A model generated the notes under the pieces. That model searched no databases. It saw only the letters and a program-made list of their open reading frames with translations, and was not told where the DNA came from. A stretch of DNA of 35,576 nt from a virus, in the IMG/VR virus record IMGVR_UViG_3300020468_000028, positions 1-35,576 of that record; one strand, written 5' to 3'. The translations under genes were made by a program, and so were the position numbers. Shown here one piece after another: positions 1 through 35,576 of the stretch (within the stretch, counting starts at the first letter, position 1; the number at the start of each line of letters is the position of its first letter).

Positions 1-1
1 T

Positions 2-1387
2 CAAACAGCAACTGTTACTAAAATTAGTAATCCTTCTTTTGGTAGACCTCCTGGATTTACAAGTAGAGATTATGTAGGTTGGATTGCTGATGCTAGAATT
101 TCAGATGTTGCACGGTATACATCAAACTTTACGCCCCCAACCGCACCTACAGCCGTTGATAGTAATACGAAACTTAAAGTTAATTTTACTCAGGCAGGAA
201 TGTTTGATAGTGCAGCGATACATTCTTTAAAACCAGAGGGTTCTGTTACAGAAAGTACTGCCCAGACGAAATATGCTACAACATCAACCTATTTCAATGG
301 AGCTTACATCTCAGAAACTAACGATAATTTAATAGTACGTCAGGGCGATATGCAAATCCAATTTTGGTTATATATGCCTAGCATTTCTGGTAATGAAGGT
401 TACTTTCATTGCTCTCCAAACCCTGCCGGAAGCTCAACAGACGGTTTTTGTATGTATCATTCCGCAGCCGGCACAATTTATTTGTACCACGGCCCAGGTG
501 GTTCGGGTTGGACACAATCGTCTACAATGCCCACGGGCCAATGGGTTCATCACGTTTACCTTAGACGAAATGGACGAATACAACATTTTCAAAATGGTGT
601 TCGTCAAGTAGACGTTGCGAATACTGCTGATTGGACAGGAAATGTAATTCATATAGGCAACAATTACTCTGGAAATAATCATTTAACAGGCTACATGGAA
701 GACTTTCAATTTTTAAACGGGCATACAACCTATCCAAATGAAAGACCTCAAACGGCTCTAACTGCTCCAACTGGAACTGTTTTACAGTTAGCAAACGCTA
801 GTAGTATTCCATCATCTCCGAATGGGTTATCTCTAAGCGTCGGTGCAGGATCTCCAACTGTAAGTTCTTTTACACCACCAGATAGCACGGTTACTCATTC
901 TATTCGCTATGACGGTAATGATCGAACAGACATTGCAAGTCATGCAAACCTAACATTTGGAACTGGTGATTTCACCATAGAAGCATATGTATACTTAGTA
1001 AGCCAAGCAACATCATACGCTTCAATTTTAGATTGGCGACATTCTTCTCAGAATGATGCTTCTGCCATTTCTCTTACTTATGATAGTAGTAAACTGTATA
1101 TTTACAATGCAGGATTTTTAGTAAACAATCTTCCTCGTACTTTAGGTAAGTGGCAACATCTTGTTTTTCAAAGAAGAACAATCTCTGGAACTTCAACAAA
1201 TGAATTCTATATCGATGGAATTTTATTGCACTCTGCCGCTAATACAACAAATTGGACGGCAAGTACGTTAAAAATCGGGTCTTCAATGTGGGCAGATCAC
1301 GGAGATTTCTTTATAAGCGATCTGAGAGTAAACAAAGGTAATGCTATTTACTCGTCAACATTCACACCGCCTACAGCATCACTTTAG
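2..1387 (+). CDS. LamG-repeat tail/receptor-binding-type protein, 5' truncated by window edge
   Basis: The reading frame is open from base 2, so the gene starts outside the window and only its C-terminal part (about 461 residues) is seen. It consists of repeated concanavalin A-like/LamG (laminin G) units. Each ends in a recognisable signature: DARISDVARYTSNFTPPTAP near base 90-150, a middle unit ending near base 770, and DLRVNKGNAIYSSTFTPPTA at the C-terminus. Conserved LamG phrases such as GQWVHHVYLRRNG, GKWQHLVFQRR and FYIDG recur about 190 residues apart. Such domains bind carbohydrate and are common in phage tail fibres and tail-tip proteins. It heads the run of late plus-strand genes, which supports a virion role. 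Which tail component it is cannot be decided without the N-terminus. ATG at 200 is only an internal methionine. Confidence 0.75.
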   Translation, partial: QTATVTKISNPSFGRPPGFTSRDYVGWIADARISDVARYTSNFTPPTAPTAVDSNTKLKVNFTQAGMFDSAAIHSLKPEGSVTESTAQTKYATTSTYFNGAYISETNDNLIVRQGDMQIQFWLYMPSISGNEGYFHCSPNPAGSSTDGFCMYHSAAGTIYLYHGPGGSGWTQSSTMPTGQWVHHVYLRRNGRIQHFQNGVRQVDVANTADWTGNVIHIGNNYSGNNHLTGYMEDFQFLNGHTTYPNERPQTALTAPTGTVLQLANASSIPSSPNGLSLSVGAGSPTVSSFTPPDSTVTHSIRYDGNDRTDIASHANLTFGTGDFTIEAYVYLVSQATSYASILDWRHSSQNDASAISLTYDSSKLYIYNAGFLVNNLPRTLGKWQHLVFQRRTISGTSTNEFYIDGILLHSAANTTNWTASTLKIGSSMWADHGDFFISDLRVNKGNAIYSSTFTPPTASL

Positions 1388-1457
1388 TAATAACACTTGC
1401 AATAACACCTGTTATCGTGTATAAGGATCAGTAAGATATATTTAGAAAACAAGCGTT

Positions 1458-1892
1458 TTGTCTACATTTAAATCTTTTTTATTATCGCCAGAGGAAGTTG
1501 CAAAACTTTGGGTAAATATCGAACCCCACATCACAAAAGCATTAAAATACTCATCGGGTGAATTAAGTTCTTTTGATCTCTTTAAACAGGCAATCAATTC
1601 TAAAATACAAGTTTGGATTACTCTTCAAGACAATACATCCATAGTTTGCGTAACAACTACTGAAATTGTTGTTCATCCCACCTCTAAAAAAGAACTTCAT
1701 ATCCTTACATTAGGTGGAGAAAAAATAAGTAGGTTTTTAGATCAACACGAAACTCTAGAAACTTTTGCACGAAACCAAGGTTGCAATTCAATCAAAACAG
1801 AAAGTCGCAGAGGGTTTGATCGTTTGACCAAGGGTAAATATAAAATCAAATACCATGTTTATGAACAGGAGCTAAATAATGGGAAAAGGTAG
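1458..1892 (+). CDS. GNAT-fold-like phage protein
   Basis: A 144-residue protein resembling the acetyltransferase-like (GNAT fold) proteins often found beside tail and structural genes of podoviruses. Visible family features: an N-terminal 'W..IEPHI..AL' helix, a QVWITL strand, then TEIVVHP...LHILTLGGE, a helix with FARNQGC, and a final strand pair GFDRLTKGKYKIKYHVYEQEL. The frame is closed by a TAG at 1443-1445 and contains no early ATG or GTG, so TTG at 1458 is the only sensible start. No strong Shine-Dalgarno precedes it. The 3' end overlaps the next gene by 14 nt, suggesting coupled translation. Whether it has acetyltransferase activity is unknown; catalytic residues are not obvious, so only the fold assignment is offered. 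Confidence 0.6.
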   Translation: MSTFKSFLLSPEEVAKLWVNIEPHITKALKYSSGELSSFDLFKQAINSKIQVWITLQDNTSIVCVTTTEIVVHPTSKKELHILTLGGEKISRFLDQHETLETFARNQGCNSIKTESRRGFDRLTKGKYKIKYHVYEQELNNGKR

Positions 1893-3195
1893 TAATAACA
1901 ACAGTTCAAATGTGGTTGAACCTACAGTTAATGAAGAAACCAATACTGGATTAATGGGTAATCAAGATGGAGTTACAGACGTAATAGGGGGTGGAGATAG
2001 CACTCCTGTAAGTGGGACAGGTATATCTGAAGGTGACTCTGGGATGGGTGGCACTTCCGTTCCTACTGGTGATACCGGTGGTGGCACTTCCGTTCCTACT
2101 GGCGATCCTTTACCACCACCCCCACCACCACCACCACCACCTCAAATAAATATTGATGGGTTAGCTACTACGGCAGGAATGGATGCAGGATTTAGTGGGG
2201 TAAATACAAATCTTAATACAGGATTTGCAGATGTAGGAAATCAGTTAAATACATTAGGTACGGGGCAAACTAATCTTGCGGCAGGACAAGGAGTGTTAGC
2301 TTCGGGTATAGATACTGCTAATACTGGTATTGCCGGATTAGGAACAGATATTAGCAATTTAGGTACTAACGTAACAGATAGCGTAACTGCCCTTGATACG
2401 AAAATAGGGGATCAATTTACCGCAGCCGGAACTCAATTGGATACTGGTTTAGGTCAGATCGAAGACGTATTAAAATCTCAATTTGGTTTATCTACAGATC
2501 AAATAACAAAATTATCTCAAGATGTTCTTTCGGGTCAGACTTCTATAAATGAAGTTCTAGAGAGTATGTCAGGTAAACAAGATACTTACTATGGTGGTTT
2601 GGCAGAAGGTCAATCCAACATTCAATCAGGTCTAGGTGGATTGCAAACTAATCTTGGAGATCTACGAACCAAATACGATGCCGATACTAACCTTGCTAAT
2701 CAAACTCGTACAGATATGATGAATAACATTACTGGTGGTTTTGCAGAGAACAGAGAAGCTCGACAGATGAATGCTAACCAAGCATCAAGAGAGCGTTCCG
2801 CAACAGATGATCTTATAAGGCAAACGGCAACATCATCACCTACATCATCCCAAATTAGTTATGCAAACTCTGCTAGAAATATGGCAATGGGTGTAGGAGC
2901 TAATACCCCCGAAGGAGTAGCTATGCAGAATGATTTCCTTGCTAAATTAGGAGCAATGAGATCTTCAATTGGAAATCCTGGCTTAAATACCAACATTGCT
3001 CAAATGTATGCTGATATTACCAGTTCTTTCGACAATAACGGAAAACTTATAGCCGACGCTACTGACGGTGCAGGAAATAGAAAAGCAAGAGCAATCGATG
3101 CAAACGGAAATTTATTCATCGGTACGTTTAATAATGTTGGTCAGAGAACAGATCAAAAGGCTTTTAACCTCAATCAAGTTTTCTCATCAGTGTAA
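1879..3195 (+). CDS. low-complexity, repeat-rich virion-associated protein
   Basis: A 438-residue protein of unknown function. Residues 1-75 are Gly/Ser/Thr-rich and contain two copies of an 11-residue unit (GGTSVPTGD plus two residues; 33-bp period in the DNA at 2047 and 2080). A run of ten prolines follows (codons 2113-2142). Residues about 90-300 are a long series of quasi-repeats of the type 'NTGFADVGNQLNTLG', which look like an extended beta or coiled-coil shaft. The C-terminal part (about 290-438) is helical, with RDSAR- and ANQASRER-like basic-acidic stretches. It overlaps the previous gene by 14 nt and is followed after 9 nt by the lysozyme gene with a GGGAAT leader. Composition and position suggest a structural role (tail or internal protein). 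No domain was recognised. Confidence 0.6.
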   Translation: MGKGSNNNSSNVVEPTVNEETNTGLMGNQDGVTDVIGGGDSTPVSGTGISEGDSGMGGTSVPTGDTGGGTSVPTGDPLPPPPPPPPPPQINIDGLATTAGMDAGFSGVNTNLNTGFADVGNQLNTLGTGQTNLAAGQGVLASGIDTANTGIAGLGTDISNLGTNVTDSVTALDTKIGDQFTAAGTQLDTGLGQIEDVLKSQFGLSTDQITKLSQDVLSGQTSINEVLESMSGKQDTYYGGLAEGQSNIQSGLGGLQTNLGDLRTKYDADTNLANQTRTDMMNNITGGFAENREARQMNANQASRERSATDDLIRQTATSSPTSSQISYANSARNMAMGVGANTPEGVAMQNDFLAKLGAMRSSIGNPGLNTNIAQMYADITSSFDNNGKLIADATDGAGNRKARAIDANGNLFIGTFNNVGQRTDQKAFNLNQVFSSV

Positions 3196-3204
3196 GGGAA
3201 TAAT

Positions 3205-3936
3205 ATGCATCCACAAAAAATATCAACAGCGGGCCTCAATCTTGTAAAACAATTTGAAGGTCTTCATAAGCTAGGGGAAGATGGTTTAATCTATCCGTAT
3301 TTATGCCCTGCAAATAAATTAACGCAAGGGTACGGAGCTACTAAGGGAATTAAAAAAGGTATTACTTGGACAAAATCAGAATGTGAGCAACGATTGATTG
3401 CAGATTTATCTGATCATGCAGAAGCTATTTACAAACACGTTAAGGTTCCACTATCCCAAAATCAATTTGATGCTTTAGTTTCATTTGTATATAATTTGGG
3501 AGCATCTAATTTTAAATCTTCTACATTATTAAAAAAGCTAAATGCCCAGGATTATGATGCCGTTCCAGAACAGTTAATGCGTTGGAATAAAGCAAGAGTG
3601 AACGGTAAACTACAACCTCTCAAGGGATTAACTCGTAGACGAACTGCCGAAGCAGCCCTTTTCTCAATGGATAGCAAACTTCCAGATGAAGAGAACGGTG
3701 AGATAATGACCCAGAAACCTCAAGCCGATGCTATTAAACCTCTCCGTAAATCAAAGACAATGGTTGGGGCAGGAGTTGGTGGTGTTGCTGTAGGTTTATC
3801 GGAAGTTTCATCCCAACTTGAAGGTTTTATATCGTATTCAGAAACACTTAAAACTTTGTTTCTCGTACTGGCAATAGCCGGTATTGGTTTAGCTGCCTAT
3901 GCCCGATTTAAAGATCACAAGGAAGGTGTTCATTAA
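3205..3936 (+). CDS. GH24 lysozyme (endolysin) with C-terminal membrane segment
   Basis: A 243-residue muramidase that cleaves peptidoglycan for host lysis. The catalytic triad of the family is visible as E18 (QFEGL), C34 (YLCPAN) and T40 (TQGYG). Cysteine in place of aspartate at the second position is a known variant, and the six-residue C-to-T spacing is canonical. Conserved downstream motifs are LSQNQFDALVSFVYNLG (about 92-108), LLKKLN and GLTRRRTAEAALF (about 139-151), so the enzymatic domain ends near residue 155. A linker, a glycine-rich segment (MVGAGVGGVAVGL) and one transmembrane helix (about 214-232, LFLVLAIAGIGLAAYARF) follow. There is no N-terminal signal peptide. The C-terminal helix could tether the enzyme to the inner membrane or give it a holin-like role. 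The two spanin genes follow directly. Confidence 0.92.
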   Translation: MHPQKISTAGLNLVKQFEGLHKLGEDGLIYPYLCPANKLTQGYGATKGIKKGITWTKSECEQRLIADLSDHAEAIYKHVKVPLSQNQFDALVSFVYNLGASNFKSSTLLKKLNAQDYDAVPEQLMRWNKARVNGKLQPLKGLTRRRTAEAALFSMDSKLPDEENGEIMTQKPQADAIKPLRKSKTMVGAGVGGVAVGLSEVSSQLEGFISYSETLKTLFLVLAIAGIGLAAYARFKDHKEGVH

Positions 3937-4194
3937 GTGTTTGGGTTTATTACTGGCAAAATAAAAACAGCAATTATTGTTGTTTTAGCATTGGCACTTC
4001 CAATCCTTTATCTCTTTGGCAGACTAGGCGGTGGAGCAAGAGTTGAAAGGGCAGTTTTAAAAGAAGAAGCGGATAAAGCTAAAAGAAGAGCCAATTTTTA
4101 TAAGGACATGGCACAACATGAACAAGAAATTGAAAGTGGTAGGGCTAGGAATGCTGATGATCTCGTTAACAAGTTGCGGATCGACGGTCTTTAG
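3937..4194 (+). CDS. inner-membrane spanin subunit (Rz-like)
   Basis: An 85-residue protein beginning with GTG immediately after the lysozyme stop codon; AAGGAAGG about nine bases upstream serves as Shine-Dalgarno. It has an N-terminal transmembrane anchor (residues about 10-28, TAIIVVLALALPILYLF) followed by a charged, Ala/Glu/Lys-rich helical region (about 35-75) suited to a periplasmic coiled coil. This is the layout of an inner-membrane spanin (Rz). The assignment is reinforced because an Rz1-like lipoprotein gene begins inside it in another frame. Together they would bridge inner and outer membranes and fuse them in the last step of lysis of a Gram-negative host. Sequence similarity to lambda Rz itself is not evident; the call rests on topology and gene order. 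Confidence 0.75.
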   Translation: MFGFITGKIKTAIIVVLALALPILYLFGRLGGGARVERAVLKEEADKAKRRANFYKDMAQHEQEIESGRARNADDLVNKLRIDGL

Positions 4195-4390
4195 AACCAA
4201 TATGGAAATATACTGCCCGACAATAAAAGAATACCCAGAAGATTTTGGTTATGAACTTACCGATGAACTTGTTCTAGCAGAAGAAAATGGGATTGAAATG
4301 CCACTTACTATAGAAGTAATCGATGACTATCGGCTTCTCAGAGAAAAAATAGAAGCTTGCAAAGAAGAAGCAAGTGAAGGAGTGAACTGA
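4118..4390 (+). CDS. outer-membrane spanin lipoprotein (Rz1-like)
   Basis: A 90-residue protein whose ATG lies inside the inner-spanin gene in a different frame (77-nt overlap), the classic embedded Rz/Rz1 arrangement. Residues 1-20 form a lipoprotein signal peptide: basic MNKK, hydrophobic core VVGLGMLMIS, lipobox L-T-S-C with the acylated cysteine at position 20. The mature part (about 70 residues) is acidic and helical rather than proline-rich, longer than lambda Rz1. The stop codon overlaps the ATG of the next gene by one base. Predicted site is the inner leaflet of the outer membrane, partnering the upstream inner spanin. Confidence 0.78.
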   Translation: MNKKLKVVGLGMLMISLTSCGSTVFRTNMEIYCPTIKEYPEDFGYELTDELVLAEENGIEMPLTIEVIDDYRLLREKIEACKEEASEGVN

Positions 4391-6258
4391 TGGCAGAAGA
4401 AAATCCAGGAATAGTAGGAAATGTTGTTGGAAGTATAAAAGCAGTTGTAGATACTGTTGGTACTACAGTAGGTAATGCGATTTCTAATTTATCTAATTCT
4501 GATGTTCCTAGGTCAAATCCAGGAGATCGTACTAATGAAACACTTGCTAGTTCATTGGGAGTTGGAACTAAAACAAATGATGGCGGTGTTGTCGTAAAAG
4601 ACCTTATTACTGGAGAACCCTCTATCATCTATCCCGAAGGTGGAAAAGGAAGTGTTAACGACAGAGAAGATGACAAAGATCCTAAAGCCAGTGATGGCGG
4701 TGAAGATGATACAAGAGATGAAACTATTAACGAAAGTGCAGAAGCTTTTCAAAGTTTAGCTGATGCAAATACTTCTACAGAACTCGCTCAAGGAATTATT
4801 GACGGTACAGAACAGTTTGGTGAAAACACTTCTCTTACAAATCAAACGGCAGACATATCCATTGATCCAGATGCGGAAGGAACTAATCTAGATGGAACAG
4901 ATCCCAAATATAATGTGGATACTGACGAGTTTAATGTAAATGCAGAAACGGCAGGAAATGCATCTACTATTACCGCACCAAACGCACAAGATGCGACAAC
5001 ATATGACGCAAGTACTGTATCCGATGATATAACAGACCCTAACTATACTGTAGATCCAACTACAGGAGAAATAAGGGATGAAAACTTAATTAATGATGAC
5101 GAGATTGTTATCGATACTGTTGGAGTAGCAACAGGCATTAACGCAGATGGATCGATTAATTCGACAGGAGTTGCCCTTGCTAATTATGCTACACAAAATA
5201 TATCCCATTTAATTGATACCTCGACAGTAAGTGGTAAGTTACTTGCTGAAGAATTAGGCGAAGGAAACTACACGGATACAAAAGCTACCGTACAAGGTCA
5301 GCTTGAAATACTTTCAAAACAATTTACAGATTCTAATGGTAACCCGATAATACCCCCTTGGTGTGCAGGAACGGCAAGAGCGGTAAACAGAACTATTGCA
5401 TTTACTGGAGTAACCGGCACAGCTGCTTTGGCGGCAACTTGTCAGGCATTAATGGAAGCTACTCTTCCTATTGCATCAGAGGATGCCAGTTTCTTTAGAA
5501 CATTAACCACAAAGAATTTAGATAACAGGCAGGAAGCTATTATTAACAAGGCAAATGTCTTAGCCCGTTTTGAAGAATCAAATTTAAATGTTAGAGAAAC
5601 TGCTGCTGTAAATAATGCAAAAGCATTTCTTCAAATGGATCTAACCAACCTTGATTTTGAAAATGAAGCAGAAGTTATTAATAAACAGGCTAGAGTTGAT
5701 GCCTTATTTGAAGATCAAAAAGCTGAAAATGCACAGAGATTATTTACGGCTCAAGAGCAAAATGATTTTATAAAGTATTACGATACTTTAAATATGCAAG
5801 CACAAGAGTTTAACGCTACTGCCGTAGATACCATGAAAAGATTTAATACAGGTGAGTTAAACGATACCGCTCAATTTAATGCTACGATGGAATCACAAAG
5901 AGAACGATTCTATCAGGAGATGCAATATAATATTGATGTAGCCAATGCAAAGTGGAGACAGAATGTTGCAACTCAAAACACCGCAATGGAGTTTGAAGCA
6001 GCGTCTACTGATGCAAAGAATATGTTCGATTTATCTCAGGAAGCTTTAAATCAGATATGGGATGATGCAGATTCTATGCTTGATTATGCTTTTAAGGGGG
6101 CAGAGAACGAAGCAGACAGAGCTAACCGACTTGCTATTGCACAACTTCAAGCATCCTCTTCTAAATCTGGCGGTGGTTTCATAGGTTCGATGTTTAAATT
6201 AGCAGGAGCATTTATTGGTACAACGCCAGGATCTGAATGGCTTGCTGCTATGCTTTAA
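4390..6258 (+). CDS. putative virion (internal or tail) protein
   Basis: A 622-residue protein without a recognised domain. The N-terminal 250 residues are acidic, Asp/Asn/Thr-rich and probably disordered (many DGTDPK- and TDPNYTVD-like stretches). Residues about 300-350 contain IIPPWCAGTARAVNRTIAFTG. From about 375 to 585 it is almost entirely helical, rich in Ala, Asn, Gln and Glu (for example FEDQKAENAQRLFTAQEQND), as in long coiled coils of phage internal or tail proteins. The C-terminus is a glycine-containing hydrophobic segment, GGGFIGSMFKLAGAFIG, which could insert in membrane. The start ATG overlaps the preceding TGA by one base. It lies with the other large late genes, so a virion role is likely; the exact role is not known. 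Confidence 0.6.
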   Translation: MAEENPGIVGNVVGSIKAVVDTVGTTVGNAISNLSNSDVPRSNPGDRTNETLASSLGVGTKTNDGGVVVKDLITGEPSIIYPEGGKGSVNDREDDKDPKASDGGEDDTRDETINESAEAFQSLADANTSTELAQGIIDGTEQFGENTSLTNQTADISIDPDAEGTNLDGTDPKYNVDTDEFNVNAETAGNASTITAPNAQDATTYDASTVSDDITDPNYTVDPTTGEIRDENLINDDEIVIDTVGVATGINADGSINSTGVALANYATQNISHLIDTSTVSGKLLAEELGEGNYTDTKATVQGQLEILSKQFTDSNGNPIIPPWCAGTARAVNRTIAFTGVTGTAALAATCQALMEATLPIASEDASFFRTLTTKNLDNRQEAIINKANVLARFEESNLNVRETAAVNNAKAFLQMDLTNLDFENEAEVINKQARVDALFEDQKAENAQRLFTAQEQNDFIKYYDTLNMQAQEFNATAVDTMKRFNTGELNDTAQFNATMESQRERFYQEMQYNIDVANAKWRQNVATQNTAMEFEAASTDAKNMFDLSQEALNQIWDDADSMLDYAFKGAENEADRANRLAIAQLQASSSKSGGGFIGSMFKLAGAFIGTTPGSEWLAAML

Positions 6259-6270
6259 GGAGAAATTATA

Positions 6271-6453
6271 ATGAGATTTGAAAAAGCAATACGAGAGTCT
6301 GTAAAAGCGTTTTCCGAAGGAATGTTACCAGAAAAAACACTAGGACTATCTAAAGAGGGAATTAAATACACTCCCGAATATTTTGATAATCTTGAAATGG
6401 AATTGAACGGAACTTCCAAAAAAGAGAAAGAGGATGTTGATGTCAACAAGTAA
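6271..6453 (+). CDS. small hypothetical protein in the late cluster
   Basis: A 60-residue protein starting at ATG 6271 behind a good Shine-Dalgarno (AAGGAGA, seven bases upstream). It is charged and mostly helical (KAIRESVKAFSEGM, then EYFDNLEMELNG) and ends in a lysine/glutamate-rich tail. It overlaps the next gene by 14-20 nt depending on the start chosen. No family was recognised. Its place between virion-like genes suggests a minor structural or assembly role, which is inference only. Confidence 0.6.
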   Translation: MRFEKAIRESVKAFSEGMLPEKTLGLSKEGIKYTPEYFDNLEMELNGTSKKEKEDVDVNK

Positions 6454-7009
6454 GCTAATTGATGCACCTATTCCTGGTGAAAACTATACATCCGATACTC
6501 GTAATTATCCATGGCATAGACCGCCAGATCTTGTAGGGTACGATGAAATTCTTGAGTATTTAATAGGTAAGATTTCAAAAGAAAAGCCTACTGACCGTCT
6601 GTTTGCTATGCTTGAATATGGGGTAGATGTTTCAACATTGACTTCTATACTTATGCTTTCTCATATCGGTAAAGGTAAATTTTCTGTAGATATGGCTCTC
6701 CTGACGGCAGGGCCTTTTGCCAGATACGTTCAGATTTATGCCGAAAGCAATGGTGTTAAAGTTGATATGGGAATTGAAGATAATTCCGCTCCTGCAACTG
6801 TAGAAGATTTAAAAGTAATGGCAGGGTTAATGGATGACGAAGATCCTACAGACGAACAGATTGATATGGCTACAGCATCTCCCGAAGACCCTATAGCTTC
6901 AGAAGGATTAATGGGAATGCCAGATCCTAATGCTGAAGCAAGTCTTGGAGAACAGGACAGAATGCTTGGATACAACGAAGAAGAACCTATAGACGAAGAG
7001 GTGGTATAA
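6440..7009 (+). CDS. conserved phage structural-type protein with 'NYPWHRPP' motif
   Basis: A 189-residue protein. ATG 6440 is preferred over ATG 6434, two codons upstream, because the AAGAGG Shine-Dalgarno at 6428-6433 then has six bases of spacing rather than none. The N-terminal segment IPGENYTSDTRNYPWHRPPD followed by a YDEILEYLI helix is a phrase I associate with virion proteins of marine podoviruses and myoviruses. The middle contains small hydrophobic helices (LTSILMLSHIGKG, MALLTAGPFARY). The last 70 residues are very acidic (DDEDPTDEQID, NEEEPIDEEVV). The function is unknown, and the structural call comes from context and the recurring motif. Confidence 0.6.
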   Translation: MSTSKLIDAPIPGENYTSDTRNYPWHRPPDLVGYDEILEYLIGKISKEKPTDRLFAMLEYGVDVSTLTSILMLSHIGKGKFSVDMALLTAGPFARYVQIYAESNGVKVDMGIEDNSAPATVEDLKVMAGLMDDEDPTDEQIDMATASPEDPIASEGLMGMPDPNAEASLGEQDRMLGYNEEEPIDEEVV

Positions 7010-7010
7010 T

Positions 7011-10000
7011 ATGGGGTTTGCTAAAAGAATAGGAAATGCATTAGACGATGCTGCCGAAGGTTTTACTGAAGGGTTTTTATCTACCTATCTTCCAAGGATG
7101 GAAAGACAGGAAAAAGAAGATAGTGAGCTTGCTAAAGCCCTTATAGCAAAAAGAGAATCTCGAAATGCTACTGTAGCATCTCAAAAAATAGAGGATGGTA
7201 AGTTACGAACTCAAGCTAAAAATATGGTTCAGTCTTCTGCAAATGCTCCTCAAGGTTCTATCGCTTATATCTATAACCAATTAAAAACAGGTAGAAAATA
7301 CGAGGACGTTCAAAAGGAATTTCAAGAAGATATATCCAAAGGTAATTTTGGTAATGTTCCAACGTACCAGAGTGCAAAAGACTACGAGAAACTTCCTGCG
7401 TATGTAAGCTCTACGTCAGCTTCACCAAGCATAACAAGTCCGGTTACTTCTGGACTAGATACTTCAAAAGGATCTAAAGCACAAAAGACAGCAGCAAAAT
7501 TTCTTGGTGTTGATAGGACTGCCCGTAATAAAGAGATTATGGACAAGGTTAATCTTGTGTCTCCAGAGGTAAAAGATACTGCACCAAAGGTTCAAGAAAC
7601 CCCTCAAAGTAATGTGTATAATCCTCTTACAAAGAGAATTTTTGAAACTATAGACTTTGATAAAGAATTTAGTGAGGTTGATAGCCTTGAAAAAGCCAAT
7701 CGCCTAAAACAAAGAGTACTTAGCGAAGACTTAATAAAAGATACAAACCACCGAAACAGCCCTTTATATACAGAACTTATGAATACTATCGATAAGTATG
7801 TAAAACAAAAGGCAGAAGATGAAAATGCAGATCTTGCAGGATTATCAATAGAAAATTTAACGGCTCTTATTGCTATACGAAAAAGTAACGGTGTCAATAC
7901 AACGTCAGAGGAAGTGATACTAGCAAAAAAGCTAGGATACAAGGTAGCAGAAAATGTAGATGAGTTTTTTAAGCCGACAAACATATCTAGAATACTCAAA
8001 GACAATACAACACCAGAGTCTATGCAAGCCCAGATTGATTTGGCAAAATCTCTTGGAGCTTCAGAAACTCGATATCAGGTTCTTACAGAACAGAAGAAAT
8101 TCCTTGAAGAAAATGCTAAACAATTCGATAAATGGCCCAAAGACTTAGGCAGTATCGATTCAGAAGCTGACAGACAAGCGGCACAATCAAAATTGTTTTA
8201 TTCTTACGGAGTACAAAGTATAGGAGAGTTAGAAGAAAACTTCCCTGCCGCTCATGATTCATGGATAAAAATCATAGAATCTTCTAAAAAAGAAGAAGCA
8301 GAACAAGATCTTAACGAACAATCAAGTCTAAGTTTCTCACAAGCTTTTATACAGAATTACATTGCAGAAAACCCAAATAATGTATCAGACAAAAACAAGT
8401 TAACTTTAGAAGCTCAAAATGCCCTCAAAGAAACTTTAAAAAAAGAAAAATTTGATTCTTTTGATGATTACATAACAGGATTTACTAATTTAGAAGATGC
8501 ACGATTAGTTGCAGAAGCTAATGGTCAAACGGACATAGTTACTAAATTAACTGCCGAAATAGACAAGCGACAACTTCAAAAAGATTCCACTCTTTCTATG
8601 GAAAAACTTATGCAAAAGAATATGAGAAATTCTCAAGCATATATAATGGCTACGCCCGAAGTGCAATCCCAAATGGAAAAAGATCTAATACAAGAAGTAT
8701 TAGAAGCTCGACAATTAGACCCCAAAAAAGATATTTTTTATTATGGAAAACTTTTAAATAGTGATTTTTCCAATGCAGAATTTGTACTTAAACAAGCTCA
8801 AATGTCGGGTGCAGAACCTCAAATAATTGCTTTAATAGAACAACAAGTAGCAGAATTTAAAACAAAAGAGGAAGGTTGGTACAAAGATCCTAGAGAGGTA
8901 AATAAGACAAATTATATTTCTGCAATATGGGCAGCAGAAGCAAATAGAGATATGGACTTAGCGAACTTATTAAAGGTAAAATTTAATCCGAGTGAAACCC
9001 CTCTATACAGTAGACCTGAAGCATGGACAAAAAAGAATATTGCAGCAGTAAGAACGTCTGCATTTGAATTACCCCCACAAGAACGAGATGATGTTTTAAT
9101 AAAAATAGATCGTTGGATTAATACTGATGCTAGTTTAAGTGAATCAGAAAGAAAGATTGCACGGTTGGTATCCGTAGGAGCTAGTAGATCAGATGCTATT
9201 GCTTTACTCGACGGCAAAATGCAATATATCCCTAACCCTATTACCGGAAATTTATATGTATTAAACAAACTTACTAATACGGTAGAGGAAGTAAACTTAA
9301 ATAATACGGCTCAAGCTGATGCTTCTCTTATATCCAAGCTTGAGGAAATAGAAACAACTATTCCAGAAAGAGTTAATGCATCAAAGGCAGTAGGTTTTTG
9401 GCCTTCCGTTGGAAACGTAGCTAACATAGTTTTAGATACTACCTTAAATACAGGGTATGTATTTAATGAACAAGGTCAGTTAGCTGCACCGTATATGGTC
9501 ATTAATAATATGATGATGAAAACCTCTCTTCAATCGGCTTTACCAGGAAAAGAAAGTAAAGCTCTTATGGAGAGATATGAAGCAATGGAAGTTAGACCTT
9601 TTTCCCCTGCTATGCCAAAAAGTAGAGCAAGAGATCAACTTCAAGCGTTAGTTTATTGGTTAACCGAAGTTGAAAACAAAGCTCTGTCTGAACCTAGTCC
9701 TACAACTAATGCCAGATTAATTGAAAGAACAAATTCTTTGCTGTCTTTAAGGCAGATGAGAGTAAACTACGAAAGATTGCTTGAAGATTTTGGAGTTCGT
9801 CCAGGAAACATCGATCCTAGAAGCTATACAGATACAGATTATTCAGAACAATATAATTCAGATGATGACAACTTAAATGCAACAGATTCTACTTCGGAAG
9901 AAGTTAATACAGAGAATACTTTAGATTTAAATGAAACTTCTAATTTCAGAGAAATTACAGAAGATATGTTGTCAAATAATACCTTTAATTTAAACGGTGA

Positions 10001-10103
10001 AATAGTAACGGGTGATGAATTTAAAGCTTATATGGAAAATGACGAAGTTTTTAATTATGTGCTTGATACAAGAACCAATACAATTAAGAAAATAAGAAAG
10101 TAA
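7011..10103 (+). CDS. large putative internal virion protein (1030 aa)
   Basis: A 1030-residue, mainly helical, charged protein with no recognised enzymatic motif. It starts one base after the previous stop, in a GAAGAGGTGGTATAAT leader. The first 60 residues form amphipathic and basic/acidic helices (GFAKRIGNALDDAAEGF, ERQEKEDSELAKALIAKRE). The centre (about 200-700) is a long chain of Lys/Glu/Gln-rich helices with little glycine. The region about 770-880 is more mixed (GFWPSVGNVANIVLDTTLNTGYVF) and could contact membrane. Residues about 935-1000 are Asp/Asn/Thr-rich and likely flexible. Size and pairing with the next ~1030-aa gene recall the large internal or ejection proteins of T7-like podoviruses, but no sequence identity with T7 gp15 or gp16 is claimed. 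Confidence 0.55.
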   Translation: MGFAKRIGNALDDAAEGFTEGFLSTYLPRMERQEKEDSELAKALIAKRESRNATVASQKIEDGKLRTQAKNMVQSSANAPQGSIAYIYNQLKTGRKYEDVQKEFQEDISKGNFGNVPTYQSAKDYEKLPAYVSSTSASPSITSPVTSGLDTSKGSKAQKTAAKFLGVDRTARNKEIMDKVNLVSPEVKDTAPKVQETPQSNVYNPLTKRIFETIDFDKEFSEVDSLEKANRLKQRVLSEDLIKDTNHRNSPLYTELMNTIDKYVKQKAEDENADLAGLSIENLTALIAIRKSNGVNTTSEEVILAKKLGYKVAENVDEFFKPTNISRILKDNTTPESMQAQIDLAKSLGASETRYQVLTEQKKFLEENAKQFDKWPKDLGSIDSEADRQAAQSKLFYSYGVQSIGELEENFPAAHDSWIKIIESSKKEEAEQDLNEQSSLSFSQAFIQNYIAENPNNVSDKNKLTLEAQNALKETLKKEKFDSFDDYITGFTNLEDARLVAEANGQTDIVTKLTAEIDKRQLQKDSTLSMEKLMQKNMRNSQAYIMATPEVQSQMEKDLIQEVLEARQLDPKKDIFYYGKLLNSDFSNAEFVLKQAQMSGAEPQIIALIEQQVAEFKTKEEGWYKDPREVNKTNYISAIWAAEANRDMDLANLLKVKFNPSETPLYSRPEAWTKKNIAAVRTSAFELPPQERDDVLIKIDRWINTDASLSESERKIARLVSVGASRSDAIALLDGKMQYIPNPITGNLYVLNKLTNTVEEVNLNNTAQADASLISKLEEIETTIPERVNASKAVGFWPSVGNVANIVLDTTLNTGYVFNEQGQLAAPYMVINNMMMKTSLQSALPGKESKALMERYEAMEVRPFSPAMPKSRARDQLQALVYWLTEVENKALSEPSPTTNARLIERTNSLLSLRQMRVNYERLLEDFGVRPGNIDPRSYTDTDYSEQYNSDDDNLNATDSTSEEVNTENTLDLNETSNFREITEDMLSNNTFNLNGEIVTGDEFKAYMENDEVFNYVLDTRTNTIKKIRK

Positions 10104-10106
10104 ACA

Positions 10107-13100
10107 ATGGCAGTAATCCAGATTGAAGAAGAAGAAGTTGCTGTAAATCCTATTCAGATAGACGAAGAGGAACAACAACCTATATACTCCTACAATAAAG
10201 ACTTGATTATTAACGATTTAGAAGATGGCGTTATGCCTTTTGATATAATTAACGATATAGCAAAAACAAGTCCTGTTGTATATTTGGACGATGGTTCTCC
10301 TTTTGATGTTAGGGGGGCAATGCAAAGTAAAGATGTTGCTGTAGAAGATATTATTGGTGTTTTAAAACGAGGAAAACATTTTGATGATAAAAGAGGTGGG
10401 CTAGGAAGCTTTACAGGCGGTATTAATAAAGGTATTGCTGATTTTTTTGGTATGCCAGGTAATTTAGCTCAAGGAGCTATAAACTTAGGTATCTCTGGAT
10501 ATAATGCACTTACTGGAAGTGATGTTTCTAGATTAAAAGACTCACCTTTTACAACTGGAGGTATTAAAAAGGAATTAGACTACGAGGGTATTCCGGTAAT
10601 AAACAATATGGATGATGTTCTGCCATCTGAAAAAGCTTCGGCAACAGTCGGAGAGGTTATTGGTGCAGGAACATCCACTCTTTTAGGTATGGGGCCACTT
10701 GGTCAAGGGGTAAAACAAGGAACGGGGGTAATTTCAAAATATCTAAAACCTATTACTGATCCTTTATTAAAAAAACCTGGTGCAACAGCATCAACTGAAA
10801 CTTTAGCAACGGGGGCAGCAGCGGTAGCGGCAGGAACTTCTCAAAAAATATTTCCTGACAACGAATACGCACAATTATTTTCAGAATTAGTTGGGGGAAC
10901 TGTAGGCCCTTCTGCAATCGATGCAGGAGTTTCAACAGTAAAGAATTTTGGTAAAGGATTCGTTAGGTTTATAAACAATTTTCAAGGAGAAGAAGGGGCA
11001 AGAAGAAATGCTGTTATGGCTTTGCAAGATGCTATTAAAAAGTTACCACCAAACCCAGACGGTACTAAGGTAACAGGTGAGGAAATTGCAAAACTATTAG
11101 ATAAAGCGGAAGTTGTTGGAGGTCTAACTTCGGCTCAAAAATCTAAAAACGAATTTTTAATTGGTTTAGAAAATGAGTTAGCTTCTCGAAAACCTTCATT
11201 TTCTAAATACAGAGATGATACTATGACAGACTCTCTTGAAGCAGTTCGTTATGCCATAACACAGATAGCATCTACAGGTGATGTAAATGATCTTAAAGTA
11301 GCAGCTCAACTTGAAGAAATATACTTTAAAGACATGATAACAAAAACCCTAAATGACGCTAAAGGTACTCAAAAAACTTCTTCTGACGAACTTAGTGGGG
11401 CAAATTCAAAGAGAGCATCTACTGATACTGCCAATACTCTTAATCAAGCTATATCCGCATTGAGAGGTGCAGAAGATAAGTTATGGGGTGCAATACCTCG
11501 TACTGTTGTTGCTAACACTGGAAGAACTCAGTCAGCCATAAAAGAAATGCAGGGTGAATTTTTTTCAGATCTAGGGGAGCCAGGATTAGAGAATTACATT
11601 TTAGAATTTAGAAAATTAGCAAAAGATCCAGAGTATTTAGTAAACAAACAAAAAGAAAAAGGATCAGCTACACAAAGCGACATCGATGAATCAATTCAAA
11701 CAGAACAAGAAGTTTTTGGGTCTTCAACTAGAAATGCAGATGATTTAGAAGGAACAGAAACTCCTACCGAAATTACTGTAGACTACATGATTAAATTGAG
11801 AAAAAGAATGCTAGAACAAGCAAGGGTATTACGAGGTGGAGTTGCACCTAATTCCGAAGCAGCGAGAAGATATAGCAAGATTGCAGAAGCTATATTGGAA
11901 GATCTAGGTAATCTTGGACGTACAAAAAATGGTAAGGTGGTTAACGAAGAAAATGCAGAAGCTTTAGAAGCTATCCTTAGAGCTAAAAATTTCTCAAGGG
12001 ATTTGCAGGATGCTGTATTACAAACAGATATAGTCAGTATTCTCCGTAGAACTGATGCTACAGGATCTAGAGTAACTGCCAAAAATAAACTTTTAGAAGA
12101 AGGTTTTCAGGGAACTGAAATTGATATAGAAAACATATCAAAACAAATGGATGATATTACAGATATGGCAAACCAAAGAGCATCTGGAGAACTTGCCGAT
12201 CTAGATATAGAAGTTCCTTTGGACGTAACTCCCCAAATGCAAGAACAACTTCAATCGATAATTTTTAGAACAAAAGTTAAAGCCGATGGTTCTGTTGATG
12301 CTGATGCTATGAACCTTTGGGTTCGTAATAATTCTGATCTTTTAGAAAAGTTTCCTGTCTTACAAGCTAAAATAAGAAATGCAGCAGGAGATCAGCAAAA
12401 ACTTAATGAGGTTGTAAGACAGATAGAGCTAGACAAAAAAGCATTTTATGACGAAGAAGCTATTGGAAAACTTTTAAAATACGATGATCCGGCAAGAGCC
12501 GTTGAACAAATTCTTAGTGGAAATAAAGCGGAAACTGGAATTAACAGATTAATGAACTTAGTAAATGCTCCAGATGGCAGTAACGCAAGTGCTATTAGAG
12601 GATTAAAAGCTTCCGTAATAGAAGGCATTAAAAGAAAAGCCACAGATAATACAGGGAAAGTAAACTTACTTGAAATAAGTAATACTTTGCAAAGTCCTCT
12701 TGTTGCTCAAGGTGATAGCATACTAAAAAAATTAGTTGATAATGGTATTATGGATATCAAAGAAGCTGACCGTTTAAAAGTACTTTTAGATGAATCTGCA
12801 CAACTTATAGAGATTGCTAAAAATGCTAATAAACTAGATGATGAAATTTTAGGAGATGTAAATGCACTTTTTGATCTTATGACAAGAGTAGGGGGTGCTA
12901 CTCTAGGTAGTTTTGGAGTTGCCGGTGCAGGGGCCCCATTAGTTGCCGCTCAAGCAGGATCTGAAACAATGAGAAAAATTGTTCAAAAAATTCCTGGTGG
13001 TAAAGTTATCGACACTTTAGTTGAAGCAGCCAAAGATCCAAAAATAATGTCTGATCTTTTAAATAAAACTAAAGTACCTCAAGAAAGGGCAGAGATAACA

Positions 13101-13196
13101 CGAAGATTACAAACATGGTTAATAGGTTCAGGAATTATCGAAGCATCAGAAGCTATTGATGAAACAGAACAAATGCTTTTCGATGAAGCTATATGA
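10107..13196 (+). CDS. large putative internal/ejection protein with hydrophobic glycine-rich segments (1029 aa)
   Basis: A 1029-residue protein three bases downstream of its equally large neighbour. Residues 1-30 are very acidic. Residues about 100-140 (GGINKGIADFFGMPGNLAQ) and 190-290 contain Gly/Ala-rich membrane-compatible stretches (ATVGEVIGAGTSTLLGMG, LATGAAAVAAGTS, ELVGGTVGPSAI). A long helical body follows (about 300-900). Another Gly/Ala hydrophobic segment (VGGATLGSFGVAGAGAPLVAA) lies near 945-970. Alternating helical bundles and glycine-zipper-like hydrophobic patches are common in phage proteins injected with the DNA and crossing the envelope. Its last four bases overlap the start of the small membrane protein gene (ATGA). 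The function is inferred from composition, size and position only. Confidence 0.55.
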   Translation: MAVIQIEEEEVAVNPIQIDEEEQQPIYSYNKDLIINDLEDGVMPFDIINDIAKTSPVVYLDDGSPFDVRGAMQSKDVAVEDIIGVLKRGKHFDDKRGGLGSFTGGINKGIADFFGMPGNLAQGAINLGISGYNALTGSDVSRLKDSPFTTGGIKKELDYEGIPVINNMDDVLPSEKASATVGEVIGAGTSTLLGMGPLGQGVKQGTGVISKYLKPITDPLLKKPGATASTETLATGAAAVAAGTSQKIFPDNEYAQLFSELVGGTVGPSAIDAGVSTVKNFGKGFVRFINNFQGEEGARRNAVMALQDAIKKLPPNPDGTKVTGEEIAKLLDKAEVVGGLTSAQKSKNEFLIGLENELASRKPSFSKYRDDTMTDSLEAVRYAITQIASTGDVNDLKVAAQLEEIYFKDMITKTLNDAKGTQKTSSDELSGANSKRASTDTANTLNQAISALRGAEDKLWGAIPRTVVANTGRTQSAIKEMQGEFFSDLGEPGLENYILEFRKLAKDPEYLVNKQKEKGSATQSDIDESIQTEQEVFGSSTRNADDLEGTETPTEITVDYMIKLRKRMLEQARVLRGGVAPNSEAARRYSKIAEAILEDLGNLGRTKNGKVVNEENAEALEAILRAKNFSRDLQDAVLQTDIVSILRRTDATGSRVTAKNKLLEEGFQGTEIDIENISKQMDDITDMANQRASGELADLDIEVPLDVTPQMQEQLQSIIFRTKVKADGSVDADAMNLWVRNNSDLLEKFPVLQAKIRNAAGDQQKLNEVVRQIELDKKAFYDEEAIGKLLKYDDPARAVEQILSGNKAETGINRLMNLVNAPDGSNASAIRGLKASVIEGIKRKATDNTGKVNLLEISNTLQSPLVAQGDSILKKLVDNGIMDIKEADRLKVLLDESAQLIEIAKNANKLDDEILGDVNALFDLMTRVGGATLGSFGVAGAGAPLVAAQAGSETMRKIVQKIPGGKVIDTLVEAAKDPKIMSDLLNKTKVPQERAEITRRLQTWLIGSGIIEASEAIDETEQMLFDEAI

Positions 13197-13435
13197 AAGA
13201 CGAAAGTAAAACAGAAGAAGATTTTAAAGACCAAGACAAGGCAGCGTTGAGAAGACAACTCGCCCAACTTCGGATGGCACGATATACTTTAATGTCGATG
13301 GGAGTTTTTACGGCAGCAATGTTTTTCGTATCGGTTGAAAGAGTAAACGCTTTGTCAGATATTTCCAATTTATTTTATCTCAGCGGTGCAGGAATAGTTG
13401 GGGCCTATATGGGATTCAACTCAAAACGATTTTAA
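13193..13435 (+). CDS. small two-helix membrane protein, holin candidate
   Basis: An 80-residue protein whose ATG overlaps the previous stop (ATGA). Residues 1-30 are highly charged (KDESKTEEDFKDQDKAALRRQ). Two hydrophobic helices follow: about 32-47 (YTLMSMGVFTAAMFFV) and about 57-75 (ISNLFYLSGAGIVGAYMGF), ending in a basic NSKRF tail. Size, charged N-terminus and two helices fit a class II-like holin, but holins cannot be assigned by sequence alone and the gene is 9 kb from the lysozyme/spanin cassette. It is the last gene of the late plus-strand operon, just before a hairpin at 13442. Confidence 0.6.
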   Translation: MKDESKTEEDFKDQDKAALRRQLAQLRMARYTLMSMGVFTAAMFFVSVERVNALSDISNLFYLSGAGIVGAYMGFNSKRF

Positions 13436-13441
13436 TTAAAA

Positions 13442-13465
13442 GACCCCAGAGGTTTCCCTCTGAGG
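13442..13465. terminator. hairpin between convergent late and minus-strand operons
   Basis: The sequence CCCCAGAGG-tttc-CCTCTGAGG forms a 9-position stem with one mismatch, seven bases after the late operon's stop codon. Read on the minus strand it is followed by TCTTTT, a conventional intrinsic terminator for the ArfA-like gene. Read on the plus strand it has no T-run, so for the late operon it would be a weak or factor-assisted terminator. Confidence 0.6.
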
Positions 13466-13466
13466 C

Positions 13467-13506
13467 CACACTAGCAATGAGATAAAAGGAAATTTAAATC
13501 TCACTG
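13467..13506 (+). other. orphan copy of the shared early leader folded in a hairpin
   Basis: ACACTAGCAA at 13468-13477 is followed by AAAAGGAAA exactly as in the early-gene leaders, but no open frame follows. CAATGAGAT and ATCTCACTG flank the AAAAGGAAA as an 8-of-9 inverted repeat, so the ribosome-binding-like sequence would sit in a hairpin loop. Role unknown. Confidence 0.45.
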
Positions 13507-13523
13507 CTAACCTTATACTAATT

Positions 13524-13685
13524 TTAGCTCTCTTGGTCAATCAGATCGGAGAGATTTTTTTTACTTACTATGGTACGTTTATAAGAACCTTTACCTTTTT
13601 TAGCAGGAACAACTTGAGGAGATTTTCTCTCCCCAAGCATAGCTTTTGCTATTGGATTTCTAGGTTTTATTTTTCTGATTCGCAA
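13524..13685 (-). CDS. ArfA-like ribosome-rescue peptide
   Basis: A 53-residue basic protein. It starts at TTG 13685 behind AAAAAGGA with seven bases of spacing; an internal ATG at 13640 is less likely because the conserved part begins before it. Residues 9-18 (RNPIAKAMLG) and 29-37 (KKGKGSYKR) match the layout of alternative ribosome-rescue factor A, whose KKGKGSY segment occupies the empty mRNA channel of stalled ribosomes and which recruits release factor 2. The remaining C-terminus (TIVSKKNLSDLIDQES) is not part of the motif. The gene is last in the minus-strand direction, with a hairpin and T-run 58 bp beyond its stop. Small phage proteins with this signature are common and their function in phage is not settled, so rescue activity is inferred from similarity. 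Confidence 0.6.
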   Translation of the reverse strand: MRIRKIKPRNPIAKAMLGERKSPQVVPAKKGKGSYKRTIVSKKNLSDLIDQES

Positions 13686-13764
13686 AAAAATATCCTTTTT
13701 TTCTATTTAAATACAACGATTTGTAAGTTTTTTTCTCCATTTTTACAAAATTAAAAATTTCATG

Positions 13765-13773
13765 TGATATAAT
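13765..13773 (+). promoter_or_regulatory. extended -10 promoter for the 64-aa gene
   Basis: TGATATAAT at 13765-13773 is a perfect extended -10. A TTTACA-like -35 lies 20 bp upstream (13742-13747). The start-site box ACACTAGCAA begins eight bases downstream (13782), followed by AAAGGAAA and the ATG at 13807. Confidence 0.65.
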
Positions 13774-13806
13774 AAATATATACACTAGCAATAAAGGAAA
13801 TATAAA

Positions 13807-14001
13807 ATGACTAAATACTACACACCAAAACTAACTAAGGCTCAATACTTCCATGTGTTAAATGCAATATGGGATTATGGAGAAACAATTAAGACTTCGC
13901 AACTTTCAAATAAAAATGAGATTAACTTACATGAGAGAACTGAAGATGCGTTGATGAAAGCACAGGAGAGAAAACCTAGAAAGTCAAACGGACAAACTTA
14001 A
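13807..14001 (+). CDS. small hypothetical early protein
   Basis: A 64-residue basic protein (TKYYTPKLTKAQYFHVLNAIWDYGETIKTSQLS...), predicted helical, with no recognised domain. It has its own strong promoter, the shared ACACTAGCAA start-site box and an AAAGGAAA ribosome-binding site seven bases before ATG, so it is very probably expressed. It is the only plus-strand gene between the late operon and the GP88/methyltransferase block, and its last 26 bases overlap the convergent nuclease gene. An isolated, strongly promoted small gene is typical of early host-takeover proteins, but that role is inference. Confidence 0.65.
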   Translation: MTKYYTPKLTKAQYFHVLNAIWDYGETIKTSQLSNKNEINLHERTEDALMKAQERKPRKSNGQT

Positions 14002-14422
14002 CTTTATCTTTCGGTACATCAAAAAACTTTTCTTGTAAACTTTCAAGATACTTTTCTGATCCTAAAACTTTGTAATTAGGAACTGTAACAATTGGACTAG
14101 CTTTTAATGCATCCGAAGTTACGATCCCAACTGACCAGAGGTTACTTGAAAAGACAAAGAACAATGTCGAGCCATTTATAAATTTGGCTTTACGATACGG
14201 AATGTGAAGGGTAGGGAAGGTAAACTCTCCTGCCCATCCCTTCTTTACTTCAACTTCAACAGCAAACTTTCTACCATGACTACATTCACAAACGAGATCA
14301 ACACCATATTTATCTACATTGTCCTCAACTTTATATCCGGCATTCTCTAAATAGATCTTTGCCTTTGCTCTCGCTGAGACATCGAAGTCGAGAAAGTCTT
14401 GTTGATTGAAGTTCTTTGCCAT
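13976..14422 (-). CDS. PD-(D/E)XK nuclease-like protein
   Basis: A 148-residue protein with a restriction-endonuclease-like core: a helix (ARAKAKIYLENAGY), then GVDLVCEC with D42, and the strand AVEVEVKKGW with the E58-x-K60 pair, giving D-x15-ExK. The PYRKAKFI and TLFFVFS segments after the ExK match the later helix and strand of the fold. ATG 14422 is preferred; an upstream in-frame ATG at 14464 would add 14 residues and overlap the Zn-ribbon gene more deeply. It ends the RNR-containing operon. A role in DNA processing or host DNA degradation is possible; the substrate is unknown. Confidence 0.6.
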   Translation of the reverse strand: MAKNFNQQDFLDFDVSARAKAKIYLENAGYKVEDNVDKYGVDLVCECSHGRKFAVEVEVKKGWAGEFTFPTLHIPYRKAKFINGSTLFFVFSSNLWSVGIVTSDALKASPIVTVPNYKVLGSEKYLESLQEKFFDVPKDKVKFVRLTF

Positions 14423-14550
14423 TGACGTTCTTCTTTCTGCTTTTTTAAACAACACTTTGCACAAAAGTATTGTTTCTCTGAAATAACTATTGCGTAATCG
14501 CTACATTCTTCACATTTTATAGTAAGTAAATTTTTATCAATTTTAGACAC
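14347..14550 (-). CDS. small zinc-ribbon protein overlapping the RNR and nuclease genes
   Basis: A 67-residue protein starting at GTG 14550, eight bases inside the 3' end of the reductase gene, behind GGGGGA with about eight bases of spacing. It contains CEEC (about residues 13-16) and CAKC (about 32-35) separated by 15 residues, a typical zinc ribbon or rubredoxin-like knuckle. Its C-terminal third overlaps the nuclease gene by 76 nt and reads as low-complexity Ser/Arg/Gln, so only the first 45 residues look selected for. It could serve as an electron or zinc accessory to the reductase, but no such link is visible beyond overlap. Confidence 0.5.
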   Translation of the reverse strand: MSKIDKNLLTIKCEECSDYAIVISEKQYFCAKCCLKKQKEERQWQRTSINKTFSTSMSQREQRQRSI

Positions 14551-16225
14551 CGCACGATCCCCCTGTTCCACTAATGTCACAAATGTCATGGGTTTCGATA
14601 TGCTCCTCAAATTCCTCACCAAGCTTACTTACAGCTTCGCTATAACGAACTGAGGTTAAAGGTTGACCCCCTCTAGAGCCATCAGCATAACAAGTAAACC
14701 CTCTTAGCCGTGACGCATAAGACGCTAGAGTATCAGCAAACTTATCTACAGTATCTGGGTTGTTAAGCTTCGATCCCCACGCAGGAAGATTAATCGTTGA
14801 AGAGATAGCCATGTCTACATAGTCTTGAACGTCAGCTTGAAACTTAATTCTCTTTTCATAATGTTCTGACAGATCCAATGCACTCTCAACTTTGTCGGGA
14901 TCGATGCCGTAAAGATCAATCAGTTCTTGGGCAGCACTATCCACAACATACTGGTAAACCCACTTCTTATTACCTTTCAAATACCTTCTCTTATAGGCAA
15001 CAGAAAATATAGGCTCAATTCCTGTTGATGTTCCTGCTAAGATTCCAATCGATCCAGTAGGAGCTATAGCTCTATTCGCACATGGTGTTGATATCTCAAG
15101 TTCATCTGAGAAATACTTCGATACTTTATCAGACTCGCCTTTATAAACAGAAAGCCAATTTTTAAGTTCTGTATTAACTCCATAGCTATGACCTCTTGCT
15201 AAAAGCCATTCATGCATACCCATCAACCCAAGACCTAATCTACGGTTCTTTTCTCTGGTTTCGTAGACCTTTTCATAGGGAAGTTTTGCTCTTAAAGTTC
15301 CACACATTAGAAACTTAGTTGCCAATTCTACAACGTGTTTAAACTCTCCAAGATTTTCAATTCTACCTAAATTAACCGATCCTAAGTTACACACATCATC
15401 CCCAGAATCACTTGTTACTTCGCAGCAAGCATTTCTTAATGTTTCATTCTCTTTATCAAAGAAATTAAAACTAAATCCTGGCTCAGATGTACGAAGAGCT
15501 TGCTCAACATTCTTTCTAAAAATAGGTGTAACATCACCTGTCACCATGTAACGCATAAGCCAATCGGTGTCATAGTTCAGTGATATGTTCGTCATGTCTA
15601 ACGGTGCAGGAAAGTTAAAGTCATCTTGCTTAATATCCCACAGAGATTTTCCAGTATTTCCTACTGGCATATTGTGCCAATCTTTTGCAGTCAAGAAAGC
15701 TTCAGCATCTCCATGTTGCCAATTCAAACTTGCGTAAATAGCTGACCTTCGGCTTCCCCCTTGCATAACTTTTGAGCCTATGGCATTTATCATTTCCATT
15801 TTTGGAATAGGGCCACTTGCCTGTCCACCAGTTCTCGCAATAGGACTTCCGCTTGGTCTATATACGGAGTAGTCAACACCAATGCCCCCACCTGTCATAA
15901 GACACGATTCAGCTTTCCAACTTAGGTCAGCCCAATCTTCCCTTGTATCTTCCTCTGCTTTTAACAGGTAACAGTTGTTAAAGAACTTATTAGGTCTTCC
16001 TGCATAATATAAATAACGTCCACCAGGAATAAACTTCATTTCTCGAACATACTGTATGAGATCAATCTTTTCATCGTATGTCATATTATCTTGGCAAACA
16101 TCATGCACAAGAGTTTGAGCGAGAGCATCCCAAGTTTCAGCCCCTTCGTGCCTATATTTATGGTTAAAGATATCCTCACTAAACTTACTACGGAATGCAG
16201 GATTTAAATTACTTTTGAACTTCAT
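14543..16225 (-). CDS. nrdJ: class II (adenosylcobalamin-dependent) ribonucleotide reductase
   Basis: A 560-residue enzyme that converts ribonucleotides to deoxyribonucleotides for phage DNA synthesis. The conserved active-site set is present: C85 (FNNCYL) and C279 (CNLGSVNL) as the redox pair, and the N265-x-C267-x-E269 motif (NACCEV) carrying the thiyl-radical cysteine. Other hallmarks are TGGGIGVDYS, RTGGQASGP, QGGSRRSA and, in the C-terminal barrel, IAPTGSIGILAGTSTGIEP. A GSCGV tail gives a lone C-terminal cysteine instead of the usual CxxC. No small (NrdB) subunit gene is present, and the short single-chain layout fits the B12-dependent class. It lies between MazG (overlap 4 nt) and a Zn-ribbon peptide (overlap 8 nt). 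Confidence 0.9.
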   Translation of the reverse strand: MKFKSNLNPAFRSKFSEDIFNHKYRHEGAETWDALAQTLVHDVCQDNMTYDEKIDLIQYVREMKFIPGGRYLYYAGRPNKFFNNCYLLKAEEDTREDWADLSWKAESCLMTGGGIGVDYSVYRPSGSPIARTGGQASGPIPKMEMINAIGSKVMQGGSRRSAIYASLNWQHGDAEAFLTAKDWHNMPVGNTGKSLWDIKQDDFNFPAPLDMTNISLNYDTDWLMRYMVTGDVTPIFRKNVEQALRTSEPGFSFNFFDKENETLRNACCEVTSDSGDDVCNLGSVNLGRIENLGEFKHVVELATKFLMCGTLRAKLPYEKVYETREKNRRLGLGLMGMHEWLLARGHSYGVNTELKNWLSVYKGESDKVSKYFSDELEISTPCANRAIAPTGSIGILAGTSTGIEPIFSVAYKRRYLKGNKKWVYQYVVDSAAQELIDLYGIDPDKVESALDLSEHYEKRIKFQADVQDYVDMAISSTINLPAWGSKLNNPDTVDKFADTLASYASRLRGFTCYADGSRGGQPLTSVRYSEAVSKLGEEFEEHIETHDICDISGTGGSCGV

Positions 16226-16665
16226 CGATTATCTCCCGATCCACTAATTACATCCCGACTTAACCGGCTGTTTAATTTATTAAGATTCATCGAAGCTACA
16301 TGATCTAAAGATAGGTGTAGGGCATCACAAAGGTTAGCTTTGTACCAAAGGATATCCCCAATCTCTTTTCCAAGTTCAACACGGCTAGATGAAAAAAGTT
16401 CATCTATATTGTCTGGAGAATAATCAGTACTACCTTCATCTCGTATTTTTTTCTTTATAACATCTGCTTTGTTTGAAAGAGTTACGAAATCACGAAATAG
16501 ATTTTGTATTTCATTATCAGTTTTTGTAGAAAATAGTTCATTGTCCATTTTCTCAAGAACTTCTCCAACTTCCGATAGTAATCCTAAAAGTAGATATTGA
16601 AATTTATATTCTTGGGGAAATTTAGAAAAATTCCTTGCTTGTGTTTGATACTCTCCAAAGTCCAT
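16222..16665 (-). CDS. mazG: MazG-like nucleotide pyrophosphohydrolase
   Basis: A 147-residue all-helical protein of the MazG/NTP-PPase superfamily, which hydrolyses (d)NTPs to monophosphates or lowers (p)ppGpp in other systems. Visible motifs: GLLSEVGEVLEK (first E-x-x-E metal site, about 29-40), then ELGKEIGDILWYKANLCDAL (E-x-x-D, about 98-116) and the C-terminal MNLNKLNSRLSR that normally follows. An insert of about 40 residues (FSTKTDNE...DELFSSSR) separates the two metal sites, longer than in compact MazG proteins. It overlaps the RNR gene by four bases and the DUF3310-like gene by one, so the three are probably co-translated. Confidence 0.85.
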   Translation of the reverse strand: MDFGEYQTQARNFSKFPQEYKFQYLLLGLLSEVGEVLEKMDNELFSTKTDNEIQNLFRDFVTLSNKADVIKKKIRDEGSTDYSPDNIDELFSSSRVELGKEIGDILWYKANLCDALHLSLDHVASMNLNKLNSRLSRDVISGSGDNR

Positions 16666-16931
16666 TATATATGCTCTCCTCTTTTGTTCATTTCAATTAA
16701 ATCTTCAATAAAAAATTTCATTTTGTTTAAATCATAACCAACATCGACACCTTCCTTTTCACCTAAACGATAACAAGCTTTAAAGATGTCACCTCTGGAC
16801 TTGCTCATTGCCTTATGGCTAATCAAATGTCGTAGTTCTTCAGCGTGAGGTGGAATTTTGTAGTACTCAGTAGAGCCACCATCAGAGGATGTTTTTTCAC
16901 GATCCTTCGGTGCATTGCTCCAAACGCTCAT
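16665..16931 (-). CDS. DUF3310 (SaV-like) protein
   Basis: An 88-residue protein matching the phage DUF3310 pattern: YYKIPPHAEELRHLI near residues 23-37, then GDIFKACYRLGEKEGVDVGYDLNKMKFFIEDLIE in the C-terminal half (aromatic-rich helix, 'GEK', 'DL.K...+IE'). These proteins are widespread in phage replication modules; their function is not known. It overlaps MazG by one base and the upstream 114-aa gene by four, inside the nucleotide-metabolism operon. Confidence 0.7.
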   Translation of the reverse strand: MSVWSNAPKDREKTSSDGGSTEYYKIPPHAEELRHLISHKAMSKSRGDIFKACYRLGEKEGVDVGYDLNKMKFFIEDLIEMNKRGEHI

Positions 16932-17272
16932 TGTCTTTTCCTAAAGTTAATCACGTTAGAATTTTGAATATCCTTAATGGCTTTTTTCAACTTGGGATCA
17001 GCTTCAAAATCAATGGACGTATCCTGTTCGATGGCGAATTTTTCTTCTCCAAAAGTTGATCCCATTGCGAGCAAAACTTCTGGATTATCTTCCACCAGAG
17101 AGACAACACCGTACATCATAAGCATGATTGCATCGGCACGATCTTTATCAAAATCTTGGTCAAAACAGAAACCTATACTGGCTGCTAATTTGCCATCATC
17201 CATGAGTTTAAGAGTTAAACCCACCTCATTTGTTTCTAGATGAGAAAACCCATCTTTTTTATCTTTTGCCAT
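16928..17272 (-). CDS. hypothetical protein of the replication operon
   Basis: A 114-residue protein of unknown function. Residues 17-37 look like beta strands (VGLTLKLMDDGKLAASIGFCF), followed by a helix (DADAIMLMMYGVVSLVEDNPEVLLAMG) and an acidic-to-basic C-terminus. The start ATG 17272 has GAGGT six bases upstream, inside the 3' end of the endonuclease gene (14-nt overlap). The leader GAGGTGTAAC is shared with the adenine methyltransferase gene. No enzymatic motif was seen. Confidence 0.6.
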   Translation of the reverse strand: MAKDKKDGFSHLETNEVGLTLKLMDDGKLAASIGFCFDQDFDKDRADAIMLMMYGVVSLVEDNPEVLLAMGSTFGEEKFAIEQDTSIDFEADPKLKKAIKDIQNSNVINFRKRQ

Positions 17273-17720
17273 TGTTACACCTCATTGTTTCTATTATTTT
17301 TATTGATTTTAAGTTTCTCTTTTCTTTCATCCATTCCTCTGGAATCCATTTATCTGCAAAGGGAATCCCAAGTTTCTTACATACATCTGCATAGGTAGTT
17401 TTTGATCCCTTGCGGATCTTTGACTTCGATCTGTTAAACACCATTCTCAGATCTAAGTTGGGATACTGTTCTTTGACCAAAGCTAACTTTCTTCGATCCT
17501 CTAAAACCCAACGTCCTTTAGTCTCAATGACTATCCCATTCCAAAGAAGAAAGTCTGGAGTGTAAGTATGGCTAGAGCTAGGAATAACATATGTAATGCG
17601 GATGGATTCGTATTCATTTTTCACCTTTGCTTTCTTCAATTGCTTCTGGACATCTTCCTCTAAACCACTTCGATATCCTGCTATAATTGCTCGTTTGCGA
17701 ATCCCGTTACTAGTCCACAT
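17259..17720 (-). CDS. endonuclease I (T7 gp3-like Holliday junction resolvase)
   Basis: A 153-residue structure-specific endonuclease that cuts branched DNA. It reads closely on phage T7 endonuclease I: YRSGLEEDVQKQL, YVIPSSSHTYTPDFLL, NGIVIETKGRW, LDLRMVFNRSKSKIRKGSKT and FADKWIPEEW are in the same order. Catalytic residues E21, D56, E66 and K68 sit one residue later than T7 E20, D55, E65 and K67. ATG 17720 is chosen because it follows AAGGAA with suitable spacing and overlaps the exonuclease stop by 11 nt; an upstream ATG (17759) would add 13 residues with no match to the family. With the adjacent exonuclease it could resolve replication intermediates and degrade host DNA. Confidence 0.9.
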   Translation of the reverse strand: MWTSNGIRKRAIIAGYRSGLEEDVQKQLKKAKVKNEYESIRITYVIPSSSHTYTPDFLLWNGIVIETKGRWVLEDRRKLALVKEQYPNLDLRMVFNRSKSKIRKGSKTTYADVCKKLGIPFADKWIPEEWMKEKRNLKSIKIIETMRCNNGKR

Positions 17721-18570
17721 ACCAATGTTTCCTTGGGTTCGCCGCCTTACTCTCTGCACAAGGTTGATACTGAGCGTGAGGCCAACAGGTAGCTCTAAAA
17801 TCGCACATGGAGCATTGTTTGGCTAAGATCTTTCTGCCAGTAAGTTTTCGATTAAACCACTCCTCAATCGGCTCAAAATCCCGCTCAAAAGGCTTTTCAT
17901 TTGTAATGGCATCTACGTTTTTACGCATCAGCTTGATTGTGTTGGCATAAATATCTTTATCATCTGGACTATCGACGCAAACAATCTCACCGGATGATTT
18001 ATTCATCACGATCCAACCGCCCATTTTTTTCGATTGTCCGACTGAGTATCCTGCCATCTGACCCAGATAACCAAAAGGATCATCGTCTAGCAGGGCATTG
18101 AAACCTTTCGTCCACTTGTTACGATATGCCCAATCACTTGCTGATTTTATATCCCAAACCTTATTGGCTATTTCAACATCATCTTCTCCGTTGATAGCAG
18201 TGTTTGCTATGTTTAATTCAACTTGGGATTTTTCACCCGTTACAGGAATATCTGTAGATTTCATTAACAACATAAGAATTATTTCAGAGAAATCCCCTAA
18301 CATCATTCTTAGGATATGATTGTATTGTTTTGGCTTTGCTTTCGCACCTGACGCTTCCATTTGGAGTTGGCAAGTAGGTCTACCAATATTAGACATTCTC
18401 AAACGAAAGCTACGTTTCTCTTTAGGCTTGAGTTGACGGTGCAAGGCATCACGAAAGTCCTCTACCGCCTTTTCAATGTCTTCATCCTTTATCTCAACTT
18501 CTTCGTGTAAGTCATTGGAAAGTTTAAGAAGAACTTCTTCAAGTCTATTTTGTATTTGTTCACCAAGCAT
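17710..18570 (-). CDS. Cas4/RecB-like PD-(D/E)XK exonuclease with Fe-S cysteines
   Basis: A 286-residue nuclease. The N-terminal 55 residues are a charged helix. GRPTC (C67) and the C-terminal set C253-x2-C256-x5-C262 (with C271 nearby) are arranged like the four cysteines that hold the iron-sulphur cluster in Cas4/AddB-type nucleases. Between them lie a histidine/glutamate-containing helix (HILRMMLGDFSE), GEDDVEIANKVWDIKSAS with D130/D131 and D140-x-K142 as the catalytic (D/E)xK, and GYLGQMAGYSVG, the Q-containing motif of the RecB family. It probably takes the place of T7 gp6 exonuclease in recombination and genome processing. It overlaps endonuclease I and is preceded by the SSB-like gene. 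Confidence 0.82.
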   Translation of the reverse strand: MLGEQIQNRLEEVLLKLSNDLHEEVEIKDEDIEKAVEDFRDALHRQLKPKEKRSFRLRMSNIGRPTCQLQMEASGAKAKPKQYNHILRMMLGDFSEIILMLLMKSTDIPVTGEKSQVELNIANTAINGEDDVEIANKVWDIKSASDWAYRNKWTKGFNALLDDDPFGYLGQMAGYSVGQSKKMGGWIVMNKSSGEIVCVDSPDDKDIYANTIKLMRKNVDAITNEKPFERDFEPIEEWFNRKLTGRKILAKQCSMCDFRATCWPHAQYQPCAESKAANPRKHWYVD

Positions 18571-18631
18571 TAAGACATACCTCTATTGTTCAGATAAAGT
18601 ATCTGCTATTTTTGTTTAACTTTTTGGTAGT

Positions 18632-19465
18632 CTAGCTTGCGTCTTTTAACTCTTGACCAAGAGCATCTTGCAGAGCATCAATCGCTGAATTATCCAAATT
18701 ATTATTCCTTAAAGCTTCCGTGTATTGATCTCGTATAGCTTTATTCTTTTCTTCAATTTGATTTGTGATAACCTGGATTGTTTCAACCGTGGGCTGATTC
18801 ATAACTAGTCGTTCATCCATATCAGCAACATAATGAATAACATAGTAATCTACTGAACCATTTGAGCGTTCTTCAATCTTCATATTGACCCAATGATCCC
18901 TCATATGTTCACCAGACGGTAACTTTCTGAAGTACTCATTTTCTATTCCATCCCGATTGGAGCCTTTAAGGAACATAACAACGGGTAAATTTTCAATTGA
19001 GTGAGTTTTACCTTTAGCATCTTTCATTTCAGCTTTAATTAAACCTCTGACAATTCGACTAAAGGAAACATTTTTAAATTTCTCTTTATCCTTTTCAGTC
19101 ATTAGTTTTGCTGTTGGCTTGCCACATCGAAGAGTACCCTTGGAATCAATAGGTTCTTCCGTAAAAATATTTCTGACTTCTATCGTTTCAACAATCATTT
19201 CATTGTTGTCGAAATCATAATTTTGCCATTTAAAGGTTTGGAGAAGGGGTCTAAACCAGACACTTTCTGCATACAAATTACCATCGGGGTGATTAATGGT
19301 GAAGACACCTTTGGTAACCTTATTATTATTTTTATCTATCTTACTATAGTTAACTTTTAAAATAGGAAAAGAAATACCATCCTGTTTTTGACTTCCTCTT
19401 CCATCGTCATTAATACGATCCAACTCTGCTAAAAGAGCGGTATCCACTGCTACAACTTCATTCAT
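18632..19465 (-). CDS. candidate single-stranded DNA-binding protein
   Basis: A 277-residue protein in the slot where phage replication modules often carry their SSB, next to polymerase and exonuclease. Its centre alternates beta strands (GISFPILKVNY, GVFTINHPDG, YAESVWFRPLLQTFKWQNYDF, LPVVMFLKG, WVNMKIEERSNGSVDYYVIHYVAD), consistent with an OB-like fold, and aromatic residues are plentiful. The C-terminal 55 residues are helical and moderately acidic. A C/G zinc site is not evident (single C in RCGKP). It has its own good promoter at 19503-19531. No family was clearly recognised, so SSB is a context-based guess. Confidence 0.5.
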   Translation of the reverse strand: MNEVVAVDTALLAELDRINDDGRGSQKQDGISFPILKVNYSKIDKNNNKVTKGVFTINHPDGNLYAESVWFRPLLQTFKWQNYDFDNNEMIVETIEVRNIFTEEPIDSKGTLRCGKPTAKLMTEKDKEKFKNVSFSRIVRGLIKAEMKDAKGKTHSIENLPVVMFLKGSNRDGIENEYFRKLPSGEHMRDHWVNMKIEERSNGSVDYYVIHYVADMDERLVMNQPTVETIQVITNQIEEKNKAIRDQYTEALRNNNLDNSAIDALQDALGQELKDAS

Positions 19466-19502
19466 ATTTTTTATTCTTTCACTTAATTATAAATAGAGAA
19501 TC

Positions 19503-19531
19503 ATTATAACATTTTCTTATATCATAAGCAA
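19503..19531 (-). promoter_or_regulatory. promoter of the SSB-like/exonuclease/RNR operon
   Basis: On the minus strand TTGCTT (19531-19526) and TATAAT (19508-19503) are separated by 17 bp, and TG two bases before the -10 makes it an extended -10. The repeat TTAGTGGCGTA lies just upstream at 19539. It would drive the genes from 19465 down to 13524. Confidence 0.75.
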
Positions 19532-19538
19532 GAAATAG

Positions 19539-19551
19539 TTAGTGGCGTAAG
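19539..19551. repeat. TTAGTGGCGTAAG repeat, copy 1
   Basis: One of three copies of TTAGTGGCGTA (others at 24132 and 25718). It stands seven bases upstream of the -35 of the SSB-like gene promoter. An activator site or UP-like element is possible. Confidence 0.55.
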
Positions 19552-19557
19552 CAATTA

Positions 19558-21669
19558 TTATTGCATTTCCATCCAGTTTTTTCCTTTTGCAATTTCAATG
19601 TCCAGAGGGATGATTTGATCGTGATTCCAACGTTCTTTCATATCCGTTTTCATGTCTCTCATAGCAATTGTGATGTAGTGTTCCATATTGGAAAATTCGT
19701 CAGGATGAACATCGATCACTATACTATCATGTACCGTCAGAATTAGTTTAGACTTTAGATTTAAGTCTTTAAATATCCTCAATATTTTTATGCAAGCCAG
19801 AGGTACGATATCTGCCGTACTAAAACTTTGAACGCCCCAATTTACGACTTGAGTATGGTTAGATACCCTACCATTACCTATTCTTCTAGGATTATCCCAA
19901 TGAAATTCTCTTCCCGATGGTATAGCAAAACCACCATCTGAAAGAACCATAGTAACAAGACTATCGTGCCACAATTTTACACCTTTATAAATATTAAAAA
20001 ATTCTTTAAAATATTCTTGGATATGTGGTGGCTCATTTGCTCCTAATCCCCCGAAAATCGGACTAAAGGAATACGGTTTTCCCGATATTTGTCTTTCCTG
20101 TTTTGTAACATCAGAAGGATCTTTTTGAAGAATAATACTTGCCGTTTGGCTATGGATATCTTTACCGTTTTTTACGTCATCGATAATCTGTTGATCCTGA
20201 CTAAGTTCTCCGGCAACACGAAATTCTAGTCCACTGTAATCAGCTTCCCAAATCTGACCACCTTCAAAACGAGATACAAAACATTGCCGGACAGGAAAAG
20301 TATTTGATCGGGGAAAATTCTGGACATTAATGTTGCTAGAACTTAATCGCCCAGTAGCCGTGACGCATTGGTTAAAACTAGAATGCAACCGTCCATCTTT
20401 TCTGGTGTTGTTTTTAATCCCATTTATAAAAGTATTAAGATAAGTATTAAGAGCATTCAATCGCATAATCTTTGTAAGAAATTCAACGGCTACCAAATTA
20501 TTTTTTTTCTCCGCTTGCTGCAGTAATAAACCTATAGTTTGCTTATCGCTTTTAAATCCATTTATTGATGCGTAAGAAGGATTAAGAGGGCTAAGTTTCA
20601 ATCCTGCAACTTTTCCAGTGTCTTCATATAATGCCCCTTGACCTTGGCAGTCAGGACACTTTGTTAAGTTCTTCCAAGGTGTTCCATCAGCTTTAACTTT
20701 TTGTATTTTTCCTATTGAATCACACGTTACACAATGCGTAGCAATCTGACGATGAACTACTCTGCTTGTTTTTCTCACGGCATCTACAAAATGCGAATTT
20801 TTCATTTTTGGGGCCCGTAAAGGTTTACCTCTGGCATCCACCCCGATGTTAAAAGTTTGTCTATGTTTTTCTCTGTCGGGGATCTCTCTACTGTAGATAA
20901 CCTTTGTCATATCTTGACCAGAATTAAGATTTATAGGGCGATCACCCATAATATCGGTAATTATGCCGTTTAAAACGATCTCTGTGGCCTCCTTCTCTGC
21001 AAGAAACTGTGTCTCTACCCGATGAAGGGCATCAGAATCGATGTTAATTCCGTTAGATTCTATCTCTAAAAGGAAAATTAACATCTCATTCATCAATTTA
21101 ATCGTTGGTTTTAATCCTGGATGTCGTTTTAATTCTTCCTGCTGCGAAAGATAAATTTCAACTGTAGATTGAACATCAGCTTCAGCATACTCTAATACGG
21201 TAGCCAAAGGCATAGCTTCAAATCCAGTGCCAGATTTAAAAAGATCATCGACAAGATCAGACTTCTTTTGAGTAGGTACATTACGTCTTTCAGCTATCTT
21301 TTTGAGAGACAATTCTCTTCGTTGCCCTCGACTAAATATGTACTCAGCTATCATTGTATCATAAACGGCTTGCCGTTCATCATTAACCCGAAGGTTCATT
21401 TCAAATCCTGCTTCAGAGAGCCATTGCAAATCAAACTTTGCATTATGAGCCACAATCATATCTGCTTTTTTTAAAGCATAACGCAGAGGCTCTGGATCGT
21501 CTGGAATCTCTTTTTCATCGTGATTAAATACGAGGTGATTAACCTTGTAGCATCCTACCCACATCCAATGGGCTGATACGATTTTATTGAGAGGATTAAA
21601 CGGTGAATTATCAATCTGACCCTCATGCCTTTGCACGGTGGTTTCCAGATCTAAACAGAGGATTTTCAT
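19558..21669 (-). CDS. family A DNA polymerase with inserted DnaJ-type zinc finger
   Basis: A 703-residue replicative polymerase. Proofreading exonuclease motifs: D7-x-E9 (LDLETT), N76...D80 (HNAKFD), Y161...D165 (YAEAD). Polymerase motifs: A at D477 (EADYSGLEFR), B around R526...K531...F535...G540 (RQISGKPYSFSPIFGG), C at H647-D648 (TVHDS). Between them, about residues 313-345, is a zinc finger with C313-x2-C316 and C338-PD-C341-QGQG, half of a DnaJ central domain. A polymerase with this insertion was described for SAR116 phage HMO-2011 and its relatives, so it is also the main taxonomic marker here. F535 occupies the site where Phe disfavours dideoxynucleotides and Tyr accepts them. The gene overlaps the upstream Zn/RHH gene by one base (TAATG). 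Confidence 0.95.
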   Translation of the reverse strand: MKILCLDLETTVQRHEGQIDNSPFNPLNKIVSAHWMWVGCYKVNHLVFNHDEKEIPDDPEPLRYALKKADMIVAHNAKFDLQWLSEAGFEMNLRVNDERQAVYDTMIAEYIFSRGQRRELSLKKIAERRNVPTQKKSDLVDDLFKSGTGFEAMPLATVLEYAEADVQSTVEIYLSQQEELKRHPGLKPTIKLMNEMLIFLLEIESNGINIDSDALHRVETQFLAEKEATEIVLNGIITDIMGDRPINLNSGQDMTKVIYSREIPDREKHRQTFNIGVDARGKPLRAPKMKNSHFVDAVRKTSRVVHRQIATHCVTCDSIGKIQKVKADGTPWKNLTKCPDCQGQGALYEDTGKVAGLKLSPLNPSYASINGFKSDKQTIGLLLQQAEKKNNLVAVEFLTKIMRLNALNTYLNTFINGIKNNTRKDGRLHSSFNQCVTATGRLSSSNINVQNFPRSNTFPVRQCFVSRFEGGQIWEADYSGLEFRVAGELSQDQQIIDDVKNGKDIHSQTASIILQKDPSDVTKQERQISGKPYSFSPIFGGLGANEPPHIQEYFKEFFNIYKGVKLWHDSLVTMVLSDGGFAIPSGREFHWDNPRRIGNGRVSNHTQVVNWGVQSFSTADIVPLACIKILRIFKDLNLKSKLILTVHDSIVIDVHPDEFSNMEHYITIAMRDMKTDMKERWNHDQIIPLDIEIAKGKNWMEMQ

Positions 21670-21932
21670 TATCTAAACATCCCCTTATCATGTAACTCTT
21701 CGTGGTAAGCATCTTCAATAATACTTGCCACCATTACCGATATTGAACACTTTGTTTTAGATACTTCACCTTTCAACCATTCAGCTACGTCTGTGTCTAA
21801 ATGTTTAAGAACAACGTCAGCTTCAATTTTTGGTTGCCATCGATCAATCATTAATTTTCTGGCACGACATTTCTGACAGAGATTACCTTTTCCTCTGCCC
21901 GATAAAGGTTTACTGCAACTTTCACACTTCAT
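21669..21932 (-). CDS. zinc-ribbon/ribbon-helix-helix-like small protein
   Basis: An 87-residue protein in two parts. Residues 1-25 contain CESC and CQKC knuckles separated by 12 residues, a zinc ribbon. Residues about 40-80 (LDTDVAEWLKGEVSKTKCSISVMVASIIEDAYHEE) read like a ribbon-helix-helix domain: a short strand, a helix with hydrophobic heptads, a 'S.S.MV...I' turn and a second helix. Such proteins bind DNA as dimers. The gene overlaps the polymerase gene by one base and the SleB-like gene by four, so it is translated with both. It may be a transcription regulator, for example of the repeated intergenic boxes, or a replication accessory. Neither is shown by sequence. Confidence 0.6.
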   Translation of the reverse strand: MKCESCSKPLSGRGKGNLCQKCRARKLMIDRWQPKIEADVVLKHLDTDVAEWLKGEVSKTKCSISVMVASIIEDAYHEELHDKGMFR

Positions 21933-22309
21933 AGGTCACTCCTATAAAAAATATGAGTTCCTACTTTTTTAATTCTATGAAGACTTGATGCCCAATAAGG
22001 ATCAACATAATCAGCGTGATAATGCGTGGCTTCCTTACCAACAACACTTACATATTCTCGCTCAGATATCATAAACTCAGCAATGTTAAGAGAACGCTCC
22101 CACGCTCTTTTTTCTGTTGGTTTGTCGGAAAGACCATCGGAATAAAACGAGAATTGTTTATTTTGTTTTACAACTTCACATACCGTATCTGGGTACTTCG
22201 GACTTTCAACTCTGTTTAAAACTGTTTCTGCAACGGCAATTCTTCCATGAATTGGTTCAGAACGAGCCTCAAAATAAATGGCAAGGGCCAAACAAGCTAT
22301 TTCTATCAT
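21929..22309 (-). CDS. SleB-type cell wall hydrolase
   Basis: A 126-residue protein of the Hydrolase_2/SleB family, which act on peptidoglycan. Characteristic motifs: the catalytic E14 in IYFEARSE, AVAETVLNRV, YPDTVCEVV, QFSFY near residue 53 and ATHYHADYV near residue 95, which place it firmly in the family. There is no signal peptide or membrane helix. It is encoded in the replication operon rather than with the lysozyme/spanin cassette, overlapping the adenine methyltransferase gene and the Zn/RHH gene by four bases each. It could be a second lysin, or be needed early or in the virion. Confidence 0.88.
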   Translation of the reverse strand: MIEIACLALAIYFEARSEPIHGRIAVAETVLNRVESPKYPDTVCEVVKQNKQFSFYSDGLSDKPTEKRAWERSLNIAEFMISEREYVSVVGKEATHYHADYVDPYWASSLHRIKKVGTHIFYRSDL

Positions 22310-22836
22310 GCTGCTCTCCCATAAAATTTAGGGGTAGCTTCTGAGTTTTTCTGAAACAAATACCAACAGCAATTATCTTTGCCGGTGGTGTTAGAAAACC
22401 ATTTTACTCTGCCTACAGAAACAATCTTTTTAAGATAGCATTGTACGAATCTTGTTGACTGTTTCGTATGTATCCAATCCGCATCCGCTAAGAGCCAAAC
22501 TGGTTTATCTAATGCAACAAGATGATCAATGAGGGGATGAAATACTTTACGATTCCAAGGTGGATTAGTAATAATAGCATCTGCATTTTTAACAAATTCT
22601 CTGGTTATTTTAAAAGCATCAAATTCGTTTACATCTTGTCGTGAGGGTTCGATGTCCGAAATCCAGGAACAGGTTAACCAATGCTTCTCCAAATGCTCCA
22701 TCAAAGCACCGTTTCCCCCACAAGGTTCGACAAAGGTATTGCAATCTTTTAAATGAGGAAGAAGAGGAACTACTGCGGCATAGGGAGTCGGATAGAAATC
22801 TCTGGGTTTTCTCTCAAAGTCTGATCTCTTTCCCAT
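22306..22836 (-). CDS. DNA N6-adenine methyltransferase-like protein
   Basis: A 176-residue protein with an S-adenosylmethionine-binding motif I (VEPCGGNG, residues 36-43) and the N6-adenine catalytic motif NPPW (91-94). The opening RDFYPTPYAAVVPLLPHL is typical of phage Dam-like enzymes (DFYPTP). The target-recognition part is short, and the C-terminus ends in WYLFQKNS. ATG 22836 is chosen since GAGG lies six bases upstream; ATG 22848 would add four residues (MRCN) overlapping the helicase stop. It probably methylates phage DNA, for protection from host restriction or for regulation. No partner endonuclease is visible. Confidence 0.8.
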   Translation of the reverse strand: MGKRSDFERKPRDFYPTPYAAVVPLLPHLKDCNTFVEPCGGNGALMEHLEKHWLTCSWISDIEPSRQDVNEFDAFKITREFVKNADAIITNPPWNRKVFHPLIDHLVALDKPVWLLADADWIHTKQSTRFVQCYLKKIVSVGRVKWFSNTTGKDNCCWYLFQKNSEATPKFYGRAA

Positions 22837-22837
22837 G

Positions 22838-24055
22838 TTACACCTCATACCTTGATATCTGGTGATTGAGGTGACAGACCACTGTACCGTGCCATCCGTT
22901 CAGCTTGTTTTTAGATACGGTGAGAAATCGAGTGTAATCTGGGTCTTCATGTTCTTCGGATGGATGCTTACCAATACCTATGATGAGATCCGTTTCCGCT
23001 GACTTACCGATTTTACTGTTCTCCATATCAAATGTAGTAAGTTTGGTTTTGCTTTTTGCATCAGCCGATGCTTGCGAAATCACGATTAATGCACAATTTT
23101 GCCTTTTTGCTAATTCTCTAAAATTAGTATAGAGGGTTCTAATTCGTTCATGTGATGCATTAAAAGTTCCGTTAATATGAATTTTATCGCCTTGATCGAT
23201 AACCACAACATCAAAACCACCGTCTTGTATCCACGCTTCAACTTTTTGAAAATCCCATCCACCAACATTTTTAATTCTAAAGTTAGGAAATGATAAAAAT
23301 GTTTCTTGAACTTCATCTATTCTAACAGGGATTTCTGCCGTTGTAATGCCACACATGGCTTGGCAACAACGAACCATTGTTACACCACCATCTTCCTCAT
23401 TAGCTAAAATCCCAACTTTACATCCATCTTGATGCATAAATCCCCCAGGACCGCAGCAAATACTCGCTATAAAAGCAGTTTTGCCTGTTTCGGGGGTAGC
23501 AAAAAATGTAGAGAAAGACTTTCTGCGAACCCCATAAACGTGTTGAGAAAGGGATGAAATGTTAAACTTAAATGCATTATCATCGGACTGTTGAGCTAAA
23601 AGAACTCGTAAATCTTTTGTTACATCTTCCCCAAAATCCATAGGTGAGTAGCCAGTTTGCTTCTGGAGCATTAACTGATCGATGGTAGCTTGTGCGTTTG
23701 GATCTCCTTCAGAAATACGGAGATAAGCATCCGCACACTTTCTAGCCCAGTTCTTTTCCCATAAACTTGTGATGATTTCATTAGCGATACCATCGTGAAT
23801 AGTTTCTGCTTTGCATACTATATCTAATGCAAGCGTAAAATCCTGCAAATCTGAATTGGTTGCTACGGGATTTTTAGTTTTCCAAAGTTCAAGAATTTCA
23901 ACTTGAGATAAATCGTGATGATACTTTTCATGGGCATCACGAAGAATTTTGAATATATCTTTTTGCTCTGAATTAAAAAGATCTTCATTAAGTTGTAATT
24001 TATTTTGCTCGTAAAACTCTGTTTTTAAACAGGTTTTTAATACCTCTTTTGACAT
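22838..24055 (-). CDS. DnaB/gp4-type replicative helicase
   Basis: A 405-residue RecA-fold helicase. Residues 1-130 form a helical N-terminal domain. The core has Walker A ATPETGKT (186-193), the LANEEDG segment corresponding to helicase motif H1a, Walker B VVVIDQ (D287), and LIVISQAS (motif H3, about residue 330). The last part, KSAETDLIIGIGKHP...RFLTVSKNKLNGWHG, fits the motif 4/arginine-finger region of DnaB-like helicases (KNR/KNK-G). There is no primase domain; a separate primase gene lies upstream. Own promoter at 24089-24117 with the ACACTGGCAA start-site box and an AAGGAAA leader. Confidence 0.85.
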   Translation of the reverse strand: MSKEVLKTCLKTEFYEQNKLQLNEDLFNSEQKDIFKILRDAHEKYHHDLSQVEILELWKTKNPVATNSDLQDFTLALDIVCKAETIHDGIANEIITSLWEKNWARKCADAYLRISEGDPNAQATIDQLMLQKQTGYSPMDFGEDVTKDLRVLLAQQSDDNAFKFNISSLSQHVYGVRRKSFSTFFATPETGKTAFIASICCGPGGFMHQDGCKVGILANEEDGGVTMVRCCQAMCGITTAEIPVRIDEVQETFLSFPNFRIKNVGGWDFQKVEAWIQDGGFDVVVIDQGDKIHINGTFNASHERIRTLYTNFRELAKRQNCALIVISQASADAKSKTKLTTFDMENSKIGKSAETDLIIGIGKHPSEEHEDPDYTRFLTVSKNKLNGWHGTVVCHLNHQISRYEV

Positions 24056-24070
24056 TTATTGTTTTCCTTA

Positions 24071-24117
24071 TTGCCAGTGTGTTCGAGCCTTTTAACACAG
24101 TAACAATAAGTTTACAA
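24071..24117 (-). promoter_or_regulatory. helicase operon promoter with start-site box
   Basis: On the minus strand TTGTAA (24117-24112), 17-bp spacer, TAAAAG (24094-24089), then the box ACACTGGCAA (24080-24071) starting eight bases after the -10, followed by an AAGGAAA leader and the ATG at 24055. TTAGTGGCGTAAG stands 14 bp upstream of the -35. Confidence 0.65.
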
Positions 24118-24131
24118 TAACTATTTCTATC

Positions 24132-24144
24132 TTAGTGGCGTAAG
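24132..24144. repeat. TTAGTGGCGTAAG repeat, copy 2
   Basis: Identical over 13 bases to the copy at 19539, again upstream of a minus-strand promoter (that of the helicase gene). Confidence 0.55.
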
Positions 24145-24159
24145 GATTATTTTAGACAT

Positions 24160-24184
24160 AAAAAAACCCCTAATTAAAGGGGCT
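24160..24184 (-). terminator. intrinsic terminator after the 68-aa gene
   Basis: On the minus strand CCCCT-ttaatt-AGGGG is followed by seven T residues, directly downstream of the stop at 24191. The plus strand also reads GGGGCTTTT, so it may act in both directions. Confidence 0.7.
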
Positions 24185-24190
24185 TTTAAA

Positions 24191-24397
24191 TTACATTCTA
24201 ATTTTAACCTTTGCAATGTCGGGCAAATCGTCACCTCTCCGTTCCCGAATATCAGTTTCATATTTTACGACATTGACATTTCCGGCTACCATATTCTTAA
24301 TAGTAGAGTCTATAATTGCCTTTTCTTTTGCGATACCTTCATAACCTTCTACTATGTAGTCAATTAAAACGATACCTCTGACTTTCTTTTTTAACAT
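24191..24397 (-). CDS. small hypothetical protein downstream of primase
   Basis: A 68-residue basic protein (MLKKKVRGIVLIDYIVEGYEGIAKEKAII...). It looks alpha/beta: a strand VRGIVLIDYIVEGY, a helix around AKEKAIIDSTIKNMV, then NVNVVKYETDI and a charged tail. GAGGA lies four bases upstream of the ATG. It follows the primase gene after a 61-bp gap and ends at an intrinsic terminator, so it closes the primase transcript. No family recognised. Confidence 0.55.
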   Translation of the reverse strand: MLKKKVRGIVLIDYIVEGYEGIAKEKAIIDSTIKNMVAGNVNVVKYETDIRERRGDDLPDIAKVKIRM

Positions 24398-24458
24398 AGT
24401 TCCTCTTATTTTGCTCCGTTTAAAATCCGAAAAGGACTGTTGGTTTCTGTTATAAGGT

Positions 24459-25244
24459 TCAACGACCCAAGCTCAAATTATTTAATTCTGCCGCTGACAA
24501 ATACTTTAAGTCTTGTTCAAGTAAAGCAGTAGTTACGTCAGAAAAAGGAATTAACTGTTCCACTAAGTATCTTGCCTTACGGCTTGCATCTTTGTCAAGT
24601 GCTATTGTTACTTTTTTATATTTCGTTAACTGATGTTTCTGGTTTGTACTCAAATTTGTGCCAGAAATAGCTATTCCTACGGTGTTTTCTAAGCGAGAAA
24701 CCGACACTGCTGACGCACAATCTTCTACAATTACTGCTGATTCTCCGAATCCTGCTATAAAAACACCGCTTGTATCCCCATACTGTTTCCATTTTGGTTT
24801 ATGTCCTGGAATCAATGTCCTACCTAATGCCCCAACTAATTCGGGATAGAAAAATAGTATTCGTCTTTCCTTTGGTGAATATTTAATGGTTACCTTCTTT
24901 TGAATAGCTTCTGAAAGGCAATTATGGATTTCTAACCAATCCATCACAACTTTGTGATTTTCTATACCAGATAGAATAGGGGGAATAGGACTTCTTATAG
25001 GTGTTGTATCTTCCGTTGCTTTTTCTAATCTGCTTCTGATCGATGCAGAAGAACCTACACCTTTATAAAGACCTTTAGCGTTGCAGGACGCTTTATAACA
25101 ATTCCATAAAATATCACCGGATTTATTGCTGATAGTAAATGTGTTAACACCAAAGCAAAAAGGACAAATAATTCTTTTACTTTCGTCCTCTTTAACTTTT
25201 ATATCTTTTACGATATTTAGTTGTTCTTGATAACTATAAAACAA
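24459..25244 (-). CDS. DNA primase with zinc ribbon and TOPRIM domain
   Basis: A 261-residue primase that would make RNA primers for the polymerase. The zinc ribbon is C27-x2-C30...C49-x4-C54 (CPFC...WNCYKASC). The TOPRIM catalytic glutamate is E174 (VIVEDCASAVS) and the acidic pair is D217-x-D219 (ALDKDAS). Together with the separate helicase it corresponds to a split T7 gp4. The only possible start upstream of the zinc ribbon is TTG at 25244, which stands immediately after the TAA of the 59-aa gene in the same frame, so translation probably depends on termination-reinitiation from that gene. Confidence 0.85.
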   Translation of the reverse strand: MFYSYQEQLNIVKDIKVKEDESKRIICPFCFGVNTFTISNKSGDILWNCYKASCNAKGLYKGVGSSASIRSRLEKATEDTTPIRSPIPPILSGIENHKVVMDWLEIHNCLSEAIQKKVTIKYSPKERRILFFYPELVGALGRTLIPGHKPKWKQYGDTSGVFIAGFGESAVIVEDCASAVSVSRLENTVGIAISGTNLSTNQKHQLTKYKKVTIALDKDASRKARYLVEQLIPFSDVTTALLEQDLKYLSAAELNNLSLGR

Positions 25245-25424
25245 TTATAATCTATTCTGTTCTTTTACAAATTCTGCAACCAGATTTAATTGATCAATAT
25301 CTAATTCATCTAATGTAACTTTAAAAGTGGCTGGTACAGTTTCTATATCGGCAAGAGTACCTTCTTTTTTATTATCTTTTAATCTAGGTTTAAATTGGCT
25401 TATTTCTGTATTTGCTAGTATCAT
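25245..25424 (-). CDS. 59-aa hypothetical protein in front of primase
   Basis: A 59-residue protein (ATG 25424) behind AAAGGAAA with seven bases of spacing, preceded by a good promoter. It starts MILANTEISQFKPRLKDNKK and ends in an acidic amphipathic helix (LDELDIDQLNLVAEFVKEQN). No family recognised. Its stop TAA is followed without a gap by the TTG start of the primase in the same frame, so it may act as a leader controlling primase translation or as a primase partner. Composition and codon use match neighbouring genes. Confidence 0.65.
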   Translation of the reverse strand: MILANTEISQFKPRLKDNKKEGTLADIETVPATFKVTLDELDIDQLNLVAEFVKEQNRL

Positions 25425-25480
25425 AATATGTTTCCTTTATCTAACTAATATGGGATTCGCTCGTTGCGGAACGCACTCGC

Positions 25481-25508
25481 ATTTTACAAGCAAGTTCCAT
25501 TAAGTCAA
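25481..25508 (-). promoter_or_regulatory. primase operon promoter
   Basis: On the minus strand TTGACT (25508-25503), 16-bp spacer, TAAAAT (25486-25481). The leader of about 55 bases is GC-richer than its surroundings and contains GCGTTCCGCAACG, able to form a small hairpin, then the AAAGGAAA ribosome-binding site of the 59-aa gene. Confidence 0.7.
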
Positions 25509-25588
25509 GTATTAATTATAATAAAAGTTAGTGTTATATCTCTGGTTTAATTGCTTGTAAGTTATTGTAAATAAAACGTTTTAACTAA

Positions 25589-25627
25589 CCGAAGATGTCG
25601 GGAGTTCGAGTCTCTCATCACCCACCA
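25589..25627 (+). other. tRNA 3'-end segment, likely attP core
   Basis: The segment reads as the 3' end of a tRNA: T-arm GGGAG-TTCGAGT-CTCTC (25600-25616), seven acceptor bases ATCACCC, discriminator A and encoded CCA (25625-25627). No D-arm, anticodon arm or 5' acceptor strand is present upstream, so it is not a functional tRNA gene. It lies 120 bp beyond the 3' end of the integrase gene, the usual place of an attachment site. GATG before the T-arm could be the 3' side of a long variable arm, and GAGTTCGAGTCTC is common in tRNA-Leu, so a tRNA-Leu target is my best guess, held weakly. The core probably starts near 25589. Confidence 0.75.
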
Positions 25628-25717
25628 AACCTTTGTTTTTATTACATTTTATGTTTTTATTTTTGCACAAAAGTGGTTTTGCAGAGAAAAAGTACCAAAA
25701 CATTATCTGCATTTTAG

Positions 25718-25728
25718 TTAGTGGCGTA
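25718..25728. repeat. TTAGTGGCGTA repeat, copy 3
   Basis: Third copy of the repeat seen at 19539 and 24132, here 18 bp beyond the integrase stop codon and without a clear minus-strand promoter immediately downstream. Confidence 0.5.
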
Positions 25729-25746
25729 GTTACTGTTATGATTCGT

Positions 25747-26961
25747 TTAGCCAAAAACCTTGTTGAGAGCATTGCTTCTCATCTTCGATGCCGCCCTTAA
25801 ATAGACCTGTACCATCTTAGGATCACGGTGTCCGGTTACACTCATAATCTCATCTCCAGACAGTCCATTTAAACCAAGGCGAGTAGCCCCTGTAGCACGG
25901 TTATCTCTCATCTGAAGGTGTTGCGGTATTCCTGCTGCAGAACGTACCTTATCAGTTGAATAGATAACGTTGTGTTTCGATAGACCTGTTCCTGTCGTTT
26001 CATAATTTATAAGAAAACCTTCGGGCCTGTCATCGATACAGCAAAACCTTTTTCTTTTTCCTAACCCGTTACCCGTGTATAGGGTTTCTCCTGCATCGAT
26101 CCTCGCTTTAATCTCCAACTCCCTCTCACGCACGAAATTTAAACGATCTACAAGGATTTTTAGGGAAGGGGATCTCATATCAAAGTCTAGGGTATTTGGG
26201 ATACCTTTATGAGAAATAGACTTTTGCTGAGTAAAGGTAAGAATACCGTCTTTTATATCGCTGTTCTTTAAATTTCGCATATCTCCTGGTCTCTGACACA
26301 AAGTGTTGCAAAACAGAGCAATCGTTCCAATCGAATGATGTCCTAATTCATCTGCCTTTGAGATAAAGTCCTCAAGTTGCTTATCTGACCAGATACCTCT
26401 TCCTTGACCTTTGTTCGGTACAGGTACTTCCAGTTCCTGCAAGGTAAACGGATTAAAGTTTACCCTGCTATGCTTAATCCCAACGTTATACACTCTTCGG
26501 AACACTTTATTAACGTGATAAACACGATGTTTTCCATGTTTGTGGGTAATTTCAACATTAAGCTTATCGACATACTCTCTCGTAATTGCTTTAAACTGGT
26601 ATTCTCCAAAAGTTTTGTTTGAGGATCTCACCATAAAATCCATGCCAAATTCCAAAAGTAATTTATAGTCACTTTGAGAGTTTGGTTTTAGTTTTAAAAA
26701 ATGAGTAGTGCCATAATAGTGATGTACCAATCCCCTGACTGATTGAGGATCAACAGTTACAGACTTTCTTTCTTTTCTCAACGCATTGTCCAAACGTTGA
26801 TTTATCTCAAAGGCATAGTCTGAAAGATCAGAAATATTTCTAAACACTTTATATTTAACTTTTAATAACCTTTTCATATCCGGTGAAGGTTGATGAGCAT
26901 AATAAGTACCGTCCTTCTTACTATCTCTTCGCTGACAATATTTTGGAAGTTTAACAGGCAT
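25747..26961 (-). CDS. int: tyrosine-family integrase
   Basis: A 404-residue site-specific recombinase that would integrate the phage at a host tRNA gene. N-terminal half: an arm-binding/SAM-like domain (about 70-170). Catalytic domain: R224 (CQRPGDMRNL), K247 (a candidate for the beta-hairpin lysine), R352-D-N-R355 with arginine where HxxR is usual, H378 (TGHRD) and Y387 (VQVYLRA). The R-K-[R]xxR-H-Y set is complete except for that His-to-Arg change, which is frequent in integrases. Start ATG 26961 follows AAGGAGATATAGGA. It has its own TTGACT promoter with the ACACTAGCAA box. Its 3' end faces the tRNA-like attP core. Confidence 0.93.
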   Translation of the reverse strand: MPVKLPKYCQRRDSKKDGTYYAHQPSPDMKRLLKVKYKVFRNISDLSDYAFEINQRLDNALRKERKSVTVDPQSVRGLVHHYYGTTHFLKLKPNSQSDYKLLLEFGMDFMVRSSNKTFGEYQFKAITREYVDKLNVEITHKHGKHRVYHVNKVFRRVYNVGIKHSRVNFNPFTLQELEVPVPNKGQGRGIWSDKQLEDFISKADELGHHSIGTIALFCNTLCQRPGDMRNLKNSDIKDGILTFTQQKSISHKGIPNTLDFDMRSPSLKILVDRLNFVRERELEIKARIDAGETLYTGNGLGKRKRFCCIDDRPEGFLINYETTGTGLSKHNVIYSTDKVRSAAGIPQHLQMRDNRATGATRLGLNGLSGDEIMSVTGHRDPKMVQVYLRAASKMRSNALNKVFG

Positions 26962-26973
26962 TCCTATATCTCC

Positions 26974-27024
26974 TTGCTAGTGTGTCTCGAATCCTTTTTT
27001 AAAGTAACACTAGCTATAAGTCAA
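26974..27024 (-). promoter_or_regulatory. integrase promoter with inverted ACACTAGC boxes
   Basis: On the minus strand TTGACT (27024-27019), 17-bp spacer, TAAAAA (27001-26996), then ACACTAGCAA (26983-26974). A second, oppositely oriented ACACTAGC (27007-27014) lies in the spacer, so the two boxes form an inverted pair with 23 bp between them, spanning the -10. That arrangement would suit an operator. Confidence 0.7.
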
Positions 27025-27031
27025 TCTATGC

Positions 27032-27060
27032 TTGCAACTATGTTGCGAATCACTTATACA
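27032..27060 (+). promoter_or_regulatory. plus-strand promoter of the candidate small RNA
   Basis: TTGCAA (27032-27037), exactly 17 bp, TATACA (27055-27060). It is back to back with the integrase promoter. No protein gene follows; the transcript would run into the terminator at 27143. Confidence 0.65.
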
Positions 27061-27066
27061 GTTACT

Positions 27067-27182
27067 GTTACTTACGGTTGTTAACAGCGGCTTGTTAATG
27101 TATCCTTCCGTAAGTAGCATATTCATATACTTTCCTCCCTTTTGCCCTGTAGTTTATTTCCTTTCCTACAGGGCATTTTTTT
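27067..27182 (+). ncRNA. candidate phage small regulatory RNA (about 116 nt)
   Basis: A transcript from the promoter at 27032 would begin at about 27067. Its 5' end folds as a nested hairpin: TACTTACGG (27069-27077) with CCGTAAGTA (27108-27116), and inside it TTAACA (27081-27086) with TGTTAA (27093-27098) around a six-base loop. A single-stranded C/U-rich stretch with TTTCCTCCC (27131-27139) follows. The end is an intrinsic terminator, TGCCCTGTAG/CTACAGGGCA, whose loop TTTATTTCCTTTC is complementary to the GAAAGGAAA leaders of several early genes. Hairpin, unpaired C/U region and U-tailed terminator are the usual small-RNA layout. The only ORF (ATG 27099) has no ribosome-binding site and runs through the terminator. 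Targets are inferred. Confidence 0.55.
27143..27182 (+). terminator. strong intrinsic terminator of the candidate small RNA
   Basis: A perfect 10-bp stem, TGCCCTGTAG (27143-27152) with CTACAGGGCA (27166-27175), is followed by seven T residues. It points along the plus strand, where no protein gene precedes it. Confidence 0.85.
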
Positions 27183-27195
27183 GCGTGCGTGCGTA
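27183..27195 (+). repeat. GCGT array, copy 1
   Basis: GCGTGCGTGCGTA, three GCGT units, lies between the plus-strand terminator and the opposing minus-strand terminator. An identical 13-mer occurs at 29500. Confidence 0.6.
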
Positions 27196-27203
27196 GATAT
27201 ACA

Positions 27204-27234
27204 CACATAAAAAAACACCCCCGAAGGGATGTTT
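27204..27234 (-). terminator. intrinsic terminator of the small early gene cluster
   Basis: On the minus strand AAACATCCC-TTCG-GGGGTGTTT with a stable UUCG-type loop is followed by a run of seven T residues. It lies 27 bp beyond the stop of the 95-aa gene, so it ends the cluster running from 29414. Confidence 0.85.
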
Positions 27235-27248
27235 CCTTTTACTGCTCT

Positions 27249-27258
27249 TTGCTAGTGT
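27249..27258 (-). other. orphan start-site box before a terminator
   Basis: ACACTAGCAA on the minus strand, then AAAAGGAAA, then the terminator at 27204-27234, without an open frame. It begins two bases after the stop codon of the 95-aa gene. A weak promoter, TTTCAA-17 bp-TAAACA, could make a transcript of about 50 nt. Confidence 0.4.
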
Positions 27259-27260
27259 GT

Positions 27261-27548
27261 TTATTTTTTCTGTTTCTTAGTTGAAATTACTGTTTCGCCA
27301 GTAACAGAATTTTTATATGCCATGCCCCAAGGGTGTTTTTGGTTTGAAACATCAGCTTCGTTAAAACATACTCTTACTAACGTTTGGTCAAAGTATTCAG
27401 TAACTTCAGTTGGTGTTGCAATCCAAGTATCTGTTGACAGAGAAAGTACGGAAGCATCTTTCTTTTGTTTCTTCACAAGTTCAACAGCGTGATCAATGGC
27501 ATCTGCCAATTCAAGTGCTTGTTGCGTGTTGAGAAATGTTGTTGGCAT
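27261..27548 (-). CDS. small hypothetical early protein
   Basis: A 95-residue protein: an N-terminal helix (NTQQALELADAIDHAVELVKKQ) followed by a beta-rich half (ASVLSLSTDTWIATP, EYFDQTLVRVCFNEAD, WGMAYKNSVTGETVIST) and a basic KKQKK end. ATG 27548 overlaps the preceding 80-aa frame by 38 nt; GAGGGG nine bases upstream is a tolerable ribosome-binding site. No family recognised. It is the last gene before the cluster terminator. Confidence 0.6.
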   Translation of the reverse strand: MPTTFLNTQQALELADAIDHAVELVKKQKKDASVLSLSTDTWIATPTEVTEYFDQTLVRVCFNEADVSNQKHPWGMAYKNSVTGETVISTKKQKK

Positions 27549-27753
27549 TTGTGTGAACCCCTCTAATCTTGAGAAAGGGGGGAGCGTTTATGGGGGCAGG
27601 AAAACTACTTGCAGATCTGCCAAAAGCACATGATAGGTTAACGCCTAAACCTTTATGGTTTTTACTGGGTATTGGTTTTAAATTTTCGAGAGGAGGCCCT
27701 AATAAGCCAACGCTCCTCACTTTAATATTTAGTTTTCTTCCTTGTTCTGTCAC
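27511..27753 (-). CDS. uncertain 80-aa frame, possibly over a structured RNA
   Basis: GTG 27753 has a strong AAAGGAG seven bases upstream, and the N-terminus MTEQGRKLNIKVR looks natural, but the rest (Pro-rich VGLLGPPLENLKPIP, then AFGRSASSFPAPINAPP) has no recognisable fold and the C-terminal 13 residues overlap the next gene. The opposite strand carries its own frame (ATG 27590) with GGGGGGAG in front. AACGCTCC- and GGGAGCGTT-type inverted repeats at 27580 and 27709 bracket the region, so it could be a structured RNA instead. Coding is a slight favourite because of the ribosome-binding site. Confidence 0.4.
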   Translation of the reverse strand: MTEQGRKLNIKVRSVGLLGPPLENLKPIPSKNHKGLGVNLSCAFGRSASSFPAPINAPPFLKIRGVHTNANNISQHATST

Positions 27754-27858
27754 TTTTTTACTCCTTTCAGTTTAGTTTTAGTTTAATAATTGAACTTTAA
27801 GTGTAACGCACATTAAAATAAAAAATCAACTGTTATATTAGTTATTTTTTACTTAATC

Positions 27859-28059
27859 TCACGCTGCAGAAGAACTTATAGACTTACTATTTACTTCTTC
27901 TTCACTAACTAAGGCTCTAAGTCTTTCTAACTCTTTAGTTTTTTTAAGAAAGTAATCCCAATCCGCTTCATGTAAAGATCTTCTCCATCGCATTTCAGCT
28001 TTCCGAACTTGTTTTTTCATTCCGGGAATCATGTCTTTAATCATGGCAAGTTCATTCAT
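27859..28059 (-). CDS. small helical hypothetical protein
   Basis: A 66-residue basic helical protein (NELAMIKDMIPGMKKQVRKAEMRWRRSLHEADWDYFLKKTKELERLRALV) ending in a Ser-rich tail. AAAGGAG is seven or eight bases upstream of ATG 28059, and the gene follows its neighbour after three bases. A continuous helix suggests a coiled-coil dimer. No family recognised. Confidence 0.6.
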   Translation of the reverse strand: MNELAMIKDMIPGMKKQVRKAEMRWRRSLHEADWDYFLKKTKELERLRALVSEEEVNSKSISSSAA

Positions 28060-28062
28060 AAA

Positions 28063-28338
28063 TTATTCTCCTTTCTTAATAGGTTTAAATCTTGACAGGT
28101 CTAAATACTCTTCCCACTCCTCTACGATTGCTTCCTCAGTATACGTTGATTCTAATGGAAGTATGTTCACTATAAGTTCATCACCATGCTCACTCGACAA
28201 TCGTTCTAGTTTTTTGCAAGTTGCTTCAGCATCAAGAGGTGAAGCGAAAGGATAAAGCCAAGTGTCTCCATGACCATCAACCACGGTTAAAATGGATCTT
28301 ACTTTTTGTTTTTTACCAAGAATAAATACATCAGGCAT
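28063..28338 (-). CDS. small hypothetical early protein
   Basis: A 91-residue alpha/beta protein: strands KVRSILTVVDGHGDTWLYPFASP, a helix LDAEATCKKLERLSSEHG, a strand DELIVNILPLES, then an acidic helix and KPIKKGE. The beta-beta-alpha-beta order recalls small ferredoxin-like phage proteins but no family was recognised. Start and upstream stop overlap by one base, in the duplicated junction GGAGAGTGTGTAATG. Confidence 0.6.
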   Translation of the reverse strand: MPDVFILGKKQKVRSILTVVDGHGDTWLYPFASPLDAEATCKKLERLSSEHGDELIVNILPLESTYTEEAIVEEWEEYLDLSRFKPIKKGE

Positions 28339-28631
28339 TACACACTCTCCATATAAATTTTATATGCTTGTGAACGATTTGATATATTCATTCGGCATTC
28401 GATGTTAAAAAGCATTTCCACATATTTTTTATCAAGAGAAAGTCTTTCTTTAATATATGTTTCTAAAACTTCTGGTGGAATCTTAAATTCATCAGCTAAA
28501 GCAGAAAAAACTTGAGTAAATTCTCCCTCGCAGATAATACCACCCCTTTCGATTGTCACCGTTCTAAAAGTGTGTCCTTTCGGATCATCCCTATAAATTT
28601 CATACGCTTGTGAAAGATTATCTATATTCAT
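28338..28631 (-). CDS. hypothetical protein with duplicated ends
   Basis: A 97-residue protein whose first 13 and last 16 residues are near copies: MNIDNLSQAYEIY and MNISNRSQAYKIY. The DNA copies (28592-28631 and 28352-28391) agree in 34 of 40 positions. Both are followed or preceded by the same GGAGAGTGTGTAATG junction, so a duplication of a gene start has been fused in frame. The middle (FRTVTIERGGIICEGEFTQVFSALADEFKIPPEVLETYIKERL) looks like a small alpha/beta or helix-turn-helix unit. Function unknown. Confidence 0.6.
   Translation of the reverse strand: MNIDNLSQAYEIYRDDPKGHTFRTVTIERGGIICEGEFTQVFSALADEFKIPPEVLETYIKERLSLDKKYVEMLFNIECRMNISNRSQAYKIYMESV
28352..28391 (-). repeat. direct repeat of gene start, copy at 3' end
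   Basis: Forty bases matching 28592-28631 in 34 positions, same orientation. It encodes the C-terminal NISNRSQAYKIY of the 97-aa protein; the copy at 28592 encodes the N-terminal NIDNLSQAYEIY. Confidence 0.7.
28592..28631 (-). repeat. direct repeat of gene start, copy at 5' end
   Basis: Partner of the repeat at 28352-28391; both are bordered by ATTACACACTCTCC on the plus strand. Confidence 0.7.
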
Positions 28632-29167
28632 TACACACTCTCCTTCAATTTCGTTTCGATATTTTTAAGAAGAATTTCAGCGTTAGCTATCGAACTGTGG
28701 ACACTGCCTCTAGAAGCTTGGTAGAGAAGTCCTATACCGCCTTTGATTTTCCATTTTCTGATATTCTCTGGTTTATCATCTACCAGAATATTACTGCTTC
28801 CATCTATTGTGTTGGTTGCAAAGTTTTCTTTTTGAGATGTAAAGATGAGATTTTTAATGTCAGGCATAAAACCATGCTTTTTTAGCCATTTACGTTTCCA
28901 AAATGCCGAATTGTCTCTGTCATTTCTGAGTGGGCTAGAACAGATGCCCCAATTCACCGTATATTTCCTTGAAAGTTCATCTACTCCTTTAACCAGAGTT
29001 TCAGAACTTGAAAATGCTTCTAGCTTGTAGAAAAAATCAGTATTTCTAAGTCTAGATAAAGCTTCTTCGTGGTCTTCTATGTATTTCCAATGTGACCTAT
29101 CGTTGTCACTTGCGTACTTCTTAAAGAAGTCGGCTAGGACACCATCCATATCTAAATATATTATCAT
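28631..29167 (-). CDS. HAD-family 5'(3')-deoxyribonucleotidase-like phosphatase
   Basis: A 178-residue HAD phosphatase. Motif I is D6-x-D8-GVLADF at the N-terminus (nucleophile and acid/base). Motif II is probably the CSSP loop (about 76-79), motif III a lysine such as in SQKEN, and motif IV ILVDDKPENI (about 127-136). Size and the cap-like helical insert after DGVLADF match phage 5'-deoxynucleotidases (NT5C-like), which dephosphorylate dNMPs and balance pools with RNR and MazG. It is translated with the neighbouring small genes (one-base overlap downstream, one-base gap upstream). Confidence 0.85.
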   Translation of the reverse strand: MIIYLDMDGVLADFFKKYASDNDRSHWKYIEDHEEALSRLRNTDFFYKLEAFSSSETLVKGVDELSRKYTVNWGICSSPLRNDRDNSAFWKRKWLKKHGFMPDIKNLIFTSQKENFATNTIDGSSNILVDDKPENIRKWKIKGGIGLLYQASRGSVHSSIANAEILLKNIETKLKESV

Positions 29168-29168
29168 T

Positions 29169-29414
29169 TTATGCAGTTTCTCCTAACATTATGTGGAGTG
29201 ACCCTGACGATACTATAATGAGGTTATCTTTCATTGTCATTCTTCTATATGCCTTTTTGTGCATATCGAAAAAGGTGATAACATCATCGTTTCTAGGATC
29301 ATTAACTATCTTTGCCCAGAAATTTCGTTGTTCACCGTTTCTTTTTGTGAACTCTCCCCTGACATATCTGCCGCCGAAGATTTTGTGTATTGATTTTTGA
29401 GAAATTGTTTTCAT
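29169..29414 (-). CDS. small basic hypothetical protein, first gene of the cluster
   Basis: An 81-residue basic protein, apparently all beta: RYVRGEFTKRNGEQRNFWAKIVN, DVITFFDMHKKAYRRMTM and NLIIVSSGSLHIML. Size and pattern suggest a small SH3-like barrel, and the basic surface could bind nucleic acid or ribosomes; this is inference. It stands directly behind the strongest promoter of the cluster with the ACACTAACAA box and a GAAAGGAAA leader, so it is probably one of the earliest and most abundant products. Confidence 0.6.
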   Translation of the reverse strand: MKTISQKSIHKIFGGRYVRGEFTKRNGEQRNFWAKIVNDPRNDDVITFFDMHKKAYRRMTMKDNLIIVSSGSLHIMLGETA

Positions 29415-29435
29415 TTGTTTCCTTTCATGTTCTCA

Positions 29436-29481
29436 TTGTTAGTGTGATTCGCACTTTAAACTAAGTGGTATTGTTAGTCAA
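29436..29481 (-). promoter_or_regulatory. promoter of the small early gene cluster
   Basis: On the minus strand TTGACT (29481-29476), 17-bp spacer, TAAAGT (29458-29453), box ACACTAACAA (29445-29436) seven bases after the -10, then GAAAGGAAA and ATG 29414. Confidence 0.75.
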
Positions 29482-29499
29482 ATTTTAACATTGCTGCAG

Positions 29500-29512
29500 G
29501 CGTGCGTGCGTA
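29500..29512 (+). repeat. GCGT array, copy 2
   Basis: GCGTGCGTGCGTA, identical over 13 bases to 27183-27195, lying between the divergent promoters of the small-gene cluster and the cytosine methyltransferase. Confidence 0.6.
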
Positions 29513-29562
29513 AAATTTATCACGGCAGAAAAGCCAAAAGACTCCTTATATGTATAATTATA

Positions 29563-29571
29563 TGATATAAT
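29563..29571 (+). promoter_or_regulatory. extended -10 promoter of the cytosine methyltransferase operon
   Basis: TGATATAAT, identical to the promoter at 13765; a second TATAAT stands at 29553-29558. No good -35 is visible, as expected for an extended -10. The leader to the ATG is long (about 140 nt). Confidence 0.6.
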
Positions 29572-29580
29572 GAATGTAGT

Positions 29581-29680
29581 CCGGTGAAATACCGGTAAAA
29601 AGAATGATTACGATCATTCCAGGACACTTCCTACTTTTCAAAAAAAAACTTGTAGAATCACTTAGTGTAATGCTTAGTGT
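29581..29680 (+). promoter_or_regulatory. structured leader of the methyltransferase mRNA
   Basis: Two hairpins follow the start site: CCGGT-gaaat-ACCGG (29581-29595) and GAATGAT-tacg-ATCATTC (29602-29619). Further down CTTAGTGT is repeated at 29661 and 29673 (12-bp period), similar to the reverse of the ACACTAGC box. Autoregulation by the methyltransferase or a phage regulator is possible. Confidence 0.45.
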
Positions 29681-29718
29681 TACTACTATTTTATCATTAA
29701 TTATATAAAGGAAACAAA

Positions 29719-30930
29719 ATGAAACAGAAAATTGCCAACCAAAATGGGATAAATGTCTTGTCTCTATTTGATGGAATTTCTGGTGGACAGATTGCACTAG
29801 AAAGAGCAGGGATAAAAGTTGCTAACTATTTTAGTAGCGAGATCGATCAATACGCTCAAGCAATAGTTGCTAGAAATTATCCCAAAACTAAATTTATTGG
29901 AGATGTTACCAAGGTTAAAGGTTCTGAACTACCGCCTATTGATTTAATCATCGGTGGATCACCATGCCAAGGCTTTAGCTTTGCTAGAGGGAGTAAAACA
30001 CCTGACTTTGATGATCCAAGATCCCAACTCTTTTTTGAATTTCACAGATTAATTGAAGAATGTCAGCCTACATACTTTCTTTTGGAAAATGTGAAAATGA
30101 AAAAGGAAAGCCAAGATGTTATTAGTAAGTATCTTGGTGTCGAGCCTATTGCAATTAATTCTGCATTGGTATCGGCACAAAACCGCCAGAGATTATACTG
30201 GACGAATATCCCAAATGTTACTGTTCCAATAGACAGAGGCATACTTTTAGTAGACATTATAGAAGACGGTCTAGTAGATCGTGATAAAAGTTACTGCATC
30301 GATGCCAATTTCTATAAAGGTGGTAATCATAAACAGTACTTTGAAAAGTGTAGAAGGCAACTGGTATTCGGATCAGGGGAAGGTCACCGATTTCAATATA
30401 TACCGCAACTCATTCAAGTTGGGATTGCAGAAGAATATTCCCATTATAAAGGTCAGGGGCAATGTGGAAGGGTATATTCGCCTTTAGGTAAAGCTCCTGC
30501 ACTTACCACAATGTCTGGGGGGAATAGAGAGCCGAAAGTTTATACTGGCGGAGCAATAAGAGGACGTTATAATGCGGATGGTAGTACTTCTCAGCAATTG
30601 GAAGTCAGAGAAGGCGGTAAGACAAATGCTTTGACTACGGTGCAAAAGGATAATGTCCTAGTTTCCAAAGAACTTCTTTCAAAGCTTCATTGGAGAAAGT
30701 TGACTGTATTAGAATGCTCTCGACTTCAGACATTGCCCGATGGATATACCGAAGAGGGTGTGTTTCGTAATGATCCCAAGTATGATCCTGTTTTACATGA
30801 GCATTGTCAGGTCAAAAAGATCTCTAAAACTCAGCAATTCAAAGCGATTGGAAATGGTTGGACAGTTGATGTTGTGGCTCACCTTTTTGAAGGTCTTAAA
30901 GATGCAGAACAGATTGAAGAGGTGGCATAA
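29719..30930 (+). CDS. DNA (cytosine-5) methyltransferase
   Basis: A 403-residue m5C methyltransferase. Motif I FDGISGG (17-23), motif IV with catalytic C83 in GSPCQGFSF (80-88), motif VI ENV (123-125), motif VIII QNRQRLY (154-160), a variable target-recognition region (about 165-330), motif IX RKLTVLECSRLQTLPDGY and motif X KAIGNGWTVDVVAHLF at the C-terminus. The arrangement is that of a complete, stand-alone enzyme. It probably modifies phage DNA against host restriction or for regulation; the target sequence cannot be read. AAAGGAAA lies eight bases before the ATG. Confidence 0.93.
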   Translation: MKQKIANQNGINVLSLFDGISGGQIALERAGIKVANYFSSEIDQYAQAIVARNYPKTKFIGDVTKVKGSELPPIDLIIGGSPCQGFSFARGSKTPDFDDPRSQLFFEFHRLIEECQPTYFLLENVKMKKESQDVISKYLGVEPIAINSALVSAQNRQRLYWTNIPNVTVPIDRGILLVDIIEDGLVDRDKSYCIDANFYKGGNHKQYFEKCRRQLVFGSGEGHRFQYIPQLIQVGIAEEYSHYKGQGQCGRVYSPLGKAPALTTMSGGNREPKVYTGGAIRGRYNADGSTSQQLEVREGGKTNALTTVQKDNVLVSKELLSKLHWRKLTVLECSRLQTLPDGYTEEGVFRNDPKYDPVLHEHCQVKKISKTQQFKAIGNGWTVDVVAHLFEGLKDAEQIEEVA

Positions 30931-31109
30931 TGAAAGATCAAGAGACATGGTGGGAATGTACAATAAAAATTCCTACTCTTTACGCTCGTAGGAAAGCAAG
31001 GAGCAAGGAAGAGTTCATCCAGAATTTATTAGAAGAATACAATGAATCTTGTTCGCATCTTTTTGATGTTTACGAAAGCGATCTTAGTGAGATTAAGGGA
31101 GATGAATAA
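30930..31109 (+). CDS. 59-aa hypothetical protein
   Basis: A 59-residue protein starting at ATG 30930, overlapping the methyltransferase TAA by one base, with GAGGTGG just upstream. Sequence features: WWECTIKIPTLYARRKARSKEEF (a strand then a basic helix) and an acidic C-terminal helix (LFDVYESDLSEIKGDE). Its stop TAA overlaps the next ATG by one base, so three genes are chained. No family recognised. Confidence 0.6.
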   Translation: MKDQETWWECTIKIPTLYARRKARSKEEFIQNLLEEYNESCSHLFDVYESDLSEIKGDE

Positions 31110-31321
31110 TGGCTGAAGTAAAAGTGCCAAGGTGCGATGAATGTGGATCAAAAAATGTTTACCGAAAACAGGACGCATCTTGGAGCGAAAAGAACCGAGA
31201 TTGGACAGAAATTGAAGGCGTTGAGTACCATTGCTTTCAGTGTGGAAATTCTAAAGTAGATGTTGAGGCGAAGTTTTATGGGGGTTTTATTTGGAAAGAA
31301 TTGGAAACCGAAAATGAGTAA
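31109..31321 (+). CDS. zinc-ribbon small protein
   Basis: A 70-residue protein with two CxxC knuckles, C9-DE-C12 and C42-FQ-C45, 29 residues apart, forming a zinc ribbon of the type CDECGS...YHCFQCGN. Such proteins often bind nucleic acids or RNA polymerase. It follows the 59-aa gene with one base of overlap and overlaps the next gene by eight bases. Confidence 0.65.
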   Translation: MAEVKVPRCDECGSKNVYRKQDASWSEKNRDWTEIEGVEYHCFQCGNSKVDVEAKFYGGFIWKELETENE

Positions 31322-31529
31322 ATATAAAATTTCAATATTATGGGGAGAAGAACCCGAAATTGGTCAGAAAGCGATTACCTACACCTTCAACACTCAAGCT
31401 GAGTTAAATGCATTCAATCTTGGAATTTCTGAAATGGATGGATGGATGGGATTCGATGATACGGTTGAAGAAGGTTACGTTTCCAAACGCTCATTTGGAA
31501 AAGTAATCCCCTATCTAGGGCAAGAGTAG
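31314..31529 (+). CDS. small conserved-type hypothetical protein
   Basis: A 71-residue protein. ATG 31314 (MSKYKISILWGEEPEIG) is preferred to the ATG at 31260 because it avoids 62 bases of overlap and gives a natural N-terminus. The pattern KYKISILW...TYTFNTQAELNAFNLGISEMDGWMGFD occurs in many phage and plasmid proteins of unknown function ('T..E..AF..G..E..GW'). It ends the operon; a terminator follows at 31571. Confidence 0.6.
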   Translation: MSKYKISILWGEEPEIGQKAITYTFNTQAELNAFNLGISEMDGWMGFDDTVEEGYVSKRSFGKVIPYLGQE

Positions 31530-31548
31530 CCTACAGGCGTGTAGGCGT
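31530..31548 (+). repeat. GCGT-type element folded as a hairpin
   Basis: CCTACA-GGCG-TGTAGG (31530-31545) is a perfect hairpin whose loop and tail read GGCGT...GGCGTAC, related to the GCGT arrays at 27183, 29500 and 33472. It starts at the last base of the stop-codon region of the preceding gene and is followed by a terminator 23 bp later. Confidence 0.45.
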
Positions 31549-31570
31549 ACCACAAAAACAGGATCAGGAA

Positions 31571-31597
31571 AAAGGAGCTATAAAGCTCCTTTTTTAT
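31571..31597 (+). terminator. intrinsic terminator after the methyltransferase operon
   Basis: AAAGGAGCT-ataa-AGCTCCTTT, a perfect 9-bp stem, followed by further T residues. Confidence 0.9.
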
Positions 31598-31610
31598 TTG
31601 GGGCATATGA

Positions 31611-31686
31611 CCAGGAATGTCCCGGATTTATATAAAAATGAACTTTGCCGCAATCCAGGATCGTCCTGGAAGTTGCAATTTTTTTT
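31611..31686 (+). repeat. CCAGGA palindromes between operons
   Basis: CCAGGAATGTCCCGG (31611-31625) and TCCAGGA-TCG-TCCTGGA (31654-31670). The second is extended by GCAA/TTGC and followed by eight T residues, so it may also terminate transcription. Related sequences occur at 33554-33568 and 29619. Confidence 0.55.
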
Positions 31687-31729
31687 GACTCTTATTCCAT
31701 TAGCTGATATCTGGAAGATACATTAGCAA
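31685..31729 (+). promoter_or_regulatory. promoter of the 220-aa gene operon
   Basis: TTGACT (31685-31690), 17-bp spacer, TATCTG (31708-31713), then the box variant ACATTAGCAA (31720-31729) six bases on, and AGAAGGAGA before ATG 31753. Confidence 0.6.
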
Positions 31730-31752
31730 TAACATTAGAAGGAGAATAGTTA

Positions 31753-32415
31753 ATGAAAATTACAAGCATAACACCCAGAACAATCGACAGGATTAGGGAT
31801 GACATTAATAAGGCAATAGCATCGACTCTTAATGATCTTGGAATTGAAGGTAACCTTGGAAAAGCAAGGTATGACGATAACACAGTAAGTTTTAATGTTG
31901 AGTTTAAATTGGAAGGCACACTTTCAAGATCGGATAAATCTAAAAATCAGGAATTGGAATTGTGGCTCAGAATGAATCCTGACATCGATCCAAATAAGGT
32001 TGGAGAATATAATGGCGGTCAATATGCATTAACTGGTGTAAGTTTTAGATCAAGAAAGTATCCAATTTTAGTTCAAGCAATGGGATCAGGGCGTTCTTAT
32101 AAGTTTACAGAGTCTCAAGCAAAAAAGATGTTCAGAAAAGAAGGTTCTAGACCGCCCTCAGACTTGTATCAGCAAGCCGAAAAAATGTGGTACAAGGATT
32201 GGCAGGAACAAGGCTCAGAAGACGTTGGTAGTTGTTGCCTAGGCAAAGGTATTGCCATACGGGGCGATCACGACAAGTGGGGCAATGGTAATAATGTTGT
32301 AAAATGCTCTTGGGTGCAAGGCAACATTTCAGCGTCAAGATCAGTGAAAAGAGCATTAGCCTTTCTTCAAAAAAATGGCGTTGATTGCTATTATAATGAC
32401 GGGAGAATAGATTAA
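31753..32415 (+). CDS. hypothetical protein (220 aa)
   Basis: A 220-residue protein of unknown function. N-terminal part: a helix (RTIDRIRDDINKAIASTLNDLGIEG) and strands (ARYDDNTVSFNVEFKLEG). Middle: LELWLRMNPDID..., GQYALTGVSFRSRKYPILVQAMGSGRSYKFT, beta-rich. C-terminal part: helices and SCCLGKGIAIRGDHDKWGNGN, then SVKRALAFLQKNGVDCYYNDGRID, a small alpha/beta end. It is first in a four-gene operon and its stop overlaps the next start by one base. Its own promoter and leader suggest early expression. Confidence 0.6.
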   Translation: MKITSITPRTIDRIRDDINKAIASTLNDLGIEGNLGKARYDDNTVSFNVEFKLEGTLSRSDKSKNQELELWLRMNPDIDPNKVGEYNGGQYALTGVSFRSRKYPILVQAMGSGRSYKFTESQAKKMFRKEGSRPPSDLYQQAEKMWYKDWQEQGSEDVGSCCLGKGIAIRGDHDKWGNGNNVVKCSWVQGNISASRSVKRALAFLQKNGVDCYYNDGRID

Positions 32416-32840
32416 TGGGTTGCGGTGCAATGATGGATCAAATAATTCCAACGGGTTATATGGGGGCAGACGCTAAGTCTGTTCCTATTAAGTGTGGAAA
32501 TACCAAGATTGATGGAACTGAGGCACGCTGTGAGGCTTGTAGTACAAAAAGACCTTGGTATGTATGTAAACATGGCAATGATGTATCAGAGTGGCAATGT
32601 GGGCAATGTGAGATTGAGTCTTTGCCCCCAGAAAAACCAGTTTTGGAATCCTCTGAATGGATTCAACTTTATTCAGCATTAGCAGAAAAAATGTTTACCC
32701 AGAAATATCCTGGAATCCGTCTTTATATTGTGGATGGTAATGGTGAAACTTTAAACCCAAAAGCGGAAGATAATTATTTAGAAATAGTAGATGAAGTTGA
32801 GGATATTTTATCCAATTATTTAGAAAAAGGGGATGATTAA
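32415..32840 (+). CDS. cysteine-rich zinc-binding protein
   Basis: A 141-residue protein with three cysteine pairs in the first 70 residues: C27 (KCGNT), C39-EA-C42, C51 (VCKHG) and CGQC (about 62-65), enough for two zinc sites. The second half (SSEWIQLYSALAEKMFTQKYPGIRLYIVDGNGE..., then an acidic helix) has no cysteine. It starts one base inside the previous stop and ends one base into the next start. No family recognised; nucleic-acid or protein binding is possible. Confidence 0.6.
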   Translation: MGCGAMMDQIIPTGYMGADAKSVPIKCGNTKIDGTEARCEACSTKRPWYVCKHGNDVSEWQCGQCEIESLPPEKPVLESSEWIQLYSALAEKMFTQKYPGIRLYIVDGNGETLNPKAEDNYLEIVDEVEDILSNYLEKGDD

Positions 32841-33079
32841 TGGCGTTTAAAGTAACATACGCAATCGACACTTGTGACACTAATCCAGATATAAAGTTTT
32901 TTGAGCTATTTTCCGAAGTTGAAGACTACTTAGGTGAAGAAATTGAAAGACGAGTCCAATGGAGTGTCGATCATTCTCAAACTTATGTTTCAATGAGAGA
33001 ACGTGATGAATTAGAAGAAAAAGAACATTGTTTAATCAAAATTGAAGAAATTAAAACCATAGCATTAATTGATTATTAA
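32840..33079 (+). CDS. small acidic hypothetical protein
   Basis: A 79-residue acidic protein (MAFKVTYAIDTCDTNPDIKFFELFSEVEDYLGEEIERRVQWSV...), a beta strand followed by two helices and a final strand IKIEEIKTIALIDY. Strand-helix-helix-strand order and acidity are seen in some phage inhibitors that mimic DNA, but nothing specific supports that role here. Coupled by one base to the upstream gene. Confidence 0.55.
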   Translation: MAFKVTYAIDTCDTNPDIKFFELFSEVEDYLGEEIERRVQWSVDHSQTYVSMRERDELEEKEHCLIKIEEIKTIALIDY

Positions 33080-33096
33080 AAAGGAGATGAATAAAA

Positions 33097-33468
33097 ATGA
33101 CTTTAGGTAAAATTTACATAAAAAGCGATTGGACTTGGAAGATTTTTTCTGGTCTAAAATTTATTGAGACTCGTGCTTTCAGCTTGCCCGATAGGTTTTT
33201 AAATGTTCCTTTAGATGTTCAAACTGAAAATGGTTTTATTGTTGGATCTCTTCAATTTGCAAACACATTTCAATTTCAAAATGAAAAGCATTTTGATCTT
33301 TGGAGTTTTGCCCATTTAGTAAAAAAAGACAGTCCATTTCATTTCAGTAAACGTAAGCAGACTCACGGTTGGGTTATCCAAGGAACTAAAGCCAGAGAAC
33401 CTAAGTTAGCTAAAAGATTTAAATCTCAATTCCCTCTGGAATTATACGAGTTATCCCCTGCAAGCTAA
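33097..33468 (+). CDS. ASCH/PUA-like domain protein
   Basis: A 123-residue protein resembling the ASCH fold (PUA-like beta barrel that binds RNA or modified nucleotides). The N-terminal IKSDWTWKIFSGLKFIETRAFSLPDRF corresponds to the family's 'K..WA..I..G.K.IE.R.W..P.' segment, followed by strands VPLDVQT and FIVGSLQFANTFQF and, near residue 85, a histidine-rich HFSKRKQTHGWVIQ, where ASCH proteins have their last core strand. AAGGAG lies about eleven bases before the ATG, slightly long. It ends this operon; a GCGT array and terminator follow. Confidence 0.6.
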   Translation: MTLGKIYIKSDWTWKIFSGLKFIETRAFSLPDRFLNVPLDVQTENGFIVGSLQFANTFQFQNEKHFDLWSFAHLVKKDSPFHFSKRKQTHGWVIQGTKAREPKLAKRFKSQFPLELYELSPAS

Positions 33469-33471
33469 AAT

Positions 33472-33491
33472 ATGCGTATGCGTATGCGTAC
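33472..33491 (+). repeat. ATGCGT array, copy 4 of the GCGT family
   Basis: Three tandem ATGCGT units (33472-33489) followed by AC, directly after the ASCH-like gene's stop and about 15 bp before a terminator. Confidence 0.6.
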
Positions 33492-33505
33492 ATATAAAAC
33501 AGTTG

Positions 33506-33532
33506 AGGAAGCTTTCGAGCTTCCTTTTTTAT
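33506..33532 (+). terminator. intrinsic terminator with UUCG loop
   Basis: AGGAAGCT-TTCG-AGCTTCCT, perfect 8-bp stem and stable tetraloop, followed by TTTTTATT. Confidence 0.92.
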
Positions 33533-33553
33533 TGGTTGCAGTACTGCTGCGAT

Positions 33554-33568
33554 CCAGGGATGTCCTGG
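33554..33568. repeat. CCAGG-gatgt-CCTGG palindrome
   Basis: A further member of the palindrome family at 31611 and 31654, again between a terminator and a promoter. Another half-site, ACCAGGATTTTCCT, follows at 33575. Confidence 0.5.
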
Positions 33569-33615
33569 TGCCGGACCAGGATTTTCCTAAGTGAAAAATT
33601 TCCCCGTATAACATT

Positions 33616-33688
33616 AAGTAAATTTTACTTATATATATAATAGACTCGACTCTTAATGTTACTTGGATTAGATTTCCTTCATTAGCAA
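33616..33688 (+). promoter_or_regulatory. GP88 promoter region with palindrome
   Basis: AAGTAAA-t-TTTACTT (33616-33630) is a perfect operator-like palindrome. TATAAT stands at 33636-33641. A second promoter is TCGACT (33646-33651), 17 bp, TAGATT (33669-33674), with the box variant TCATTAGCAA (33679-33688) four bases later and AAGGAAA before ATG 33712. Confidence 0.55.
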
Positions 33689-33711
33689 TTTTTAAAAAGG
33701 AAATTTAAAAG

Positions 33712-34791
33712 ATGAATATTCAAAATTTTAATAGTTTTACGGGAACGATACCCAAAACGAAAACAGGGATTAAAAGGGAATTAAAAAAACTATTTCCTGA
33801 TCATAAATGTTTTACGTCTTTATTTAGTGTCGAAGATGGAAACCCAAAAACCGCCAAGGGTAAAAAATTAAAAGTACATACGAAAATTTTACATCTTGCC
33901 CCGTCGACTGAAAGCAAAAATTACTATTTAGATTTTATTAAAACTTTTGAAGAAATAAAGAGTCATCTAATTGGAATGACTCTTGAAACATATTTAACGA
34001 ATATCGATAGTTTTAATAAGTTAACTGAAGAAATTGAAAACTTAACTATTACCATTAATAAATTGAAGCTTCACTCTCACTTGAGTTTTAATTTCTGTGC
34101 AATGGCATCCGAAGCTTGCATAAAAGCTTGTTTATTTAACGCAGGTAATCCCGTTTATGAAGGCGATTTTTTTACCAAAAGCATGGCAAGAAATAAACGT
34201 TCAATAGCATTTATTGTAGAACGGGAATTATTTCTAGAATTATTAAAAATGGAAATTGACTCAAGCTTTACCGCCTTTGAGAATAATCCCAAATTTAAAG
34301 AATATGATGTTTTGGGTTTTCGCCTCAATGGTACTCAAGATATTTTATTTGAGAGTTTACGTTTTAAAAACGGGCAAACTGTTATTGAATATATACAAAG
34401 CAAAGGCGGTATTTGTTATGACTATACAAAGTATATAAACCGCCACACTAAAAAAAGCTTTCCGAAGAATTATCATCTTACTTTTTCTTGGTCAGGCGAC
34501 AATGAATCAAACTGTATAAAAGCTTTTAACCAAGGGTTAAACGTCGCAATCCCATTTATTGGAAAGTTACCTGAATATTTTAAGCTTGCCGGTAAATGGG
34601 TAAAAGTTTTTAACGGGGATGAATCCGACGTTAGATTTTATGACCCTGAAAATTGCGTAGTAGGCTTGAAATTCAAATGGGATACGAAAAACAATATTCC
34701 CAGAGATATCCAAGAAAAAAACGCAATAGAGTCGGGTTTTGTAATTGATTCCAAGAATGACGCACGATGTTTTGGATTCTTAGCAATATGA
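33712..34791 (+). CDS. GP88-family protein
   Basis: A 359-residue member of the family named after mycobacteriophage gene product 88, which occurs in many phages and plasmids; its function is not established. Recognisable parts: a cysteine cluster C129-x6-C136-x3-C140 (NFCAMASEACIKACLFNAGN), a helical segment SMARNKRSIAFIVERELFLELL, GFRLNGTQD (about 202-210), GICYDYTKY, the YHLTFSWSGDNE strand region, NVAIPFIGKLPEYF, and VFNGDESDVRFYDPENCVVGLKFK. The first 120 residues contain the variable Lys-rich part. The strand/helix alternation and conserved polar residues suggest an enzyme. It has its own double promoter and leads a short cassette with a membrane micropeptide and a 104-aa protein. Confidence 0.8.
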   Translation: MNIQNFNSFTGTIPKTKTGIKRELKKLFPDHKCFTSLFSVEDGNPKTAKGKKLKVHTKILHLAPSTESKNYYLDFIKTFEEIKSHLIGMTLETYLTNIDSFNKLTEEIENLTITINKLKLHSHLSFNFCAMASEACIKACLFNAGNPVYEGDFFTKSMARNKRSIAFIVERELFLELLKMEIDSSFTAFENNPKFKEYDVLGFRLNGTQDILFESLRFKNGQTVIEYIQSKGGICYDYTKYINRHTKKSFPKNYHLTFSWSGDNESNCIKAFNQGLNVAIPFIGKLPEYFKLAGKWVKVFNGDESDVRFYDPENCVVGLKFKWDTKNNIPRDIQEKNAIESGFVIDSKNDARCFGFLAI

Positions 34792-34868
34792 ATTGGCAGG
34801 AAATAAAAAAGGAATTACCTTCATTTTTTTTACTGGTGGTAATTCTCACAATATTAGCATTTTGGTAA
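34788..34868 (+). CDS. 26-aa membrane micropeptide
   Basis: A 26-residue frame whose ATG overlaps the GP88 stop (ATGA). It has a charged head (NWQEIKKELP) and a single hydrophobic helix (SFFLLVVILTILAFW). Coupling to the stop codon and the clean membrane segment argue for a real gene, but it is very short and has no Shine-Dalgarno of its own. A possible membrane-targeted inhibitor or small regulatory peptide. Confidence 0.4.
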   Translation: MNWQEIKKELPSFFLLVVILTILAFW

Positions 34869-34882
34869 AAGGAAATTAAAAA

Positions 34883-35197
34883 ATGAAATTATTTAAAATA
34901 GGAATGAACAAAGGTAAAAAAAGAATTTGGATTGAAGGAAAAAACTTGAGTCAATTTGGGATTAAACCAAACGCCAGATTCGATAGAGTAAGCAATCCAA
35001 ATAACATACAAATAATATTTAATGAGTTGGGGCGGTCCAAGGTATCAGGAAAAAATGATAAACCTATAATTGATTTATCAGGTAATTTTATAGCGGAAAT
35101 ATTCCCAGATAAAACTCACTATTATTTTAATTATTTTGGATCAGGAACTAAAAACAATCGTAGTAATAATAGCTATATGATTATTCAAGCTTGTTAA
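34883..35197 (+). CDS. small basic hypothetical protein in the GP88 cassette
   Basis: A 104-residue basic, beta-rich protein: KLFKIGMNKGKKRIWIEGKNLSQFGIKPNARFDRV, IQIIFNEL, KPIIDLSG. The opening 'G...+IWIEG..L...G+....RF' resembles small swapped-hairpin/SymE-like folds, which is only a loose likeness. AAAGGAAA is seven bases before the ATG. It is the last gene before a terminator at 35224 and probably works with the GP88-family protein beside it. Confidence 0.6.
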   Translation: MKLFKIGMNKGKKRIWIEGKNLSQFGIKPNARFDRVSNPNNIQIIFNELGRSKVSGKNDKPIIDLSGNFIAEIFPDKTHYYFNYFGSGTKNNRSNNSYMIIQAC

Positions 35198-35223
35198 CCT
35201 TTAAGCACATTTTAAAAAGAATT

Positions 35224-35251
35224 AAGCCTCATTTATTTGGGGCTTTTTTTA
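35224..35251 (+). terminator. intrinsic terminator after the GP88 cassette
   Basis: AAGCCTC-atttattt-GGGGCTT (one G-T pair) followed by five more T residues. Confidence 0.85.
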
Positions 35252-35576
35252 TACCTGCTTTAAAATAATAGTATCCCAAATTTAACCCATGAACGGGCTT
35301 TAATATTGTTTTGGTAGGGTAGCCTATGCAATAAGCTTAACGGCTATCAGGCAAGCTTTAAAATGCATTATGTGAGATATGCTATATTTATGCATAAAAT
35401 CGCAACCCAACACCATATTTTAAAATTATCAATATTTTATTATCCGCAATTATAGCAGGATAAGCTTTTTTTTAACTCATAGCGTGCCGAATCATTACGC
35501 AGACTCCTTGAGTCGGGAGTTACAAAAAAATAGCTATTTAAAATTAAAACCTTAATAAAAATTAGATATTATTCTT
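35252..35576. other. gene-free AT-rich right end of the window
   Basis: No gene is visible in these 325 bases. TGCTATATT at 35380-35388 is an extended -10 that could drive a plus-strand gene beyond the window. ACTCC-ttgagtcg-GGAGT near 35504 can form a hairpin, and AAATAGCTATTT near 35530 is a palindrome. The rest is AT-rich with no clear pattern. Confidence 0.5.

Follow-up and report, generated by a model that had tools for sequence, protein, structure and literature searches.

The sequence analysed here, which we call the window, is the whole of a 35,576-base virus contig (IMG/VR record IMGVR_UViG_3300020468_000028). Its DNA polymerase was 53-56% identical over the full length to those of the Roseobacter phages CRP-3, CRP-212, CRP-235 and CRP-738, and its integrase was 27-29% identical to the integrases of CRP-3, CRP-212 and CRP-235, so judging by these identities the window is a temperate marine phage of the HMO-2011 type, a group described as dominant and widespread in the ocean (PMC9038755). 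The intergenic gap between the integrase promoter region and the terminator of the gene at 27261-27548 (-) holds a predicted small-RNA gene, and the features of this part of the window are given below.

25588-25627 (+): probable attP core, 40 nt, outside the RNA gene, identical to the 3' half of a tRNA-Val(UAC) gene
25747-26961 (-): tyrosine integrase, 404 aa (Pfam PF00589 slightly under the cut-off; PHROG 1, E 1.8e-23)
26996-27024 (-): predicted divergent integrase promoter, TTGACT, 17 bp, TAAAAA (sequence; GTCAA in relatives)
27032-27060 (+): predicted small-RNA promoter, TTGCAA, 17 bp, TATACA (sequence; layout recurs at the equivalent place in relatives)
27066-27119 (+): 5' nested hairpin, outer stem 27066-27077/27108-27119 (12 bp), inner stem 27080-27087/27092-27099
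27067-27182 (+): predicted small RNA, about 116 nt, with its predicted start 7 bp past the -10 box and its end at the T run
27131-27139 (+): predicted exposed anti-Shine-Dalgarno (anti-SD) segment UUUCCUCCC (TTTCCTCCC), conserved as CUCCC in relatives
27144-27182 (+): intrinsic terminator by sequence and fold, stem GCCCTGTAG/CTACAGGGC, seven T
27214-27232 (-): terminator hairpin of the gene at 27261-27548 (-), T run 27208-27214, converging on the RNA terminator (sequence)

Every element that the first-pass annotation had described at 27032-27182 (+), namely a promoter, a hairpin, a C/U-rich stretch and a terminator with seven T, was found in the sequence. The nested hairpin is present, and its outer stem has 12 pairs, so the 9 bp given earlier was too short. 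The two promoter boxes (TTGCAA, 27032-27037; TATACA, 27055-27060) are separated by a 17-bp spacer. A generic sigma-70 scan of the window did not list this promoter, and its support comes from the relatives, because they repeat a TTGCAT/TTGACA-like box, a spacer of 16-18 bp and a -10 box (TAnnnT). The -35 boxes of the integrase and RNA promoters stand back to back, 7 bp apart. The unpaired C/U-rich stretch of the RNA carries CUUUCCUCCC, and CCTCCC occurs a single time in the whole window, both strands taken together, in the segment at 27131-27139. The terminator (stem 27144-27152/27166-27174, seven T at 27176-27182) encloses the loop TTTATTTCCTTTC at 27153-27165, a possible second anti-SD site. 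The RNA folded at -36.0 kcal/mol, compared with -16.2 +/- 3.1 for shuffles (z = -6.45). An own promoter and an intrinsic terminator within an intergenic gap are the layout of a trans-acting small-RNA gene, and comparison of the relatives showed no conserved reading frame on either strand of the locus, as for a non-coding RNA.

The 40 nt at 25588-25627, just past the integrase stop codon, match exactly the 3' half of a tRNA-Val(UAC) gene of bacteria, so this stretch is the probable attP. None of 385 alphaproteobacterial genomes contained a 28-nt piece of the stretch, and among 249 genomes of Pseudomonadota a 24-nt piece occurred in 2; given this rarity, the host of the window phage may therefore be outside the Alphaproteobacteria. 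A tRNA 3' end (AGGTTCAAATCCTACTCCCGCAAC) also lies downstream of the integrase in CRP-3, near 3184, and at relatives' loci L052, L060, L068, L260 and L274. The CRP-3 copy falls between the published att primers and is probably the tRNA-Met attP; CRP-3 integrates in the tRNA-Met gene of its cultured host, strain FZCC0040 (PMC6918029). The search for integrated copies in bacterial genomes gave only distant integrases of Azospirillum, a MAG and Paracoccus, and the upstream regions of the Azospirillum and MAG integrases were without the locus. Elsewhere in the window, two 45-nt copies (28348-28392 and 28588-28632) are 84% identical and contain the start regions of the adjacent genes 28063-28338 and 28338-28631 (-), which suggests a local duplication.

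The window integrase as sole query gave no match among viral contigs and an alignment was required, so relatives were collected by two alignment-based scans, which yielded some 100 regions upstream of integrases, almost all of them IMG/VR records, or 62 once near-duplicates were taken out. Loci were located by synteny, the stems being too variable between clades for a covariance-model database search. In 44 of the 62 regions, among them those of the isolates CRP-3, CRP-212 and CRP-235, the strand opposite the integrase had a CTCCC with a strong terminator after it, against 2 of 62 on the integrase strand and a mean of 0.05 in shuffles. About 18 regions were without this signature; some of them had C-rich loop variants (L051 and L057, with ACCCCCUCU and ACACCCCUCU), and the integrase-upstream regions of CRP-738, L113 and L124 held nothing similar to the RNA locus. 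In the three isolates with the signature, the gap of about 250 bp between gene 1 and the integrase carries a hairpin, a CCTCCC(TGT) segment and a terminator opposite the integrase strand, and the T run of the RNA terminator converges on the gene 1 terminator, back to back as in the window.

The linkage to the integrase was also seen with a descriptor scan. Thirteen long genomes had approximately one site per genome, usually adjoining the integrase. Among 188 integrase-bearing loci there were 92 integrase-adjacent matches (within 500 nt upstream) and 19 elsewhere, many of the latter being a tRNA 3' end, probably attP, while 66 loci without integrase (611 kb) gave a single match; some contigs enter these counts through more than one overlapping record. 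At L283 (about 3411, -) and L299 (about 1998, -), CCTTCCTCCCTGTAC plus a terminator lies some 530-580 nt upstream of the integrase. These are likely further family members beyond the 500-nt limit, and the family count is therefore slightly low. Of the 74 regions that had a promoter-like site, 64 carried GTCAA, the opposite strand of TTGAC, ahead of the RNA promoter, mostly at a distance of 13-15 bp. Direct repeats occur in both divergent promoter spacers of L033 (TGGACACCTAA), L051 (ATGACACTA) and L107 (TATTAGGTGGC), which suggests one regulator common to the integrase and the small RNA at these loci. A further pattern, GCCCTGTAG-N13-CTACAGGGC, was rejected as a probe, as all its 23 matches in viral contigs were one unrelated bidirectional terminator of other phages. 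The window's RNA is divergent, and it is placed in the family by its position, layout, motif and the loop shared with L061 (see below), not by overall sequence similarity.

Structure was compared in A5, an alignment of six close members, which was chosen for the pair counts because the MAFFT alignments of divergent members (A3 and A4) put the stems out of register. In its four helices, 8 pairs had changed on both sides, 99.4% of the cells were paired, none of 500 shuffles was as good, and the signal was lost when the partner was slid by 1-3 columns. In a broader comparison of 31 loci with 22 distinct stems, 94.8% of cells paired, versus 45% with the arms exchanged (shuffled); this comparison was registered by hand around the motif and so leans towards structure. 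For the hairpin of the window itself no near relative was found, and the compensatory changes come from the other phages. The stem covariation that had been proposed as a check in marine phages is thus present there, and together with conservation and linkage it bears out the earlier proposal of a free-standing small-RNA gene beside the integrase. Comparison of sequences establishes the gene, its structure, its conservation and its integrase linkage, and we regard it as very likely that the small-RNA gene is real.

Across the family the stems drift while the loops keep CUCCC, for the most part in the form CUUCCUCCC, AUCCUCCCA or ACUUCUCCC; the window, CRP-3 and L117 have their CUCCC between the hairpins and not in a loop. 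Conservation of the C/U loop, also raised by the first-pass annotation, was confirmed in so far as CUCCC is kept in the loops or linkers of 44 of 62 regions, but the terminator loop is not a family-wide element. The window's terminator loop TTTATTTCCTTTC recurs on an unrelated stem in the divergent L061, and related loops occur in L062, L064, L077, L079 and L117, while many family members have plain tetraloop terminators. The recurrence in L061 gives some independent support to a role of the terminator loop, for part of the family only.

The explanation that we favour, with a probability of about 0.72 for the whole of it, is that the gene encodes a small non-coding RNA, about 116 nt long and acting in trans, one of a conserved family beside the integrase of HMO-2011-type marine phages, with anti-SD action and a role in lysogeny. 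It would be transcribed from a promoter of its own, divergent from that of the integrase, as far as its own terminator. Its stems would be scaffolds whose sequence drifts, and function would reside in the exposed pyrimidines, which are CUUUCCUCCC in the window and usually a CUCCC loop in other members; some members would have a second site in the terminator loop. The RNA most likely pairs with purine-rich Shine-Dalgarno (SD) regions and keeps ribosomes from binding, a mechanism shown for LhrC and NfeR1; taken by itself, we consider it likely that the RNA works as an anti-SD regulator. Against the favoured explanation speak the start regions of the own phage, which pair no better than expected, the 18 or so of 62 regions without the CTCCC and terminator signature, and the chance complementarity of C/U-rich loops to many SD sequences. 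The linkage to the integrase suggests action during establishment or maintenance of lysogeny, and the restriction to integrase-bearing phages fits such a role. We infer transcription, anti-SD action and the role in lysogeny from these comparisons, which make the RNA probably an unannotated translation regulator tied to the lysogenic life style. From the earlier interpretation, the conserved gene, the C/U-rich segments complementary to SD sequences and the stem covariation were retained, and the binding of particular leaders was not established.

These leaders bring in another reading, in which the RNA mainly represses genes of its own phage with AAAGGAAA leaders through its terminator loop, and sets an early/late or lysis/lysogeny switch. 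The six leaders listed by the first-pass annotation (13807, 25424, 29414, 29719, 33712 and 34883) each do contain 8-mers complementary to the terminator loop, the loop recurs in L061 and in similar form in the five other loci named above, and the terminator loop of LhrC can bind near a start codon. However, the leader complement of this loop is AAAGGA, which is the ordinary SD pattern of the window, and plain tetraloop terminators are common in the family. Pairing energies were compared with those of 400 shuffled loops, with start codons called by a simple script. Over the translation starts of the window the terminator loop was marginally better than shuffled loops (P about 0.07), which did not establish binding to the listed leaders, and the CUUUCCUCCC stretch was no better (P 0.83). 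Across 21 phages the loops paired no better with the starts of their own phage than with those of other phages (P about 0.18). These tests average over all starts, so that one or a few specific targets would be missed. We therefore hold this reading to be unlikely, and it is equally doubtful that the leaders named are the main targets; the lysis/lysogeny switch is a suggestion drawn from the integrase linkage.

The tail fibre was tried as a conserved target and rejected. Its ribosome-binding site CAGGGAG is unusually conserved (CRP-3 31306, CRP-212 34214, CRP-235 35147 and relatives) and offers a complement in these three isolates, yet the co-variation check failed, because the site is also kept where the RNA loop differs or is absent. 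Its conservation apparently comes from the coding end of the upstream gene.

A leader element of another kind, ACA(C/T)TAGCAA, was observed about 20-30 nt before start codons of the window, near predicted transcript starts, at 5 of 50 starts compared with 0.3 expected. Its sites are at 13783 (+), 26983 (-), 29445 (-), in the 31753 and 33712 leaders (+), and at 27258 (-), where no gene lies behind it. A related module, CACTAGCAA-AAGAGGAAA-N6-ATG, precedes genes in L051, L057, L060 and L125. The complement of the element, UUGCUAGU(G), is present in the small RNAs of relatives (L051, L057, L072, L077, L087, L095, L097, L102, L110 and L111), often within a hairpin, and this match may be RNA pairing or a shared DNA-binding site.

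A bolder form of the anti-SD proposal is that the RNA imitates the anti-SD tail of 16S rRNA, with interchangeable stems, and serves as a broad prophage clamp on the translation of phage or host mRNAs. We consider this rather improbable; if true, a clamp RNA of this kind would help to set lysogeny and superinfection immunity in a very abundant group of ocean phages.

The short C/U motifs are kept while a pairing preference for the own phage is absent, which would also fit an RNA whose C/U segments and U-rich tail titrate an RNA-binding protein, for instance a chaperone like Hfq or ProQ, in place of pairing with mRNAs; the phage small RNA VpdS is said in a review to compete for Hfq (PMC12197685). 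But the conserved core is the SD complement, as in small RNAs with proven pairing, and we judge titration to be improbable. Very improbable, in our view, is that the inverted repeats are DNA-level sites (attP, or binding sites of the integrase or a regulator) or bidirectional terminators and not an RNA gene. The region does adjoin the integrase and short repeats are found in the divergent promoters, but the tRNA-identical stretches (25588-25627 in the window, near 3184 in CRP-3) lie away from the element, which led us to reject an attP at the RNA locus, and the compensatory changes with a fixed loop, the single orientation of motif and T run, and the promoter at the expected distance fit an RNA. 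It is hardly credible that a small minus-strand gene upstream of the integrase (GGGAGGAAAGTATATG, 38 codons) uses the motif as its ribosome-binding site. A well-spaced GGGAGG and this frame are present in the window, but among 45 regions with GGGAG on that strand 29 had no start codon 3-13 nt downstream and in 14 the frame ran for just 1-14 codons. The T runs of the terminators point the opposite way, relatives do not conserve the 38-codon frame, and a leader peptide on the integrase strand was likewise rejected.

With the anti-SD small RNA as the preferred reading, we compared it with known RNAs. There was no Rfam match at threshold for the window RNA, and the papers on HMO-2011-type phages searched in open-licence full text mention no small RNA, the integrase-upstream gap being blank in the annotation. 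The family is thus of a design known in bacteria, and we found none described for this phage group in Rfam or in open-licence full text. The window matched the full-length LhrC model (RF00616, Listeria) at 26.5 bits, far from the gathering score of 110, with a likeness in the CUCCC...UUUU motif. LhrC, however, is a chromosomal multicopy RNA of Gram-positive bacteria under LisRK, whereas the window RNA is phage-borne, has no UCCC in its 5' loop, has UCCC only in the single-stranded stretch, and has UUUCCUUUC in the terminator loop.

Temperate phages have other small RNAs that act in lysogeny, induction or exclusion, such as lambda OOP, P22 sar, VP882 VpdS and svsR (PMC12197685, PMC12803456). 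Both OOP and sar overlap their targets in antisense, whereas the window RNA overlaps nothing; because it overlaps neither the integrase gene nor its predicted transcript, it is not an antisense RNA of the OOP/sar type, nor an integrase leader. None of these four is described in PMC12197685 or PMC12803456 as an integrase-linked anti-SD RNA.

Also similar in design are the Cuckoo/alpha-r14 RNAs (NfeR1) and suhB/mmgR (RF00519) of Alphaproteobacteria, which likewise are hairpins with variable stems presenting an anti-SD motif; NfeR1 acts through redundant anti-SD loops (PMC10746234), and some of the relatives' RNAs carry two or three C-rich loops like those of Cuckoo/alpha-r14. Cuckoo/alpha-r14 RNAs have three hairpins, each with the ultraconserved CCUCCUCCC, which is absent in the window, where there is one CCUCCC and two hairpins. 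The suhB/mmgR model had no match in the window and gave 20.3 bits of 41 (gathering) in the CRP-212 region (E 0.037). The window RNA differs from both in being phage-borne and integrase-linked, and we take the LhrC and suhB matches as a likeness in design and not as a sign that the RNA belongs to either family. An integrase-linked small RNA offers a directly testable way into lysogeny control in HMO-2011-type phages, and a system for such tests is at hand in CRP-3 and the cultured host in which it integrates (PMC6918029). Free stems combined with fixed anti-SD loops in a phage lineage would clearly exemplify a small-RNA design that hosts and Gram-positive bacteria also use.
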